Positions 1-61,520 of a stretch of 61,520 bases of DNA are shown one piece after another. Origin of the DNA: Actinomycetes bacterium (GTDB lineage: Bacteria; Actinomycetota; Acidimicrobiia; Acidimicrobiales; SZUA-35); NCBI GenBank assembly GCA_024280015.1, contig JAJRQY010000057.1:1-61520 (forward strand), written 5' to 3'. Every line of letters starts with the position of its first letter. Within the stretch, counting starts at the first letter, position 1. Made by a program: the position numbers and the translations under genes. The notes below the pieces were generated by a model that did not search any database, had not been told where the DNA came from, and saw only the letters and a program-made list of their open reading frames with translations.

Positions 1-142
1 GAGTCCTGACCTTCGACGGCCAGGGGCAGGTGTCAACGGCCTAAAGGGCTCGTTCATTAATCCGCCTCCTGAATTCTGAAGTGTGCGGGATACGGTGCCC
101 TTCACACGGCGTGAGGCCGACAGACGATTTGAGGGAATCATC

Positions 143-700
143 ATGCCACTGACACTTCAACCGCGACATCTTCTTCGCCGAGTGAGTGGCGTGATCTTGT
201 CCCTAGCTTTGGCTGGTTGCGGCTCCGACGGTGGCACAGATGATGCTTTGGCAACCTCTCTGGCAGCAGATTCGGAAGAATCGGCAGCAACAACCACAGA
301 CACAAGTACCTCAACAGCTCCACCCGAGACAGAGCCGCCAACCGACGATTCGCAAAGCGACGACGCGGAGACCAACGGCCCAGATGGCAACATTTGCGCT
401 TCATGGGAAGACCTCGGAGGGTTTCTAGAAGTGCTGGATGAGGCTGCGCCCAACACGGATTTCGAAGCAGTGTGGGACTCGATTCAAGAAATTGCGTCAG
501 ACATGACCCAGAACTCGCCCGAGGGCTACGAGAACGAACTCTTAAGGATGGAAATTGCCTGGGGCGAGTTCCGGATAGTTGCAAGTGAAAACGATTTCGA
601 CATGGATGCTGCCGAAGATGACTTTGACCTGATCACCGAGGACCTTGGTCTCGAGGATCCAGAGGTCGTGAACTACCTGGCTACCGAGTGCACGGGCTAG
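143..700 (+). CDS. Putative lipoprotein with acidic soluble domain
   Basis: Seen: an N-terminal RR, a hydrophobic stretch and the lipobox LALAGC (Cys at about residue 26) make this a typical lipid-anchored secreted protein. A Ser/Thr/Asp/Glu-rich linker (about residues 28-75) follows, then a roughly 110-residue acidic domain with two cysteines that I cannot assign to a family. The ATG at 143 is chosen because GAGGGA lies about 6 nt upstream; an in-frame GTG at 83 would add 20 residues before the signal peptide and lacks such a site. It probably sits on the outer face of the cytoplasmic membrane. The next gene follows on the same strand within about 30 nt, so co-transcription is possible. Function unknown. 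Confidence 0.75.
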   Translation: MPLTLQPRHLLRRVSGVILSLALAGCGSDGGTDDALATSLAADSEESAATTTDTSTSTAPPETEPPTDDSQSDDAETNGPDGNICASWEDLGGFLEVLDEAAPNTDFEAVWDSIQEIASDMTQNSPEGYENELLRMEIAWGEFRIVASENDFDMDAAEDDFDLITEDLGLEDPEVVNYLATECTG

Positions 701-728
701 TTTGGCTGTTCCGATAGCTTCGGTTTCT

Positions 729-1415
729 ATGCAGACCGTCCTGGGCGAGATCAACACCATCCTGTTTGACAAGGACGGCACCCTGCTGGACTTTCACGCC
801 ACCTGGGACCATGTCTTGGGCGCTGCACTGCGCGAGGCGACCGGGGGTGACGGGCAACAGCTGGCCGGCGCTGCCAATGCTGTCGGCTTTGACCTTGCAA
901 CCGGCACCATCCTTGCCAACGCGCCCTTTGTCGCCGAGTCCAACCACAAACTGGGCAAACGCCTCCGGCCCTTCGTCGATCTCGATGGGTTCAACCAAGC
1001 GATGCGTCACTTCGCCAAAGAAACCGCGGTACCCATGTTGGGAATGACGGGCTTGCTGCAGCAACTCTCGGCGGCAGCGATACGGCTGGCGGTCGTTACC
1101 AACGACTCCGAAGCCCAAGCCAGACGTCAGCTTCACCAGCTTGGTTGGGTTGACTATTTTGACGTCGTCGTCGGATACGACTCGGGCTATGGGGCCAAAC
1201 CCGATGCTGGACCGGTCCTCGGCGCGCTCGCCCTGCTTGGCTCTGATCCCGTGACCAGTCTGATGGTTGGTGACACCATGCACGACCTGCGGTCGGGTCT
1301 TGGGGCTGGTGTTCTCACCGCCTACATCGGAGAGGAACCTGAGCTAGCAAGCCTGGCGGACGTAGCAGGCCCATCGATCGTCACACTGTTCGAGTCCATT
1401 CTGGCGCTGGGTTAA
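729..1415 (+). CDS. HAD-superfamily phosphatase (phosphoglycolate phosphatase-like)
   Basis: Seen: HAD motif I FDKDGT (nucleophile D14, acid/base D16), motif II TND near residue 122, the motif III Lys in GAKPDAG near 156 and motif IV GDTMHD near 180. The roughly 90-residue helical insert after motif I is a C1 cap, as in Gph/PGP-type small-molecule phosphatases. Known: such enzymes hydrolyse phosphomonoesters such as 2-phosphoglycolate with Mg2+. The substrate cannot be told from sequence. ATG 729 is preferred; an in-frame TTG at 702 is an alternative. The gene converges with the AAA+ ATPase that ends at 1427. Confidence 0.85.
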   Translation: MQTVLGEINTILFDKDGTLLDFHATWDHVLGAALREATGGDGQQLAGAANAVGFDLATGTILANAPFVAESNHKLGKRLRPFVDLDGFNQAMRHFAKETAVPMLGMTGLLQQLSAAAIRLAVVTNDSEAQARRQLHQLGWVDYFDVVVGYDSGYGAKPDAGPVLGALALLGSDPVTSLMVGDTMHDLRSGLGAGVLTAYIGEEPELASLADVAGPSIVTLFESILALG

Positions 1416-1426
1416 GCTCGCACGCC

Positions 1427-3031
1427 TCACGAACGGGAGCGGTTGCTGGCCCTGCTGCCGCTGTCGTCCTTATTGAGACGTTTCGACAGGTGGAGGCCCT
1501 CCAGAATCAGCTCTAGTGCCGAAGCGGCCTCACCGGGCGAAGCATTCGCACCGGCCAGATCCTCAACCGGTTTCTTCAAGGCTGGCAAGGCGTCCAGTAC
1601 CTTGGAATAGTCAGCCGTCAACACGTCGTAACCGGTACTGACTGTTACCTGGGCCTCCGGCTGGCTTGCCTGGGCCTCAGGTTTACCGGCCAGGGCCTCC
1701 GGTGATTCCCCCTGGCCGGAGCTGGCATCATCATCCCGAGCTTTGGACGGATTACCATCCGATGTTGGAGATCCGAACGCGTCGATGACCGACTTCACAC
1801 TCGCCAGTGGCACCAAGTGCTGGAAGGTGGAAAGAATCGCAGACCGCATCAGATGGTCAATGACCTCAGCATCACGACCCTCTTCCAAGGCATCGACCTC
1901 GATCTTGCCTGCCGTCGACGCAATCAAGGCGTCCAGATCACACACTCGAGGCACAATGTCCGTCCCTCCAGAACCACCATCTCCACCATCTCCACCATCT
2001 CCACCAACACCATCGCCGCTCATCAAACAGCGACGAGTGGCGGCGGCAGCCAGCGTCTCCAGGTTGGAGATCGTCAGACGAACCGAAACCCCAGACAGCT
2101 GATTGACATGAGAAGACGCTCGAGCAGCATGAGTTATTGAGGCGATGATTTCCTTCATGAATAACGGGATCACCACGTCATCAGGAATGACCGCCTCCTG
2201 GCCAGCGATAGCGATTTCTGCCTCAGTGTCCAGCGGATAATGGGTGCGGATCTGGGCACCAAAACGATCCTTCAATGGCGTAATCATCCGGCCACGATTG
2301 GTGTAGTCCTCCGGGTTGGCGGTGGCCACCAGCAACACATCAATGGGGAGTCGCACCTTGTAGCCCCGGATCTGGACGTCTCGCTCTTCCAGCACGTTCA
2401 ACAATCCGACCTGGATCCGCTCGGCCAAGTCCGGCAACTCATTGATAGCGAACACCCCCCGATTGGTGCGGGGCACCAGGCCGTAATGAAGGGTCAGCTC
2501 GTCTGATAGGTAACGGCCCTCGGCCACCTTGATTGGGTCAACCTCACCAATCAGATCGGCAATGGACGTATCCGGGGTTGCCAACTTCTCACCGAAGCGC
2601 TCATCCCGGTGAACCCAATCAATGTCGGTCTCATCACCCTTCTCGGCCACCAGATCCCGGGCGTAACGTGAGCCCGGGTTGAACGGATCGTCATTGATTT
2701 CTGAGCCTCGCACGATCGGCATCCACTCATCCAATAATCCGGTGAGCGAGCGGATGATCCTGGTCTTGGCCTGCCCGCGCTCCCCGAGCAGCACGATGTC
2801 ATGCCCGGCAAGCAAGGCATGTTCCAGCTGAGGAAGGACCGTCTCGGAATACCCCTTCACCGCCGGGAAAAGCTCGGTTCCGGCACGAAGTCGTTCAACA
2901 ACATTGGCCCGCAGCTCATCCTTGATCGACCGAGAGGTCCAGTCCGACGCACGCAACTCGCCAATGGTCGCTGGCAGAGACGGCGGCCGAGCTGAGTGGC
3001 CCGAAGATGGCGACGCTGATTGAGGTGTCAT
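1427..3031 (-). CDS. MoxR/ChlI-like AAA+ ATPase
   Basis: Seen: an AAA+ core with a P-loop GERGQAKT (about residues 83-90, Ala in place of the second-last Gly) and a Walker B-like FAINELPDL (about 194-202), followed by a sensor-1-type VATANPEDY segment and an Arg-containing PLKDRFGA. A lid domain follows, then a Gly/Asp linker coded by a 9-bp repeat (about 1976-2002) and a low-complexity Ala/Glu/Pro tail. Known: proteins of this branch resemble magnesium-chelatase subunit I and MoxR chaperone ATPases, which usually work with a VWA-domain partner; none is next to it here. Start at 3031 is chosen because the reading frame further upstream would run through the divergent GH2 gene. The two 5' ends overlap by 2 nt. 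Confidence 0.8.
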   Translation of the reverse strand: MTPQSASPSSGHSARPPSLPATIGELRASDWTSRSIKDELRANVVERLRAGTELFPAVKGYSETVLPQLEHALLAGHDIVLLGERGQAKTRIIRSLTGLLDEWMPIVRGSEINDDPFNPGSRYARDLVAEKGDETDIDWVHRDERFGEKLATPDTSIADLIGEVDPIKVAEGRYLSDELTLHYGLVPRTNRGVFAINELPDLAERIQVGLLNVLEERDVQIRGYKVRLPIDVLLVATANPEDYTNRGRMITPLKDRFGAQIRTHYPLDTEAEIAIAGQEAVIPDDVVIPLFMKEIIASITHAARASSHVNQLSGVSVRLTISNLETLAAAATRRCLMSGDGVGGDGGDGGDGGSGGTDIVPRVCDLDALIASTAGKIEVDALEEGRDAEVIDHLMRSAILSTFQHLVPLASVKSVIDAFGSPTSDGNPSKARDDDASSGQGESPEALAGKPEAQASQPEAQVTVSTGYDVLTADYSKVLDALPALKKPVEDLAGANASPGEAASALELILEGLHLSKRLNKDDSGSRASNRSRS

Positions 3032-5231
3032 GGATTCGACACTAGTCGTCCCGAGTAACCGAGTAACATTGGTCCTTGTGGATCTCTCGGGGGAGTGGCA
3101 GGCAACACCAATCAACCCCGAGTTGACGCGCACTGGTGCTGACCCGGACCTAGACGACTCAGCATGGGAACGGGTTCCGGTACCGGGCCATTGGGCTCAG
3201 AACGAAGCGTTCGCCGACGAAGAGGGGCCCCTGCTCTACCGCTATCACTTCGAACACCCCCGCCCTGACTGGGGCAAACGACTCTGGCTGAGGTTCGACG
3301 GGGTCACCGCCCAGTCCGACGTCTGGCTCGATGGCGGCTATGTCGGAGACACCCGTGGCTACTTCGTGCCCCACCAATTTGACGTCTCCGACGCCTTCGA
3401 TGACACGACCGAACATGTTCTTTCTGTAGAAGTCGCCGCACCGCGTCCCGGGTCCAGTCGTTCCAAGCGGTCAATAACTGGATCCCTCCAACAGGGACCA
3501 CTGGCACCACCAGGCTCGCCAGGCGGAATCTGGAAGCCGGTCACCGTCACCGAGACAGGCACAACCGCCATCCTGCATTCGCGCTTGCTTTGTACTCGAG
3601 CCAGTGAAGAAACCGGTGAGCTGCTTATACGACTCGTCCTCGATACCGCCCACGCCGGAGACCTGCGGGTCCACACCTCGGTCACCGGACCCTTCGGCCA
3701 GGCAGTCGCAGGCGGATCAGAAAACCACACCGTGGCCAACGGCGAGAACCGCTTGGAGTGGACGGTCAAGATCGACAAGCCGCAACTCTGGTGGCCAGCT
3801 CAACTTGGTGAGCAACCAATGTATGAGGTTGCGGTCGCCGTCTGCCCCGTAGCTGAGGATGGGACTGAAGGGCCGGTCTCCGATCGCGTGCATTGGCGCA
3901 CCGGTATCCGAACCGTCAGCGTCAACGACTTCACCTGGCGAGTCAACGGGAAGCGAATCTTCATCAAGGGCATCAGTGTTGGGCCCCAGAGCCGGTTCCT
4001 GTCCTCCCTAACAAACGAGCAGATCCGCGATGACATCGTTTCGGCCAAGGGAGCCGGGCTCAACCTCCTGCGAGTCCAGGGGCATAGTGCGCCGACCGAC
4101 TTTTACCGCCAGGCTGACGAGCTGGGGATGCTGGTCTGGCAAGACCTGCCCCTGATGGGCGGCTACGCCACCACGACCCGCACCGCTGCCTTAGAACTTG
4201 CCCGAGAAGTCGTCGACTTGATCGGCCATCACCCATCCATCTCGGTCTGGTGCGCCCACGACAACCCCAACGGCTCCCCCGTACCCGAACCGGGGTCAGC
4301 GAGCGAGCCGACCAAGTCGCTTGGACGCCGGCTTGGTCGCCACCTACTGCCCAGTTGGAATCGATCAGTTCTCGACCCCTACCTGCGACGCGAACTTCGC
4401 GGGGCAGACAAGACCCGATCAGTCATTGCCCGGTCCGGAAGTCTGCCAACCATTGCCAACGTGACCAGCTCCGATGCTCATCTTTGGCTCGGCTGGCATG
4501 CCGGTAACTATGAGGATCTGGCTGAGGTCATCCGGCAGTGGCCGCGGCTTGGACTGTTCCTCGGAGGGTTCGGCTCCCAATCTGTCTCCGTCCAAGACTG
4601 GGACGAGGACGCTCCGGAGTGGGAAACTGCCATGGTCGGAGCGTTCGAGCGTTACCTGCCCCGTCAGGCTTATGCCAATGGGTCGTCATGGGCTATGGCA
4701 TCGCGGGCCTACCAGGCTGACCTGATTCGATCCCAGATCGAAACCGTTCGCAGGCTCAAGTACCGACCGACCGGCGGCTTCTGCCTGATGGCTCTGGCCG
4801 ATGCTGAGCCAAGTGGAGGATTTGGAGTCCTCGATCACGACCGCCAACCAAAACCAGCCTATGAAGCGCTGACCGACGCCTGTGGTCCCGTGGTCGTCAT
4901 CGGCGATACTCCGCCGACCATGACCGTGCCCGGTGAAGCCATCTCATTGATGGTCCATGTTGTTAGCGATCTTCCAGACCGACTGGAAGATGTCAAAGTC
5001 ACCGCAACCGCATCAGCCCAGGAATGGAATGAGTCTCACACCTGGACGGGAGATCTCGCACCGGACACATGTGCCCATGTCGGCACGCTGAAGTTCATTG
5101 TTCCCGAGGTCAACGGGCCCCTCATTATCGACCTCGCGCTTGAAGCTGGAGATCGGGCAGCGACTAATCGGTACCAGACCATCGTCATCCCACCTTCTGA
5201 AGCTATTTCACGAACAGCCATCAACCGATAG
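3030..5231 (+). CDS. Glycoside hydrolase family 2-fold protein, probably catalytically inactive
   Basis: Seen: a GH2 layout with an N-terminal jelly roll (LSGEWQ, WLRFDGVTAQSDVWLDG), an Ig-like domain ending in LWWPAQLG, a TIM-barrel start (RVNGKRIFIKGIS) and a C-terminal Ig-like region after about residue 640. There is no signal peptide. Known: GH2 acid/base Glu lies in a W-C-x-(H/N)-N-E motif and the nucleophile in S/T-E-F-G. Here the first reads WCAHDNP (Asn412 in place of Glu) and the second LGGFGSQ (Gly513 in place of Glu). I infer a sugar-binding or scaffolding role, or a lost activity. Start: ATG 3030 has a weak AGG 4 nt upstream; GTG 3078, directly before LSGEWQ, is also plausible. 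Confidence 0.75.
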   Translation: MDSTLVVPSNRVTLVLVDLSGEWQATPINPELTRTGADPDLDDSAWERVPVPGHWAQNEAFADEEGPLLYRYHFEHPRPDWGKRLWLRFDGVTAQSDVWLDGGYVGDTRGYFVPHQFDVSDAFDDTTEHVLSVEVAAPRPGSSRSKRSITGSLQQGPLAPPGSPGGIWKPVTVTETGTTAILHSRLLCTRASEETGELLIRLVLDTAHAGDLRVHTSVTGPFGQAVAGGSENHTVANGENRLEWTVKIDKPQLWWPAQLGEQPMYEVAVAVCPVAEDGTEGPVSDRVHWRTGIRTVSVNDFTWRVNGKRIFIKGISVGPQSRFLSSLTNEQIRDDIVSAKGAGLNLLRVQGHSAPTDFYRQADELGMLVWQDLPLMGGYATTTRTAALELAREVVDLIGHHPSISVWCAHDNPNGSPVPEPGSASEPTKSLGRRLGRHLLPSWNRSVLDPYLRRELRGADKTRSVIARSGSLPTIANVTSSDAHLWLGWHAGNYEDLAEVIRQWPRLGLFLGGFGSQSVSVQDWDEDAPEWETAMVGAFERYLPRQAYANGSSWAMASRAYQADLIRSQIETVRRLKYRPTGGFCLMALADAEPSGGFGVLDHDRQPKPAYEALTDACGPVVVIGDTPPTMTVPGEAISLMVHVVSDLPDRLEDVKVTATASAQEWNESHTWTGDLAPDTCAHVGTLKFIVPEVNGPLIIDLALEAGDRAATNRYQTIVIPPSEAISRTAINR

Positions 5232-5387
5232 CGAGCAATCACCCCGGTCCAGGCCCATTCCTAGGGGGACCAAATACCTTTTGCCGAACAAGTTGGGTTA
5301 GTTGGCTTCTCGTCCGCTAGTTTTCCTTGTCGCGTCTTGCACGCGAAATAAGTGGCCCGCTTCACACATGACCTTCGGAGGTCCACG

Positions 5388-6164
5388 GTGTTATCGCCGA
5401 CTACCACTCCCCAGAACTCAGGGGAAAAGCCAATGCGGGAGAAACCCCGCGACCTACCCTTCCCTCTCAATATCTACCAGAGCGCCATTGGCAAGAAGTG
5501 GGTGATGGCGGTCAGCGGACTCATGCTGGTTGGCTTCGTCTTTGCCCACATGATTGGCAATCTGAAGATCTATCTGGGTCAGGTCGAGCACAACGGAGTC
5601 TTGGACTACGACACCGATCACTACGCCGAGACCTTGCGGAACCTGCTGGTGCCCATCTTTCCCGAGGGTGTTGTGCTTTGGGGGATGCGCCTCGGGCTAC
5701 TTGCCGCCCTCTTGCTTCACATCCACTCGGCCTACACCCTGTCAATGTTGAGTCGAAAGTCCGACAATGCCTACGCGGGCAAGCGTGACTTTCTCGCCGC
5801 CAACTGGGCATCTCGCTCCATGCGCCTCACCGGTCCAATTGTGGCCCTCTACATCGTCATCCACCTGGCCGATCTAACCCTCGGCTTTGGCATCGCAACC
5901 GGCGAATTCGAGCATGGCCAGGTATATGAAAACGTGGTGCATTCACTGGGGCGCCCAATTGTGGCCATCGGCTACATCATCGCCAATATCGCCGTTGCCG
6001 TGCACATCTATCACGGCATGTGGTCCGCCTTCCAGAGCCTGGGTATCAACAACCCGGCCTACAACACACTCCGGCGAACCGCAGCCCAGGTCATCTCCGG
6101 TCTGATCTTGATCGGTAACGTCAGCTTCCCCATCGCCGTCCTCACCGACATCGTCAGCATCTAG
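5388..6164 (+). CDS. sdhC: Succinate dehydrogenase cytochrome b subunit
   Basis: Membrane anchor that carries electrons from SdhB to the quinone pool. Seen: five hydrophobic segments in one polypeptide, with histidines suited to bind two b hemes (HMIGN, HIHSAY, HLADLT, HIYHGMW). This single-anchor design is the type found in Bacillus and in many Actinobacteria, which have no separate sdhD. A GTG at 5388 is preceded by GGAGGT with 6-nt spacing, so I prefer it over the GTG at 5352. The stop is 12 nt before sdhA, and the three sdh genes form one operon. The 156 nt upstream hold only a 6-bp inverted repeat at 5330-5346. Confidence 0.93.
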   Translation: MLSPTTTPQNSGEKPMREKPRDLPFPLNIYQSAIGKKWVMAVSGLMLVGFVFAHMIGNLKIYLGQVEHNGVLDYDTDHYAETLRNLLVPIFPEGVVLWGMRLGLLAALLLHIHSAYTLSMLSRKSDNAYAGKRDFLAANWASRSMRLTGPIVALYIVIHLADLTLGFGIATGEFEHGQVYENVVHSLGRPIVAIGYIIANIAVAVHIYHGMWSAFQSLGINNPAYNTLRRTAAQVISGLILIGNVSFPIAVLTDIVSI

Positions 6165-6176
6165 GAGCCCAGCATC

Positions 6177-8096
6177 ATGATCCTCGACTCCAAGGTCCCA
6201 TCCGGGCCAATTCAAGACGCGTGGGACAACCACCGCTTCAATATCCAGCTCGTCAACCCGTCCAACAAGCGCCGCTTCAAGATCATCGTCGTCGGCACCG
6301 GTCTGGCCGGTGCTTCAGCCTCAGCCACTCTGGCCGAACTTGGCTATGAGGTTCACGCCTTTACCTACCACGACTCACCCCGGCGAGCACACTCCATTGC
6401 TGCCCAGGGTGGAATCAATGCAGCCAAGAACTCTCGCAATGACGGCGACTCCGTCTTCCGCTTGTTCTACGACACGGTGAAGGGTGGCGACTACCGCTCC
6501 CGAGAAGCCAACGTTTACCGGCTAGCCCAGGTATCCAACAACATCATCGATCAGATGACTGCCCAGGGTGTTCCCTTCGCCCGTGAGTACGGAGGCCTGA
6601 TGGCCAACCGTTCCTTTGGTGGGGCCCAGGTCAGCCGTACCTTCTACGCCCGAGGCCAAACCGGCCAGCAACTCCTGCTTGGTGCCTATCAGCAGATGAT
6701 GGCTCAGGTGAATCTGGGCAAGGTCAAGCTGCATACCGACCAGGAGATGCTCGAGGTTGTGCTCAAGGATGGTGAAGCCGCTGGCATTGTCACCCGTGAC
6801 CTCACTAATGGCCAGGTTCGGAGCCACTCGGCCCATGCCGTGGTCTTAGCCACTGGCGGCTACGGCAATGTGTTCTACCTCAGCACCAACGCCATGGCCT
6901 GCAACACAACGGCAATCTGGCGGGCCCATCGCAAGGGCGCTCTGTTCGCTAACCCGTGCTACACCCAGATCCACCCAACCTGTATTCCTCAGGCCGACGA
7001 GTTCCAATCCAAGCTAACCCTGATGTCCGAGTCGCTCCGAAACGACGGCCGGATCTGGGTGCCGCGCAGCACCACCGAGACTCGCCGGGCGCGAGACATT
7101 CCCGAAGCCGAACGCTACTACTACCTGGAAGAAAAATACCCCGCCTTCGGCAACCTGGTCCCTCGTGACGTTGCCTCCCGAAACGCCAAGACAGTGGTCG
7201 ACGCTGGCCAAGGTGTTGGCCCGCTCAAGAACGGTGTCTACCTGGACTTCGCAACCGCCATTGGCCGTGACGGTCGTGACGCCATCGAGGAACGCTACGG
7301 CAACCTGTTCGAGATGTATGAGCGCATCACCGGTGAGGACCCCTACACCACACCGATGCGGATCTATCCGGCCAGCCACTACACCATGGGTGGACTGTGG
7401 GTTGACTACAACCTTCAAACCACGATCCCCAGCCTGTACGCCGCCGGAGAAGCCAATTTCTCTGACCATGGCGCCAACCGACTTGGCGCTTCGGCTCTCA
7501 TGCAGGGGCTGGCAGACGGCTACTTCGTGCTTCCCTACACCATTGGTGATTCGCTCTCGGCCAAGCTCGGAACCGAGCCCTTGGCCACCGATGATCCGGT
7601 CTTCAAAGAAGCAGAGAAGGACGTCAACGATCGGACCCAACGCTTCCTCAACATCGGCGGAACCAAGTCCCCGGACTACTACCACCGAGAACTGGGCAAG
7701 ATCGTGTGGGAACACATTGGTATGGGCCGCAACGAGGCTGGCCTCACCCAAGCCATCTCCGAGATCAAAGCCATCCGGGAAGCCTTCTGGAAGGACGTCA
7801 AGGTCCTTGGCAACGGCGACTCACTCAACTCTTCATTGGAGAAGGTCGGCCGAGTGGCGGACTTCATGGAGCTGGGCGAACTCATGGCCCGGGACGCCTT
7901 GGACCGCAGCGAATCTTGCGGTGGGCACTTCCGAGAAGAGTCACAAACCGATGAAGGCGAGGCTCTACGCAACGATGATGATTTCAAGCATGTCTCAGCC
8001 TGGGAGTGGCAGGGCGATGCCGACACCCCGCAGATCAAGCACAAAGAAGAGCTGGAGTTTGAGTACGTCAAGCTTTCCCAGCGGTCCTACAAGTAG
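6177..8096 (+). CDS. sdhA: Succinate dehydrogenase flavoprotein subunit
   Basis: Oxidises succinate to fumarate in the TCA cycle and passes electrons to SdhB. Seen: FAD-binding [10 protein letters not shown] (Gly40, Gly42, Gly45), the [10 protein letters not shown] segment whose His72 is the expected covalent FAD attachment site, the substrate-binding HPT motif in IHPTCIP, YTMGG, and the second FAD contact [18 protein letters not shown]. The 639-residue length fits the Bacillus-type flavoprotein. GGAG lies 9 nt before the ATG. A gap of 18 nt separates it from sdhB. Confidence 0.96.
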
Positions 8097-8114
8097 TCAG
8101 ACAGGAGATTCACG

Positions 8115-8888
8115 ATGAGTACTGAACTAAACCTCACCCTCCAGGTCTGGCGCCAACCAGGTCCGGACGCTCCCGGCAGCTTCGTCACCTACGAGGCCAA
8201 AGGCATTCCCGACGATTCGTCCTTCTTGGAGATGTTGGACATCGTCAATGAGAACCTGATTGAACGCGATGTCGAGCCCATTGAGTTCCCTCATGACTGT
8301 CGCGAAGGAATATGCGGCACTTGCGGTGTGATGATCAATGGTCGAGCTCACGGGCAAGAGAAGGCGACGGCCACCTGCCAGCTCCATATGCGCAAGTTCA
8401 ATGATGGCGACACCATTGTTATTGAGCCGTGGCGCGCCGCGGCATTCCCTGTCATCAAGGACCTGATCGTTGACCGCTCACCGATGGACAAGATCATCGC
8501 CTCCGGTGGCTACATCTATGCGCCAACCGGTACCGCCGGCGAAGCCAACGAAACCCTGGTCCCCAAGGAAGCAGCCGAGTCAGCAATGGACGCCGCAGCC
8601 TGTATCGGTTGTGGTGCTTGCATCGCCGCTTGTCCTAACTCGGCCGGCCAACTGTTCACCTCAGCCAAGCTCTGGCACCTCAACTCACTGCCACAGGGTC
8701 AGCCAGAACGGTTCCAGCGAGTTGAGTCCATGGTGCACACTATGGAGCAGTTCTTCGGTGCGTGCACCAATCATGGCGAGTGCGCCGAAGCATGTCCCAA
8801 GGAAATCAGCTTGGACTTCATTGCGTACATGAACGCCGACTATATGAAGTCCAAGATCAAGAACCGGGCCAAGTCCGCCCAGATCTAA
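8115..8888 (+). CDS. sdhB: Succinate dehydrogenase iron-sulfur subunit
   Basis: Electron-transfer subunit between SdhA flavin and SdhC heme/quinone. Seen: [2Fe-2S] ligands C62, C67, C70 and C88 (CREGICGTCG), the second-domain motif CIGCGACIAACP (C163, C166, C169, C173) and CTNHGECAEACP (C217, C223, C227), which together hold the [4Fe-4S] and [3Fe-4S] clusters. An AGGAG site lies just upstream of the ATG. It is the last gene of sdhCAB; the next gene is convergent, and a large inverted repeat (8902-8949) lies between the two stop regions. Confidence 0.96.
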   Translation: MSTELNLTLQVWRQPGPDAPGSFVTYEAKGIPDDSSFLEMLDIVNENLIERDVEPIEFPHDCREGICGTCGVMINGRAHGQEKATATCQLHMRKFNDGDTIVIEPWRAAAFPVIKDLIVDRSPMDKIIASGGYIYAPTGTAGEANETLVPKEAAESAMDAAACIGCGACIAACPNSAGQLFTSAKLWHLNSLPQGQPERFQRVESMVHTMEQFFGACTNHGECAEACPKEISLDFIAYMNADYMKSKIKNRAKSAQI

Positions 8889-8901
8889 CGTCCAAACACA
8901 C

Positions 8902-8949
8902 TTCTGGCACCGTTAGCGATCCATATGCGACACCTGGTCGGTGCCAGAA
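8902..8949. terminator. Inverted repeat between convergent sdhB and DUF368 gene
   Basis: Perfect 11-bp arms TTCTGGCACCG (8902-8912) and CGGTGCCAGAA (8939-8949) flank 26 nt that contain the stop codon of the minus-strand gene. Position between two convergent genes suggests a shared, bidirectional transcription end. There is no T-run and the loop is long, so an intrinsic terminator is uncertain. Confidence 0.35.
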
Positions 8950-9917
8950 TCGGGTGAGCTGTTGTTTTCTCGGTAGGTGGCGTAGCGGGTGAGGCCAAGG
9001 ACCATCGCAGCGGCGGCGACGGCTAGGCCAAAGGGCAGCCAGAAGTCAGCCAGGGCTGGCCAGTCAAGACCGGTGCCGTCGATGGTTTCTTCTTCACGTA
9101 GCACGCCAACACCGTTTGGCCAGGGCCATAACACTCGAAGCGAACCAGCCATCAAGCCAATGAGTACCGCCAGCACGGTGTCTCGATAGTTATCCAACAG
9201 CCAGCCAAGGAAGTTGGAGAACGAGGCCAGGCCAACAACAACACCAACCACCAAGAGTCCAAGCGCAGCAAGGTCACGATCATGAACCGCCCCAAGGACC
9301 GCCGGGTACATGCCAATCATCAAGAGTAAGAATGAGCCGCTAACACCAGGCAGAATCATGGCACAAATAGCGACTGCACCAGCCAGAAAGAAGGCCCACA
9401 AGGGCGGGTCAGCAACCTGGCCGGACTGCAGCCCAAGCAAAACCGCCACGACCATTCCCACTCCAGCGATCAGCAGCATCTGATCCCGCCCGCGAGTACC
9501 AAGCAAGCCCCAGGCAACCGAAATCGAAGCCAGTACCAAGCCAAAGAACAATCCCGCCATTGCTTCGGGCTGATCGGTCAAGAGTCGCTCAATGACTGAT
9601 GATAGGGCGGCAATAGCAGCCAAGATGCCAACCAGGAGGGGCACGAGAAAGAGCCAGTCAACCTCCTTCATCCGTTGCACAAAGCCGGCAACGTCTCCCT
9701 TGAGCAGACGACCCAGCCCACGAGCTCCGGTGCGAATTGCTTCCAGTAATTGCTCATAGATGCCAAAGATCAGGGCCACCGTTCCACCTGAAACACCGGG
9801 GACAACATCGGCGGCTCCCATCAGGAAGCCACGAACAAGCTGAGAACCGATCTTGGGGATCACTCCACTCTTGGGGGTCACCGTGTTCTCAGGGGTCACT
9901 GCGCTCTTGGGGGTCAC
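8913..9917 (-). CDS. DUF368 membrane protein (polyprenyl-phosphate translocase family)
   Basis: Seen: the family signature GAADVVPGVSGGTVAL near the N-terminus, a second related motif MILPGVSGSFLLLM and about eight to ten hydrophobic helices. Known: DUF368 proteins (PopT type) recycle undecaprenyl phosphate across the cytoplasmic membrane for peptidoglycan and other envelope polymers. The first 24 codons are four 18-bp units, each opening with a GTG/Val codon (MTPKSA, VTPENT, VTPKSG, VIPKIG), so the true start may be 9917, 9899, 9881 or 9863; family members usually begin shortly before the first motif. The start is 9 nt after the stop of the channel gene, so the two are probably co-transcribed. 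Confidence 0.85.
   Translation of the reverse strand: MTPKSAVTPENTVTPKSGVIPKIGSQLVRGFLMGAADVVPGVSGGTVALIFGIYEQLLEAIRTGARGLGRLLKGDVAGFVQRMKEVDWLFLVPLLVGILAAIAALSSVIERLLTDQPEAMAGLFFGLVLASISVAWGLLGTRGRDQMLLIAGVGMVVAVLLGLQSGQVADPPLWAFFLAGAVAICAMILPGVSGSFLLLMIGMYPAVLGAVHDRDLAALGLLVVGVVVGLASFSNFLGWLLDNYRDTVLAVLIGLMAGSLRVLWPWPNGVGVLREEETIDGTGLDWPALADFWLPFGLAVAAAAMVLGLTRYATYRENNSSPDSGTDQVSHMDR
9846..9917 (-). repeat. Four 18-bp units with serial GTG start codons
   Basis: On the minus strand, units at 9917-9900, 9899-9882, 9881-9864 and 9863-9846 each start GTGACCCC or GTGATCCC and carry a purine-rich AAGAG or TGAGA a few nt before the next GTG. The array therefore repeats a ribosome-binding-like patch plus start codon in frame at the 5' end of the DUF368 gene. 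Confidence 0.8.
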
Positions 9918-9926
9918 CGTGTGAAT

Positions 9927-11045
9927 CTAGCCGTCTGTAGGAACGCTGGGCATGAACCCATCGGCCTGTTCTTGAAGGGCATGGCCCCAGAAGCCACGCG
10001 GAGCCAACAACTCATCGATGAGATACTCGAGTTCGGCATCGAATTCACGGCGCATCCCGACCAGAATCTGTCGACCTTCCTCGTAGGGAAGAAGATCGAA
10101 TCCGTGATCAACAAGTTGCTGGTGCAAGCCGGCGAATCCCTCGCCGTCCTCATACATGGCATCTAGTTTCTGGCGATACTCCGAAAGATCTGCCCCCTCG
10201 GTGAGGTCACGAAAAAGCTGGACTATCCGCCGGAAGAGAAAATAGGGAGCCCGATTGTTTGCCCCCTCAATAATCTCACAATGAAGGGAAGCGTCGGCTA
10301 GCAGGCCAAGCGCCGTCACCCAGTTCTGCCCCGTGTGCTGGGATCGAAAGAGCCGCAACATCGGGAAGCTGGTGTGGGTGACCAGGATGCCAGCGACCCA
10401 ATCCTCCCAGGGCTCAAAGTGAGAGATGAGCTCACTGGCGGAACCGTCAGGTGCCCAGGCACAGACGAGATTTGTCGGCGTTATCCGAGCATCCGATCCG
10501 TCATCCAGCGTCATCAGCTTTCGTTCACGCTCACTGAACGCACCATACAGAGCGGGCAAGTAGCCGATAACCAAGGCCGTCGTAAGCACCCCACTAAAGG
10601 CCTCCACCAGTGCGCCAAATCGGGGGATTGTTCCCGAAGGAACCACTTCACCAAAGCCAACCGTGAAGAAAACAACCCCGCTGTAGTAGACCGAGTCAAG
10701 CAAACCGTCCAGCCCCGACACACCAGATCCTTCATCCGCCAGGACCTGAACACCACCAATCCCCCACCAGATCAGTCCGAACCCCAGAATCTGTTGGGCC
10801 ACCCAACCGGCCAACATCATCAACACTAATACCGGGGCAAGACTGGCTTGGAACCCCTCCTTCAGCGGGCCATCAGCCATTCGGCACGAAACCGTTCGGA
10901 CGAACTTCCAAGTCAGGAGGGCCAACCGGCGTGACAACCACCACTTCCAATTGGACGTCTGAGTCGTCACCAACGTATTAATCATGTCAGCGACCACCGA
11001 GACAACAGCAACAACTCCGATGATGACAGCGAGCACATGAATCAC
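9927..11045 (-). CDS. Two-pore-helix type potassium channel-like protein with cytoplasmic domain
   Basis: Seen: an N-terminal hydrophobic helix, a second (LAPVLVLMMLAGWVAQQ), a pore loop with selectivity-filter-like TVGFGE and a following helix (FSGVLTTALVIGYLPALYG); then about 210 soluble residues with no RCK/TrkA Rossmann motif that I can recognise. Known: the K+ filter consensus is TVGYGD; GFG and terminal Glu variants occur but are less common. I infer an ion channel of the Ion_trans_2 group with an unusual cytoplasmic domain. The GTG start at 11045 opens a two-gene unit with the DUF368 gene. Confidence 0.72.
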   Translation of the reverse strand: MIHVLAVIIGVVAVVSVVADMINTLVTTQTSNWKWWLSRRLALLTWKFVRTVSCRMADGPLKEGFQASLAPVLVLMMLAGWVAQQILGFGLIWWGIGGVQVLADEGSGVSGLDGLLDSVYYSGVVFFTVGFGEVVPSGTIPRFGALVEAFSGVLTTALVIGYLPALYGAFSERERKLMTLDDGSDARITPTNLVCAWAPDGSASELISHFEPWEDWVAGILVTHTSFPMLRLFRSQHTGQNWVTALGLLADASLHCEIIEGANNRAPYFLFRRIVQLFRDLTEGADLSEYRQKLDAMYEDGEGFAGLHQQLVDHGFDLLPYEEGRQILVGMRREFDAELEYLIDELLAPRGFWGHALQEQADGFMPSVPTDG

Positions 11046-11144
11046 AGAACCAACCTAGGCCCTCTTCGTGCTTGGTGGTCCAGACGGAACCTTCATAGCC
11101 AGGTGAGCCAGGTTGGCTGAGAGAGGACGACTATCCTCTAGGCC

Positions 11145-11222
11145 GTGGCGATATCAGAATCCCTCAAACAACACCGACCGGATCAACCCCGTATTGATCA
11201 CGCCCCATTGGACACCCAATGA
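11145..11222 (+). CDS. Possible 25-codon leader ORF coupled to GTPase gene
   Basis: A GTG at 11145 opens a 25-residue frame whose TGA (11220-11222) overlaps the ATG of the GTPase gene (11219). The GTPase start itself has only a weak ribosome-binding site, so translational coupling is possible. An inverted repeat AGAGGA/TCCTCT (11122-11139) precedes it. There is no protein-level evidence. Confidence 0.2.
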   Translation: MAISESLKQHRPDQPRIDHAPLDTQ

Positions 11223-13057
11223 GTGACACCGTCGCGGCGCTTAGCCAGCTTCACACGGCCCTCTCTCAGGTTGAATTCAGCCTGGACCTTGATTCTTCAA
11301 AGTCAGCAGAGAAACTCAAGGTCGAGCTTCAAGACCAGATCCAGGACTATCTCCTACCCCGCCTGCAACGGCTGGACGCTCCCCTGCTTGCCGTCTTAGG
11401 AGGCTCAACTGGATCAGGCAAATCAACAATCACCAACTCCTTGGTCCGAAGCAATGTTTCGACCGCCGGCGTTCTTCGTCCAACCACTCGCTCGCCTGTC
11501 CTGATCTGCCATCCTGATGACCAGAACTGGTTTACCTCAACAGACATCCTGCCCGACCTACCTCGCGTCACCGGTGGGCAGGGCGGCCAGCCGCAAGAGG
11601 CAACATCCACCAGCGTGCTTCGTATTCGCCCGACGAAGACCATGCCACCCGGATTGGCCATCATCGACGCCCCAGATATCGACTCAGTCGAGGAAGCAAA
11701 CCGAGACCTCGCCACCCAACTATTGGCAGCAGCCGATCTATGGCTGTTTGTCACCACCGCGGTTCGCTACGCCGACGCGGTCCCATGGGATTTCTTAGGC
11801 CGCGCTCGGGACCGCGGAACAACCCTCTCCGTCATCATCAACCGTGTCCCTCCTGGTGCCGGTGTCCAAATCGTTCCCCACCTCGAGTCAATGCTCCAAG
11901 AGCACGGTCTTGATCAGATCAGCGTCTTTGAGATCGAACAAACAGAACTAAACGAGAAGGGGCGACTACCCAAAACGGCGGTCGCTCCCCTCCTGAACAT
12001 GTTGCATGCCCTCGCTAATAGTGCCGAGCAGCGCTCAGCCGTAATTCGGGCCACTCTTGATGGGGCACTGGCCAGCGTCGAGCCACGAGCAACCAACATC
12101 GCCGACGCCTTACGCAAACAAGACCAGGCGGTTGAAGAAATTCGATTGGCCACCGAGGCCGTCTATACCGCGGCCAAAGCACAGATGGCGACAGAAATCG
12201 CCGATGGGTCCTTACTCCACGGTGAAGTTCTGGACCGTTGGCAAGAATTGATCGGCACGGCAGATCTGATGAGGGCCTTGCAAAGCCGAATCACCTGGGC
12301 CAGGAATCGCATCGGCGGTATCTTGCGAGGCAAGAAGGAGCAGACAATCGAGGTGCAGGGTGAAATCACCTCAACGCTGGAACAGATCGTCCTAGACCAT
12401 GCCGATGCCGCTGCCCTTGCCGTCACCCAAAGGTGGCGTCAACTACCCGGCGGCATGCAGGCCTTGGGGGGCAACTCGTCCCTGGAGCGAGCGTCCGAGG
12501 ACCTTTCGCGCTCGATCGCCAGCGAGATTCGCGCCTGGCAGGACGACATCCTCGCGCTCGTTCGCAAGCGAGGCGAGGGGAAACGCTCCATTGCCCGAGC
12601 CCTAGCCCTTGGCATCAATGGCGTCGGTGTTGCTCTGATGATTGTGCTCTTCGCCCAGACGGGCGGTCTCACTGGCGGTGAAGTTGCCGTCGCCTCGGGA
12701 ACAGCCGCCGTATCTCAGACCTTGCTGAATGCCCTCTTTGGTGAGCAGGCCGTCCGAGATCTAACCGAAGCTGCCCGTCACCTGCTTCAAGAACGGCTGG
12801 AACAGCTCCTAGATATCGATGCCAACCGGTTCCGAGTACACCTGTGGAGCCAGGTACCCGCACCAACAACAACCAAGGCCCTCAACGAGGCAATCGCCGC
12901 TTTCGCCGCATTGCCTGGCCTCTCTGCTCTGCCTGGCCAGTCAGCCACTCCGGCCATGCCGGTCCATCCAAGGATCTCGCCATCTCCACACCCGAACACT
13001 GACGTTTCCTCCGATCAAGAGCCGGCGCCTGATCCAAGGTCAGGAGCGGACGAGTGA
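11219..13057 (+). CDS. Dynamin-like P-loop GTPase, membrane-associated (first of pair)
   Basis: Seen: P-loop GGSTGSGKST near residues 60-69, a G2-type Thr in RPTTRSPV, a G3-like DAPDIDS, and INRV in place of the usual G4 NKxD. A long helical region follows, then a hydrophobic hairpin GINGVGVALMIVLFAQTGG around residue 465 and a Pro/Ser-rich tail. Known: bacterial dynamin-like proteins often come as tandem pairs that remodel membranes, for example IniA/IniC or DynA/DynB in Actinobacteria. The altered G4 suggests altered nucleotide specificity or a regulatory partner. The stop overlaps the next start by 4 nt (GTGA), so both are made together. Confidence 0.7.
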   Translation: MSDTVAALSQLHTALSQVEFSLDLDSSKSAEKLKVELQDQIQDYLLPRLQRLDAPLLAVLGGSTGSGKSTITNSLVRSNVSTAGVLRPTTRSPVLICHPDDQNWFTSTDILPDLPRVTGGQGGQPQEATSTSVLRIRPTKTMPPGLAIIDAPDIDSVEEANRDLATQLLAAADLWLFVTTAVRYADAVPWDFLGRARDRGTTLSVIINRVPPGAGVQIVPHLESMLQEHGLDQISVFEIEQTELNEKGRLPKTAVAPLLNMLHALANSAEQRSAVIRATLDGALASVEPRATNIADALRKQDQAVEEIRLATEAVYTAAKAQMATEIADGSLLHGEVLDRWQELIGTADLMRALQSRITWARNRIGGILRGKKEQTIEVQGEITSTLEQIVLDHADAAALAVTQRWRQLPGGMQALGGNSSLERASEDLSRSIASEIRAWQDDILALVRKRGEGKRSIARALALGINGVGVALMIVLFAQTGGLTGGEVAVASGTAAVSQTLLNALFGEQAVRDLTEAARHLLQERLEQLLDIDANRFRVHLWSQVPAPTTTKALNEAIAAFAALPGLSALPGQSATPAMPVHPRISPSPHPNTDVSSDQEPAPDPRSGADE

Positions 13058-14697
13058 GTCCTTTGAGTGCCAGGGCACGGCGCAAAAGTGCCAACCGGAG
13101 CGAATCGCTCGCCGATCGGGTCACCGCACTGGACCAGGCAGTTCAGCTGGCAGGTGATCGCCTCGCCCCAGAACCGGTTGCCTTCGCCGAAGCCATTGTT
13201 TCCAAAGCCAATGAACGACTTCGCCATGGAACCAAACATCTGTTGGTCGGACTGCTGGGAGCAACTGGATCGGGAAAGTCCTCCCTCTGCAATGCCATCG
13301 TTGGTAGTGATATCGCCACGACTGGGGTCAGGCGACCAACAACATCCAGCACCCTGGCGTGTGTTTGGGGCACCGAAGACTCCGGGCCCCTGCTTGACTG
13401 GCTAGGGGTGTCCAACCGACACCAGGTTGAAGCAACCTCAGATCTAGATTCCGAACTCGCTGGACTGGTCCTGCTCGATGTGCCCGACCATGACTCGATT
13501 GAAGTCGGTCACCGCCTGGAAATGGAACAGATTGCTGAGCACGCGGACCTGCTGGTCTGGGTCACCGACCCCGAAAAGTACGCCGATGCCGCCATCCACC
13601 ATTACCTCCGTCGGCTCTCTCATCACGGCTCGGCCATGGTTGTTGTACTCAACAAATCGGACCAGTTGAGCGAGTCTGAGTTCCGGGCCTGTCGAGACGA
13701 CCTGGTCCGGCTGGTGGACGATGACGGCGTCGAGGGAACCCCGGTTGTCAAAACTTCAGCGGTAGACCCTGGCGGGATCGATGACCTCCGCGGCCTCCTC
13801 GTGCGACGCGTTCGCAGCCAGGCAAGCATCATGGCTCGCCTGGAGGCAGACGTCGCTGTCGCCGCCAGCGACCTTCTCGGTGAAGCATCAGACCCAGAAG
13901 GAAGTGATCGCAATGGTCCCGCTGGCATCAGCAAGAACGTGGCAACGACCCTGGCCGAGGACCTGACAGACGCCGTTGGTATCAATACCGTCAGCCAAGC
14001 CGTCGTTGCTGGCTATCGGCGTGATGCTATTGAGCAAACCGGTTGGCCTTTCACCCGCTGGACCCAACGTCTACGTCCACATCCACTACGAAGACTCCAT
14101 CTGGAAAAAGGGACCGCTGGCCGCTCCTCGCGAGATCCAGCTTCTGCCGGGCAACGAACCCGAGCACTGGCCTCTATTCGCAAGGCCGCAGACTCAGCCA
14201 GCAGCGGGCTTCCTGATCCATGGCCCCACCTGGTCCGCCAAGCCGGAATTCCCGACGAAGATGTGCTCTTTGATCGGTTGGATCTCGTGGTTGCTGATGC
14301 GGTACGAGACGTACAGCCACGCAAGCCTCTCTGGTGGAAACTGGTTGGTTCCGTGCAACTACTTCTAGCTTTGGCCGCCATTGTCGGCGCAGTCTGGCTC
14401 TTGGGTCTGGCTGGCGCTGCCTACCTCCAGTTACCGGCCCTTCCGACTCCGACCATACGACGTATTCCTGTTCCGACAGGCCTACTCATAGGTGGTGCAA
14501 TCCTGGGCTGGCTTCTGGCCATGTTGAGTCGAGTACTCGCTTCAATCGGGGCCCGAAGAACTGGTCACGCCGTCAGGAAAGATGTGGCCCAGGCAGTACG
14601 CCAAGTCTCCTCCGAACTCATCTTGGCCCCAATCGAGACCGAGCTCGCTCAGCGAAGCCAACTGATTGGATTACTGGAACGAGCTGGCGGATCCTGA
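13054..14697 (+). CDS. Dynamin-like GTPase with two C-terminal membrane helices (second of pair)
   Basis: Seen: P-loop GATGSGKSS near residues 67-75, RPTTSS (G2), DVPDHDS (G3) and a proper G4 NKSD in VVVLNKSDQ, so this member has the fuller GTP-binding set. Two hydrophobic segments (LLLALAAIVGAVWLLGLAG and GLLIGGAILGWLLAMLS) lie near residues 430-500. I infer a membrane-anchored GTPase acting with the preceding protein, possibly in septum or envelope membrane remodelling; neighbours give no more specific hint. The GTG start overlaps the previous stop. Confidence 0.75.
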   Translation: MSPLSARARRKSANRSESLADRVTALDQAVQLAGDRLAPEPVAFAEAIVSKANERLRHGTKHLLVGLLGATGSGKSSLCNAIVGSDIATTGVRRPTTSSTLACVWGTEDSGPLLDWLGVSNRHQVEATSDLDSELAGLVLLDVPDHDSIEVGHRLEMEQIAEHADLLVWVTDPEKYADAAIHHYLRRLSHHGSAMVVVLNKSDQLSESEFRACRDDLVRLVDDDGVEGTPVVKTSAVDPGGIDDLRGLLVRRVRSQASIMARLEADVAVAASDLLGEASDPEGSDRNGPAGISKNVATTLAEDLTDAVGINTVSQAVVAGYRRDAIEQTGWPFTRWTQRLRPHPLRRLHLEKGTAGRSSRDPASAGQRTRALASIRKAADSASSGLPDPWPHLVRQAGIPDEDVLFDRLDLVVADAVRDVQPRKPLWWKLVGSVQLLLALAAIVGAVWLLGLAGAAYLQLPALPTPTIRRIPVPTGLLIGGAILGWLLAMLSRVLASIGARRTGHAVRKDVAQAVRQVSSELILAPIETELAQRSQLIGLLERAGGS

Positions 14698-14757
14698 TTG
14701 CCAGGGAGTCTCTACTTCTTTCTCTGATTCTGGGTCACCGCGGTTAGCCTTTCCACC

Positions 14758-15159
14758 GTGCTGTACCTGGACGATGAGTGGATCACCGCCGCTGGTCGCG
14801 CCGTTGCCGGAATCCCTCCAACAACTTCTGCCCTTGTTGTCGGCTACTCAATCTCGCCCGCGGACTCCCAAGTCGATTCCTCAACAACTTCCTCCTACTC
14901 AATCCGGTTCGGTCCCGGTCCGGTGAACCTCAGCCGCGGCACTGCTGATGCGGATCTGATCTTTACCACAACGGCCAAGCTGGCAGCCGAGATCGCTCGT
15001 GGTGAACGAAGCGCTCAGAGGGCCTTCCTAGACGGGGAACTCCGCGTGACCGGTGATGTCAATCTGTTGCTCGGCCATGGGGACTCGCTAGCGGCCGTCG
15101 ATGACGTGTTGGCGGACCTGCGTCGTTCCACCATCTTCCCCCAAGCAACAGGGTGCTAG
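14758..15159 (+). CDS. SCP2 sterol-transfer-like domain protein
   Basis: Seen: a single small domain with ADLIFTTTAKLAAEIARGE followed by AFLDGELRVTGDVNLLL, the pattern of the SCP2/sterol-binding fold (strand, helix, then G-x-L-x-V-x-G-D). Known: such domains bind lipids or acyl chains in a hydrophobic tunnel. Start GTG 14758 lies 60 nt after the GTPase stop; the stop is 10 nt before the glycosylase gene. Ligand unknown. Confidence 0.6.
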   Translation: MLYLDDEWITAAGRAVAGIPPTTSALVVGYSISPADSQVDSSTTSSYSIRFGPGPVNLSRGTADADLIFTTTAKLAAEIARGERSAQRAFLDGELRVTGDVNLLLGHGDSLAAVDDVLADLRRSTIFPQATGC

Positions 15160-15169
15160 CGTCGGGGCC

Positions 15170-16057
15170 ATGCCGGAGATGCCCGAAATCCAGGCTCACA
15201 GCGAGCGGATGGCCCACGCCTTAGTCGGTGCACGGCTGAAGCAGTTCCAACTCGTGAACTTTGCTGGTCTCAAGACGTTCTCCCCTAGCCCTGACGAAGC
15301 AAAAGGCTCTCAACTTGTTGATGTGGGTAGGCGAGCCAAATACTTGCTCCTGCATTTCGAGAATGGTCACACCCACGTCGTACACCTGATGCAAGGTGGA
15401 CGTTTGCGACCGGATCCCAAGCGGGCACGCAAGCCGCGCAATGGGATTGCCCGCTGGGTCTTCGAATTGTCGGTGGCCGAAGAGAACGGCAAGCAAGCCA
15501 CTCATGAGGAGGCGTGGCTTCTGACCGAAGCTGGCTCAGAACGACGCGCTGGCGTCTGGGTTGTTGCCGGTGAACCCAACGAACAAGAACCATTGTCCAA
15601 GCTCGCACCCGAGGCTGAGGATCTTGATGAAGCCGAGCTGACCGAGATTCTTTCCCAACACTCCAAGCGGCTCCACGGATTGCTCCGGTCACAGAAGATC
15701 ATCTCCGGGTTAGGCCGAATGCTGGCCAACGAAATCTGCTTCCTGGCTGAGCTCTCGCCCTTTAGCAATGCGGCCAAGCTCGACCAAGCGCAAATCACTC
15801 GGCTTCATCAGGCCATTGCCGTGGCCATACATGACAGCACCGCCCATGAGCGCACTCTGGACGGCATCGGCAAGAGTGCCGACCGGCCATCCAGGGTGCA
15901 CAATCGGTCTGGTGAGCCCTGTAAAGGAATCAATGGCTCGTGCGGTGACACGATTGCTTCGGTCACCTACCGCAGCTACACCGTCTACTACTGCCCGACC
16001 CACCAGACAGGCGGGAAACTGCTGGCCGACAATACGACCAGCAGGTTCCTCAAATAG
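15170..16057 (+). CDS. Fpg/Nei-family DNA glycosylase
   Basis: Base-excision repair of oxidised bases. Seen: after Met removal the N-terminus is PE (catalytic Pro and Glu of the family, as in MPEMPEIQ), Lys in GRRAKYLLL matches the conserved beta-lysine, and a helix-two-turn-helix segment contains GLGRMLANEICFLA. The C-terminal zinc finger is atypical: the first pair is Cys-x6-Cys and the second Cys-x2-His (YYCPTH) rather than four Cys with x2 spacing. ATG 15170 is chosen because the family needs Pro at position 2; an upstream in-frame start at 15101 would bury it. Whether it is Fpg (8-oxoG) or Nei-like (pyrimidines) is not decidable here. Confidence 0.82.
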   Translation: MPEMPEIQAHSERMAHALVGARLKQFQLVNFAGLKTFSPSPDEAKGSQLVDVGRRAKYLLLHFENGHTHVVHLMQGGRLRPDPKRARKPRNGIARWVFELSVAEENGKQATHEEAWLLTEAGSERRAGVWVVAGEPNEQEPLSKLAPEAEDLDEAELTEILSQHSKRLHGLLRSQKIISGLGRMLANEICFLAELSPFSNAAKLDQAQITRLHQAIAVAIHDSTAHERTLDGIGKSADRPSRVHNRSGEPCKGINGSCGDTIASVTYRSYTVYYCPTHQTGGKLLADNTTSRFLK

Positions 16058-16075
16058 TCGAGACGGTTTTCAAGC

Positions 16076-16089
16076 CTCCAATGAGGCCT
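16076..16089. terminator. Short hairpin between convergent glycosylase and mdh
   Basis: GCCTC-CAAT-GAGGC stem-loop in the 45 nt between two convergent stop codons; on the minus strand it is followed by TTGAAAACC. The stem is short and lacks a clear T-run, so it is only a weak candidate for an mdh/glycosylase transcription end. Confidence 0.25.
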
Positions 16090-16102
16090 GGCACCAGTCG
16101 GG

Positions 16103-17092
16103 CTAGATCAGACCAAGGCCCGCAACGGTGTCGCGTTCTTCGACCAACTCGGCCCAGGTCGCTTCCATCCGAGCCTGGCTGAAGGCATCGATGTCCAAGC
16201 CTTGAACAATAGAAAACTCGCCGTTGGAGCATGTCGTTGGTGCTGATGTCACAATTCCCTCTGGGGCTCCGTAGGAACCATCAGACATTGTGGCCATGGA
16301 GACCCAGTCACCCTCGGGGGTGCCAAGCGCCCAGTCATGCATATGGTCAATAGCAGCGTTGGCGGCTGAAGCAGCTGAGGAGTTTCCTCTGGCCGCGATG
16401 ATGGCGCCGCCACGTCCAGCCACAGTGGGGATGAAGTCTTCTTCCAGCCAGGTCTGGTCATTGACCAGCTCGGCTGCGTTCTTGCCGTTGACTTCACAAT
16501 GGAAGATGTCGGGGTACTGGGTTGAGCTGTGGTTTCCCCAGATCGTCATCTTCTTCACATCATTGACGGTTGTGCCCGTCTTGGCTGCCAGTTGGCTCAT
16601 AGCCCGGTTGTGATCCAGACGAGTCATGGCCTGGATTTGTCGAGGATCAATGTCCGGTGCGTTGGACAAGGTGATGAGAGCATTGGTGTTGGCCGGATTG
16701 CCGACAACCAGGACCTTGATGTCCTTGCTGGCAGCAGTATTGATGGCCTTGCCTTGTGGTCCGAAGATTCCTCCGTTGGCCTCAAGTAGGTCGGCTCGCT
16801 CCATACCCTTCTTTCGCGGCATTGCCCCGACAAGCAAGGCATAGTCAGCATCACCAAAGGCAACCTCGGCGTCGTCGGTCTTGACCATTCCAGCCAGAAG
16901 CGGGAACGCACAGTCGTCAAGCTCCATGGCAACACCATCAAGGGCACCAAGTGCCGATGTGATCTCCAGCATCTGGAGAATGATCGGCTGATCTGGACCA
17001 AGCAGCTCTCCTGCTGCGATACGGAACAGAAGGCTGTAGCCAATCTGACCTGCTGGTCCGGTGACGGTTACTCGAACTGGGGACTTGCTCAC
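16103..17092 (-). CDS. mdh: Malate dehydrogenase
   Basis: NAD-dependent oxidation of malate to oxaloacetate in the TCA cycle. Seen: Rossmann [14 protein letters not shown] at the N-terminus, substrate-binding Arg in [24 protein letters not shown], the second substrate Arg in MTRLDHNRA with catalytic Asp, and catalytic His in [11 protein letters not shown]. The 329-residue length and the MPRKKGMER loop match the LDH-like cytosolic-type MDH common in Actinobacteria. GTG start at 17092 with AGGAG about 10 nt upstream. It stands alone on the minus strand; the upstream 145 nt hold two small palindromes. Confidence 0.95.
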
Positions 17093-17198
17093 GGCCGACG
17101 ATCTCCTGGGATTGAGGATGTGATTGCTGAAACAGTTGCAACCTGGCTTCGAAATGGAGCCTTTAGCATGCTACCGGCCCGAACGTCGACCGTGAAGA

Positions 17199-17235
17199 GA
17201 CAGAAGTCCTCTGTCGTGAATAGCAATTCTTGCTA
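17199..17235. other. Two adjacent small palindromes upstream of mdh
   Basis: GACAGA/TCTGTC (17199-17215) and TAGCAA-TTC-TTGCTA (17221-17235) lie just downstream of the small lipoprotein stop and about 110 nt upstream of mdh. A 10-bp palindrome TAGCATGCTA (17165-17174) is close by. They could end the lipoprotein transcript or bind a regulator of mdh. Confidence 0.3.
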
Positions 17236-17236
17236 G

Positions 17237-17498
17237 CTACTCACCAAGGACACAAGCGAAGGCAATGTCGGTCATGATTGTCGTTTCTTCCTCGGTCGGA
17301 TCACCACGATCATCGAGTCGATCGACGCCAATCTGCTCCTCCATCTTGTCAGCCATGCAGGTCGCCATGGTGTTGTCGATATTGGCATCAGCCTCAAGCT
17401 CAGCAATGAATTCGGCTCGGTCATAGCCACCACCGCAGGCAGCTAGGGCAAACGCTGCCAATGGATACCCCGACAAGGCCGCGCATCGTTGTCTTCAT
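17237..17498 (-). pseudogene. Small lipoprotein gene with an apparent frameshift
   Basis: Seen: an ATG at 17498 with a good GAGGGAAG site starts MKTTMRGLVG, the n-region of a signal peptide, but this frame then leaves the lipobox. The continuation PLAAFALAACGGG with the rest of a 79-residue acidic protein (two more Cys; CMADKM motif) lies in the next frame. Removing one base of the CCCC run at 17468-17471 would join them into a perfect 86-residue lipoprotein. It is either a real disruption, a sequencing or assembly error, or the gene starts at the poor TTG 17476 without the n-region. The mature part resembles the Cys-containing acidic lipoprotein at 24320-24937. Confidence 0.55.
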
Positions 17499-17581
17499 TT
17501 TTCTTCCCTCCAAGCGACCGACTTTGGCTCGCTTTTGATGTGTATTACCGATATCTCCGAGTGAGAATCGGATTCTCAACA

Positions 17582-19426
17582 TCAAGCGGTTCTTCGAGTG
17601 TTCCCAATCCACGCCTGATGCAGCTCTTGGTATACCCCACGAGCGGAAACCAGCTCAGAATGAGGCCCCCGTTCCACCAGTTCTCCCTGGTCAAACACCA
17701 GGATGAGATCTGCGGCTTCGGCGGTAGCAAGCCGGTGGGCAATGCTGACCAGGGTTCGACCTTGGGCAAGATTGCGAATGGCAGTCGTGAGAGCCTGATC
17801 GGTCTCGGGATCAACCGCACTTGTTGCCTCATCCAAGATCAACAAACCTGGATCGGCCAAAGCGGCCCTGGCCAATGCGACCAGCTGGCGCTCCCCAACC
17901 GAAAGGTTGTCACCCCGCTCCCCAACTTCGGTATCGAGCCCGTTGACCAGCTTGTCCAGCCACCAGCCAAGCTCCAGACGGTCAAAAGCAGCTTTGACCT
18001 CGTCGTCGCTCGCTCCAGCGCGGCCAAACCTCACATTCTCACGAATGGTGGAGTCAAACAAGAAACCATCTTGGGAAACCATACGAACCGAGCGGTGGCG
18101 GGAGTCCGCATCTGCTTGGCGTAGGTCAATTCCGTTGAGGCGAACCTCACCAACGCTGGGGTCAGCCAAGCGACAGAGCAGGTTGGCGAACGTCGACTTG
18201 CCTGAACCAGTCTCACCAACGATAGCCACACTGGTTCCACCGGCAATGGAAACGTCAACCCCGGTCAGCACCGGAGAAGAACCTCGATAGCTGAAGCCGA
18301 CTCCACTCACTTCCACCTCGACTGCCCCCGGGGGAATCTCCAAACCCGAGACAGGGTCCAAGACATCGGTTTGATGGTCCAACAAGCTCAGGATTTTGCG
18401 CCAACCCGCGACTGCAGTCTGGGTTTGATCCAGAACCTCACCCAATTCAGCCACTGGGCCATTGAGGAGAACAATCAGGAACAGACAAGCCACAAGCTCA
18501 CTGGATGTCAATCCCCAAGCGTCCCGGAAATGAACACCGAGGATGAGGGCCATCGAGAAGGCCAACGCACCGAAAACGTCGCCAACAACGAACACCGCGG
18601 CCATGTAACTATTTGCTCGCATACGGGCCCGATAGCGATCATGGATCGCTGAGCGAAGCCGGTCTCGCGTACGAGACTCCGCCCCATAGGCCCGAACAAC
18701 TGCTGCTCCCATTACTGCCTCGGAGAATCCGCTGAGCATGTCGCCAACCGTCGTCCGATACTTGTCGTAGGCATCCAGCTGCTGCCGCTGTAGCCACTTC
18801 AGAACAGGAACAACGGGGGCAAAGGACAGGGCAACAACGGCGGCAATCTGCCAGGAGTAGAAAACCATGACCGTGAAGGTCCCGATGATGACAGTCGGGT
18901 GAATGGACCAGGCGTAGAGGCCCCATTGGGCGAATCGGGCGAGGGACTCAGCATCGCTGGTCACCCGGGCTACCAGAACCCCTCGCCTGGTTTCGTTGTG
19001 GTCGGCGATGGACAAGGCATGAACCTTGGCGAAGGCCTGCTGGCGCAGGCTGGCGATGCCTCGCTCGGCCTGAGTAACGAGGCGACGTTGTACCACCAGG
19101 GTCCCGGCAGCGGAGAAGATGATAAGGGCAAGAGCTACCAGTGACAGTCGGACAACCAGTCCGATATCAACATCGATTACCGAGTCGCTTCCCGGACCAC
19201 CCGGGTCGATGACCGTCATGCCCTGGCTGAGCGCTCGCTCAATCAGAACGGGAATAGCAAGCCGACCAAGGGCAATCAGCAAGCCCATGATCACAACAAC
19301 ACCTAGGCCGCTCTTTAGCTCAGGGGTAGCAATGAGCCCGCGACGTAATACTGAAATCGCTCCCGCGGAGACTTCTTCGGCATCATTGAGTGACTGGGTT
19401 CGTCCCTCACTACCTGGCCCGGTCAC
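17582..19426 (-). CDS. ABC exporter half-transporter, ATPase-competent subunit
   Basis: Type-I exporter: transmembrane domain (about residues 35-330, six helices) fused to a nucleotide-binding domain. Seen: Walker A GETGSGKST near 400, Walker B LLILDEATSAVDP with catalytic Glu, H-loop AHRLA, but a degenerate signature LSVGERQ instead of LSGGQ near 504. The upstream gene encodes the complementary half with an intact signature but degenerate Walker B and H-loop. Known: heterodimeric exporters (BmrCD, TM287/288 type) have one consensus and one degenerate site. Overlaps the upstream gene by 4 nt. Substrate unknown (drug, lipid or peptide). Confidence 0.87.
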   Translation of the reverse strand: MTGPGSEGRTQSLNDAEEVSAGAISVLRRGLIATPELKSGLGVVVIMGLLIALGRLAIPVLIERALSQGMTVIDPGGPGSDSVIDVDIGLVVRLSLVALALIIFSAAGTLVVQRRLVTQAERGIASLRQQAFAKVHALSIADHNETRRGVLVARVTSDAESLARFAQWGLYAWSIHPTVIIGTFTVMVFYSWQIAAVVALSFAPVVPVLKWLQRQQLDAYDKYRTTVGDMLSGFSEAVMGAAVVRAYGAESRTRDRLRSAIHDRYRARMRANSYMAAVFVVGDVFGALAFSMALILGVHFRDAWGLTSSELVACLFLIVLLNGPVAELGEVLDQTQTAVAGWRKILSLLDHQTDVLDPVSGLEIPPGAVEVEVSGVGFSYRGSSPVLTGVDVSIAGGTSVAIVGETGSGKSTFANLLCRLADPSVGEVRLNGIDLRQADADSRHRSVRMVSQDGFLFDSTIRENVRFGRAGASDDEVKAAFDRLELGWWLDKLVNGLDTEVGERGDNLSVGERQLVALARAALADPGLLILDEATSAVDPETDQALTTAIRNLAQGRTLVSIAHRLATAEAADLILVFDQGELVERGPHSELVSARGVYQELHQAWIGNTRRTA

Positions 19427-21180
19427 TTGGCCGCCTCCTCATAAGCAGTGACCAGATCGCGATAAGCCGGCAAGTGGAGCAGGTCCTCGTGCTTGCCTGC
19501 AGCGGCGATCTTGCCGCCGCGAAGGAAGACCACCCGGTCAGCCAGAGTGATGGTTGACACCCGCTGAGCCACAATCATTGTCGTCATATCCAGCTCCGAG
19601 CGAAGCGAGGACAGGATCTCCTGTTCGACCTTGGCATCAACCGCACTGGTGGCGTCATCCAAAATCAACAGTCGAGGCTGCTGGAGAAGTGCTCGGGCCA
19701 AGGCCACCCGCTGACGCTGGCCCCCAGACAGGGTCACACCACGTTCGCCAACCACAGTGTCATAGCCGTCTGGCAACTCCTCAATAAAGGCGGCGGCCGA
19801 AGCGATACTGGCCGCCTTGAATACCTCCTCTTCTGAGTGAGAGCCTTGCAGATCGATATTGAACCGCAGGGTGTCAGCAAAGAGGAACGATTCCTGGAAG
19901 ACCAGTCCGATCAACTCGGTCCGAGAGGTGGTGTTGAGATCATCAATGGGAACTCCACTAACCATGATCGAGCCACTGTCGGGGGGAATAAGGCCGGTGA
20001 CCAGATGGGCCAGCGTTGACTTCCCCTCACCAGTTGACCCGATGATTGCCACCACTTCTCCACCATGGATGGAGAAGGTGACGTCATCAAGGACCGGACC
20101 ACTCTCTCCGTAGGCGAAGCTGACATTGCAGACCTCGACCTCCAACGGCCCATCGGCAACCTCAGCCGAATGAACAAGCGTTGGCGGCAAGGGCTTATCC
20201 AACACACCACGCAGTCGGTCTTTGGCCACAACCGAGGGAGGAACTGTCTCAAGAAAGTAGCCGAACACCCGCATTGGAAAGGCCAACACACTAAAGAGGG
20301 AGGCGACTTGCACCAGTTCCCCGGGTCGAACCGCACCGCTGTCAACCCGATAGGCACCAACGATCATGACGACCACGATGCCAATGTTGGGAAGGGCATC
20401 GAGCAGGGCCTCGAAGGAGGCTCGGATGTAACCAACATGGATCCGGCGGTCACGCAGCCGCTTGACTGAAGTTCCGAAACGATCGGCTTCGGCTTCGGCC
20501 CGACCCAGGGTCTTCACTACTAGAGCGCCGTCGAAACTCTCGTGCGCAACCGTTGCGACTTCACCGACCGAAGCCTGAACATCGGCCGCCGGCTGTTCGA
20601 TCATCGATGTATAGATCCGGTTGAGAATCGCCAGGGTTGGGAAGATAGCCAGCGCCACCACGGCGAGGGGAACATCGACCAGAATCAAGCTGATCGCGGA
20701 GAACAGGACAAGAAACACCACGCCAATGGAAAACGGGAGAGGGTGCAACACATCAGTTGCGACCTCGGTGTCATTGTCGGCGTGGGCCAACAGTTGACCG
20801 GCCGGTGTCTCCTGGTGCCAAGACAGGGGAAGGCCAAGGTACTGATCGACGAGCCGATGCCGGATCGAGGACTGGACTCGTTCGGAGGTGAGGGCAGCGA
20901 AGTAGCGGCGGGTAACAACACCGGCCACCCGAAGCAGGGATACAGACAAGAAGGCAACAAGGCCAAATGTCACCGACCAGGCACCGGTATTGCCGGTGGT
21001 GAAGACCGGTATCACTACCTCGTCAGTGATCCGGCCGAGAACCACGGTGGACAAGACGGTGCATCCGGCAAAAACTCCAGCCCCAATTACCGAGATTGTG
21101 AAGGGCACCGGATGGAGTCGTACGTGTTCAAGAACCAGGGCCGCTCCGCGGCGTAGGACCGTTTCACTTGCCACACGCAC
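19423..21180 (-). CDS. ABC exporter half-transporter, degenerate-site subunit
   Basis: Seen: six-helix exporter domain then NBD with Walker A GSTGEGKST near 379, intact signature LSGGQRQ near 482, Walker B LLILDDATSAVDA with Asp where the catalytic Glu should be, and AQRVS with Gln at the H-loop His position. These changes, together with LSVGE in the partner, place all degenerate elements in the same composite ATP site. It is the first gene of a two-gene operon. GTG 21180 and GTG 21174 are both possible starts; GAGGGG ends at 21181, so 21174 has the better spacing. A 14-bp triple repeat lies 83-124 nt upstream. Confidence 0.87.
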   Translation of the reverse strand: MRVASETVLRRGAALVLEHVRLHPVPFTISVIGAGVFAGCTVLSTVVLGRITDEVVIPVFTTGNTGAWSVTFGLVAFLSVSLLRVAGVVTRRYFAALTSERVQSSIRHRLVDQYLGLPLSWHQETPAGQLLAHADNDTEVATDVLHPLPFSIGVVFLVLFSAISLILVDVPLAVVALAIFPTLAILNRIYTSMIEQPAADVQASVGEVATVAHESFDGALVVKTLGRAEAEADRFGTSVKRLRDRRIHVGYIRASFEALLDALPNIGIVVVMIVGAYRVDSGAVRPGELVQVASLFSVLAFPMRVFGYFLETVPPSVVAKDRLRGVLDKPLPPTLVHSAEVADGPLEVEVCNVSFAYGESGPVLDDVTFSIHGGEVVAIIGSTGEGKSTLAHLVTGLIPPDSGSIMVSGVPIDDLNTTSRTELIGLVFQESFLFADTLRFNIDLQGSHSEEEVFKAASIASAAAFIEELPDGYDTVVGERGVTLSGGQRQRVALARALLQQPRLLILDDATSAVDAKVEQEILSSLRSELDMTTMIVAQRVSTITLADRVVFLRGGKIAAAGKHEDLLHLPAYRDLVTAYEEAAK

Positions 21181-21262
21181 CCCCTCGTTCGGCTCACCAA
21201 TTTGGTTCGACTGCCAAACCTATCGAAGCTCGCCCTCCGACACCATTGATTTGTACCGAGGT

Positions 21263-21304
21263 ATTCCGGCACACGCATTTCGACACACGCATTCCGGCAC
21301 ACGG
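21263..21304. repeat. Three 14-bp tandem repeats upstream of ABC exporter operon
   Basis: Units ATTCCGGCACACGC (21263-21276), ATTTCGACACACGC (21277-21290) and ATTCCGGCACACGG (21291-21304). The array lies between the end of the MacB-like permease gene (21317) and the exporter operon start. It may be a regulator-binding array or a simple tandem duplication. Confidence 0.7.
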
Positions 21305-21316
21305 CCGCCAGCAAGA

Positions 21317-22501
21317 TCAGGCATGGGGGCGAACGGCCTCAGCCGGGTCAAGGCGAGCAGCCTTCGAAGCTGGATACAGGCCTGCCACCGCACCGATAAG
21401 TAGGGCTCCTCCAACCCCATAGGCCAATCCAGTAACGGGAATGTCCACCAACCAACCTTGTCGAGTGGCATAGCCCCAGGTGACGACCGATCCGAGTCCA
21501 GCTCCGAGCAAGCCGCCGATTCCCGCCAGGGTCGCTGCCTCGATCACAAACTGCGATCGAATATGGCCTCGCTTGGCACCGAGCGCCCGCCGTAGCCCAA
21601 TCTCTCCCCGTCGCTCGAGAACAGAGATGACCATCACATTGGCCACGCCGACCCCACCGACAACGAGGGCTACGCCACCCAACCCAAGAAGAAGCTTCTG
21701 CAATCCTTCGTCTACCTTGGCTCGGGCCTCAAGGGCATCAGATGGACGTGAGACCTGCACCTCGTTGGGAGCCATCGGACTGGCAGTCCGTGCCAACAGC
21801 GGGCGGGTGGCCTCAATCTTTTCTGGCCGAACCCTCAAATAGATAGTGGTCGGGTTTGGGTCCACCCCCAGAAGCTCAAAGGCCGCCTGGTCACCAATCA
21901 GCACCGACCGGTCAAGGTCAGGGTTGAGAGGCAGCGCGTTCAGGATCCCAATCACCGCAAAGTCATGTCCAGCGATCGACACGGTTACCCCATTGGCAAC
22001 ATTGCCGATTCCCAACCGCTCAGCGGCAACCGAACCCAAGACGACGACAGGAAGCGATGAAGCTTTCCCCTCAATCAGCATTCCGGAGGCGATCTTGAGT
22101 TCGAGAGTCTCTCTGGCCCCAGCACCCACGGCTAGTACCGACAGCCCATTAGGTTCGTCCTCAAAACGATTCCGCTGCACCTTGGTGTCCAACTGAATGA
22201 CCGATGCACTGCTTGTGACTGTAGGAATCCGATCGATCATGGTTTGAGATGAGACCGGCAGAGGGCTGGAATCACCAAGAATACTCTGGCCTCCCTGCAC
22301 CTGAAGCAGGTTGGTACCCAGTGAGTCTATTTCGGCAATAAGATTGGCCTTGGAGGACGAGGAGATTCCGAGCACGGCAACCATCGATGCGATACCAATG
22401 GCAATGCCGATAGCAGTCAGGGCGGTACGTCCGGGACGGCTGCGAAGCCCGATGGTCCCAATCCCGATCAGGTCACCGGGACGAACTCGTGATCGGATCA
22501 T
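21317..22501 (-). CDS. MacB/FtsX-type ABC transporter permease
   Basis: Seen: an N-terminal helix after an RSRPGRTALTAIG segment, a roughly 200-residue extracellular domain (MacB periplasmic-core-like), then three hydrophobic helices with the conserved ERRGEIGLRRALGAKRG loop between the first two. Known: such four-helix permeases act as mechanotransmitters with a cytoplasmic ATPase rather than classic pumps. The start overlaps the ATPase stop by 4 nt. With the adaptor and lipoprotein upstream it forms a tripartite-like envelope system in a Gram-positive context. Confidence 0.88.
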   Translation of the reverse strand: MIRSRVRPGDLIGIGTIGLRSRPGRTALTAIGIAIGIASMVAVLGISSSSKANLIAEIDSLGTNLLQVQGGQSILGDSSPLPVSSQTMIDRIPTVTSSASVIQLDTKVQRNRFEDEPNGLSVLAVGAGARETLELKIASGMLIEGKASSLPVVVLGSVAAERLGIGNVANGVTVSIAGHDFAVIGILNALPLNPDLDRSVLIGDQAAFELLGVDPNPTTIYLRVRPEKIEATRPLLARTASPMAPNEVQVSRPSDALEARAKVDEGLQKLLLGLGGVALVVGGVGVANVMVISVLERRGEIGLRRALGAKRGHIRSQFVIEAATLAGIGGLLGAGLGSVVTWGYATRQGWLVDIPVTGLAYGVGGALLIGAVAGLYPASKAARLDPAEAVRPHA

Positions 22502-23211
22502 GACTCGCCACCCGCCACCTTGACCATGTCGCTAGCTTTGACCCGGTCAGCCACAACCTGACCGTCCCTCATCACCACGGTCCTCGGCAGCTGGTCCGCC
22601 AACTCATTGTCGTGGGTGATAACCACAATGGTTGCACCAGCCTGGTTCAGATCAGCAAACAGTTTCATAATGTCTCCACTAGTAGCCGAGTCAAGGTTGC
22701 CGGTCGGCTCATCGGCCAGGACCAGCGCCGGATCGGCGACAATGGCTCGAGCGATGGCGACTCGTTGTCTTTGTCCGCCCGATAATTGGGTGGGTTTGGC
22801 ATCAAGGCGATCACCAAGACCAACCTTGGTTAGAGCCTCACAGGCTCGACGCCGTCGCTGGCGCTTGGGGATCGCTTGGTACAGGAGGCCGGTAGCCACA
22901 TTGTCGACAACTCCAACGGTTTCCATCAGGTGGAAGCCCTGGAAGACGAATCCAAGTCGCGCGGCTCGCAAGCCCGAAAGAGCCGCGTCGGACAATCCTG
23001 ACGTCTCGGCTCCGTCAACCCAGACTCGACCCGAGGTCGGCCGGTCCAGGGTTCCCATCACGTTCAAGAGTGTGGACTTGCCCGATCCCGATGGGCCGAC
23101 GATGGCCAGCATCTCACCTGCCTCAACTTCCAGATCAATCCCATCCAGAGCCTTCACCGGTGGGTTCGCTTCGTAGGAGCGGCAAACCTGTTCCAACCGA
23201 AGAACACTCAT
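22498..23211 (-). CDS. MacB/LolD-type ABC transporter ATPase
   Basis: Seen: Walker A GPSGSGKST near residues 39-47, signature LSGGQRQRVAIARA, Walker B LVLADEPTGNLD, H-loop ITHD; the 237-residue length and DEPTGNLD are typical of the MacB/LolD/FtsE branch. It powers the downstream permease. Overlaps by 4 nt with both neighbours in the four-gene minus-strand unit that begins at about 24937. Confidence 0.92.
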   Translation of the reverse strand: MSVLRLEQVCRSYEANPPVKALDGIDLEVEAGEMLAIVGPSGSGKSTLLNVMGTLDRPTSGRVWVDGAETSGLSDAALSGLRAARLGFVFQGFHLMETVGVVDNVATGLLYQAIPKRQRRRRACEALTKVGLGDRLDAKPTQLSGGQRQRVAIARAIVADPALVLADEPTGNLDSATSGDIMKLFADLNQAGATIVVITHDNELADQLPRTVVMRDGQVVADRVKASDMVKVAGGES

Positions 23212-24323
23212 GACGGAACCACGACCCTGGTTCCTTCTGCGATACCGGTCACCGCGGCCCGGGTGCCGACCACATCAACCAACTCAACTGCTTTCAGCTC
23301 AGACCCTTGAGGCGTGATCACCTCGACGGCCCAACCGCCGTCAACCAGAGCCACCAAAGCGGTGACCGGGATGGTGACCTGATCTTCAACCACGGTCTTG
23401 GTGGCAGTAACCTTTACCGCCTCCACCCCAGTGGGTAGGCCCGAGACTTCAATGTGAACAGAGAGTTGGGTTGAACCGTCGGCGCCAGATTCTCGCTTCA
23501 GCTCAGACACCGTCCCAGTGAGGTCGGTACCATCAGCATCCAGTCGAACCGAGCTGCCAACTCCAAAGAATCCTTTCTGCTTGGCGGTCACGGTTGCGGT
23601 CACCGTTGTCGCTGGTTGAGTGGCTACCACCGCGTCGAAGGCCAGACCTACCTTTGGGGAAGAATCGACCCGAATGTCCGAGGTTAGAAACACCATCTGC
23701 GATCGGTCAATCCGACCAGTCGCGGGGTGAGCAACCTCGGCTTGCCAAGCCTTAACTGCTCGCTTGGTTGCTGCCCCGAAGGTTCCATCGGCCTCCAACC
23801 GGCCCTTGTCATCAAAACCCTGCTCCAACAGGTACTTCTGAAGGGTCTCGACGTCGGACCCCTTCATGAGCCCGAGTTTTGTTCCGGCCGTGTCGCGCTC
23901 ACCTGAACCAATGAGTCGGAGTTCGCGGTACAGAGGTATCGGTGAGCGCAAGATCAGGACCGGGCGTTGGTCAACCTTGACCACGGTGTCTCCGTGGCCA
24001 AGGATGGCTCCCTCCTCGGGAGACCAGGTAACAATGCCTTGGGCCTCAACGGGAAGACGGAAGGAGTCCCCATAGCCCACGACCCCATTGATCTTGACTT
24101 CTTCACTCAAGCTGTCTATCTGGGCCGTAGCCTCCGCAACCGTTCGTTCGGTCGATGCCTCATCAGTGTTGGAATCATTGTCTGGTTGTGCCGATACCAG
24201 GGCCAGTCCGGCGAACACAATGCCAACCGCTAGCGCCCCAAACGCCAGCACCCCAAACATCATGCCATCGGGCCGGTTTCGGACCGGCTCTCGTTGATGA
24301 GTTGGTGCTCCGTTGCTGGTCAT
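23208..24323 (-). CDS. Membrane-fusion-like adaptor with embedded peptidoglycan-binding domain
   Basis: Seen: a cytoplasmic N-terminus, one membrane helix (MFGVLAFGALAVGIVFAGLA), then an extracytoplasmic part with a PG_binding_1-like repeat near residues 175-215 (LQKYLLEQGF ... DGTFGAATKRAVKAWQ), and beta-rich HlyD-like segments to the C-terminus. Known: this domain combination accompanies MacB-type ABC pairs in Gram-positives. I infer it ties the ABC system to the cell wall and senses or conveys a substrate or mechanical signal. Translationally coupled to both neighbours. Confidence 0.75.
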   Translation of the reverse strand: MTSNGAPTHQREPVRNRPDGMMFGVLAFGALAVGIVFAGLALVSAQPDNDSNTDEASTERTVAEATAQIDSLSEEVKINGVVGYGDSFRLPVEAQGIVTWSPEEGAILGHGDTVVKVDQRPVLILRSPIPLYRELRLIGSGERDTAGTKLGLMKGSDVETLQKYLLEQGFDDKGRLEADGTFGAATKRAVKAWQAEVAHPATGRIDRSQMVFLTSDIRVDSSPKVGLAFDAVVATQPATTVTATVTAKQKGFFGVGSSVRLDADGTDLTGTVSELKRESGADGSTQLSVHIEVSGLPTGVEAVKVTATKTVVEDQVTIPVTALVALVDGGWAVEVITPQGSELKAVELVDVVGTRAAVTGIAEGTRVVVPS

Positions 24324-24937
24324 TGTCCCGGGCCAAAGGCCCCCTCAGGGGCACAGGTATTCATGGCCTGCTGGAATTCGTCAAAATCGATGGAATCGTC
24401 CAACTCGAATGACCCACCAGAGAGGTCGATCTCGAACCCCTTGTCGGACAAGCACTTCTGCATCGCCAGCATGTCGTCGTCGAACTTGGCTTCGTCCTCC
24501 GGGCTCATCTCAAACTCACCAAAGGCGTCGGTAAGGATTGGCTCACAGGCGGCGTTGGCTTCCTCAAAATCAGCGGCATCAAAGTCTGGTGTCGGGGAAT
24601 CATCGTCGCTTGCATCCTCACCTAGCTTGGCTCCCCCACCACCCGGCCCGAAGGAGGCAACATCAACCCCATGATCAGCCATACAGGCCTCGAACTTGGC
24701 CATCGCCTCTTCCGGGTCAATCTTCGTTTCGGATTGCTCCGGGACCACGGTGGTTTCGCTCACCGCTGACTCATTCAGGCTTGGCAGTTCTGCCTCTTGG
24801 GCCTGATCAGACCCTGAACCGCATGCTCCCAACAATATGGCTGATGCCAGGGCCAAACTCGCTACTTTCGCCGTTCTCACGCTTCTCACCGTTGTCACAG
24901 CTCTCACTATGGAAATTGTCCTCATTTGTTGCTCCAT
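24320..24937 (-). CDS. Acidic lipoprotein with two Cys-containing repeats
   Basis: Seen: signal peptide with lipobox LLGACG, a Glu/Ser linker, then two related units, FEACMADHGVD and MQKCLSDKGFEID, each followed by another Cys (ACEPIL and NTCAPEG), suggesting two small disulfide-closed modules. It is the first gene of the ABC/adaptor unit and is divergent from the two-component genes, so it is a plausible substrate, cofactor or sensor partner. The ATG at 24925 (GGAG 6 nt upstream) is a better start than the ATG at 24937, whose purine stretch is too close. Confidence 0.72.
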   Translation of the reverse strand: MEQQMRTISIVRAVTTVRSVRTAKVASLALASAILLGACGSGSDQAQEAELPSLNESAVSETTVVPEQSETKIDPEEAMAKFEACMADHGVDVASFGPGGGGAKLGEDASDDDSPTPDFDAADFEEANAACEPILTDAFGEFEMSPEDEAKFDDDMLAMQKCLSDKGFEIDLSGGSFELDDSIDFDEFQQAMNTCAPEGAFGPGQ

Positions 24938-24942
24938 TCTCC

Positions 24943-24960
24943 CTACACGCCTTGGTGTAG
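24943..24960. promoter_or_regulatory. Inverted repeat upstream of lipoprotein gene
   Basis: CTACAC-GCCTTG-GTGTAG lies 5-18 nt upstream of the first possible start of the lipoprotein gene, in the 158-nt divergent promoter region shared with the response-regulator gene. Could be an operator or a leader hairpin. Confidence 0.35.
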
Positions 24961-25055
24961 ATCTCTTGCTTAGATCCCGTGCCGAGATCGATGGGACGAC
25001 AATGAACCAACAAGTTGAGAACGATCTGAGCCAAGCTGAGGACGAATCACAGGGC

Positions 25056-25073
25056 TTCTCAGTCGGTTCTCAG
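25056..25073 (+). promoter_or_regulatory. Direct repeat, candidate response-regulator binding site
   Basis: TTCTCAG at 25056 and 25067 (11-bp period), 22 nt before the regulator ATG. A second pair, CTGAG at 25026 and 25036, lies in inverted orientation nearby. OmpR-type regulators bind direct repeats with about one helical turn between them, so autoregulation and control of the divergent ABC unit are plausible. Confidence 0.4.
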
Positions 25074-25095
25074 AAACTGGGGCGAGAATGGGGCC

Positions 25096-25767
25096 ATGAG
25101 AATCCTCGTCGTGGAAGACGAACCAAATGTGGCGGCAGCACTGGACTCTGGCCTTACCGCCGAGGGCTTCGGTGTCGATGTTGCCGAGGACGGAAAGACC
25201 GGCCTCTGGATGGCCCGAGAGCACGACTACGCCGTCATCGTGCTCGACGTGATGCTTCCTCAGATGAACGGGTACGTGGTCTGCAAAACCTTACGAGACG
25301 AGGGGAACAGCACGCCGATTCTCATGCTTACCGCTAAGGATGGGGAATACGACCAGGCCGAAGGCCTCGATACCGGAGCTGACGACTATCTGACCAAGCC
25401 GTTTTCATTTGTGGTGCTTACCGCTCATATACGAGCACTCATCCGGCGCGGCAAACCCAAGATCACCAATAGCGGCCAGGTCATCGGGGATATCACCATT
25501 GACGACGATCGCAAAACCTGCACCCGCGGCGGCGTGACCGTCGAACTGACGCCACGCGAGCTGAGCCTGTTGGGAACCCTGGCTTCGGATCCGGGCCGGG
25601 TCTTCACTAAGCAGTACCTCTTGGACCAGGTCTGGGGGCCCGATTTTGATGGGGGTACCAATGTGGTGGAGGTCTACGTTGGCTACCTACGACGCAAGGT
25701 CGACAGGTCAGACCTAGCTCCCCGAATCCAAACGGTCCATGGGCACGGGTATCGGCTGATCCCATGA
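25096..25767 (+). CDS. OmpR-family response regulator
   Basis: Seen: receiver domain with acidic pocket EDE near residues 8-10, phospho-acceptor D51 in VLDVMLP, Thr in MLTAKDG and Lys in TKPF; DNA-binding winged helix from about residue 125 (ELTPRELSLL ... VDRSDLAPRIQTVHGHGYRL). Overlaps the kinase start by 4 nt (ATGA). Its position divergent to the lipoprotein-adaptor-ABC genes suggests it controls them. Confidence 0.93.
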   Translation: MRILVVEDEPNVAAALDSGLTAEGFGVDVAEDGKTGLWMAREHDYAVIVLDVMLPQMNGYVVCKTLRDEGNSTPILMLTAKDGEYDQAEGLDTGADDYLTKPFSFVVLTAHIRALIRRGKPKITNSGQVIGDITIDDDRKTCTRGGVTVELTPRELSLLGTLASDPGRVFTKQYLLDQVWGPDFDGGTNVVEVYVGYLRRKVDRSDLAPRIQTVHGHGYRLIP

Positions 25768-27203
25768 CCTCCGGATCGATCAGGACGCGCCTGTCCATCT
25801 CGATGGCCCTGATCTTTGGGCTGGCGGCGGGGATCGCCGGGACAGTCATGATGCGACAGCTGGAGCGCACCATGCTGGCCAACTCCGAAGAGTCAGCTAA
25901 TGCTTTGCTGAATGACTTCGCCAGTGGCCTACAAACGGGCAGCCCCAACTCGCTTCAGTCTCCGCAAGACAAGGCACGGTTCGTCTACGCCGATGCCAAC
26001 GGGGTTGAGCTCACTCCTGAGGAGTTCGGATTCTTTCTGGTTGGATCTATACCACGTTCTTTGGGCGACGCAGGGATCATGCGCGTCGAACCCGCACCCG
26101 GTGTATCGCCAGACACGGTGACCGAGTTCATCAGAGATATTGACCCCCTTTCGATACCATCAGAAGTCATCACCTTCCAAGAGTTCGCCTTGGACATGGG
26201 TGAGAGAACGACAGAAATAACCCAAGACAGTCTTCGAGTTACTGTCCCGGTATCAATTGCTGATCAGGAACTGAGCCTCGGGGTTATCCAACCTCTGGCC
26301 GAGACTCGCAAGAGCCTGACCGCAGCTACCCGGCTACTCCTCATTGGTATCCCCTTGCTCACCCTCTTTGTGGCCGCGATGGCCTGGGGCGTGGTCGGTC
26401 GGGTATTGAGGCCGGTTTCGGAAATGGCCTCCCGAGTCGAGCAGATCTCAAACGAGAGCCTCGACCAGAGACTCCCCGAGCCCGACTCCACCAACGAATT
26501 AGGTCATCTTGCTCGCACCATGAACGCCATGCTCAAACGCCTGGAGGGGGCCAGAGACTCTCAGCGTCGATTCATTTCTGATGCATCCCACGAGCTACGA
26601 AGCCCGATTACTGCCACCAAGGCAACCATCGAGGTGGCAAGGGCCCACCCGGAATCGACCGACTGGGAACGTACTGCAGAGGTAGTCAGCCAAGAGAACG
26701 ACCGCTTGGCTGGACTGGTTGATGACCTTCTCTTGTTGGCCAATCTGGAGGAGAATCCCAACGGCTTGCGAACCAGTCTCATTGACTTGGACGAGGTTTG
26801 CCTCAATGAAGCCAATCGTCCGCACCCAATCTCGGTTCGGGTCCAAGTTGATCGGCCAGCACGGGTTGAGGCCAATCTTGGCCGTCTGACTCGCGCCTGT
26901 CGCAATATTGTTGAGAATGGCGCTCGGCATGCCACCAGCGAGGTCATCGTTCGGGTCGATGCCGTCGACGGGTTTGGTGTGATCGAGATCTCCGATGATG
27001 GGCCCGGTATTGACCCCAACCTGACAGACCGAGTCTTTGACCGGTTTGCCCGGCTGGATGAGTCCCGCAATCGATCCGAGGGTGGAGGAGCCGGATTGGG
27101 ACTGGCCATTGCCCTCCAGATTGTGGAGACGATCGGAGGGTCCATCACCGTCTCTAACAGCAACGGTGCGGTGTTCACGATCCGGCTCCCCTTGGCTGAC
27201 TGA
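25764..27203 (+). CDS. Sensor histidine kinase
   Basis: Seen: N-terminal helix (ISMALIFGLAAGIAGTVM), an extracytoplasmic sensor of about 160 residues, a second helix near residue 195, a HAMP domain, the H-box SDASHELRSP with His276, N-box CRNIVENGARHA, G1 DDGPGID and G2 GGGAGLGLAIA. Partner of the preceding regulator. The sensor segment has no family I recognise; because the target operon has a wall-binding adaptor, envelope stress or an antimicrobial peptide is a reasonable guess for the signal. Confidence 0.93.
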   Translation: MTSGSIRTRLSISMALIFGLAAGIAGTVMMRQLERTMLANSEESANALLNDFASGLQTGSPNSLQSPQDKARFVYADANGVELTPEEFGFFLVGSIPRSLGDAGIMRVEPAPGVSPDTVTEFIRDIDPLSIPSEVITFQEFALDMGERTTEITQDSLRVTVPVSIADQELSLGVIQPLAETRKSLTAATRLLLIGIPLLTLFVAAMAWGVVGRVLRPVSEMASRVEQISNESLDQRLPEPDSTNELGHLARTMNAMLKRLEGARDSQRRFISDASHELRSPITATKATIEVARAHPESTDWERTAEVVSQENDRLAGLVDDLLLLANLEENPNGLRTSLIDLDEVCLNEANRPHPISVRVQVDRPARVEANLGRLTRACRNIVENGARHATSEVIVRVDAVDGFGVIEISDDGPGIDPNLTDRVFDRFARLDESRNRSEGGGAGLGLAIALQIVETIGGSITVSNSNGAVFTIRLPLAD

Positions 27204-27345
27204 CGACACCAAGCTCACTATTCACCGCGGTAGGCCAAACTCTTCAACTCTTGCCCTTGCTCTAACTACTGAGTCCTGACTGCCGACAAAAGGGCCCAGG
27301 AAGACAGCGACGACCATTCAGGTCACCCATAGGTCGAAGGTCAAC

Positions 27346-30300
27346 ATGTTCAAGTCTCGTATGCGCGCCGTCGTGCACGCACTCATTCTCATCGCTGCCA
27401 CCCTCTCGGCAGTGTTCGTTCCCGTGTCGCCCGCTGGGGCCACCAACGACCTCACCCTGAGTGCCAGTGGTCCAGCCACGGTTCTCATCACCAGTCCGTC
27501 GGCCTTCACCGTAGACCTGACGGCGACCAACCCGGTTGGGGGAAACGGCAACAACGGCTACAACGGCTCATTCCGAGTCGTGCTCCCTGCCGGTGTCAGC
27601 CTGGCCTCGGCCACACCAGCACCTACAGCATCAATTCCCAATGGCGGCGAAACCGTCCTACTGTTCACCAACGTTGGTGATATCCAGGAAGGCTCCACCC
27701 TCGGTCTAAGCCTGAATCTGACCGCCTCGGCCGCCGTACACCCGGTTGGTTCAACGGTCACGATCAACTCCGGCTTCTACGCCAGCGAAGACCCACGCGC
27801 CGTCCCCGACTTCAACGGCCCCGCAAGCACCGCCAGTGGCGACTTCGACGGCTTCGCCACCACCAGCTTCGCCACCACCATCGTCCCTATCGATATCGAG
27901 AAGACTTCTCCCACGGTGGGAGCAGAAAATGAAATGCTCCGTGGCCTGCACGATCAGGTCAATACCTACCACCTGGACGTCACCAATAACGGCGTAGCGA
28001 CCACCGACAACGTCATCGTCCATGACTATGTGCCAGCCAACCTCGAATTCCTGGGTTGCGGAGGTGTCGACAACACCACCGACGCCTCAACCAACCCCGG
28101 CTCATCTCTCGAGTACCCGGGCGCACCTGCGCTCACTGCGACCACCGCCCCGGCCGGACCCTGTCCCGCTCCCGCCCTTGTTGAGATGGTCAGTGTCAGC
28201 TCTGGAGTTATCACCTCCGGGACCGCATCCAACGGCAGCGCAGCACCAACCGGCATGGCTGACGGCGTCTACACCCATGTCCGCTGGGACCTAGCCACCA
28301 TGGCCATCAATCAGCTAACCGAGATCGAGTACCGGGTGGCCATTCCCATCCGTGAGAATGTCTACGTCTCGACCATGAACACTGCCGGAGGAACCGCAGA
28401 CCCAACGGCCAACCTCGACAACAACTCCGGACCTCATACCAACGAGACTGCCAGTGAGAATCAGGCCCGGAACTGGGCGACCGTTGGCGGCACCAGCTAC
28501 ACCGGCCCCGTCGCCTTCCCTGGAGCGGAGAACGCCCAAGACGTCGACGACTTCATTGTGTCGGTAGAAGATCTCTCCATTCACAAGTCTGTGGTCGAGC
28601 CATCACCCGTTCTGCACGGCTCGGTTGCCAACTACACCCTGCTGGTGGAGACCGGCGAGTACCGCACGGTCTCCAACATGACCATTATCGATGTCATGCC
28701 TGATGGCCTTTGCCCCCTACTTGGTGGTGCCGACCCCGAGACCACAGCCCCCATTAGCGGAGACTGTGCCGGTGCTGGACCAGCTCCCAGCCCATCTCTG
28801 ACCTCTCTCACTGAGAACTCCGATGGCACATGGTCCCTCCAGTGGGACTTCAGCACTGTTGGTGCCCTCACCAATCTGAATGCTTCAAGCTCGACCACCC
28901 TGACCTATAGCGCCAAGGTCCGCGAAAGCTATCAAGAAAGCTTCGCCGACGCCGCTCCGGTCAACGGCGCCGACGGCTTCAACAACACCGTGACCATGAA
29001 CGGCTTCAAGAACGTCATTAATGCTGGCCCCCGAAATATCTCTGCGGACAACAACACCGACAATGGTATGCAGATCTTCGACACGTCTTCAGCCGAATTC
29101 GTTGCCGGCACCCCCCAAATTGACAAATCCGTGTCTGTCCCGACTGCAGCCGGTGTCGCCCTCAGTTGCGACTCAGCAACCTGGGTGCGAACCAATCCAG
29201 CTGGTTCGGCCTCACCCGGTTCCCCAGCAACTTTGGTTGGCGCTCCCTATGCCTACCGGCCCGGAGACCGAGTCTGCTACCGCCTGGGAGTAGATCTGGA
29301 AACTGCTCTCAACTATCGCAATACTCGCGTCGACGACTTCATGCCTGCCGGCTACACCTTCGAACAATTCTGGGGAACCACTCCAGGCAATGGAGCCACC
29401 GCATCCAACAACACCGTGATCGACTCAGTCAGCGTTACCGGTGACCTCATCACCTGGAGTCTTGGTGAGATCGATCCCGATACCGCTGGCAGCCCCTTTT
29501 CGTCCGACCTGTTCATCAACAACGGGGCCACCAGGTTTGAGGTGGTCTTCTCCGCCATCGTTGGTTCCCCAACCGGGCGAACGACGCCGGACATTGTGTC
29601 CAACTTGGAGAAATTCACCTCCGCAAATATCAATGGAAGCACCGTGTCGCTGCGCGATGCCGCCGATGTGCAACTGGTTCAACCTCAACTCACGATCACC
29701 AAGGACGACTTTGGTGCTGACGTCGTGAAGGGCGGCGACACTGTCAACCATCGAGTGACCGTCACCAACAACTTCAGCGCTTCATCAGCGTCGTCGTCGG
29801 CCTATGTTGCTGCCTCGGCGACGGCCTACGGTGCCTCGAACTGGGACATCCTCCCCTTCCAGATTTCTTGTTCAGACATCGTTGGTTTCAACGGTGTTGA
29901 ACCCAGTCCAGCCGGAATCACCCTGAACGTCCCCGGAACCGTTGACTATTGCCACAACAGCGTGGCCGCGGTGGGATCGCGCAGCGTTATCGCCTGGACC
30001 ATCACCTCACTGGCTCCCGGCGAGAATGCACAACTGGACTACACCTATACGGTTCCAGCAGGCATCGGGTTCTCAGCCAACCTGCTCAATCTGACTGGTA
30101 TCCGCCAATACGTTGGCGGCGATGCCAACAATGGCGGGGTACCCCAAACGTTTACGCCTGGCACCGGAACGAACAATATCGATCCATCGCTCACCCCAAA
30201 TATTGCCGACGCTCTGGCCAATACCCAGGTTGTGACCCCAGGACTCACGGTTACCAAGGAGCACCAGTCCCAACACGACGACAATGTTGACCAGGCCGTC

Positions 30301-33300
30301 GCTCAAAACTCCAACCTCGCCAATGCCGGTCTCGCAACCACCGACGAAGAAGCCACCATTGGTGAGTTCATCGACTATCGGATCCGTGGAACCATTCCCA
30401 GTGGCGTATCGGTATACAACGCAACCCTTGGCGACACCTTCCCCGCTGGTCTTGAGTATGTCTCACTGACCTCGGCCACCCTGTACCGCTACGCCGGAGA
30501 CCCTGGCATTCCTGCCGTGCCCAATGGGTTTGCGTTAAACCAGGCTGGCCAAACAGTTGAACTGAACTTTCCAGCTACGTACACCGCTGGTGCCAACGAT
30601 GCGCCGGCCAGCGGGCCGGACGAAGATGACATTGTCGAACTCGTTATTCGTCTACGGGTATCGGACATTCCGGCAAATGCGGCCGGATCAACACTCTCCA
30701 ACCGGGCTGATTTTCGGGCGGCAAAGGCTCCTGGTGGCTCACTCATCCTGGCCCAATCAAGCAACCGAACCACCACCGTGGTTGAACCTGCTCCCCAGGT
30801 GACCAAGACCGCCCGTAACAGTGGTGGAACCGTGGTCGGCAACGTAGGCGCCGGTGAGACCATTAGCTACACCATTGTGGTCACCAACCCCAGCACTGCA
30901 GCGCCCGACAATGTTTCCAACGCCTACGACCTTGTTGTCACCGACGTGCTTCCGGCGGGTGTAACCATCTCCGGCGCGGCCAGCGGTGGCGTGTTCACCG
31001 CCGGCGGAGGTGCAACCGAGGGAACCCTGGTTTGGGATGCGGCCACCATACCTGCCTTGTCAGTTCTTGCTCCCGATGCGACCGTCACCATCACCTATGA
31101 CGTGATTGTCGATGACCCGGCGATCTCCGCCAGCCAGTTGACCAATACCGTCTCACTCACCGCCACCAGCCTGTCCGGTACACCAACTGGCGAGCGTACG
31201 ACCTACGCCGACAACGACACTGCCACCCTGACGTTGCCCCTGGCCACCCTGGCCAAGGACGAGTTCCCATTCGGTGGAGCCGACACCCAGACCTATGCCG
31301 TCGGAGACACCGCCGAGTTCCAACTCACGGTTGGCATCCCAGCCGGCACCCGAATCTTCCAGTCCACGATCTTTGACACCCTGCCAGCCGAGGTAGATTT
31401 CGATAGCTACGGAACAATCACCATCAACAACTGTCAGCTCATTTCCAATGCTGGCCTTCCCGGTGAGTCTCTGGCCCCTCTGACGACCGGTGACATCGTG
31501 AACCTGACACCAAACGGTCAGATCCTTGGCTGGTTCGTGGGTGATGTTGAAGCTCGAGACGCTGGCGGTATCCCGGCGGATTGTACGATCACCGCCGAGT
31601 ACCAGGTACACGTGAACTCAACCGCCATTACCACAGACACGCCGGCAAACCAGGCCATCCTGGCGTGGGAAAACGCCCCCGTTGGTGGGGCAACCCCAGC
31701 CGCGGTCAGCGATCTTCCTGCACCACCGACCGATGGGAACTCTGGAACCTGGGACGGCAAGACTCCCCAGGTTGCCGATGACATCGATATTCTCGAGCCG
31801 GCCCTAGCTGTCGACAAAGACGTCACCCTCAGCGGTGGAGCAACCCTGCTCAATCCCACCTGTGATACAACACCAGGCAACAACACCGCCGGATCAAACG
31901 ATCTTGATGGCACACCAGCCAACGGCTGTGACATCGAGGCCGGAGCCCGGTTGACCTACTCGGTCGTCGTTTCCAACTCCGGAGACGGTGCAGCCCATGA
32001 CATCACCATGGTCAACAATGTCCCAACCGGATTGACCCCAATCGATACCGCCACCGGTAGCCCAGTGGCCAATGGTGCCAATGTCGTTGGAACTGTTCCT
32101 GCCTTCCCTGGGGTCTGGGACTCGGCTGCCCGAACCATCACCTGGACCCTGTCCACCATCGCCGCGGCCGGGAATCTCACCCTTGACTACGACGTCATCC
32201 TCGACCCGTCCAACGGCCTCACCGACGGGCAAGACCTGTCCAACTCCATCGATATCCCGACCTACTTCGGCTTACCCTCAGCAACCAGAACCCTCCTGGT
32301 CACCAACAACCCAGCCAACAATGACATCCCAACCTATGGCGACAGCGGAACCCGCGGTCCGGTAGAGGGCGATGTCGTTACCGTCGAGGTGCACTTCCCC
32401 GACCTGGCCGTGGTCAAGACCCACGTAGCCCCCAGCGATGACACCGACGCTCGCCTGGACCAGCCCTTCAACTGGCTCCTCACCATCACGAACAACGACG
32501 AGACAGCCACCGCCTTCAACCTTGACGTTGTCGATGCCCTGCCAACGGGTTGGACCTATGTTCCCAACTCCGCCGTCGTCACCTTTGCTGGCACTCCCAC
32601 CAGCATCGAACCGGCCTGCACGGTTGCCAGTGGCGCCTGCAACACCCCGGCCGATAACAATTCCGAAGGACTGTTCTGGACTGATGTACGAGCCGCTCTG
32701 GCCCCGGGTGAGAGCTTCACCATTGCCCTGCAGGCCATTCCCCAGTCGGCGGCCCTCACTCCCGATGCTGCCACCGGCATCGCCAACACCGGTTGGGATA
32801 CTGGCGCTGGAAACGCCCACGTGAATAGTGTGATCGTGTCTGGCGACGATGCCTCCGGTTCAAGTTCGTGTTGTGATCCAGACGGGGCAGGTCCTGGTTT
32901 CCCAGTCCTCTATGAGGCTTCTACGAGTGACACCGTCTATATCCGTCGGGCTGACCTTGAGGTGGCCAAGTCGGTGACTCCGGTAGATGCCGACGGCAAC
33001 CCGGCTAACGGGCCCCATTGGTTCGGCTCCTTCATCGAGTACACCATCTCCATCACCAACCAGGGCCCAGATACGGCTCTTGACGTGGTGGTAGAAGATG
33101 CCTTGGACCGATCAGCGTTGATCTACTCCAGCGTCACGTCCATTGACCAGGGAACCTTCACCCAAACCGGGGGCTCCGGTGCCCAATGGGGTGAGTGGAA
33201 CGTTGGCAGTATCCCATCTGGAACCACCCTCAACCTGGTTGTGCGAATGCAAATCGGTGCCCTGGGCGCAATCGACAACCTGGCAGAGGTCACCGAGACC

Positions 33301-36300
33301 TCCACCTACGACCCCGATTCCGACCCGGACAACTCGGTGTTTGAACCAGGCGAAGACGACACTGATTCGGTTCAGATCACCTCAGTTCCAACCATGTTGG
33401 GCGACCGAGTCTGGCTCGATACCAATGGTGACGGACTCCAGGCCGGTGAGAGCGGCATTCCTGACGTCACCGTCACTGTCACCTACAACGATCCAATCAC
33501 CGGGGCGGCTGTGACCAGCAGCACCATCACAGACCTGCTCGGCAACTACGGCTTCACCAACCTGCCAAGCAATGTGCCGATCACGGTCGCCATTGACTAC
33601 GGCAACACAGTCCTCAACCCCAACCTTGCTGGACTCGACCCCAGCTACGACCTGGACGGCGGACTCAATCAGAGTGCCATAGCCACCATCGATCCGGCAT
33701 CAGATCCGACAGGGTCAGGTACACCCGGCCGCTTGGACGTCGACTTCGGATTCACTGATTCCGCTGGTGCTGGTCAGTCTTTGGGTAACCGTGTCTGGTG
33801 GGACCAGAACAATTCTGCCGATGCCAGCGACGGTTCGGGCGAATTTGGCCTCCCCGCCGTGACCGTCACCGCCCTATGGGCTGGCTTCGACGGAATCTTC
33901 GGCAACGCCGACGATCAGACCTACACCACCGACACCGATGCCACCGGAACCTACCTGTTCGACACCATCCCTCCCGGGGAGTACCAGGTCTCAGTCGACA
34001 ACAGCGACATCCCTCTCGGTTTGCGCATCCCGACCTTTGATCAGGATGGGGTCGCAACTCCCAACACTGTCAACAGCATCACCATTCTCCCCAACGAGAA
34101 CCAGCTGGACGTCGACTTCTCTTACCGGGGCAACGGCTCCATTGGCGACAGGGTCTGGTATGACCTGGACGGCGACGGAATCCAAGATGCCGACGAGTTC
34201 GGTATTGCCGGAGCCACGGTCACTCTCATCTGGACCGATCCAGTTAGTGGCCAGACCGCCACCCTGACCACCACCACAGGGGCCGACGGCACCTACCTGT
34301 TCGAGAACCTTCCCTTCGGCGACTATGTGGTTACCGTTGACCCGGCGACGCTGCCGGCCGGCCTGGTTCAAACCTTTGATGCTGATGGCCTTGGCTCACC
34401 ACTGCAATCCAGCCTGTCATTGAGCGTTGGTAACAACACCAACCTTGACCAGGACTTCGGCTTTCGCGGAACTGGTTCCATCGGCGACACTGTCTGGTTC
34501 GATGCCGACAACAGCGCTGATGCGAATCTGGCCGGAAGTGGAGTCTTCGCCGCTGGAGACACTGCCATTGTCGGCGTCGATGTCAGCCTGACATGGGCCG
34601 GACCGGACAATACCTTTGGTACCGCCGATGACTATGTCTACACCGCGGCCGCCTACGGCACGACCACCGATGCCAACGGAGAATACCTCTTCGGGAACCT
34701 TCCCTTCGGTGACTACCGAGTCCTCGTTGATGATTCCATGCTTCCTGCAGGCCAGGACGAAGCAACCTTCGATGACGATGGCATCGCCAGTCCCAACCAA
34801 TCCGAGACCACTATTTCCGTGGCAACTCCGGACGATCTGGATCAGGATTTCTCCTACACCGGTTCGAGTGAGCTGGGTAACTTCGTCTGGATTGACGAGA
34901 ACGGCAACGGAATCCAGGACGCGGGGGAAGCCCCCGTCTCTGGACTCACCGTCACCCTGTACAAGATCAACCCAGTCGACCTGGCCAATCCAGTTCTCTT
35001 GAGGACCATGGACACCCTGGCCGACGGCAGCTACTTGTTCGACAACCTCGATGCTGGTGACTATGTCGTCGTCTTTGATCAGCTGGCCAACCATGTTCCA
35101 ACGGGAACAACAGCCGGCAGCAATACTGCCGTCGACTCCAATGGTCGGGTCATCAATAACCCAACAAGCCCCTTCGACACCATGTTGGCGACTCCGACAA
35201 TCAGCTTGGGCGCTGGAACCTCAGATCTAACTTGGGATCAGGGTTTCTATCAACCCGCCGAACTCGGCGACATTGTATGGCTGGACAGCAATGTCAATGG
35301 TGTCCAGGATGGGGCCGAAACCGGAGTCTCTGGGGTGACTGTCAATCTGATGGACGAGGCAGGCAAGCCAATCATTGGCGCTGGCGGCAACCCCGTCACC
35401 ACCACAACTGGAGCCGACGGAAGCTACCTGTTCACCAATCTGGTTCCCGGTGTCTACACCGTCCAGTTCGTGGCCCCGCCAAGCCATGTCTTCACCCTGG
35501 TTGACCAGGGTGGCAATGATGGCGTCGACAGTGACGCTGGTTTGAGTAGTAGCCCAACACCAGGTCTCACCGGGCCAATCACCCTGACCTCGGGTGATTC
35601 GAACCTGACCGTTGATGCTGGCATCTTCGACGATGCGGTCATCGGCGACAAGATCTGGGAAGACTATGACCAGGACGGGATCCAGGACACAAATGAGCCA
35701 GGGATCAGTGGGATCACCGTGACCCTGGAGGCGCCCGGCTTGGATGGCATCTTCGGTAACGCCGATGATGTTCTGGTGGCGACCACCACCACATCGGCCA
35801 CCGGCAACTACCTCTTCACCGAGCTGGTTCCTGGTGAATACCGAGTACGGATCAATCCGACAACGCTCCCAACCGACATGGTCATCACCAGCCAGAACGC
35901 TGGAACCGACGATGCCATCGATAGTGATGCGGATACAACGAGCGGGTACTTGGCTTCGGTCACATTAGCCATGGGTGACGAAGATCTCAGTCATGACGCT
36001 GGGGTGTACGTTCCCTATGATCTGACCATTGCCAAGACGGTCTCGGCCACCTCGGCTGCCCAAGGCGCCGTTGTCAACTACAGCATCACCGTCAGTAATG
36101 TTGGACCCGGCGATGTTCACGAAGTCGTCACCGTGCGAGACCCCTTGCCTGCTGGTTTGAGCTTTGTATCGGTGTCTACTCCGACCGGTTGGACCTGTAG
36201 CCAAGCCAACAATGTCGTTACCTGCTTGTCTGGGTCGACGATCCCAGCCAATACCAAGGCCACCATCTCGATCAAGGCACTGATTACGGCCAAGAATGGC

Positions 36301-36552
36301 GTCAGCATCCTCAACACGGTTCAGATGGAAACGGTTTCCACCATTGGCATCGATGGGCCGAACGACATCGAAACCGGTTCCGCACCAATTTTGCGGATCA
36401 ATGACAGCCTGGCTCGAACCGGCAATGACTCCCAGTGGCTGGTTACTGGTGGCCTTCTTCTTGTCGGCATGGGTGGGTTACTCCTCCTGCTGACTGGCAT
36501 GAAACGAGCGGCTATTCCGGTTCTTGTTTCCAGGCGTCGCGAAGATCAGTAA
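27346..36552 (+). CDS. Giant cell-wall-anchored surface protein (DUF11 and SdrD-B-like repeats, LARTG)
   Basis: 3068 residues in one uninterrupted frame. Seen: signal peptide ending near AGA (about residue 32); about ten DUF11-like beta domains starting near residues 182, 407, 589, 780, 964, 1147, 1299, 1485, 1685 and 1868 (pattern KxV...GxxxxYTIxVxNxG...V.D.LP); seven SdrD-B/Cna-B-like units near 2017, 2146, 2265, 2379, 2509, 2639 and 2765, each opening G(D/N)xVWxDxxxDGIQ with EF-hand-like Asp loops; a last DUF11 near 2891; then LARTG (3022-3026), a hydrophobic helix and a KR/RRR tail. Known: LAXTG is used by class E sortases of Actinobacteria. I infer a rigid, Ca2+-stabilised stalk or adhesin. 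The start has GAAGG 6 nt upstream. Confidence 0.9.
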   Translation: MFKSRMRAVVHALILIAATLSAVFVPVSPAGATNDLTLSASGPATVLITSPSAFTVDLTATNPVGGNGNNGYNGSFRVVLPAGVSLASATPAPTASIPNGGETVLLFTNVGDIQEGSTLGLSLNLTASAAVHPVGSTVTINSGFYASEDPRAVPDFNGPASTASGDFDGFATTSFATTIVPIDIEKTSPTVGAENEMLRGLHDQVNTYHLDVTNNGVATTDNVIVHDYVPANLEFLGCGGVDNTTDASTNPGSSLEYPGAPALTATTAPAGPCPAPALVEMVSVSSGVITSGTASNGSAAPTGMADGVYTHVRWDLATMAINQLTEIEYRVAIPIRENVYVSTMNTAGGTADPTANLDNNSGPHTNETASENQARNWATVGGTSYTGPVAFPGAENAQDVDDFIVSVEDLSIHKSVVEPSPVLHGSVANYTLLVETGEYRTVSNMTIIDVMPDGLCPLLGGADPETTAPISGDCAGAGPAPSPSLTSLTENSDGTWSLQWDFSTVGALTNLNASSSTTLTYSAKVRESYQESFADAAPVNGADGFNNTVTMNGFKNVINAGPRNISADNNTDNGMQIFDTSSAEFVAGTPQIDKSVSVPTAAGVALSCDSATWVRTNPAGSASPGSPATLVGAPYAYRPGDRVCYRLGVDLETALNYRNTRVDDFMPAGYTFEQFWGTTPGNGATASNNTVIDSVSVTGDLITWSLGEIDPDTAGSPFSSDLFINNGATRFEVVFSAIVGSPTGRTTPDIVSNLEKFTSANINGSTVSLRDAADVQLVQPQLTITKDDFGADVVKGGDTVNHRVTVTNNFSASSASSSAYVAASATAYGASNWDILPFQISCSDIVGFNGVEPSPAGITLNVPGTVDYCHNSVAAVGSRSVIAWTITSLAPGENAQLDYTYTVPAGIGFSANLLNLTGIRQYVGGDANNGGVPQTFTPGTGTNNIDPSLTPNIADALANTQVVTPGLTVTKEHQSQHDDNVDQAVAQNSNLANAGLATTDEEATIGEFIDYRIRGTIPSGVSVYNATLGDTFPAGLEYVSLTSATLYRYAGDPGIPAVPNGFALNQAGQTVELNFPATYTAGANDAPASGPDEDDIVELVIRLRVSDIPANAAGSTLSNRADFRAAKAPGGSLILAQSSNRTTTVVEPAPQVTKTARNSGGTVVGNVGAGETISYTIVVTNPSTAAPDNVSNAYDLVVTDVLPAGVTISGAASGGVFTAGGGATEGTLVWDAATIPALSVLAPDATVTITYDVIVDDPAISASQLTNTVSLTATSLSGTPTGERTTYADNDTATLTLPLATLAKDEFPFGGADTQTYAVGDTAEFQLTVGIPAGTRIFQSTIFDTLPAEVDFDSYGTITINNCQLISNAGLPGESLAPLTTGDIVNLTPNGQILGWFVGDVEARDAGGIPADCTITAEYQVHVNSTAITTDTPANQAILAWENAPVGGATPAAVSDLPAPPTDGNSGTWDGKTPQVADDIDILEPALAVDKDVTLSGGATLLNPTCDTTPGNNTAGSNDLDGTPANGCDIEAGARLTYSVVVSNSGDGAAHDITMVNNVPTGLTPIDTATGSPVANGANVVGTVPAFPGVWDSAARTITWTLSTIAAAGNLTLDYDVILDPSNGLTDGQDLSNSIDIPTYFGLPSATRTLLVTNNPANNDIPTYGDSGTRGPVEGDVVTVEVHFPDLAVVKTHVAPSDDTDARLDQPFNWLLTITNNDETATAFNLDVVDALPTGWTYVPNSAVVTFAGTPTSIEPACTVASGACNTPADNNSEGLFWTDVRAALAPGESFTIALQAIPQSAALTPDAATGIANTGWDTGAGNAHVNSVIVSGDDASGSSSCCDPDGAGPGFPVLYEASTSDTVYIRRADLEVAKSVTPVDADGNPANGPHWFGSFIEYTISITNQGPDTALDVVVEDALDRSALIYSSVTSIDQGTFTQTGGSGAQWGEWNVGSIPSGTTLNLVVRMQIGALGAIDNLAEVTETSTYDPDSDPDNSVFEPGEDDTDSVQITSVPTMLGDRVWLDTNGDGLQAGESGIPDVTVTVTYNDPITGAAVTSSTITDLLGNYGFTNLPSNVPITVAIDYGNTVLNPNLAGLDPSYDLDGGLNQSAIATIDPASDPTGSGTPGRLDVDFGFTDSAGAGQSLGNRVWWDQNNSADASDGSGEFGLPAVTVTALWAGFDGIFGNADDQTYTTDTDATGTYLFDTIPPGEYQVSVDNSDIPLGLRIPTFDQDGVATPNTVNSITILPNENQLDVDFSYRGNGSIGDRVWYDLDGDGIQDADEFGIAGATVTLIWTDPVSGQTATLTTTTGADGTYLFENLPFGDYVVTVDPATLPAGLVQTFDADGLGSPLQSSLSLSVGNNTNLDQDFGFRGTGSIGDTVWFDADNSADANLAGSGVFAAGDTAIVGVDVSLTWAGPDNTFGTADDYVYTAAAYGTTTDANGEYLFGNLPFGDYRVLVDDSMLPAGQDEATFDDDGIASPNQSETTISVATPDDLDQDFSYTGSSELGNFVWIDENGNGIQDAGEAPVSGLTVTLYKINPVDLANPVLLRTMDTLADGSYLFDNLDAGDYVVVFDQLANHVPTGTTAGSNTAVDSNGRVINNPTSPFDTMLATPTISLGAGTSDLTWDQGFYQPAELGDIVWLDSNVNGVQDGAETGVSGVTVNLMDEAGKPIIGAGGNPVTTTTGADGSYLFTNLVPGVYTVQFVAPPSHVFTLVDQGGNDGVDSDAGLSSSPTPGLTGPITLTSGDSNLTVDAGIFDDAVIGDKIWEDYDQDGIQDTNEPGISGITVTLEAPGLDGIFGNADDVLVATTTTSATGNYLFTELVPGEYRVRINPTTLPTDMVITSQNAGTDDAIDSDADTTSGYLASVTLAMGDEDLSHDAGVYVPYDLTIAKTVSATSAAQGAVVNYSITVSNVGPGDVHEVVTVRDPLPAGLSFVSVSTPTGWTCSQANNVVTCLSGSTIPANTKATISIKALITAKNGVSILNTVQMETVSTIGIDGPNDIETGSAPILRINDSLARTGNDSQWLVTGGLLLVGMGGLLLLLTGMKRAAIPVLVSRRREDQ

Positions 36553-36566
36553 CAGCCGGGGTTAGC

Positions 36567-36595
36567 ATCGGCGGTCATGCAGGATGACCGCCGAT
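36567..36595. promoter_or_regulatory. Perfect 12-bp inverted repeat enclosing an ATG start
   Basis: ATCGGCGGTCAT (36567-36578) and ATGACCGCCGAT (36584-36595) with a 5-nt spacer. It begins 15 nt after the surface-protein stop and covers the start codon (36577-36579) of the amidohydrolase. In RNA it would fold into a strong hairpin that could end the upstream transcript or hide the downstream start. Confidence 0.65.
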
Positions 36596-37992
36596 CTGAC
36601 AACCCCGATGGCTCACGAGCCGGACACATTATTCGCGGCACCATCATCACCATGGATCCCGAACGGCGCCTCATCGATGACGGTGCCGTTGCTCTGGCCG
36701 GGGACCAGATCATCGGTGTTGGGCCAGCCAATGAGATTCTCGCCTCGTTCCCTTCCTCAATTGTCACCGGCTCAGCCGCTGACCTCGTTGTTCCCGGCTA
36801 TATCAACGGCCACCAGCATCTGACCGGTGACCGACTCATCCAGTCTTCAATTCCCGACAATCTGGCTCCCGGCGAATCGATTTTCTCCTGGGTTGTTCCC
36901 GTTCATGCCGCGCACACGCCGGACAACGACGAACTCTCTGCCTCCCTAACCCTGGCGGAATCCTTAGTCAACGGGGTCACCTCGACCTTCGAAGCCGGAA
37001 CCGTTGCCCACCCCGACCGCGTAGCTGCGGCGGCTCAGCAAGTCGGTGCTCGAGTCACCCTTGGTACCTGGGGATGGGATGTCGACAATGGACCGTTCGC
37101 GGGGCCCGTTGATGAAGTGATCGATCGCCAACGCCAACTGCTTACCCAGTTCAATGGACCACTCGTTTCATCTTGGGTTGCGCTGATTGGGCACGATCTC
37201 ATGAGCGACGAACTGGCGACCGCAGCCTCGGAGTTGGCCAAAAGCCATGACACGAAGCTGACTTTTCACATCTCCCCGACCACCAGTGATGTTGACAGCT
37301 ATCTAGCCCGGACTGGGAAGCGACCACTGGTTCATCTGGACGAACTTGGAGTTCTAGGACCCCACACCGTGCTAGCTCATGCCGTCCACCTCGATGACGA
37401 CGAAGCACAACGGGTCCTCGCCAGCCAAGCTGCCGTCGTGTCATGCCCATGGGCCTACCTGCGACTAGGACAAGGAATCACTCGTGAGTTTCGCCACCTG
37501 CAACTCTGGCAATCTGCTGGCCGCCTCGCCCTTGGCTGTGATTCGGAGAATGCTGGCGACTCGGTTGACGGACTTCGAGTGGCGGCATTGTTCACCGGGC
37601 TGGCCAAAGACTGCTCGGTTGATCCAACAGTCTTCGGTGCCCATGAGGGCCTGGAGCTGTTGACCATCAAGGGGGCCCAAGCCCTGGGTGTCGCCGACCA
37701 GGTCGGGTCAATTGAGGTCGGCAAGCAGGCCGACCTTGTTGTTCATGATCGGACCGGTGTTTCCTGGCCTCCGCTGGGACGTGATCCGGTCCTACAACTG
37801 GTTTGGGGCAATGATGGCCGGTCGGTCCGAGACGTACTGGTCGCTGGCCACCTTGTCGTCCGCGACGGCAAGGTGCTTGGATTGGATCTGGAAGCCGCGA
37901 CTATTGCCGCAGCTGAAGCAGCTGAAGAGCTGATCGCTAGGGCGGATATCGAGCCGACCTCGTGTTGGCCAATGCTTCCTCCACAAGCCTGA
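36577..37992 (+). CDS. Amidohydrolase-family deaminase/hydrolase
   Basis: Seen: the metal-dependent amidohydrolase fold: N-terminal beta domain (GTIITMDPERRLI), HxH ligands in NGHQHLTGD, a His in FHISPT, AHAVHL, and the metal Asp in GCDSEN; C-terminal beta domain with VGSIEVGKQADLVVHD. Closest in layout to the chlorohydrolase/guanine-deaminase/S-adenosylhomocysteine-deaminase branch, which act on amino or chloro groups of N-heterocycles. No other in-frame start lies between 36577 and Met26. It sits beside the large catabolic unit, although on the other strand, and may act in the same pathway. Confidence 0.8.
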   Translation: MQDDRRSDNPDGSRAGHIIRGTIITMDPERRLIDDGAVALAGDQIIGVGPANEILASFPSSIVTGSAADLVVPGYINGHQHLTGDRLIQSSIPDNLAPGESIFSWVVPVHAAHTPDNDELSASLTLAESLVNGVTSTFEAGTVAHPDRVAAAAQQVGARVTLGTWGWDVDNGPFAGPVDEVIDRQRQLLTQFNGPLVSSWVALIGHDLMSDELATAASELAKSHDTKLTFHISPTTSDVDSYLARTGKRPLVHLDELGVLGPHTVLAHAVHLDDDEAQRVLASQAAVVSCPWAYLRLGQGITREFRHLQLWQSAGRLALGCDSENAGDSVDGLRVAALFTGLAKDCSVDPTVFGAHEGLELLTIKGAQALGVADQVGSIEVGKQADLVVHDRTGVSWPPLGRDPVLQLVWGNDGRSVRDVLVAGHLVVRDGKVLGLDLEAATIAAAEAAEELIARADIEPTSCWPMLPPQA

Positions 37993-37998
37993 CCAATT

Positions 37999-38011
37999 AT
38001 GGTCTGACCAT
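37999..38011. promoter_or_regulatory. Candidate GntR/FadR-type operator, copy 1
   Basis: Perfect 13-bp palindrome ATGGTCTGACCAT followed by CGGACCG, 63 nt upstream of the VOC gene at 38074. The core TGGTCTGACCA is identical at two other sites in this window (52072 and 53432). Known: FCD-type GntR regulators such as FadR bind TGGTxxxACCA-like palindromes. Confidence 0.65.
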
Positions 38012-38073
38012 CGGACCGTCTACTCTTACCTCAGACAAGAACGCAATTTGCGACCAGGAACGGGAGTCACACC

Positions 38074-38565
38074 ATGACCTATCCAAACACCTTCATCTTC
38101 ATGGACTTCCCGTCCGATGATCCCACGGCTAGCGCCAAGTTTTACGAAGAAGTGTTTGGCTGGGAGATCGAACCTCGGCCAAAGGATGTGTTCCATCGCA
38201 TTGTGCCTGGCCAGAACTTCCAGCTTGATGATGGTTCTCAGGGTCCAACCGGCAACCTCCACATGGGCATCTTCAATGTCGCCAACGCCCGACCCCACCC
38301 GGACCCAGAAGGGGTCGAGCCTCGCCAGCTCAGTCAGGGGGGACACAGTGTTCGAGTGTGGATTCTTGTCAGCGACGACGACTCGGCCGATGACATGCTG
38401 GCCAAGGCCGTCGACCTCGGGGCAACCGAACTCTGGCAACATCACTACTTCGGAGAGTTCAACGGCTTCAGCAACGCCTTCAAAGACCCGTGGGGCAACA
38501 CCCTGGTGCTTTGGACCAAGGGCGGGGACGATGTCCAGATTCCCGAGGGATACACGGTCGAATAG
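38074..38565 (+). CDS. VOC-superfamily (glyoxalase-like) protein
   Basis: Seen: two beta-alpha-beta-beta-beta units in one 163-residue chain: FIFMDFPSDDPTASAKFYEEVFGWE at the start and FKDPWGNTLVLWT at the end of the second unit. Known: VOC proteins bind a metal and include glyoxalases, epimerases and ring-cleaving dioxygenases. Only part of the usual His/Glu ligand set is evident, so the reaction is uncertain. It has its own copy of the TGGTCTGACCA operator, which ties it to the regulon of the large operon it converges with. Confidence 0.78.
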   Translation: MTYPNTFIFMDFPSDDPTASAKFYEEVFGWEIEPRPKDVFHRIVPGQNFQLDDGSQGPTGNLHMGIFNVANARPHPDPEGVEPRQLSQGGHSVRVWILVSDDDSADDMLAKAVDLGATELWQHHYFGEFNGFSNAFKDPWGNTLVLWTKGGDDVQIPEGYTVE

Positions 38566-38610
38566 CCAGACCTACCTAGTCCAAACCTACCCAGTCCAGG
38601 CTTACTCAGT
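38566..38610. repeat. Three 15-bp tandem repeats between convergent genes
   Basis: Units of the form CCAxxCxTACxxAGT at 38566-38580, 38581-38595 and 38596-38610, reaching 5 nt into the 3' end of the permease gene (stop at 38606-38608). Looks like a tandem duplication around the stop codon region. Confidence 0.7.
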
Positions 38611-39532
38611 CCAGGCCGCGTAGGAACGGTTTGGCCAAGGCCGCAGGCGGGCGAACTCGGTGGGCGAAGGCAGCCATTCCGACAATGGTGACGATGTAGG
38701 GAAGAGCCGTGAGGAACTCGGTATTGATCCCGTCATATCCCTGATCAGGAAGGGACAGGCGGAACGAAACAACTGCACCGAACAAGAGGCAGCCAGCCAC
38801 CGAGCCCTTCAGGGTCCAGCCACCGAAGATGACCGCAGCAATGGCGATGAAGCCGCGACCGCCGACAATGGAATCGGCAAATGCACCGACCGCTCCAAAG
38901 ACGAGGTAGGCCCCTCCTAGTCCGGAAGTGAGACCGGTCAGATAGATGGTTTGGCGGCGGCGTTTGTTGACGCGGATACCCGACACATCGGCCGAATTTG
39001 GATCTTCACCCGAAGCCCGGACTTCCAGCCCCCAACGGGTTCGGTACACCAGCCACCAGACGGCTGGCACCAAGGGGTAGACCAGGTAGAGCGGCCAAGG
39101 CTGATCGAAAAGGGCAGGACCGATGACGGGGATCGAGGCCAGTCCGGGAATAGTGGCCTGGCTGGCCTTGTCAACCGAGGGCTCGATCACATTGTCTAGG
39201 AAGCCAACCAGCCCGAGGATCAAGATATTGATGGTGAGGCCAACCACGAACTGGTCAGCGGGAAGGCGATGGCTCAAATTGGCCTGGATGGTCGAAACCA
39301 GAAAACCACAAAATGCTCCCATCAGTATCGCCAACGGGATTGACCCAGTGATGTCATAGCTAACGGCGGAGCCAAAAGCCCCAGCCAAGATCATGCCTTC
39401 GACCGAGATATTCAGGGTTCCCGCTCGTTCGGCCACCCATTCCCCGCTGGCAGCGAAGAGCAACAAGACAGCGAAGCGCATTGCGCTGGAATACGTCACC
39501 TCATTGCCAATAATGTCCCAGATAGCGCCCAT
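38606..39532 (-). CDS. ABC importer permease (BMP/nucleoside-type), second subunit
   Basis: Seen: about eight to nine hydrophobic helices and the family motifs ERAGTLNISVEGMILAGAFG and YRTRWGLEVRASGEDPNSADVSGI. Known: this is the BPD_transp_2 family, like YufQ/NupQ of nucleoside importers. Last gene of the 11-gene minus-strand unit; the start shares one base with the stop of the first permease. It forms the channel with the preceding subunit. Confidence 0.88.
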   Translation of the reverse strand: MGAIWDIIGNEVTYSSAMRFAVLLLFAASGEWVAERAGTLNISVEGMILAGAFGSAVSYDITGSIPLAILMGAFCGFLVSTIQANLSHRLPADQFVVGLTINILILGLVGFLDNVIEPSVDKASQATIPGLASIPVIGPALFDQPWPLYLVYPLVPAVWWLVYRTRWGLEVRASGEDPNSADVSGIRVNKRRRQTIYLTGLTSGLGGAYLVFGAVGAFADSIVGGRGFIAIAAVIFGGWTLKGSVAGCLLFGAVVSFRLSLPDQGYDGINTEFLTALPYIVTIVGMAAFAHRVRPPAALAKPFLRGLD

Positions 39533-40695
39533 CAGATTCGTTCCTTTGACGCGTTCAGGGCTCGACGCCGTTGGCGGATGTACAACACCGCAGGAGGGAT
39601 CAGCAGGGCCAGCACGAGAAGGGCTTGCACCACTCCGGTGATCTTGCGCTCAACACCAGTAGCGGCTAAGAACCCTGATCCCGTGCGAAGGGCAGCAAAC
39701 AAGAAGGCCACCAGGACAGCGGCACTGGCTTTTTCTCGGGCCACCAGGGCAACGAGCAAGCCAGTCCATCCGATTGAGACCGAGAACCCGGGTACCAGCT
39801 GATAGTTACCAAAGTCACCGCCAGCCAGCATGATGCCACCGGCCAGCCCGGCGAAAGCACCAGATAGGGCCATGGCTGCCATCCCGTAGCGGGTGGAGTC
39901 AACCCCGGCCCGTTGGGCCGTCTTGGCATTCTGGCCCAACATCCGCAACCGGAACCCAGGGACCGTCCTGCTCAAGGCAAACGTGACGACAACCGCCAGA
40001 GCAATGGCAAGCAAGACCGTTAGTGGAAACTCGTTCCCGAACACTGTGATTCGTTTTACCCGGACCGCATCAGCCAGTTGCTCACTGACCTGGTTCCGGT
40101 TGGACCGACCTTCGGCGGGAGCCAAGAGAAGCCAGTCTTTCTTCAGTCCATAGCCAACCGCATTGGCGGCAATAGTAACCATGAGTAAGGTGCTGAGGAC
40201 CTCAGGAACCCCTCGCCAGAATCGCAGGGCTCCAGCAATAGCAGCCCACAAGGCACCCCCAAGTCCGCCGGCAAGAAGCAAGGTTAGAAGCACAGCAAAA
40301 CCAGCAACGGAGCCGGTTGTTTCACCGCCGAGGCGGGTGCCAACGAAGGCGGCAAAAGCCGCGCCGATGAGAAGCTGCCCTTCCTGGCCAATGTTCACCA
40401 AACCGGCCTTGGAGTTGATGATGGTGCCAAGGGCAACCAGCAGCATCGGGGCGGCAGAACCAAGGGTCAGACCCCAACGACCGGGGCGCAGAATACTGCC
40501 ATCCAGCAGGGCACTGAAGACATCACGAGCCGATCCTCCAGTTAGCGAAACCAGCAACCCCGACAGGAACAGAGCAACCAGAACGGACAGGGCGTAGAGG
40601 GTGACGATCTCACCCAGAACAAGGTGCCGGCCCCGCGCGGCGGCAACCTCTTTTGCCGCCCCATCAATTGGATCGCTGCCAAGCACGTCGGTCAT
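39532..40695 (-). CDS. ABC importer permease (BMP/nucleoside-type), first subunit
   Basis: Seen: a cytoplasmic N-terminus of about 30 residues, about eight helices, NSKAGLVNIGQEGQLLIGA (family motif parallel to that in the second permease) and a coupling-loop motif GFRLRMLGQNAKTAQRAGVD. Known: YufP/NupP-like partner in importers for purine nucleosides and related molecules. Overlaps the ATPase stop by 4 nt. Confidence 0.88.
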   Translation of the reverse strand: MTDVLGSDPIDGAAKEVAAARGRHLVLGEIVTLYALSVLVALFLSGLLVSLTGGSARDVFSALLDGSILRPGRWGLTLGSAAPMLLVALGTIINSKAGLVNIGQEGQLLIGAAFAAFVGTRLGGETTGSVAGFAVLLTLLLAGGLGGALWAAIAGALRFWRGVPEVLSTLLMVTIAANAVGYGLKKDWLLLAPAEGRSNRNQVSEQLADAVRVKRITVFGNEFPLTVLLAIALAVVVTFALSRTVPGFRLRMLGQNAKTAQRAGVDSTRYGMAAMALSGAFAGLAGGIMLAGGDFGNYQLVPGFSVSIGWTGLLVALVAREKASAAVLVAFLFAALRTGSGFLAATGVERKITGVVQALLVLALLIPPAVLYIRQRRRALNASKERI

Positions 40696-42341
40696 GGGAC
40701 CGCTCCGCCCATCATCAAGCCGAGTCGTTCGATGTCAACGGCTTCACGGGACATCTCACCGACGATACGCCCCTTGCTCAGCACAACCAGCCTGCTAGCC
40801 AGATCAAGAATTTCGTCCAACTCGGTGGAGATCAACAAGACTGCGACCCCAGCGGCTGCCGCCTGTCGAAGCTGCTCGGACATGTATTCGATGGCACCAA
40901 CATCAAGGCCTCTGGTTGGTTGGGCTGCCACCAATACTCGAGGATGATGTGCCATCTCCCGAGCCAGCACCACTCGTTGTTGGTTGCCGCCCGACAGCGA
41001 CCACATTGGAGCATCTGGCCCCTCACAACTGATGGCAAACCGCTCAATCAACCGCTCCGCCCGGTAGGTCATTTTGCGGTGGTCAAGGATCCCGCGCCGA
41101 GCTACCAGATTCGGATCGGCCAGGAAGAGATTTTCGGCAACACTCATTTCCAGTACACAGCCCGAGTCATGCCGATCCTCGGGGATGACCGAAATCCCGG
41201 CCTTGGCCATGGCCCCAGCACGACCGCAGGCAATTGGCTTGCCATCGACGCGTACTGAGCCACTGGCTAGAGACATCAGGCTAGAAAGCAGGTCAGCCAG
41301 TGGTCGCTGTCCATTGCCTTCCACCCCAGCCAAGCCCACGATTTCGCCTCGATAGACCTTCAGGTCAAGGCCATCCAGCAGTACCCGACCATCGTCGCCG
41401 TTCGCGTGGACTGAATCAATCTCCAGTGACGCATGTTCTTGCTTGGGCTTTGTTGGCCGCCGTTTCGGCGAGTCAGTTTCACTACTTGGGACCTCTCGCT
41501 CCGAGCGCAGAGCGACCGGCCGGCCGACCATGGCCCGGGCCAGGCCAGCAGCATCACTGTCGCTGGTCTTCTGGTGGGCAACCACCTTGCCGCGCCGCAT
41601 GATGGTGACCAGGTCAGTTGCCCCAAGAATCTCATCCAACTTGTGGCTGACAAGGGCAATGGCCATCCCCTCGTCTTCGACTGCTCGTCGCAAGCCTTCG
41701 AACAAGATCTCGGACTCACCGGGACTAAGCACACTGGTTGGCTCGTCCAAGATCACCGTCCTTGGGCTGCGGCGCAAACACTTGATGATCTCGACCCGTT
41801 GACGCAGGCCAGCCGTCAGGGTTCCAACCACGGCATTTGGTTCGATGTCTAGCCCATAGTGGCGACTGAGGTCACCGATCTCATCTCGAATGGCTTCGGG
41901 GTTAAGGCGCATCTGGTCGCCTAGGGCAACGTTCTCCCAAACGGTGAGGGCATTGACCACACTGAAGTGCTGATGCACCATGCCAATGCCTTTTTCCGCG
42001 GCATCGATGGGATCGGTGATCACCGACGGTTTCCCGTCGATGATCACCTGCCCCGCGTCGGGAACGACCAGCCCAATAAGGATCTTCATCAGGGTTGACT
42101 TGCCTGCACCATTTTCTCCGAGCACACCGTGAATCTGGCCTCGGTGAAATACAAGATCAACCGAGTCACAGGCGGAGACTTGGCCATACCTCTTGGTTAT
42201 GCCGACAACTTCAACGGCGGGAGGGTCATCTCGCCATTGATTCGTTGTCAGTATTGAGCCCTCCGTTGATCCAACAGTCGGACCGGCGTTTGACGTTGCC
42301 GATCCGGATGGCGCTCCTGATGCTGTCCCTGGCTCAACCAC
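40692..42341 (-). CDS. ABC importer ATPase with two fused nucleotide-binding domains
   Basis: Seen: first NBD with Walker A GENGAGKST near residues 75-83, signature LTAGLRQRVEI and Walker B VILDEPTSVL; second NBD with GVEGNGQRPL in place of Walker A (Lys missing), signature LSGGNQQRVVLARE and VLVAAQPTRGLD. Known: sugar and nucleoside (RbsA/YufO-type) importers have such double ATPases with a degenerate second P-loop. A Gly/Ser/Thr-rich N-terminal extension of about 35 residues precedes the first NBD. The GTG start shares one base with the BMP gene stop. Confidence 0.92.
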   Translation of the reverse strand: MVEPGTASGAPSGSATSNAGPTVGSTEGSILTTNQWRDDPPAVEVVGITKRYGQVSACDSVDLVFHRGQIHGVLGENGAGKSTLMKILIGLVVPDAGQVIIDGKPSVITDPIDAAEKGIGMVHQHFSVVNALTVWENVALGDQMRLNPEAIRDEIGDLSRHYGLDIEPNAVVGTLTAGLRQRVEIIKCLRRSPRTVILDEPTSVLSPGESEILFEGLRRAVEDEGMAIALVSHKLDEILGATDLVTIMRRGKVVAHQKTSDSDAAGLARAMVGRPVALRSEREVPSSETDSPKRRPTKPKQEHASLEIDSVHANGDDGRVLLDGLDLKVYRGEIVGLAGVEGNGQRPLADLLSSLMSLASGSVRVDGKPIACGRAGAMAKAGISVIPEDRHDSGCVLEMSVAENLFLADPNLVARRGILDHRKMTYRAERLIERFAISCEGPDAPMWSLSGGNQQRVVLAREMAHHPRVLVAAQPTRGLDVGAIEYMSEQLRQAAAAGVAVLLISTELDEILDLASRLVVLSKGRIVGEMSREAVDIERLGLMMGGAVP

Positions 42342-43516
42342 TAGCCGGCGTATGCCTCACCCTTGATGGCACCAAAGTCAGCGGCATAGTCACCGGCAGC
42401 TATCTTGGCGTAGACCTCGTCCATGGCGGTCTGCTGCTCATCGGTTGGGTTGCAGATGACGGCTCCGGGCTCGGCGTCGACACCAACCAAGAACCGCTTG
42501 ATGTCGCCTTCTTTCATTTCACCAGACAAGATTTGGGGGAAGATGGCCCGAATGTAGTCGCCACCGTCGAAGCGGACGGCAATGCTGTAGTCCAGTTCTT
42601 CGCTGGCATCACAAACCGTTGACGAACCGGCGCTCATAGTGATGATTCCTGCCTCGTTCGCTGCTTGAACCACTGGCCGGTGGGCTTCACCCAGGTACGG
42701 GACAACGGCCCCGGCTCCGCCAGCTACGGCATTGCTCAGGGCTTCGGTTGCGTTGGCAACATTGTTGAAGTCAAAGGGGAAGTCGCCGGACGGAACATAG
42801 GTGACGGTGAGACCAGCGTTGGTTTCGGTGAGTCCCATCTGGAAAGAAAGGAAGAACTCCTTCTCGAAACCAAGGTCACAGCAACCAATGAAGACCACCT
42901 CGGTCTGGTCGGTTTCTCCCAACAAAAGAGCGGTTGCTGCACCGGCAGTGAAGCCAATTTCGGAACCATCGTCCAGGGCTTGGGCCAGGCCGGGAGTATC
43001 GGGGAAACCAGCGCCACAGTTGCAGTACCAGTAGACGTCGGGGAACTTCTCGGTCAGGTCTCCGAGCGGTTCGGCGATTTCGGAAGCTCCAACAACCAGG
43101 ATGTCGACTTGGGCGGCAAGGTCTGACAGGGCCGTCGCAGCATCGGCGGCCTGAATCTCATCGACCACAATCGGGTCGGCGAAACCGTTCTCGGCCGAAA
43201 TGGACTGGGCAGCATCAACAACCGCCTGATAGTAAGCCCCATCATTTGCCGGTCCGGCCGCAGCGACACCAATGGTGACCACACCATCGCCGTTGGCATC
43301 AAAGGCCTCAACCATCTCGTCCATCGGTGGTGGGGGTTCCGTCTCGGCTGGCGCTTCGGTGTCCTCGGATGAGTCGTCGGGTGCTGCGGTTGTTGTTGGG
43401 TCATCAGACCCCGCGTCAGAGGACGCACTGTCGCTACCGCAGGCGGCGGCGACCAGGGCTAGGGCTAGCAAGGCCGGTAGCCACAGGAATCGTTTTCCGG
43501 TTGTAGTTTTTGACAT
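42341..43516 (-). CDS. BMP-family substrate-binding lipoprotein
   Basis: Seen: signal peptide with lipobox LVAAACGS, an Asp/Glu/Thr/Pro linker, then the periplasmic-binding fold (VTIGVAAAGPANDGAYYQAVVD; VVFIGCCDLG; AAGDYAADFGAIKGEAYAG). Known: BMP/PnrA-type lipoproteins bind purine nucleosides or related small molecules; here several extra cysteines (CNCGAG, GCCDLG, STVCDAS, AVICNP) are unusual. Start at 43516 has GAGGAGAGA upstream; an in-frame start at 43642 would run through the preceding gene. It lies 47 nt after the Rieske gene, the largest gap in the operon. It captures the operon's substrate. Confidence 0.88.
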   Translation of the reverse strand: MSKTTTGKRFLWLPALLALALVAAACGSDSASSDAGSDDPTTTAAPDDSSEDTEAPAETEPPPPMDEMVEAFDANGDGVVTIGVAAAGPANDGAYYQAVVDAAQSISAENGFADPIVVDEIQAADAATALSDLAAQVDILVVGASEIAEPLGDLTEKFPDVYWYCNCGAGFPDTPGLAQALDDGSEIGFTAGAATALLLGETDQTEVVFIGCCDLGFEKEFFLSFQMGLTETNAGLTVTYVPSGDFPFDFNNVANATEALSNAVAGGAGAVVPYLGEAHRPVVQAANEAGIITMSAGSSTVCDASEELDYSIAVRFDGGDYIRAIFPQILSGEMKEGDIKRFLVGVDAEPGAVICNPTDEQQTAMDEVYAKIAAGDYAADFGAIKGEAYAG

Positions 43517-43563
43517 ATCTCTCTCCTCGTTACGCATGTTGGGTGTTACTTGCGATCTGGCTG

Positions 43564-44742
43564 TTACTTGGACTGAGGCCACTGCTCTTGGTAGCGCTTG
43601 ACTAACCACTGGTTGAATTGCACATGGCTTTCTTCTTGCCATGAGTAGCGCCCTCGAGGGGCAAACTGAGAACGGAGGCCACGCTGGACCTTCATGGTTG
43701 CATCCTGATCCTGGTCCACAAATACTTGGACTCCCGCATCGGACAAGGCCAGTTTCTGTTCAAACAGTGGATCTTCTAGTGCCGAGGGGTGGAAGATGTA
43801 GCCAATCTCCACGTCAATTGTCTCTGGTCCGGTTGGGCGAACAAGGAAGAAGAAACACTGATCGGCGGCGGTACCAAAGCACAAGGTCGGCGGGATGAGG
43901 GCGAAGGTTGACTGGGTACGCTCTTCGTCAGTCAAGTCGGGGAAGACCGGCATGATCACTCGATGGGTTGCGTTAAAGCCGCCATCCATATGGGTGTAGC
44001 CGGCAACCCGAAAAACCACGTTGGAATCATCAGACCATGGAACCGGGAACTCCGACATTGAGGATGGACAGAAATCCTGAACAAACTGATGCAACCGGTT
44101 GGCGTGATAGCCATCGTTGAAGTTCTCAAACATCACCTTCCAGTTCCAAGGCAAGTTCTGCAAGGTGAAGGTGCCGGGACAGACGGCGTCTTGCAGGTGG
44201 TAGTTAGCCAGATAGGGCTCGTAGCGACTCAAGGTTGGTGCGAGAGGCTCAGCTTCTAGATCAAAGTTGACAAAGACGAAGCCCATCCACTCTTCCACCT
44301 TGAGTTTGGGCAGCCCGTAGTCCTTCTTCTCAAATCCGTCGGTCCGTTCCATGGCCGGGGCGCCAAGCAGGCGGCCGTCAAGGCCATAGGTCCAATGGTG
44401 GTACGGGCACTTGAAGGTGGAGCAATTGCCCTCGCCTTCACACACCTGCATTGCCCGATGTTGGCAGACCGCAGACAGACATTGGATCTGGCCGTCCTTG
44501 CCCCTGGTCACGATGAGGGGTTCATCGACAAGAGTCACCGTGAACCAATCACCGGTGTTTGGGATCCTTTCGGAGCGGCCAACGCACAACCATTCCCGCA
44601 GGAACAGAGCCTCCTTCTCAAAGCTCAGAAACTCCTCGGAGGTGTAGATCGCTGGCGGCAACGTCTCAGCCACCGTGACATCATTGACCGAATCCTGAAA
44701 ACTGGCCAGCAGCTCATTGTTGAGGATTGACGGGGTGCTCAC
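43564..44742 (-). CDS. Rieske non-heme iron oxygenase, large (alpha) subunit type
   Basis: Seen: Rieske cluster CQHRAM (C-x-H) and CPYHHW (C-x2-H) near residues 93-115; the catalytic domain follows with WNWKVMFENFNDGYHANRLH, whose Asn/Asp and two His fit the bridging and mononuclear iron ligands. Resembles the CntA/GbcA/benzoate type that hydroxylate or demethylate quaternary amines and aromatics. No ferredoxin or reductase gene is in the window. Overlaps the ligase stop by 4 nt. An 18-bp direct repeat includes its stop codon (GTTACTTG at about 43546 and 43564). Confidence 0.88.
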   Translation of the reverse strand: MSTPSILNNELLASFQDSVNDVTVAETLPPAIYTSEEFLSFEKEALFLREWLCVGRSERIPNTGDWFTVTLVDEPLIVTRGKDGQIQCLSAVCQHRAMQVCEGEGNCSTFKCPYHHWTYGLDGRLLGAPAMERTDGFEKKDYGLPKLKVEEWMGFVFVNFDLEAEPLAPTLSRYEPYLANYHLQDAVCPGTFTLQNLPWNWKVMFENFNDGYHANRLHQFVQDFCPSSMSEFPVPWSDDSNVVFRVAGYTHMDGGFNATHRVIMPVFPDLTDEERTQSTFALIPPTLCFGTAADQCFFFLVRPTGPETIDVEIGYIFHPSALEDPLFEQKLALSDAGVQVFVDQDQDATMKVQRGLRSQFAPRGRYSWQEESHVQFNQWLVKRYQEQWPQSK

Positions 44743-46340
44743 AGTGCGGCCTCCTGTTTGAGGGCATAGGTGCGGATTTTGCCAACGCTCGTTCGTGGTA
44801 GAGCAATCAAGAAGGTGAACTCGCGAGGACGTTTCGCCTTGGCTAGGCGAGTCTCACACCACGAGGCTAAGCCAGCTACCGAAGGCGGATTCGTTGGATC
44901 GGTGGCAACGACGAAGGCGACTGGCACCTCGTCACGGATCGGATCGGGGGCTCCAACAACCGCAACCTCCAACAGGTCGGGATGTTCGGCCAAGACCTGT
45001 TGAACCTCAACGGTTGACACATTCTCTCCCGCCACCTTCAGCATGTCGGAACGGCGACCCTCGAAGTAGAAGCGACCCTCGGAGTCCCGGCGACCTTGAT
45101 CACCAGTGACAAACCAATCACCTTGGAAGTTCTCTGCCGTCGTTTCCGGATCGTTCAAGTAGCCAGCGAACAAGGTGACTCCACGTTCACCCTTCACCAC
45201 GATTGATCCGTTCGTGTCAGGCCCGGTCGGCTTTCCATGGACGTCATGTATCTCGACTTCGCACCTTGGTGTCACCGAGCCCATGGACTCAGGACGGGGA
45301 TGGTCAGCTCGATCGGTGAATACCGCGGGGATGGTCTCGGTCATGCCGTAAAGCTGGCGAGGAGCACAACCAAACCATTGGGTGATCACTTGGTGCTGAT
45401 CGGCACGGATGTTCTGGGCAAACCAGCAGTGCCGCAAGACCACACCCTTCGCTGGACCTCCACGGGCCAGGATCATACGAAGGGGTGCAGCAAACAGGCT
45501 GGCCACGGTGGCCTGGTACCGGGCAGCCTGAGCCAGAAATCGACTGGCGGAGAAGGTTGGCATGAGGGCCACGCTGGCACCAACCCAAATGGCCGAGGCA
45601 AAGGAGTAGTACTGGGCGTTGGCATGGAACAGAGGGAGGACAACGATGTGACGGTCTTTGGCCGTGAGCCCCGCAGCCTCGGCCATGGTTAACCCGGCAA
45701 AGGCGTAGTTGGCCTGGGTGACCTCGACCCCTTTTGGTTGGCCGGTAGTTCCACTGGTGAAGAGCACTCCAGCCCGATCAGCCAGTGCTGGGCTCGGCCA
45801 TTGATCAGCATCATCAGTGAAATTGCTACCAGGGCGGAGAACGCCACCAGGAAAGCGGGAGAATGAGCAGTCTCCTTCGTCGATCGCAATGATCGCCATC
45901 TCGATACCCGAAGCAGCAACTGCCTCGCGGTACATGTCGGCTCGCTCTCGTGCACAGAACCCAACGGTGGGAGTCGTTCGACGCAAATGATCAGACAATT
46001 CGGGGACTCGGGCCATGGGATCAGAGGGAACAATCCATGCGCCCAAACAGGTCGTGGCCAGCCAGGCCGCAATGAAGGTCGGTGAGTTGGTGAGGGCAAG
46101 ATGAACCGATGAGCCTGCGGAGATTCCCAGCTTGGAGAGGTGGCTGGCCACCCGTTGCACCTCGGCATCAAACTGGCCATAGGTCCACTCGGTGCAAGTT
46201 GGAGCCGTGTTGGCTGGACCTGTGTTGGCCTGTTCCGGGCTGGCTGGATGCTCAAACACCAGAAAGGGTGCATCGGGGTTCGTCCGAACGGCGCGCCGCC
46301 ACACGGCAGCGAACGTCATCGGCTCGGCCCAAGTGCTCAT
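44739..46340 (-). CDS. AMP-dependent acid-CoA ligase (ANL superfamily)
   Basis: Seen: A3 P-loop LFTSGTTGQPKG near residue 185, A5 motif YGMTET near 335, A7/A8 region GDQGRRDSEGRFYFEGRRSDMLK and an A10 Lys in TSVGKIRTYAL. Known: activates a carboxylate as acyl-AMP then thioester. Substrate unknown. Between hyuB and the second Rieske oxygenase in the operon, it implies that the pathway passes through a CoA thioester. Confidence 0.9.
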   Translation of the reverse strand: MSTWAEPMTFAAVWRRAVRTNPDAPFLVFEHPASPEQANTGPANTAPTCTEWTYGQFDAEVQRVASHLSKLGISAGSSVHLALTNSPTFIAAWLATTCLGAWIVPSDPMARVPELSDHLRRTTPTVGFCARERADMYREAVAASGIEMAIIAIDEGDCSFSRFPGGVLRPGSNFTDDADQWPSPALADRAGVLFTSGTTGQPKGVEVTQANYAFAGLTMAEAAGLTAKDRHIVVLPLFHANAQYYSFASAIWVGASVALMPTFSASRFLAQAARYQATVASLFAAPLRMILARGGPAKGVVLRHCWFAQNIRADQHQVITQWFGCAPRQLYGMTETIPAVFTDRADHPRPESMGSVTPRCEVEIHDVHGKPTGPDTNGSIVVKGERGVTLFAGYLNDPETTAENFQGDWFVTGDQGRRDSEGRFYFEGRRSDMLKVAGENVSTVEVQQVLAEHPDLLEVAVVGAPDPIRDEVPVAFVVATDPTNPPSVAGLASWCETRLAKAKRPREFTFLIALPRTSVGKIRTYALKQEAAL

Positions 46341-46343
46341 GAT

Positions 46344-48023
46344 CTACTCGGCCTTCGCCTTGGTAGTATCCGCGGCGCTGACTGGACCGGCTGCCCCGTA
46401 GCCGCCGCCACCGGGCAGTTTCAGGGTGACTACGTCGTCTGGGGTCAGGGTGATCCTGGCCTGGGTCGTCACATCCTCACCATTGACCTGGAACGAGCCA
46501 GCCGATCCAGCCTCTCCACCAAAGATTCCGAGCGGGGCTTCAACCAGGCGAGAGGTCACGGCATTGAGTTGCCACTCTCGGGTGGTGTCAACACTGAACT
46601 CGATGGTTTGGCCAAGACCTCCGGTCTGAGCCCCAGCACCACCGGAGTCCATGCGCAACGCTTTCTTGGAGAAGCGGATAGGAGCGGAGGCCTCGACGAC
46701 CTCGATAGGAACGGCGGAAATGCCGGTTGGGTAGGAACAGGCATTGAGCCCGGGTTTGGACGCCCTGGCTCCAACTCCCCCGGCATAGGTGAACATGGCG
46801 GTGATGAAGGGACTGCCATCATCATGGTTGCCACTGACCTGCATGGTCCAGACCGCACCCGACCCCTCGGCCATAGCCATCTCTGGCTTGATCTGGGCCA
46901 GAGCTTTGAGCAAGCAGTTAGGAAGGAACATGCCAACAACATGTCGGGCCGTACCGGGCTGAGGCGAGACTGCGTTCACGATCGAACCCTCGGGGGCCAC
47001 CATCTTGATTGGGGCCAGGCTCCCGTGATTGTTGGGGATGTCGGGATTGAGGACGGAGCGCACGGTGAAGGTGGTGTAGGCGTGGGTGTAGTTCTTGACC
47101 ACATTGATGCCCCACTTGCTGGCCTCGGAGGTCCCGGTGTAATCAACGATGATCTCGCCGAGTTCGGGGTCTACGGTCATCAAGCAGGTGATGTCGATGA
47201 TGCTTCCGTCAGCAAGATCAAGGATGGCGGTTGCGCCATAGCTCCCGGCATCAAGCTCACGGATGCTGGCCCGCGTTGCTTCTTCGGAACGCTGAATAAT
47301 CTCCTGGGCCAGTTCTTCGATGTCATCAATGGCGTGTTGATCGCACAAGGTCTGGAGCCGCTGGCCACCGATCTCCCCCGAGGCCATCTGGGCGTGAAGA
47401 TCACCGGCCATGTGGTCGGGTTGGCGAACGTTGGAGAGGATGAACTTCCAAACGTCTTCGTTGCGTTCACTCACCCATTGACCGGCATCGGGCTCACCCT
47501 CAGGAATCTGACGTCCCTTCATCAGCTTGCAGATCGGGATCCACAGGCCTTCTTCGAAGACATCACGGCCTCCAGCACCAATGCCATAGCCGCCAACATC
47601 GGTGTGATGGATGGTTGAGCCGAAGAAGGCAACAGGCACGTCGTTGCGCCAGACCGGCACCAGAACCGTGACGTCAAGTAACTGTCCTGCGGTTTTGTAG
47701 GGGTCATTGGTGATGATCACATCACCGGGGACCAGCGACTCGGGTGGATACTCAGCCAGGATGTTGGCCGCAGCCATGGCTAGGGAGTTGATGTGTCCAG
47801 GTGTCCCGGTAACGGCCTGGGCCACCATCCGACCCTGCTGATCAAAGACTGCATTGGCCAGGTCACCGGCTTCTCGCACGATGGGCGAGAAGGCCGAGCG
47901 TTGCAGGGCCTTTGCCTGCTCATTGACGGTGGAGATGAGCGATTGCCAGAGAATTTCCAGCTCGATGGGATCAAAACTGACTTGCTGGCTCATGCTGTTC
48001 TCACTCATGCTGCTCTCACTCAT
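46344..48023 (-). CDS. Hydantoinase/oxoprolinase-family B subunit (HyuB-like)
   Basis: Seen: family motifs DPIELEILWQSLISTVNEQAK at the start, GTPGHINSL, GDVIITNDPYKTAGQLLDV, FFGSTIHHTDVGG and GSGAVWTMQVSGNHDDGSP. Known: HyuB pairs with HyuA in ATP-dependent opening of hydantoins or 5-oxoproline, and relatives form acetone and acetophenone carboxylases. Three in-frame ATGs at 48023, 48008 and 47993 lie in a 15-bp repeat; only 48023 has GGAGG at 6-nt spacing. Overlaps hyuA by 4 nt. Confidence 0.9.
   Translation of the reverse strand: MSESSMSENSMSQQVSFDPIELEILWQSLISTVNEQAKALQRSAFSPIVREAGDLANAVFDQQGRMVAQAVTGTPGHINSLAMAAANILAEYPPESLVPGDVIITNDPYKTAGQLLDVTVLVPVWRNDVPVAFFGSTIHHTDVGGYGIGAGGRDVFEEGLWIPICKLMKGRQIPEGEPDAGQWVSERNEDVWKFILSNVRQPDHMAGDLHAQMASGEIGGQRLQTLCDQHAIDDIEELAQEIIQRSEEATRASIRELDAGSYGATAILDLADGSIIDITCLMTVDPELGEIIVDYTGTSEASKWGINVVKNYTHAYTTFTVRSVLNPDIPNNHGSLAPIKMVAPEGSIVNAVSPQPGTARHVVGMFLPNCLLKALAQIKPEMAMAEGSGAVWTMQVSGNHDDGSPFITAMFTYAGGVGARASKPGLNACSYPTGISAVPIEVVEASAPIRFSKKALRMDSGGAGAQTGGLGQTIEFSVDTTREWQLNAVTSRLVEAPLGIFGGEAGSAGSFQVNGEDVTTQARITLTPDDVVTLKLPGGGGYGAAGPVSAADTTKAKAE
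47991..48023 (-). repeat. 15-bp duplication giving three in-frame start codons in hyuB
   Basis: CAT (ATG on the minus strand) occurs at 47991, 48006 and 48021 in near-identical 15-bp units, coding MSESS/MSENS/MSQQ. The first two units overlap the start; the duplicated N-terminus has no obvious role. Confidence 0.75.
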
Positions 48024-50122
48024 GATGTACCTCCAACACTGTCGCTTTTTGAAAGCTGTCTGGTCGCCACCAGGCTTCCGTCAACGGCAACCTCAACGGT
48101 CCATCCTGGTCGGATTACCGCGGTTGTTTCTCGTTCTTCCACCACCGCTGGGCCAGCAAATACTGCACCCGCTCCAAGGTCGGACCGTTGGTATACGGGA
48201 GCTTCAATCTGCTCAGCGTTCCGGTCAAACAACATCAGACGAGATCCAGACGGCTCAGCGCCAACTCCGCTGGCGACGGGGTCAGGCTCAACCATCTCAC
48301 TGGTGGCAAAAGCCGAGAGGCGCCAGGTGACAACCTCAATCCCAACATCAGGAATCGTCATCCCGTAAATCTCGCGGTAATCCTTTTCAAAGGCATTGGC
48401 TGCGGCTGTGTCATCGGCAGGCCATTCGTCGCCTTCACCCAACCAGATGGTGATCTCATTTCCTTGCCCGGCATAGCGAGCATCAATCCCGTAGCGGAAG
48501 ACGACCTCGTCGTTGGGCACCCCGGCTGCAGCTAGAACTCGACGACCCTCTGCCCGCAACCGATCCAACAACTCATCCCGCTCAGGTTCATCGACGGAGT
48601 CCAACCTGCGAGGCATCGAGCGGCCAAGGTCGATCCGCACTGGGGACACCAGGGTTCCAAAAGCCGAGAGCACGCTGGCATTGATCGGGAAAATAACCCG
48701 ATCCGATTCGAGGAGTTCGGCCACGCCACAGGCATGGACTGGACCGGCACCACCGAAGGCAAGAACCGAGATTCCACGCAGATCAATTCCTTGCTCAACC
48801 CCGTGCATCCGGGCCGCAGCCGCCATGTTCTGGTTCACAATCTCGTGGATGCCAGCCGCAGTATCAAGGGCAGACAAGCCAAGACCATCACCAACGCGTG
48901 CACATGCTGCCTCGGCCAGTGATGGGTCAAGCGGCATGTCCCCACCCAGGAAGGCTGCCGGATCCAACAATCCAAGAACAACATCGGCATCGGTGACCGC
49001 AGGTTCGGTGCCACCGCGACCGTAGGAGGAGGGGCCTGGTTCGGCTCCCGAGGACTCTGGGCCAACCTTCAGCAGGCCGAACTGGTCAACCCGAGCGAGC
49101 GATCCGCCACCGGCACCAATCTCGACCAGGTCAACCGAAGGTACCGAAACTGGGAACCCGGAGCCCTTCTTGAAGCGGTAGGCGCGGGCTACTTCGAAGG
49201 TGTTGGTGAGGTCGGGCTCACCATCTTCAATCAGGCAGGCCTTGGCCGTTGTCCCACCCATGTCGAAGCAGAGCAAGCGGTCCATCTGCATGCGCTTGGC
49301 GAACCAACTGCCGGCTAGGGCTCCGGCCGCTGGACCGGACTCGACCAGACGAATGGGGGCCGCAGCAGCATCATCAGCCGAAACAACGCCACCATTGGAC
49401 AGCATCATGAGAACCGAGCCACCAAAACCTTCCGACGCTAGCCAGAGCTGAAGTTCCTCCAGATAGGGGCCAATCACCGGCATGGTGGCGGCATTGCAGG
49501 CCGCGGTGATCATGCGGGGGTACTCGCGAATCTGGGGCGAGATGTCGGAGGAAACACAGACTGGAACTTTGAGTCGCGTTCGGAGGAACTCCGCTACCTT
49601 CTGCTCATTTGTTCCACTCACGTAGGAGTTGAGGAAGCAGATGGCGACGGACTCGACCTTGGCCGCTTCCAGCTGGTTGGCCAGTACCTCCATCTTGGCT
49701 TCGTCCGGATCGACCAGGACGACCCCGTCGGCCGAGACTCGCTCATCCAGTTCGAATGTTCGATCGCGCGGGATCGGCGGCGCAGCAAACTCGATCTGCA
49801 GGTCATACATGTCGTAGCGGTGCTCGTCACGAATGAGCAGGGTGTCACCAAAGCCAGTTGTCGTCACCAAGCCAGCTCGACCGGTTTTACCTTCGATCAA
49901 GGCATTGGTGATTAGGGTGGTTGCATGCACGATCGGGGCCGTGATTTCCTGTGGGGTTACACCAGCTTTCGTCAATAGCTGTTGCACACCAGTTCGAACA
50001 CCGTCCAGAGGAGCCGCAGGTGTTGTCAGGGTCTTGTCAACAACAACCCGTCCGGTGTCAGCATCCAGGAGCACCACGTCGGTGAAGGTGCCTCCGATGT
50101 CTACCGCAAGTCTCCAGTCCAT
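48020..50122 (-). CDS. Hydantoinase/oxoprolinase-family A subunit (HyuA-like)
   Basis: Seen: ATP-binding DIGGTFTDVVLLD at the N-terminus, a second phosphate motif DMGGTTAKACLI, VEIGAGGGSLARVD, ACNAATMPVIGPYLEEL and a C-terminal beta domain. Known: ASKHA-fold ATPase subunit of N-methylhydantoinase, 5-oxoprolinase and acetone/acetophenone carboxylase complexes. The substrate class (cyclic amide versus ketone) cannot be decided from these motifs. It starts 3 nt after the cupin stop. Confidence 0.9.
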   Translation of the reverse strand: MDWRLAVDIGGTFTDVVLLDADTGRVVVDKTLTTPAAPLDGVRTGVQQLLTKAGVTPQEITAPIVHATTLITNALIEGKTGRAGLVTTTGFGDTLLIRDEHRYDMYDLQIEFAAPPIPRDRTFELDERVSADGVVLVDPDEAKMEVLANQLEAAKVESVAICFLNSYVSGTNEQKVAEFLRTRLKVPVCVSSDISPQIREYPRMITAACNAATMPVIGPYLEELQLWLASEGFGGSVLMMLSNGGVVSADDAAAAPIRLVESGPAAGALAGSWFAKRMQMDRLLCFDMGGTTAKACLIEDGEPDLTNTFEVARAYRFKKGSGFPVSVPSVDLVEIGAGGGSLARVDQFGLLKVGPESSGAEPGPSSYGRGGTEPAVTDADVVLGLLDPAAFLGGDMPLDPSLAEAACARVGDGLGLSALDTAAGIHEIVNQNMAAAARMHGVEQGIDLRGISVLAFGGAGPVHACGVAELLESDRVIFPINASVLSAFGTLVSPVRIDLGRSMPRRLDSVDEPERDELLDRLRAEGRRVLAAAGVPNDEVVFRYGIDARYAGQGNEITIWLGEGDEWPADDTAAANAFEKDYREIYGMTIPDVGIEVVTWRLSAFATSEMVEPDPVASGVGAEPSGSRLMLFDRNAEQIEAPVYQRSDLGAGAVFAGPAVVEERETTAVIRPGWTVEVAVDGSLVATRQLSKSDSVGGTS

Positions 50123-50125
50123 GCT

Positions 50126-50509
50126 CTAGCCCTCTCTCAGGTCGTCGCGGGGTGGGGCAAACACATCGAGAATCCAACACTCGTTGAACTCGTCATCACC
50201 AACAAAGACACTGTCGCCGTGCCAAACTCCAGCCGGGGCGAGGTAGGCCTGGTTCTCGCCGATCACCACCCGGTCTTGTGCCTCGCGGTCTTCGTTGATA
50301 CGAAAATCTAACTTGCCCCGCACGATGATTCCCAGCTGTTCATGCTCGTCGTGGTTATGGAGGAAGGATCCGCTGGTACCGCCGGCGATTCGCCAGAAGC
50401 AGAGTTGGAGTCGTTCACCAGTTATGACTCGACGTCGAAACCCCGGCCGATCGGTCTCTCGAAACTGGTCGTCGTCAAAGAAGTAGCAGTACTGCTGGGA
50501 CAGGTCCAT
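50126..50509 (-). CDS. Cupin-domain protein
   Basis: Seen: a single cupin barrel: HNHDEHEQLGIIVRGKLDFRI supplies motif 1 with His/His/Glu metal ligands and LAPAGVWHGDSV supplies motif 2 with His. 127 residues. Possible dioxygenase, isomerase or sensor; in a catabolic operon next to a VOC gene, a ring-opening or tautomerase step is possible. It shares one base with the VOC stop. Confidence 0.8.
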   Translation of the reverse strand: MDLSQQYCYFFDDDQFRETDRPGFRRRVITGERLQLCFWRIAGGTSGSFLHNHDEHEQLGIIVRGKLDFRINEDREAQDRVVIGENQAYLAPAGVWHGDSVFVGDDEFNECWILDVFAPPRDDLREG

Positions 50510-50997
50510 CAGTTGACTCCGGCGATCTTGTCGAAGTGCTTCTTGTCGGCCGCCAGATCAAGTGGTTGCACGATGGCTTGGTTCACGGCGTCACCCCACA
50601 ACTCCGGCGGAACAAGCCACATGACTTCAAACTCCAAGCCGTCAGGATCCTTGGCGTAAAGACTCTTATTGACTCCATGGTCGCTGGCTCCGGCTAACAC
50701 TCCCGCCGCCTTGAGCTTGGTTTCCATCTCGATGAGCTCGTCAAGCGAGCCGACTTCCCAGGCAATGTGATACAACCCGACGGTGCTTCGGCCCGCAGCA
50801 GAAGAACCGGCGTTGGACCCAATAGTGAAGAAAGCAATGTCATGATGGTTGGGTGATTCCGGACCACGCATGAAGACGAATTGGCCGCTTGGTTCTTCGA
50901 TCATGGTCTCGAAATCCAACACGTCTCGGTAGAAGGCCTGATGGGCTTTGGCGTCTCGCACATAGAGGACGGCGTGGTTCATTCCGTTGATTGGCAT
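50509..50997 (-). CDS. VOC protein resembling extradiol dioxygenase
   Basis: Seen: MNHAVLYVRDAKAHQAFYRDVLDFE and YHIAWEVGSLDELIEM with a terminal LEFEVMW give a His/His/Glu metal triad typical of type-I extradiol dioxygenases and glyoxalases. 162 residues, one two-module unit. If iron-bound it could cleave a product of the Rieske hydroxylase encoded immediately upstream (1-nt gap). Confidence 0.83.
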   Translation of the reverse strand: MPINGMNHAVLYVRDAKAHQAFYRDVLDFETMIEEPSGQFVFMRGPESPNHHDIAFFTIGSNAGSSAAGRSTVGLYHIAWEVGSLDELIEMETKLKAAGVLAGASDHGVNKSLYAKDPDGLEFEVMWLVPPELWGDAVNQAIVQPLDLAADKKHFDKIAGVN

Positions 50998-50998
50998 T

Positions 50999-51988
50999 TC
51001 AGGCTCCCAAGAGTTCGATAAGGCGACGGCGCCATTCGACCGATGCCTTGTCCGATTGCACGCTGGCCACCCCAGTCTGAGTCAAGGGCAGAACACCCGA
51101 CAGTTGCTCCAGCATCACCTTGTCTTCGGCGCCAATGGCCCGATCGAAGGAAATAGCTTCCTGAGGATCGGTGTCAAAGTCATCATTGCGCCAAACGACA
51201 AAGGTGAAGTAGGACGTCTCGTCGTCAATCGGGGTGGAGACCAGGAGCAGGATGTGTTCCAGACCGCTTTCGTAGCGAATGGTGCTGCGGACGGTGAAGG
51301 GCAGGTGGAAGCCCGTGGTCATCCACCGTTGCACCATGTCTTCATCACTGTCAGAGGAGACCTGGGCCTCGGTTGGATTGCCTGCCAGGACGTCATAGGC
51401 GTAGCCATTCCAGCCATTGTCCAGCGCTTCGAGTTTGATCTTCGGGACCTTGAGGTGCTGCTCACGGCCAAAGGTGCCAGTGTGAACCCAAGGGAAGTGG
51501 GAGACGTCCAAGAAGTTGTCGGTCATGCGGGTGACCGATGTCTTCCAAACATCAACGCCAGTATTGATTCGCCGGAAGCTGGCATCTTGTTCGTGGGCAA
51601 TCTCGGGGATCGTGCCCGATGGTTCACCGGGGCAGAGCCAGATCAGGCCGTAGCGTTCTTCGGCGCTAATGACCTGAAGGTTGGCGGCTGGCGGGGTGCG
51701 GGAAGCATCCTGGTTAGAAGGGATGCCAACACAGGTTCCGCCGTCAGCAAATTCCCAACCATGGTACGGACAGGTCAAGACGCCTTGGCTAACGGTACCG
51801 ATGGAAAGAGGTGATTCTCGATGCGGACAACGGTCCGGAGCAGCACCGACGCTGCCGTCTGGGGTGCGCCACAGAACGTAGTCCTGACCCAGGAGACGGA
51901 CCGCATGGGGCCCCTCATCCAGATCAATCCCCTCAGCAACCGCGAACCACTCATTGTTCAGTTTCGGATTATCGACAAGGATTGGCAC
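50999..51988 (-). CDS. Rieske oxygenase (vanillate-demethylase-like)
   Basis: First gene of the operon. Seen: Rieske motifs CPHRESPLSIG and CPYHGWEF near residues 49-75 and the catalytic iron site in TDNFLDVSHFPWVHTG. Length and layout match the VanA/PaO group that demethylates or hydroxylates aromatic and N-heterocyclic compounds. No reductase partner nearby. GTG start at 51988 with AGGA 7 nt upstream; the leader carries three 11-bp repeats and the operator TTGGTCTGACCAA lies 83-95 nt upstream. Confidence 0.87.
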   Translation of the reverse strand: MPILVDNPKLNNEWFAVAEGIDLDEGPHAVRLLGQDYVLWRTPDGSVGAAPDRCPHRESPLSIGTVSQGVLTCPYHGWEFADGGTCVGIPSNQDASRTPPAANLQVISAEERYGLIWLCPGEPSGTIPEIAHEQDASFRRINTGVDVWKTSVTRMTDNFLDVSHFPWVHTGTFGREQHLKVPKIKLEALDNGWNGYAYDVLAGNPTEAQVSSDSDEDMVQRWMTTGFHLPFTVRSTIRYESGLEHILLLVSTPIDDETSYFTFVVWRNDDFDTDPQEAISFDRAIGAEDKVMLEQLSGVLPLTQTGVASVQSDKASVEWRRRLIELLGA

Positions 51989-52000
51989 GGTCAGTTCCTA

Positions 52001-52033
52001 TTGCTTCCTGGTTGCTTCCTAGTTGCTTCTTGA
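52001..52033 (-). repeat. Three 11-bp repeats in the operon leader
   Basis: Plus-strand units TTGCTTCCTGG (52001), TTGCTTCCTAG (52012) and TTGCTTCTTGA (52023). On the transcribed minus strand two units contain AGGAAGCAA, i.e. extra Shine-Dalgarno-like patches upstream of the GTG at 51988. Confidence 0.7.
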
Positions 52034-52070
52034 CTACCTGCTGGTCTCGTCCTGCTTCGGGCCACCTCGT

Positions 52071-52083
52071 TTGGTCTGACCAA
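52071..52083. promoter_or_regulatory. Candidate GntR/FadR-type operator, copy 2
   Basis: Perfect 13-bp palindrome TTGGTCTGACCAA between the 11-gene operon (start 51988, minus) and the SnoaL-like gene (start 52109, plus), followed by a further half-site CTGACCAT. Placed to control both directions. Confidence 0.68.
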
Positions 52084-52108
52084 CTGACCATAACCGATAC
52101 CATGCCTC

Positions 52109-52570
52109 ATGGCCTCGTCATTTGCAAACCGCCCAGACAGCCCGGCTGACCTTGTTCGCTCTTACCTTGCCGCATTCGCAACCGGGGACCCAGCGATTAT
52201 TGCTCAGCATGTCTCGGATGACTTCATCAATGAACACACCGCAGCCCTCGGCCAAGGTTGCCGAGGCCGCTCCACCTATCAGGAACGATTGCTTGGGTTC
52301 CTCGCGGACATGGTTGAGCTTCGCTATGAGATTGAAAGCATGGTGGAACAAGACAACCGTGTGATGGTGAGCTACCTGATGACGGCTCGATGGCAAGGTG
52401 ATGCGCCGATTTCCATCCGGGGTGCTCAAAATCTCGAGGTCATCGATGGTCAGATCGTGCGACGGATTGACTATTGGGACTCCGCTGCCTTTCTCCTCCA
52501 GGCGGTTCCCGAGGCCGAAGAGACCTTGACCAAACTCGGCCTAGAACTGCCAGCCGATCCACCTTTCTAA
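52109..52570 (+). CDS. SnoaL/NTF2-like protein
   Basis: Seen: 153 residues in the cone-shaped NTF2-like fold pattern: an N-terminal helix VRSYLAAFATGDPAIIAQHVSDDFINEH, then antiparallel strands with IEVIDGQIVRRIDYWD-like ending. Known: members are isomerases, hydrolases, polyketide cyclases or small oxygenase subunits; beta subunits of Rieske oxygenases share this fold. It is divergent from the operon and starts 25 nt after the shared operator, so it probably belongs to the regulon. Confidence 0.7.
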   Translation: MASSFANRPDSPADLVRSYLAAFATGDPAIIAQHVSDDFINEHTAALGQGCRGRSTYQERLLGFLADMVELRYEIESMVEQDNRVMVSYLMTARWQGDAPISIRGAQNLEVIDGQIVRRIDYWDSAAFLLQAVPEAEETLTKLGLELPADPPF

Positions 52571-52622
52571 CCAGCGCTGACTGTCATCTCGATCTGGCTG
52601 GCGAATCGCAGCACAGCACCTG

Positions 52623-53339
52623 CTAGATCAGGTCGGCCAACATGCGCTGCTCGACGGACGTCACATGATCTTTTGCCGCCTTGGCCATGGCCGAGGGATC
52701 CGCTTGGGCGAACGCCTTGGCCAGCTCGTGGTGGGCCTCCACCGAGGTTGTTACGATTGCTCGCACCTCAGACCGGTTGAGTTCATCGGAGAGCAAGGAA
52801 GCGAAACCCTCAGAGTGAAAGAGGCGGTCAAGAACCTTGCCATAGAGCTCGGTTAAAAGAGGATTCCCGCAGGCGTTGGCAATCGTGGTGTGAAAGACCC
52901 GGTCAAGACGTCGGAACTCATCAACCTTCATTGCCGTGTCGAATTCGCTGGCAATCTGAGCCACTCGGGCCCGGGTGACTGAATCGGAACGTTCAGCAGC
53001 AAGGGCAAAGATCTCCGGTTCGAGAATTCGCCTGGTCTCAAAGAGCTCTTTGACGAAGCCCTTCCGGTCATCAAGTCCAGCGATGTCGATCTCGGGTAGG
53101 TGCTCGGCCACAAAGCTGCGATTGCCGCGACGCTCGACAACGCCGAGCGAGACGAGACCTTGGAGAGCCTCGCGCACTGAGGTTCGGGCAACACCGAACT
53201 GCTCGGAGAGTGCTCGCTCTGAGGGAATCCGGGTGCCAGGAGCCAGTTCGCCGGTCGTGACCATTCGCAGCAGCTGGCTGCGAATCTGGGAACTGACGGT
53301 TTCACGGGAGATTGGCTCAAAGGTGAGGTTGGGGTTCAT
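52623..53339 (-). CDS. GntR-family transcriptional regulator with FCD domain
   Basis: Seen: N-terminal winged helix (residues about 10-75: IPSERALSEQFGVARTSVREAL, then LVSLGVVERRG) and a C-terminal all-helical FCD ligand domain (about 90-225) with FRRLDRVFHTTIANACGNP and EAHHELAKA, whose Asp and His residues fit the FCD metal site. Known: FCD-GntR proteins respond to organic acids and similar effectors and bind TGGT-ACCA palindromes. Start at 53339 has GGAG upstream; an in-frame GTG-type start at 53390 would add 17 residues. Operator copy 3 lies 92 nt upstream, so it probably autoregulates. Confidence 0.9.
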   Translation of the reverse strand: MNPNLTFEPISRETVSSQIRSQLLRMVTTGELAPGTRIPSERALSEQFGVARTSVREALQGLVSLGVVERRGNRSFVAEHLPEIDIAGLDDRKGFVKELFETRRILEPEIFALAAERSDSVTRARVAQIASEFDTAMKVDEFRRLDRVFHTTIANACGNPLLTELYGKVLDRLFHSEGFASLLSDELNRSEVRAIVTTSVEAHHELAKAFAQADPSAMAKAAKDHVTSVEQRMLADLI

Positions 53340-53430
53340 TGCATGCTCCGCTGGACAGTCGGTCAGGCCGCTGGACCGTCTCGTCACCAATGTAGTGCAA
53401 CGACACCCCGACCGAAAGGTGGGCGGTCCA

Positions 53431-53443
53431 TTGGTCTGACCAT
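53431..53443. promoter_or_regulatory. Candidate GntR/FadR-type operator, copy 3
   Basis: TTGGTCTGACCAT followed by CGGTCCG, between the regulator (start 53339, minus) and a VOC gene (start 53506, plus). Same 11-bp core as at 38000 and 52072, and the same CATCGG(A/T)CCG extension as copy 1. Confidence 0.67.
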
Positions 53444-53505
53444 CGGTCCGATGCTAGGTTCGGGTTCAGACCCGGTTGCTGAGCACGAACCTTCAGGAGA
53501 GAATC

Positions 53506-53991
53506 ATGAGTGATCATTCATATGACCGGTATCCCCCGAGCCCTCGCTGGACTCACATTGCGTTGCGGGTCAAGGACATCGATGCCACCATCGATTGGTA
53601 CACCAAGTTCACTCCGCTCGAACTTCTGGAGCGCCGCCAGGACGACGATGGGTTCGGGGCCTGGCTCGGCATGTCTGACGCGGCCGAAAGCCCATTCCTG
53701 TTGGTCGTCGCCCAGTTCCTGCCCGAGAAAGACCCCTTCTTGCCCGCTCCGAATGCCGTGCTGGCCCCCTTCGCCCACCTGGGCATGGAGATGACCTCGA
53801 AGGAACAGGTTGATGAGATGGCGGAGATCGCCAAGGACGAGGGCTGGTTGGCCATGCCTGCGACCCAGATGCCAGCACCGATTGGCTACATCTGCATGCT
53901 GCATGACCCCGACGGCAACACCGTCGAGTTCTCCTGGGACCAGGGTGTCTATGCCACCGCTCATGAGAAGTGGGGCAAGTCGACAAGCTGA
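53506..53991 (+). CDS. VOC-superfamily protein divergent from the GntR regulator
   Basis: Seen: WTHIALRVKDIDATIDWYTKFTPLE and a terminal MLHDPDGNTVEFSWD supply the His and Glu typical of VOC metal sites; AHLGMEM supplies another His. 161 residues. Known members include glyoxalase I and aromatic dioxygenases. ATG 53506 has AGGAGAG upstream and is preferred to the frame start at 53476. Shares operator copy 3 with the regulator gene, so it is very likely in the same regulon. Confidence 0.82.
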   Translation: MSDHSYDRYPPSPRWTHIALRVKDIDATIDWYTKFTPLELLERRQDDDGFGAWLGMSDAAESPFLLVVAQFLPEKDPFLPAPNAVLAPFAHLGMEMTSKEQVDEMAEIAKDEGWLAMPATQMPAPIGYICMLHDPDGNTVEFSWDQGVYATAHEKWGKSTS

Positions 53992-54016
53992 GGCATCAGT
54001 ACGACTTAGCCTCGAT

Positions 54017-54895
54017 CTATTCGGCCGGGACAGCCAGACTTGACAGCACAGCCTTTGTCGCCTTTGCACGATTCAGGGTGTAGAAGTGCAATCCAGGGGC
54101 GCCAGCGTCCAGCAGTCCTTGACTCAAATCAACAGCTACTTCAATTCCGAGTTTGAGCACCTCGGAAGCCGTTGGACTTCCACCCTTGATGGCTGCTGCT
54201 GCGATCCGCTCAATCAGCTCGGACGGGATCGTGGCACCAGCCATGTCGGCGAAGCGCGTGACCTGGTTGCTGTTGGTCAGTGGTATGACGCCGGGAATGA
54301 CAGGCTTGTCACATCCCAAATCAGCAAGGTCGTTCATCATTGAGAGGTAGTCATCAATGTTGAAGAAGAACTGGGTGATGGCAAAGTCGGCCTCATTGAG
54401 CTTGTCGGCCAAGCGCTGACGATCCTCTCTGCTGTTGGGAGACCGCGGATGACCTTCGGGGTGGGCGGCGACGCCAATCGAGAAGCGGCCGTCAGCCTTG
54501 AGGTGAGCGACAAGATCAGCGGCAAACCGAAAGTCGCCTGTTGGCACATCGGTTGCGTCAAGAGGTACATCCCCACCGAGGGCAAGAATGCTCTCAACTC
54601 CCGCAGCAGCATAGCTATCGAGCAGCGCGTCGATCTCGCTCACTCGGTGACCAACACAGGTTAGGTGGGGCATTGTTGGGACCTGGTGTTCGGCCTGCAG
54701 GTGAGTGACCGTCTCAACCGTTTGCTGACGATCACTCCCGCCGGCACCATAGGTGACGCTGACAAAGTCAGGATGGTGCACGGACAACTCTGTCATTACC
54801 TCGTCGAGATGAGCTCTCGCTTGGTCTGTTTTGGGTGGGAAGAACTCGAAGCTCACCGTTCGCTGAACGGCAAGCAGGTCACGAATACGAGCCAT
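54017..54895 (-). CDS. metF: Methylenetetrahydrofolate reductase
   Basis: Reduces 5,10-methylene-THF to 5-methyl-THF for methionine synthesis, using FAD. Seen: VSFEFFPPKTD with the catalytic Glu, DFVSVTYGAGG, LTCVGH, ILALGGD (FAD-binding), EADFAITQFFFN and PGVIPLTN. 292 residues, the usual bacterial size, no regulatory domain. The ATG at 54895 with CGGAG 6 nt upstream is preferred to the ATG at 54922. A nested inverted repeat lies about 95-130 nt upstream. It stands alone on the minus strand. Confidence 0.95.
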   Translation of the reverse strand: MARIRDLLAVQRTVSFEFFPPKTDQARAHLDEVMTELSVHHPDFVSVTYGAGGSDRQQTVETVTHLQAEHQVPTMPHLTCVGHRVSEIDALLDSYAAAGVESILALGGDVPLDATDVPTGDFRFAADLVAHLKADGRFSIGVAAHPEGHPRSPNSREDRQRLADKLNEADFAITQFFFNIDDYLSMMNDLADLGCDKPVIPGVIPLTNSNQVTRFADMAGATIPSELIERIAAAAIKGGSPTASEVLKLGIEVAVDLSQGLLDAGAPGLHFYTLNRAKATKAVLSSLAVPAE

Positions 54896-54987
54896 TTTGG
54901 TCTCCGAATGTGATTCCTGCATGGTGCCGGCAGCGGGCGACCTCGAAGCACGAGACCGTCTACGCCCATAGGCACCAAACGAGTGCC

Positions 54988-55027
54988 CATGACCATGTTC
55001 GATGCAGCCTAGTGCATCGCGTCATGG
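54988..55027. promoter_or_regulatory. Nested inverted repeat upstream of metF
   Basis: Outer arms CCATGAC (54988-54994) and GTCATGG (55021-55027) enclose inner arms GATGCA (55001-55006) and TGCATC (55013-55018). The 169-nt gap between metF and the AAA_14 gene holds nothing else recognisable. Candidate operator or leader structure; it does not match a riboswitch I know. Confidence 0.35.
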
Positions 55028-55091
55028 TTGGGAACCCCTACCCACCCGGCTTTGGACAAATAGGCCGTCCGGCCCACCTACTTCTGGCACA

Positions 55092-56351
55092 TCACAGCAG
55101 CGAGAACGGAACTGCGGTGATCTTGGAGTGATGGTTTCGTGGAGCCAAGTCAATCACGCTGCCACCGCCATAGACCAAGACACCTTGTTCGCAGGCTTGG
55201 CCGGCCCGGTCAGCAAAGGCCAGCAAACCCTTGGCATCATCTGGTCGAACTGAGGTGGACGCCTTGACCTCGACTGGCACATACCTTCCGTCAGGATGCA
55301 CCAGAAGTAAGTCGACCTCGACCTTCTTCCGATTGTCTCTCCAGTGGCGGACAACGATTCGGTTCGAATCAGCATCAGCCAAGGCCAGCAGGTCATGGGC
55401 CACCTGGGTTTCAAAGAGCGAACCTGTGAGCGCGGCTGACAATTCGCCAGACCAGCCACGAGAGGCCCATGTCGCCAGACCGGTATCCGACGTGATCACG
55501 CGCGGGTGAGCAGAAAGTACTCGGTGTTCACTCGGACGGTCAGCCTCGATCCTGGTGAGGAGGAAACTGGCCTCCAGAAGGTCGAGATGGCTGCTGACGG
55601 TGTTGGCCTGGAGCCCAAGGTCATTGGCAGCCCGGGCGATATTGAGAATCTGTCCGCTATTAGCGGCGAAGTAGCGGAACGTTCGAAGAAGTCGACCAAG
55701 ATCAGCGCGCGTATTGACCGCTCCGAGGGGAATGACGCCTTCTACATAGGCCGCCATCTCCCTTTCCCATTGAGATCCAGTATCAGCCAGGCTCGCACCA
55801 GAAAGAACACCGGAGACACCCGGCAGACCGCCCTGGAGCATTGCCTGAATGCTGCTGGAATCCCCTTGGGTAGTTGTGGGCGTCCACCCGTCGTCGAAGG
55901 CGCAAGCTATGAAGCTGGACTCCTTGATCGCGATCTCACCACGAGTCAGGGACCACATCCTGTGTCGCACTACCCGACCTGCCAACGGATCGCTCCCGCC
56001 AAGTTGGTGACGGCCCAACCGGGCCGAGCCAGTGAGAAGAAACTGGCCTGGCTCCTGTCGCTGGTCAACAAGATGCTTCACCCAAGTCGGCAGCTCAGGT
56101 ACGAGCTGGGCCTCATCAATGATGCAGGGAAACGACTGCTGAGAAAGGAAGCGCTTTGGATCGAGGTGGAGCAGCGCCAAGGTGTCAGAGTCCGAAAGGT
56201 CCAGGCGCGGCTGCCAACCATTCTTCTCCACAAGGGCATCACACAAGGTGCTCTTGCCGACAGCTCGTCCTCCCTCCAGTACCACGACTGGAGTCGTTGC
56301 CATCGACGCCTCAACTATGGGCTGAACAATTCGTGGAACAAGTCCATTCAT
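55092..56351 (-). CDS. AAA_14/DUF4143 family ATPase
   Basis: Seen: P-loop GGRAVGKST near residues 27-35, Walker B-like CIIDEAQ, sensor LTGSAR, then a winged-helix-like segment (LRTFRYFAANSGQILNIARAAND) and a C-terminal DUF4143 part with VEVDLLLVHPDGRYVPVEVKAS, which resembles a restriction-endonuclease-like E-x-D-EVK core. Known: these proteins are widespread and poorly characterised; the nuclease-like core may be active or a structural remnant. Two 17-bp direct repeats lie just upstream. Flanked by metF and purH; no toxin-antitoxin partner. Confidence 0.87.
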   Translation of the reverse strand: MNGLVPRIVQPIVEASMATTPVVVLEGGRAVGKSTLCDALVEKNGWQPRLDLSDSDTLALLHLDPKRFLSQQSFPCIIDEAQLVPELPTWVKHLVDQRQEPGQFLLTGSARLGRHQLGGSDPLAGRVVRHRMWSLTRGEIAIKESSFIACAFDDGWTPTTTQGDSSSIQAMLQGGLPGVSGVLSGASLADTGSQWEREMAAYVEGVIPLGAVNTRADLGRLLRTFRYFAANSGQILNIARAANDLGLQANTVSSHLDLLEASFLLTRIEADRPSEHRVLSAHPRVITSDTGLATWASRGWSGELSAALTGSLFETQVAHDLLALADADSNRIVVRHWRDNRKKVEVDLLLVHPDGRYVPVEVKASTSVRPDDAKGLLAFADRAGQACEQGVLVYGGGSVIDLAPRNHHSKITAVPFSLL

Positions 56352-56378
56352 ACGAAGAGGTTAGCACAAAACCTTTTC

Positions 56379-56418
56379 TCATTGAGTGTTTTTACACGTG
56401 TTCATTGAGTGTTTTTAC
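56379..56418. promoter_or_regulatory. Pair of 17-bp direct repeats upstream of AAA_14 gene
   Basis: TCATTGAGTGTTTTTAC at 56379-56395 and 56402-56418 (23-bp period), overlapping the palindrome ACACGTGT. The near copy starts 28 nt upstream of the ATPase gene (start 56351). AT-rich relative to its surroundings; likely operator or promoter elements. Confidence 0.6.
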
Positions 56419-56470
56419 CAACAATTGCTTCGAATCAGACACGACTTCGCACCGGAGCTTGATGTAAGTG

Positions 56471-58060
56471 CTAGTGGCGGAACTGGCGTTCGCCGGTGAA
56501 GAGCATGGTGATGCCGTGCTCGTTGGCGGCAGCAATGGTGTCCGTATCGTTGATTGACCCACCCGGCTGCACAATCACCGTGACCCCGGCTTCAACGGCG
56601 GCGTCCACACCGTCTCGGAAGGGATAGAAGGCATCCGACGCGCAAGCCCCGCCCGCTGCTCGACCATCGGCCTTGGTGGAGGCAAGCTGGCCTGACTCGA
56701 CCCGGTTCTGTTGTCCGGCCCCAATCCCCCAGGCTGTCTGGTCCTTGACCAAAACAATGGCGTTGGAGGAGACGTAGCTGCACAACTTCCAAGCGAGACT
56801 GGCATCAATCATCTCGGTCTCGGTTGGCTGACGCTCGGTGACCACGGTCCAATCTTGGGGTGCGGCGGCGAAGTTGTGTGCCTCCTGCACCAAGAACCCG
56901 TTGGACAAGGGGCGGATGGCAAGATCCGTCAGAGTTGGCGGGCCAGCAACCAACAAGCGAGTGTTCTTGCGCTTGGCGATTAGCCGCTCAACAACACCAT
57001 GCACAAAGCCCGGTGCGATGATCAGATCCGCCTGGGCTGCTCCTTCCATGGCCTCAACCGTGGCCAGATCGATGACTCGGTTGACAGCAACAATGCCACC
57101 AAAGGCCGAACGAGGGTCACAGGCAAACGCGTTGCTGTAGGCGACAGCAAGATCACTATTGATCGAGACCCCGCACGGGTTGGCATGCTTGATGATGGCC
57201 ACGGCAGGCTCATCGCCAAGATCATTGACCAAACGCCAAGCAGCGTCGGCATCAAAGAGGTTGAGATAGCTCAGGGCGACACCGCTGAGTTGCTCAACGT
57301 CATCCCACCAGGTGGGTGTTCCCTTGACCCGATAGCGGGCACCTTGCTGATGCGGATTCTCGCCGTAGCGAAGGTCTTGGGCTCGTTCCAGCGAAAGCTC
57401 AATCGTTGCCGGAAGAACGTCATCAGTGCCCTGAGCAACGTCTTCACCGACCGAGTCAGGTTCGGCCGGAGGGGGATTCTCCTGGTCGAACCAGCTGACG
57501 ATTGCCGAGTCATAGGCCGCGGTTTGAGCGAACGCCTTGCGAGCGAGGCGGCCCCGAGTTCGGTGTGAGGTGTTACCCGAAGCACTGATCTCTTCCAGGA
57601 CTTGGGCGTAGTCATATGGATCGACCAGGACGGTAACGAACTCGTGGTTCTTGGCTGCTGCTCGAACCAGGGTTGGCCCACCAATGTCGATCAACTCTTC
57701 AGAGGATGCAACCTCTCCTACCGAATGCTCGAAGCCGCTGGCGCCATCGCCAAAGGGATAGAAGTTGGAGACAACAATGTCGATCAGGTCGATGCCGTGG
57801 GTTTCTAGATCAGTGAGATGGCTTGGATCTCGACGATCGGCCAGCAAGCCTCCATGAACCTTGGGGTGCAGGGTTACCACCCGATGGCTAAGCATCGGCG
57901 GTGAACCAGTGAAATCAGCCACGTCGGTTACCGGGATGCCCGCCTCGGCGATCACCCTGGCCGTTCCCCCCGATGAAATCAGATCGATACCCAGGTCATG
58001 GAAGGCCCGAGCCAGATCCACAATTCCGGTCTTGTCATAGACACTCAGTAGCGCGCGCAC
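56471..58060 (-). CDS. purH: Bifunctional AICAR transformylase/IMP cyclohydrolase
   Basis: Last two steps of purine biosynthesis to IMP. Seen: N-terminal cyclohydrolase (MGS-like) domain with [36 protein letters not shown] and SNFYPF; C-terminal transformylase from about residue 200 with [22 protein letters not shown] (catalytic Lys-His) and [12 protein letters not shown]. 529 residues, full length. Alone on the minus strand in this window; no purN upstream. Confidence 0.96.
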
Positions 58061-58181
58061 CCTCCGAAGCTAGCGGTGATGCGGCCGCCCACCTAGGTCC
58101 AAGACCTGCTGTCTTGTTGAATCTCGATACGGACAGGCAGTTTTGTTCCAGATGCCTGCTCCAGATCGTTGCTTCAGGGTC

Positions 58182-59267
58182 CTACTCCAGATCCGGATCG
58201 ACACAGCCCGTGGTTCCACCGGTACCACCAGTCGGCGTGAAGAGGCGGGGTTCGGCCACGAACCCCGAACCTGGGTCGTCAGTAACCAGCCAGCGTTCGA
58301 TCCCGTCAGCTAGGGCGATGGAGGCGACGTCGACATAGCGAGGGGTCGAGAACAGAGCAGCTTCAGATGGGTTGGAGAGATAGCCGAGCTCGGCCAGCAC
58401 AGCGGGCATCGGTGGTCGCCGAACCATGCCATAGGTGTCATCGCCTGACTTGTTGAGCACTTCAAGAGCGCCAGCATCGTCGGCTGCGGTCCACTGGACG
58501 TCTTCAAACTGGCTCAGGGCGTCAACCAGTTCTTCCCACAAGAGGCCACCGAGACGTTGGGATTCTGGTGTGCCGGTCTGGACGAAGATCTCGGTCCCTG
58601 GGACGTCGGACTCCAACCAGTTGGGAGCGTTGTGGTGGATGGACACCATCAGTTTGGCGCCGACGGCCTGGCCGATCTCGGTTCTGATGATGAGGGGGAT
58701 CCGATAGTCCGATGTTCGGGTCAGGACGACGGAGATACCACGGCCCTCGAGGATTCGAGCCGTTCGTTTGGCCACATCGAGATTGAGGTCTTTCTCCTGC
58801 AATCCGTTTGGGCCGATGGCACCGGTTTCGATCTCTCCGCCGTGGCCGGGATCAAGCACAACCTGGGCTGAGTACAACGGGGTTCCCCAAGCGAGGATTT
58901 CTTCGTTTCCGCACGGTGTCCTCACCAGATAGTCACCCTCGTCCGTCGAGAGCACCGGAACAATCACACCGGTGGGGGTAATGAGGGCGTTGGCTGGTCC
59001 GAGGTTCGGCTGGGATTCGATGCTGTCAGTTTCCGAGATCTGGTCACCGTCAGTTTCCGAGGTCTGGTCACCGGCATCAGCCGCTGATCCCCCGGCCACT
59101 GACTCATCGGACGATTCGCCAGACAGCTCTGATGCAGCCACAGGTGGCAGGGTGTCATCGGACAGCTCTGGGCGCTCGACCTGCACGCAAGCTGAGGCGA
59201 AGAAGGCTGCTGTCAGGAGGCTCATTGGCAGGGTTGATCGACGAGCCGTAGCGAGCCAGTGTGGCAC
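58182..59267 (-). CDS. N-acetylmuramoyl-L-alanine amidase (Amidase_3), lipoprotein
   Basis: Cuts the lactyl-peptide bond of peptidoglycan outside the membrane. Seen: signal peptide with ARR and lipobox FASACV, a long Ser/Glu/Asp linker with a 24-bp duplication, then Amidase_3 with zinc ligands in LDPGHGG, GLQEKDLN and SIHHNAP and the catalytic Glu in VLAELGYLSN. GTG 59267 is preferred; ATG 59225 would lose the positive n-region. A longer frame from 59372 would translate a perfect hairpin (59293-59334), which argues against it. A GGAGG lies about 15 nt before the GTG, farther than usual. Confidence 0.87.
   Translation of the reverse strand: MPHWLATARRSTLPMSLLTAAFFASACVQVERPELSDDTLPPVAASELSGESSDESVAGGSAADAGDQTSETDGDQISETDSIESQPNLGPANALITPTGVIVPVLSTDEGDYLVRTPCGNEEILAWGTPLYSAQVVLDPGHGGEIETGAIGPNGLQEKDLNLDVAKRTARILEGRGISVVLTRTSDYRIPLIIRTEIGQAVGAKLMVSIHHNAPNWLESDVPGTEIFVQTGTPESQRLGGLLWEELVDALSQFEDVQWTAADDAGALEVLNKSGDDTYGMVRRPPMPAVLAELGYLSNPSEAALFSTPRYVDVASIALADGIERWLVTDDPGSGFVAEPRLFTPTGGTGGTTGCVDPDLE
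59025..59072. repeat. Two 24-bp repeats in the amidase linker
   Basis: Units 59025-59048 and 59049-59072 differ by one base; both include TTTCCGAG and CTGGTCACC. They duplicate an acidic eight-residue stretch of the linker between the membrane anchor and the catalytic domain. Confidence 0.8.
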
Positions 59268-59291
59268 CTGTTGCTGCGGTCGCCTCCGAGC

Positions 59292-59335
59292 TTTGTGCAG
59301 TTGGCGACCCAATAGTGGGTCGCCAACTGCACAAT
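59292..59335. terminator. Perfect 19-bp inverted repeat between sucD and amidase
   Basis: Arms TTGTGCAGTTGGCGACCC (59293-59310) and its exact complement (59317-59334) with one more A-T pair at the base of a 4-nt loop. It lies 44-85 nt past the sucD stop on the minus strand and 26 nt before the amidase GTG. No T-run follows, so it may be a processed or factor-dependent end, or an operator for the amidase. Confidence 0.55.
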
Positions 59336-59377
59336 CTTCAAACATGGCGTGGCACGAGTCGGTGGAAGCCACTAGTT

Positions 59378-60262
59378 CTACAGGTTGGCCACGATTTCCA
59401 TCATGAGTTCGCCGGCTTCGGTTGGGTTGAGCCCGACCTTCACGCCAGCATCTTCAAGCGCTTCCATCTTGGCCTTGGCTGTTCCCTTGCCACCAGAAAC
59501 AATCGCACCAGCGTGGCCCATCTTCTTTCCGGGGGGTGCAGTCACACCAGCGACATAGCTGGAAACCGGCTTGGACATATGGTTCTTGATGAACTCAGCG
59601 GCTTCTTCTTCAGCCGAGCCACCAATCTCACCAATCATCATGACGGCCTTGGTCTCAGGATCGGCTTCGAAGGCCTTGAGGCAGTCGATGAAGCTGGTTC
59701 CGGGAACCGGGTCGCCACCAATACCAACACAGGTTGTCACCCCAATGTCTTTCTGCTGCAACTCATACAAAGCCTGGTAGGTCAGGGTGCCGGAACGGCT
59801 GACGATGCCAACTGGGCCACCGGCCTTAGCGATATGACCAGCAGTGATGCCAACGTTGGCCTTACCGGGGCTGATGATGCCAGGGCAGTTCGGACCGAGA
59901 AGGCGTGTGTTTGGGAAGTCGGCCTTCAGCTTGTTGTAGAAGTAGGCCTCATCGTGGGCAGGCACACCTTCGGTAATACAGACCACCAGTTCAAGACCGG
60001 CCTCAGCCGCTTCCATGACGGCACCTTGCACCCCACCAGCGGGAATGAAGATGCAGCTGGCAGTGGCGCCAGTAGCTTCGACCGCCTCAGCGACCGTGGC
60101 GAAGATCGGCACACCATCGACATCAGTCCCAGCTTTCTTGGGGTGAGTGCCCGCAACCACCTGGGTGCCATAGGCCTTGTTGAGTGCGCCGTAGTAGCTA
60201 CCGGTCGAACCAGTCAAACCCTGGTAGATGACCTTGGTGTTTTCATCGAGGAAAATACTCAT
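59378..60262 (-). CDS. sucD: Succinyl-CoA synthetase alpha subunit
   Basis: Interconverts succinyl-CoA and succinate with ATP or GTP synthesis in the TCA cycle. Seen: CoA-binding Rossmann GLTGSTGSYYG (the usual Gln is replaced by Ser), PKKAGTDVDGVPIFATV, GPNCPGIISPG and the phospho-His region GKKMGHAGAIVSGGKGTA. 294 residues, full length. The start lies 11 nt after sucC; a strong hairpin lies downstream. Confidence 0.95.
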   Translation of the reverse strand: MSIFLDENTKVIYQGLTGSTGSYYGALNKAYGTQVVAGTHPKKAGTDVDGVPIFATVAEAVEATGATASCIFIPAGGVQGAVMEAAEAGLELVVCITEGVPAHDEAYFYNKLKADFPNTRLLGPNCPGIISPGKANVGITAGHIAKAGGPVGIVSRSGTLTYQALYELQQKDIGVTTCVGIGGDPVPGTSFIDCLKAFEADPETKAVMMIGEIGGSAEEEAAEFIKNHMSKPVSSYVAGVTAPPGKKMGHAGAIVSGGKGTAKAKMEALEDAGVKVGLNPTEAGELMMEIVANL

Positions 60263-60273
60263 TGTTCAGGCCC

Positions 60274-61413
60274 TCACTTCGCCAACTCGGCGGCTTTGGC
60301 GGCCGCAGAGAGCATGGTTGATTCCATCATTAGCATGTCGTTGAGAGCAGGGGCCAGGATGCTCCGGCCCTCCTCAGCATTGGTTCCGTCCAAGCGGATC
60401 ACGATGGGCGAATCGAGCTTGACCCGTCCCATGGCTTCGATAATGCCGTTGGCCACTTCTTCACCTCGGGTGATACCACCGAAGATATTGATGAAGATGC
60501 TCTTGACCGATGGGTCATTGTTGATGACTTCCAAGGCTCCGGCCATGACATCGGCGCTCGCACCACCGCCAATGTCCAAGAAGTTAGCGGCGGCACCACC
60601 AACCTGGCTGATCACGTCAACCGTGCTCATGGCCAGTCCGGCACCGTTGGCGATCACGCCAATGGTTCCCTCAAGACCAACATATTGCAGGCCTTTCTCG
60701 TGTGCCGCGGTCTCTCGCTCATCTCGCGGCTGTGAGGCGTCGTACTGCTCATAGTCGGGATGGCGGTACACCGCGTTGGAATCAAGGCTGACCTTGGCGT
60801 CCAAAGCGTGAACTTCACCAGTCGGCTTGAGAATGAGAGGGTTGATCTCGACCATGTCGGCATCGCCCTCGGTGTAGGCGGTGTAGAGCTTCATCAAGAT
60901 GTCGACTGCGCCGTCGGTTGCTTTGGGGTTGAGGTTTGCTGCCTCGACCCATGCCCGGCACGCTTCTTCGCTCAAGCCGTCGACCGGGTTGACGTGGATC
61001 TTGGCAATGGCGTCAGGGTTCGTGTCGGCCACACTTTCGATCTCGACACCACCCTCCGCACTCAACATGCCCAGGTGCAGCTTGGCCGAACGGTCCAGGG
61101 TGAAGCTGGCGTAGTACTCCTCGGCAATATCGGAGGCACTCTCGACCCAGATGATCTCAACAATATGGCCCTTGATGTCCAAGCCAAGAATGTTGCTGGC
61201 GTGCTCACGACACTCTTCAGTATTGGCGGCCAACTTGACGCCGCCGGCCTTGCCGCGGCCACCAGTGTGAACCTGGGCCTTGACCACCACCGGGTAGCCA
61301 ATTCGCTCGGCAACCGCAACAGCGGTGTCGACGTCGGTGCAAGCCTCGCCATCAGATACGGGGATGCCGTACTGCGCAAAGAACTGTTTGCCTTGATATT
61401 CAAGAAGATCCAC
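60274..61413 (-). CDS. sucC: Succinyl-CoA synthetase beta subunit
   Basis: ATP-grasp subunit that supplies the nucleotide site. Seen: N-terminal MDLLEYQGKQFFAQYGIPV, VVVKAQVHTGGRGKAGGVKLA (nucleotide-binding), MVEINPLI, LDAKVSLDSNA, NGAGLAMSTVDVI and NIFGGITRGEEVANG near the C-terminus. 379 residues, full length. First gene of sucCD. Together with sdhCAB and mdh this window covers three steps of the TCA cycle at separate loci. Confidence 0.95.
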   Translation of the reverse strand: MDLLEYQGKQFFAQYGIPVSDGEACTDVDTAVAVAERIGYPVVVKAQVHTGGRGKAGGVKLAANTEECREHASNILGLDIKGHIVEIIWVESASDIAEEYYASFTLDRSAKLHLGMLSAEGGVEIESVADTNPDAIAKIHVNPVDGLSEEACRAWVEAANLNPKATDGAVDILMKLYTAYTEGDADMVEINPLILKPTGEVHALDAKVSLDSNAVYRHPDYEQYDASQPRDERETAAHEKGLQYVGLEGTIGVIANGAGLAMSTVDVISQVGGAAANFLDIGGGASADVMAGALEVINNDPSVKSIFINIFGGITRGEEVANGIIEAMGRVKLDSPIVIRLDGTNAEEGRSILAPALNDMLMMESTMLSAAAKAAELAK

Positions 61414-61494
61414 TTGGGGCCCTCCACATTGTGGGTCTGGACAGGATGCTTGCGATACTAGAGGCCAGCAAGGCCAACCAGAGAGATCCCCGAC

Positions 61495-61520
61495 ATGCCG
61501 GTAGAAAAAAACATTGGTAC
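61495..61520 (+). CDS. Probable start of a plus-strand gene cut by the window edge
   Basis: ATG at 61495 with GAGAGA about 8 nt upstream opens a frame reading MPVEKNIG and running off the end. The 81-nt gap to sucC is divergent. Eight residues are too few to name a product. Confidence 0.35.

What the first reader, a model, noticed from the sequence alone, without database searches (positions are those of the whole stretch)
27346..36552. 3068-residue stalk protein ending in the LAXTG-type signal LARTG
About 15% of the window is one surface protein with some eleven DUF11-like and seven SdrD-B-like domains, Asp-rich loops for calcium, and a class E sortase-type signal. The domain order (all DUF11 first, then B-type repeats, then one last DUF11) suggests a two-part stalk. 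No sortase gene is in the window.
Basis: partly seen in the sequence, partly recalled or inferred. Interest (0 to 1): 0.6.

Follow-up and report, generated by a model that had tools for sequence, protein, structure and literature searches.

The report
Giant cross-linked wall-anchored surface protein
A very long bacterial surface protein, probably fixed to the cell wall by the genome's only known sortase, is built from a ten-domain front part that keeps the same order in distant actinobacteria, which is unexpected for proteins of this kind.

Summary
ORF 27346-36552 (+) encodes 3068 residues: export signal, eleven DUF11-like domains (D0-D10), seven SdrD_B domains, a last DUF11 (D11), then LARTG, hydrophobic helix, basic tail. 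The genome (Acidimicrobiales) has one detected sortase, on another contig; class E is its best model, 6.7 bits under the cut-off. Lys-Asp-Asn isopeptide triads are complete in 10 of 12 domains. AlphaFold of D0-D2 (pLDDT 92) resembles isopeptide pilins. New: D0-D9 are not interchangeable repeats. Position-specific models meet them in the same order in 56 of 56 held-out homologs (38 with all ten, 15 with an extra domain inserted) and in none of 13 control proteins. Of 64 homologs with complete ends, 44 carry a sortase signal; ten, in Thermoleophilia, end in [VFL]-T-G-stop, and eight of these adjoin an L,D-transpeptidase gene, against 0 of 44; five of the ten genomes also have a sortase. The parts are known kinds; the fixed array and change of anchor were not found in our paper searches. 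Adhesion is inferred.

The parts
27346..27441 (+). Export signal (residues 1-32), read by eye
   Evidence: Basic start, hydrophobic core, AGA at the end; no signal-peptide predictor was on hand
27442..27885 (+). D0, DUF11-like beta-sandwich without a triad (Ala40 where 35 of 83 rows have Lys, Val78 where 46 of 83 have Asp)
   Evidence: 9ifr Z 10.8, rmsd 2.9, 114 aligned, tied with other Ig-like folds
27886..28560 (+). D1; triad Lys186-Asp227-Asn376, Cys238/Cys273
   Evidence: triad complete in 71 of 83 rows
28561..29109 (+). D2, triad Lys414-Asp449-Asn547, Cys456/Cys474
   Evidence: complete in 81 of 83 rows; model matches isopeptide pilins
29110..29682 (+). D3, triad Lys594-Asp664-Asn753, Cys608/Cys644
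   Evidence: complete in 78 of 83 rows
29683..30234 (+). D4, triad Lys786-Asp834-Asn915, Cys842/Cys869
   Evidence: complete in 73 of 83 rows; cysteines
30235..30786 (+). D5, triad Lys971-Asp1030-Asn1119
   Evidence: complete in 74 of 83 rows
30787..31236 (+). D6, triad Lys1154-Asp1200-Asn1267; NCBIfam TIGR04226 isopeptide-forming fimbrial domain
   Evidence: complete in 77 of 83 rows
31237..31797 (+). D7, triad Lys1304-Asp1344-Asn1435, Cys1363/Cys1413
   Evidence: complete in 75 of 83 rows
31798..32397 (+). D8, Lys1491 and Asn1633 present but Asn1557 where 73 of 78 rows have Asp; Cys1506/Cys1528
   Evidence: the sister species L061 keeps K-D-N
32398..32949 (+). D9, triad Lys1691-Asp1730-Asn1827, Cys1758/1765/1842/1843
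   Evidence: complete in 63 of 83 rows; model
32950..33381 (+). D10, triad Lys1875-Asp1918-Asn1978; generic DUF11 type
   Evidence: complete in 45 of 83 rows, many truncated or gapped there
33382..36015 (+). Seven SdrD_B domains (residues 2013-2890), Asp-rich Ca-type loops: the variable stalk
   Evidence: Pfam 7 stretches; SdrD 10ps_A E 5.4e-27
36016..36378 (+). D11, last DUF11 domain, triad Lys2897-Asp2932-Asn2990, Cys2951/Cys2960
36409..36549 (+). Sortase signal LARTG, hydrophobic helix, basic tail
   Evidence: 18.7 bits, cut-off 15.9; of seven orthologs in relatives with a complete end, six end in LAxTG and one (L071) in LPQSG

Best explanation
A sortase-anchored giant surface protein of the fibrillar-adhesin kind. 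Shown here by computation: eleven DUF11/CLIPPER-type beta-sandwich domains, ten of them (D0-D9) in an order kept over distant lineages; then seven SdrD_B domains, one wall-proximal DUF11 domain and a LAXTG signal; one class E-like sortase found in the genome; Lys-Asp-Asn triads complete in ten domains; cysteines that fall in pairs within domains. Inferred: the sortase cleaves LARTG and links the protein to peptidoglycan; the triads close into isopeptide bonds and the cysteines into disulfides, making a stiff, protease-resistant rod; calcium stiffens the SdrD_B stalk; the stalk lifts D0-D9 off the wall, where the conserved D0-D3 end meets a partner or a surface (adhesion or cell-cell contact).
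For: ORF and domains. Sortase signal. The single sortase P0002 scores best with class E (153.3 bits; class D models at most 72.8), has His171, Cys241, Arg248/250 and a Tyr154 that also stands in the aligned sortases 5uus and 5go5. Further tails of this kind in the same genome (LAYTG, LAVTG, LAFTG, LPVTG) suggest a substrate set for it. Triads complete in 45 to 81 of 83 rows by domain; 11 of 25 lysines sit in the triad position. AlphaFold D0-D2 pLDDT 92.2, pTM 0.88; D2 matches CppA, EbpB, BcpA, SpaD pilins at Z 10.9-11.8. D9-D10-B1-B2 folds with pLDDT 88. DUF11 was solved with its bond as 9IFR (PMC12617251, passages). Order test.
Against: P0002 is 6.7 bits under the curated class E cut-off. No known adhesive domain was found, so adhesion rests on analogy. 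No coordinates were available, so triad geometry was not measured. VKOR was not found in the genome (other oxidases not searched), so disulfides are unproven. D0 and D8 lack a complete triad. D0 fits cohesin, integrin and macroglobulin domains as well as 9ifr, so its fold alone does not mark it as DUF11. Neighbouring genes give no help: of seven window neighbours, only the two-component pair recurs convincingly, once, 6-7.5 kb from one homolog (L147).
Confidence: 0.78

Rival explanations
1. Plain membrane anchor: the C-terminal helix stays in the membrane and LARTG is never cut.
For: The sortase lies on another contig and is just under the class E cut-off.
Against: A sortase-type pentapeptide is kept in 44 of 64 named homologs with complete ends, where a mere membrane anchor would not need it; sortases are in 93 of 99 relatives and in 11 of 11 genomes tested whose giant has such a signal.
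Confidence: 0.1
2. The protein does not adhere: the D0-D9 array is a structural coat or spacer (S-layer-like or steric shield).
For: No known adhesive domain; even the outermost domain D0 is an Ig-like sandwich; the order of the array is kept over distant lineages while adhesins are said to evolve quickly (PMC9210967, abstract in the listing).
Against: Patchy: 10 of 396 genomes sampled over the phylum, the window's own included, have a match to D1-D2 at E 1e-12, which suits an optional surface tool more than a coat.
Confidence: 0.3
3. A sortase-polymerised pilus shaft.
For: D2 resembles pilin domains; TIGR04226 is named for a pilin.
Against: Only one sortase found in the genome and class C fits it poorly (55.4 bits, cut-off 160); pilus shafts are made of small repeated subunits (recalled).
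Confidence: 0.03

Closest known systems
CLIPPER (DUF11, PF01345) fibrillar adhesins, PMC12617251 (passages seen)
   Same: DUF11 domains in tandem in long exported surface proteins with a C-terminal sorting signal; Lys-Asp-Asn triad
   Different: There DUF11 is described as often tandemly repeated stalk domains; here ten positions are individually conserved in one order over distant lineages
S. aureus SdrD B region (PF17210; 10ps_A, 4jdz)
   Same: Seven SdrD_B domains with Asp-rich Ca-type loops; E 5.4e-27 to 10ps_A
   Different: Only the B region was matched; here it sits between DUF11 domains
Class E sortase substrates with LAXTG, e.g. chaplins (PMC5148588, passages seen)
   Same: LAXTG signal and a class E-like sortase in an actinobacterium
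   Different: Chaplins promote aerial hyphae; this is a giant multidomain protein, and its sortase is just under the curated class E cut-off
Isopeptide pilins (PDB 5xcb, 9m00, 3kpt, 4hss)
   Same: Fold of D2 (Z 10.9-11.8)
   Different: No sortase over the class C cut-off in this genome; not a small subunit

Membership tests
Sortase-anchored protein of the LAXTG (class E) kind | LAXTG + hydrophobic helix + basic tail at the C-terminus | tested here: met
   LARTG 3022-3026, RRRE tail; 18.7 bits, cut-off 15.9
Sortase-anchored protein of the LAXTG (class E) kind | N-terminal export signal | tested here: inconclusive
   Clear by eye, no predictor run
Sortase-anchored protein of the LAXTG (class E) kind | Covalent link to peptidoglycan by the sortase | not testable with these tools
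   needs wall proteomics
Class E sortase (P0002) | Catalytic His, Cys, Arg and the Tyr held to read Ala in LAXTG | tested here: met
   His171, Cys241, Arg248/250; Tyr154 aligned with Tyr in 5uus and 5go5; its equation with SrtE1 Tyr229 is inference, the SrtE1 alignment was not printed
Class E sortase (P0002) | Score over the curated NCBIfam cut-off | tested here: not met
   NF033747 153.3 bits, cut-off 160; hence 'class E-like'
CLIPPER/DUF11 isopeptide domains | Lys-Asp-Asn triad | tested here: met
   Complete in 10 of 12 domains; not in D0 and D8
CLIPPER/DUF11 isopeptide domains | CnaA-like beta-sandwich | tested here: met
   D2: 5xcb Z 11.8, rmsd 3.0, 129 aligned; D0: 9ifr Z 10.8 but tied with other Ig-like folds; other domains not searched
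CLIPPER/DUF11 isopeptide domains | Bond formed | not testable with these tools
   no coordinates were returned; needs mass spectrometry or a crystal
SdrD_B | Family score over cut-off | tested here: met
   427.9 bits, cut-off 29.7, seven stretches
SdrD_B | Calcium bound | not testable with these tools
   Asp-rich loops canonical in 5 of 7 by eye
Fibrillar adhesin | Adhesive domain at the end far from the wall | tested here: inconclusive
   No known adhesive domain; D0 is Ig-like; whether stalk domains can bind is left open in PMC9210967 (passage)
Sortase-assembled pilin | Class C sortase in the genome | tested here: not met
   One sortase found; class C model 55.4 bits against cut-off 160; the draft is 96.6% complete

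The most novel reading that the evidence does not exclude
One ancient surface protein, defined by a ten-domain covalently locked array in fixed order, exists in widely separated actinobacteria and has changed its wall-anchoring system: sortase signals (LAXTG/LPXTG) in Acidimicrobiia and Actinomycetia, but in a Thermoleophilia group no sortase signal or membrane helix, a new C-terminal tag [VFL]-T-G-COOH shared with other DUF11 proteins, and an adjoining L,D-transpeptidase that links it to peptidoglycan. The array part is tested here; the anchoring part rests on gene adjacency alone.
Probability: 0.25. Interest if true: 0.75.

Novelty: new variant of a known kind. Interest (0 to 1): 0.5.

Why it matters
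Stalks of surface adhesins are usually thought of as repeats that expand, shrink and shuffle. Here ten DUF11-like domains keep individual identities and order over great distances, so the array probably does something beyond spacing. It gives a defined set of triad-bearing domains, two of them natural near-misses in this species (D0, and D8 with Asp to Asn, intact in its sister species), for studying why isopeptide bonds are kept or lost. The Thermoleophilia homologs pose a directly testable question: is a giant surface protein anchored by an L,D-transpeptidase where others use a sortase, and what reads a [VFL]TG carboxyl end?

Tried and rejected
Overlapping-gene explanation of the TG ends: I first took '-VTG stop' for a coupled start codon of the downstream gene; the DNA shows TAG stops in eight of eleven loci printed and differing codons for the last three residues, so the conservation is at the protein level.

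Braun-lipoprotein-like Lys anchor for the Thermoleophilia homologs: five of ten have no Lys in the last 40 residues, so that version is not supported.

GVTG-stop as a class-wide signal: of the 30 loci given for a 199-genome sample of the class, the script's motif counted 0 DUF11 ends and I read one (L264) as such; 0 of 30 in the Acidimicrobiales control. So the tag is a trait of part of the class, and the six genomes were picked because they hold the giant.

Loss of sortase as the cause of the anchor change: five of the ten genomes with [VFL]TG giants do have a sortase.

Conserved neighbours of the window gene: of seven neighbours compared with the flanks of the named and relatives' loci, only generic ABC and kinase matches and one convincing two-component pair (L147, 6-7.5 kb away) came up.

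phmmer of D10 against the PDB gave no pilin or DUF11 chain, mostly antibody chains, none better than E 0.066; the fold search was needed. Foldseek's top rows are integrin alpha chains with TM about 0.2, a shared arrangement of beta-sandwiches and no evidence of kinship. VKOR search: nothing. First genome-contig scan with the single protein found no relative; the alignment was needed.

Literature, listings only unless said: Acidimicrobi* + sortase, Solirubrobacter + transpeptidase (no paper), five anchoring terms (no paper), YkuD + sortase + actinobacteria + adhesin (one paper, on secretomes), DUF11 searches, class E sortase + LAXTG. No title or abstract start there describes this array or the anchor change; most of those papers were not opened (PMC11573180 on huge proteins names DUF11 and was not read). 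'Not found in print' means these searches only.

Full report
What is there. The + strand ORF 27346-36552 is open for 3068 codons. Pfam gives SdrD_B at 427.9 bits with seven stretches and DUF11 at 206.8 bits; NCBIfam adds the DUF11-type repeat TIGR01451 and the isopeptide-forming fimbrial domain TIGR04226. Aligned with homologs, the protein reads: export signal 1-32; D0 (33-180), D1 (181-405), D2 (406-588), D3 (589-779), D4 (780-963), D5 (964-1147), D6 (1148-1297), D7 (1298-1484), D8 (1485-1684), D9 (1685-1868), D10 (1869-2012), all DUF11-like; seven SdrD_B domains (2013-2890); D11 (2891-3011), DUF11; then LARTG, a hydrophobic helix and RRREDQ. Domain limits are mine, set by the triads and the alignment.

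Where it comes from. The window is contig C87 of a 4.80 Mb draft genome, 96.6% complete. A relative marked 'same order' (G232) is one contig of 4,830,181 bases, the length given for Ilumatobacter coccineum YM16-304 (PMC3910706, passages), so I take the order to be Acidimicrobiales; named Acidimicrobiales records among the homologs agree. The nearest named homolog is the bin record JAJRXF010000026.1, 79% identical. PMC3910706 already reports 13 LPXTG proteins in the Ilumatobacter strain.

Anchor. One sortase was found in the genome, on contig C56. Its best model is class E, 153.3 bits against a cut-off of 160; a class D model follows at 72.8. It has His171, Cys241, Arg248/250 and Tyr154; the Tyr is shared by aligned sortases 5uus and 5go5, and S. 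coelicolor SrtE1 is among the hits (E 9.9e-15). PMC5148588 (passages) ties a conserved Tyr in class E to reading Ala in LAXTG. Other proteins of the genome end in LAYTG (1813 aa), LAVTG (1478 aa), LAFTG (167 aa) and LPVTG (112 and 350 aa). Sortases occur in 93 of 99 relatives.

Covalent locks. PMC12617251 (passages) reports the isopeptide of DUF11 as Lys-Asp-Asn and renames the domain CLIPPER; it adds that some DUF11 domains lack the bond. In the window protein the triad is complete in D1-D7, D9, D10 and D11. D0 has neither Lys nor Asp at the places where 35 and 46 of 83 rows have them; D8 has Asn1557 where 73 of 78 rows have Asp, and the sister species has K-D-N. Of 25 lysines in the whole protein, 11 occupy the triad position; thirteen other window proteins have 2.3% Lys, this one 0.81%. 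Over 83 aligned rows the complete triad is kept in 81 (D2), 78 (D3), 77 (D6), 75 (D7), 74 (D5), 73 (D4), 73 (D8), 71 (D1), 63 (D9), 45 (D10), gaps and truncated rows counting as misses. The 18 cysteines fall in pairs within domains, mostly conserved; VKOR was not found.

Fold. AlphaFold2 of D0-D2 with 60 aligned rows: mean pLDDT 92.2, pTM 0.88. VIA-align puts D2 on pilins CppA, EbpB, BcpA and SpaD (Z 10.9-11.8) and D0 on the CLIPPER structure 9ifr (Z 10.8, rmsd 2.9, 114 aligned), but D0 fits cohesin (Z 11.7) and integrin domains (Z 12.3) as well, so its fold is only Ig-like in general. No known adhesive domain was seen. D9-D10-B1-B2 fold as mainly-beta domains (pLDDT 88.0, pTM 0.75). Coordinates were not returned, so Lys-Asn distances were not measured.

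A fixed array. Of 99 relatives, own genome included, 37 have a match at E 1e-10; 16 of the others have a listed match that starts in the D0-D10 part, the rest mostly match the SdrD_B part. A scan of species genomes with the ortholog alignment confirmed 144 of 174 candidate stretches and kept 79 loci, from Acidimicrobiia, Thermoleophilia and Actinomycetia such as Nocardioides, Arthrobacter, Cryobacterium and Cellulomonas. Each window domain D0-D3 finds its own counterpart as best match in 80 of 80, 81 of 81, 81 of 81 and 81 of 81 homologs; the share is lower further on: D4 73 of 81, D5 68 of 80, D6 62 of 79, D7 69 of 77, D8 48 of 77, D9 63 of 76, D10 46 of 75. That alignment was global, so I repeated the test without it: models of each position, trained on 27 rows, scanned 56 held-out proteins. 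The first appearances of positions 0-9 are in increasing order in 56 of 56; all ten are found in 38, the rest being truncated or short of some; in 45 each appears at most once; in 15 an extra generic domain is inserted before D9; in two (L123, L149) the D8 slot reads as D6, in one (L096) D9 is doubled, and the others have stray hits further on. Thirteen control DUF11 or SdrD_B proteins or fragments gave none of positions 0-9; two more relatives scanned alongside (L045, L047) proved to be members and gave the order again. The scan patterns lie in D1, so the sampled proteins have D1 by construction. What follows D9 varies: 1 to 9 hits of the D10 model in the 39 held-out proteins with complete end and a D9 (this model also catches other repeats, the window protein itself scoring four), and 0 to 15 SdrD_B-type motifs in 61 proteins (a rough motif, nine for the window's seven). 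In a sample of 396 genomes of the phylum, 10 have a match: conserved in form but patchy in occurrence.

Anchors differ. Of 77 distinct named homologs, 13 run off their contig; of 64 with an end, 25 have LAxTG, 13 LPxTG, 6 a variant, 10 end in [VFL]TG-stop with no helix, 10 end otherwise, some of them evidently frame-broken. The ten are Thermoleophilia by title or by falling in one class with Conexibacter arvalis. In seven an L,D-transpeptidase (YkuD) gene starts at the giant's end, in one (L157) it lies directly upstream; two (L096, L130) have none; none of 44 sortase-signal loci has one within 1 kb (Fisher p 4e-8, not corrected for kinship or lineage). The search there was by motif, and stray motif matches in L090 (antisense to the giant), L114, L135 and L138 were judged spurious. 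All eight enzymes are over the Pfam cut-off. Of seven new loci with an end in a later draw, the four ending in TG (L195, L198, L206, L207) have the enzyme and the three with other ends (L199, L217, L221) do not; the refetched L130 (L222) again has none. The ten differ by 24 to 65% in D1-D3. Sortase genes are in 11 of 11 genomes with sortase-signal giants and in 5 of 13 genomes of the signal-less group, among them 5 of the 10 with TG ends, so lack of a sortase does not explain the change. A DNA pattern for G-V-T-G-TAG in six such genomes gave 12 matches (reversed control 2), all 12 the ends of DUF11 proteins, seven of them not the giant. In the wider class I read this in 1 of 30 loci. Adjacency does not prove that the enzyme anchors the protein, and no conserved Lys near the end offers itself as acceptor.

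Verdict. The window gene is a genuine giant sortase-type surface protein of known building blocks. New are the fixed ten-domain array and, outside the window, the change of C-terminal anchor. The searches listed under Tried and rejected found neither in print.

Noticed in passing
L091, L094, L100, L107, L120, L122, L127, L157 (and L195, L198, L206, L207): Homologs without sortase signal end in [VFL]-T-G-stop and adjoin an L,D-transpeptidase (YkuD) gene.
   Followed up: partly
L224, L226, L227, L229, L230, L231, L234: Seven other DUF11 proteins of the same genomes also end in GVTG-stop; L230 too has a YkuD-type motif downstream.
   Followed up: partly
L001:1171-2271 (-): The class E-like sortase has a hydrophobic C-terminal extension of about 55 residues well after the catalytic domain, perhaps one or two more membrane helices (by eye).
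   Followed up: no
L072:4706-10147, L073:4346-8782, L074:5774-6277, L075:4456-4794, L078:3884-4936: Further proteins of the window genome with LAXTG or LPVTG tails, two of them (L072, L073) with SdrD_B domains.
   Followed up: partly
L124, L135, L140: Salinibacterium loci carry two giant homologs in one stretch.
   Followed up: no
L068: The homolog in relative G037 is interrupted by an in-frame TGA.
   Followed up: no
window 25096-27203: A two-component system ends about 140 bases upstream of the giant, same strand; a similar pair lies 6-7.5 kb from one homolog, L147.
   Followed up: partly
window 38606-42341 (-): ABC transporter genes nearest to the 'putative B6' transporter models but well under their cut-offs.
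   Followed up: no
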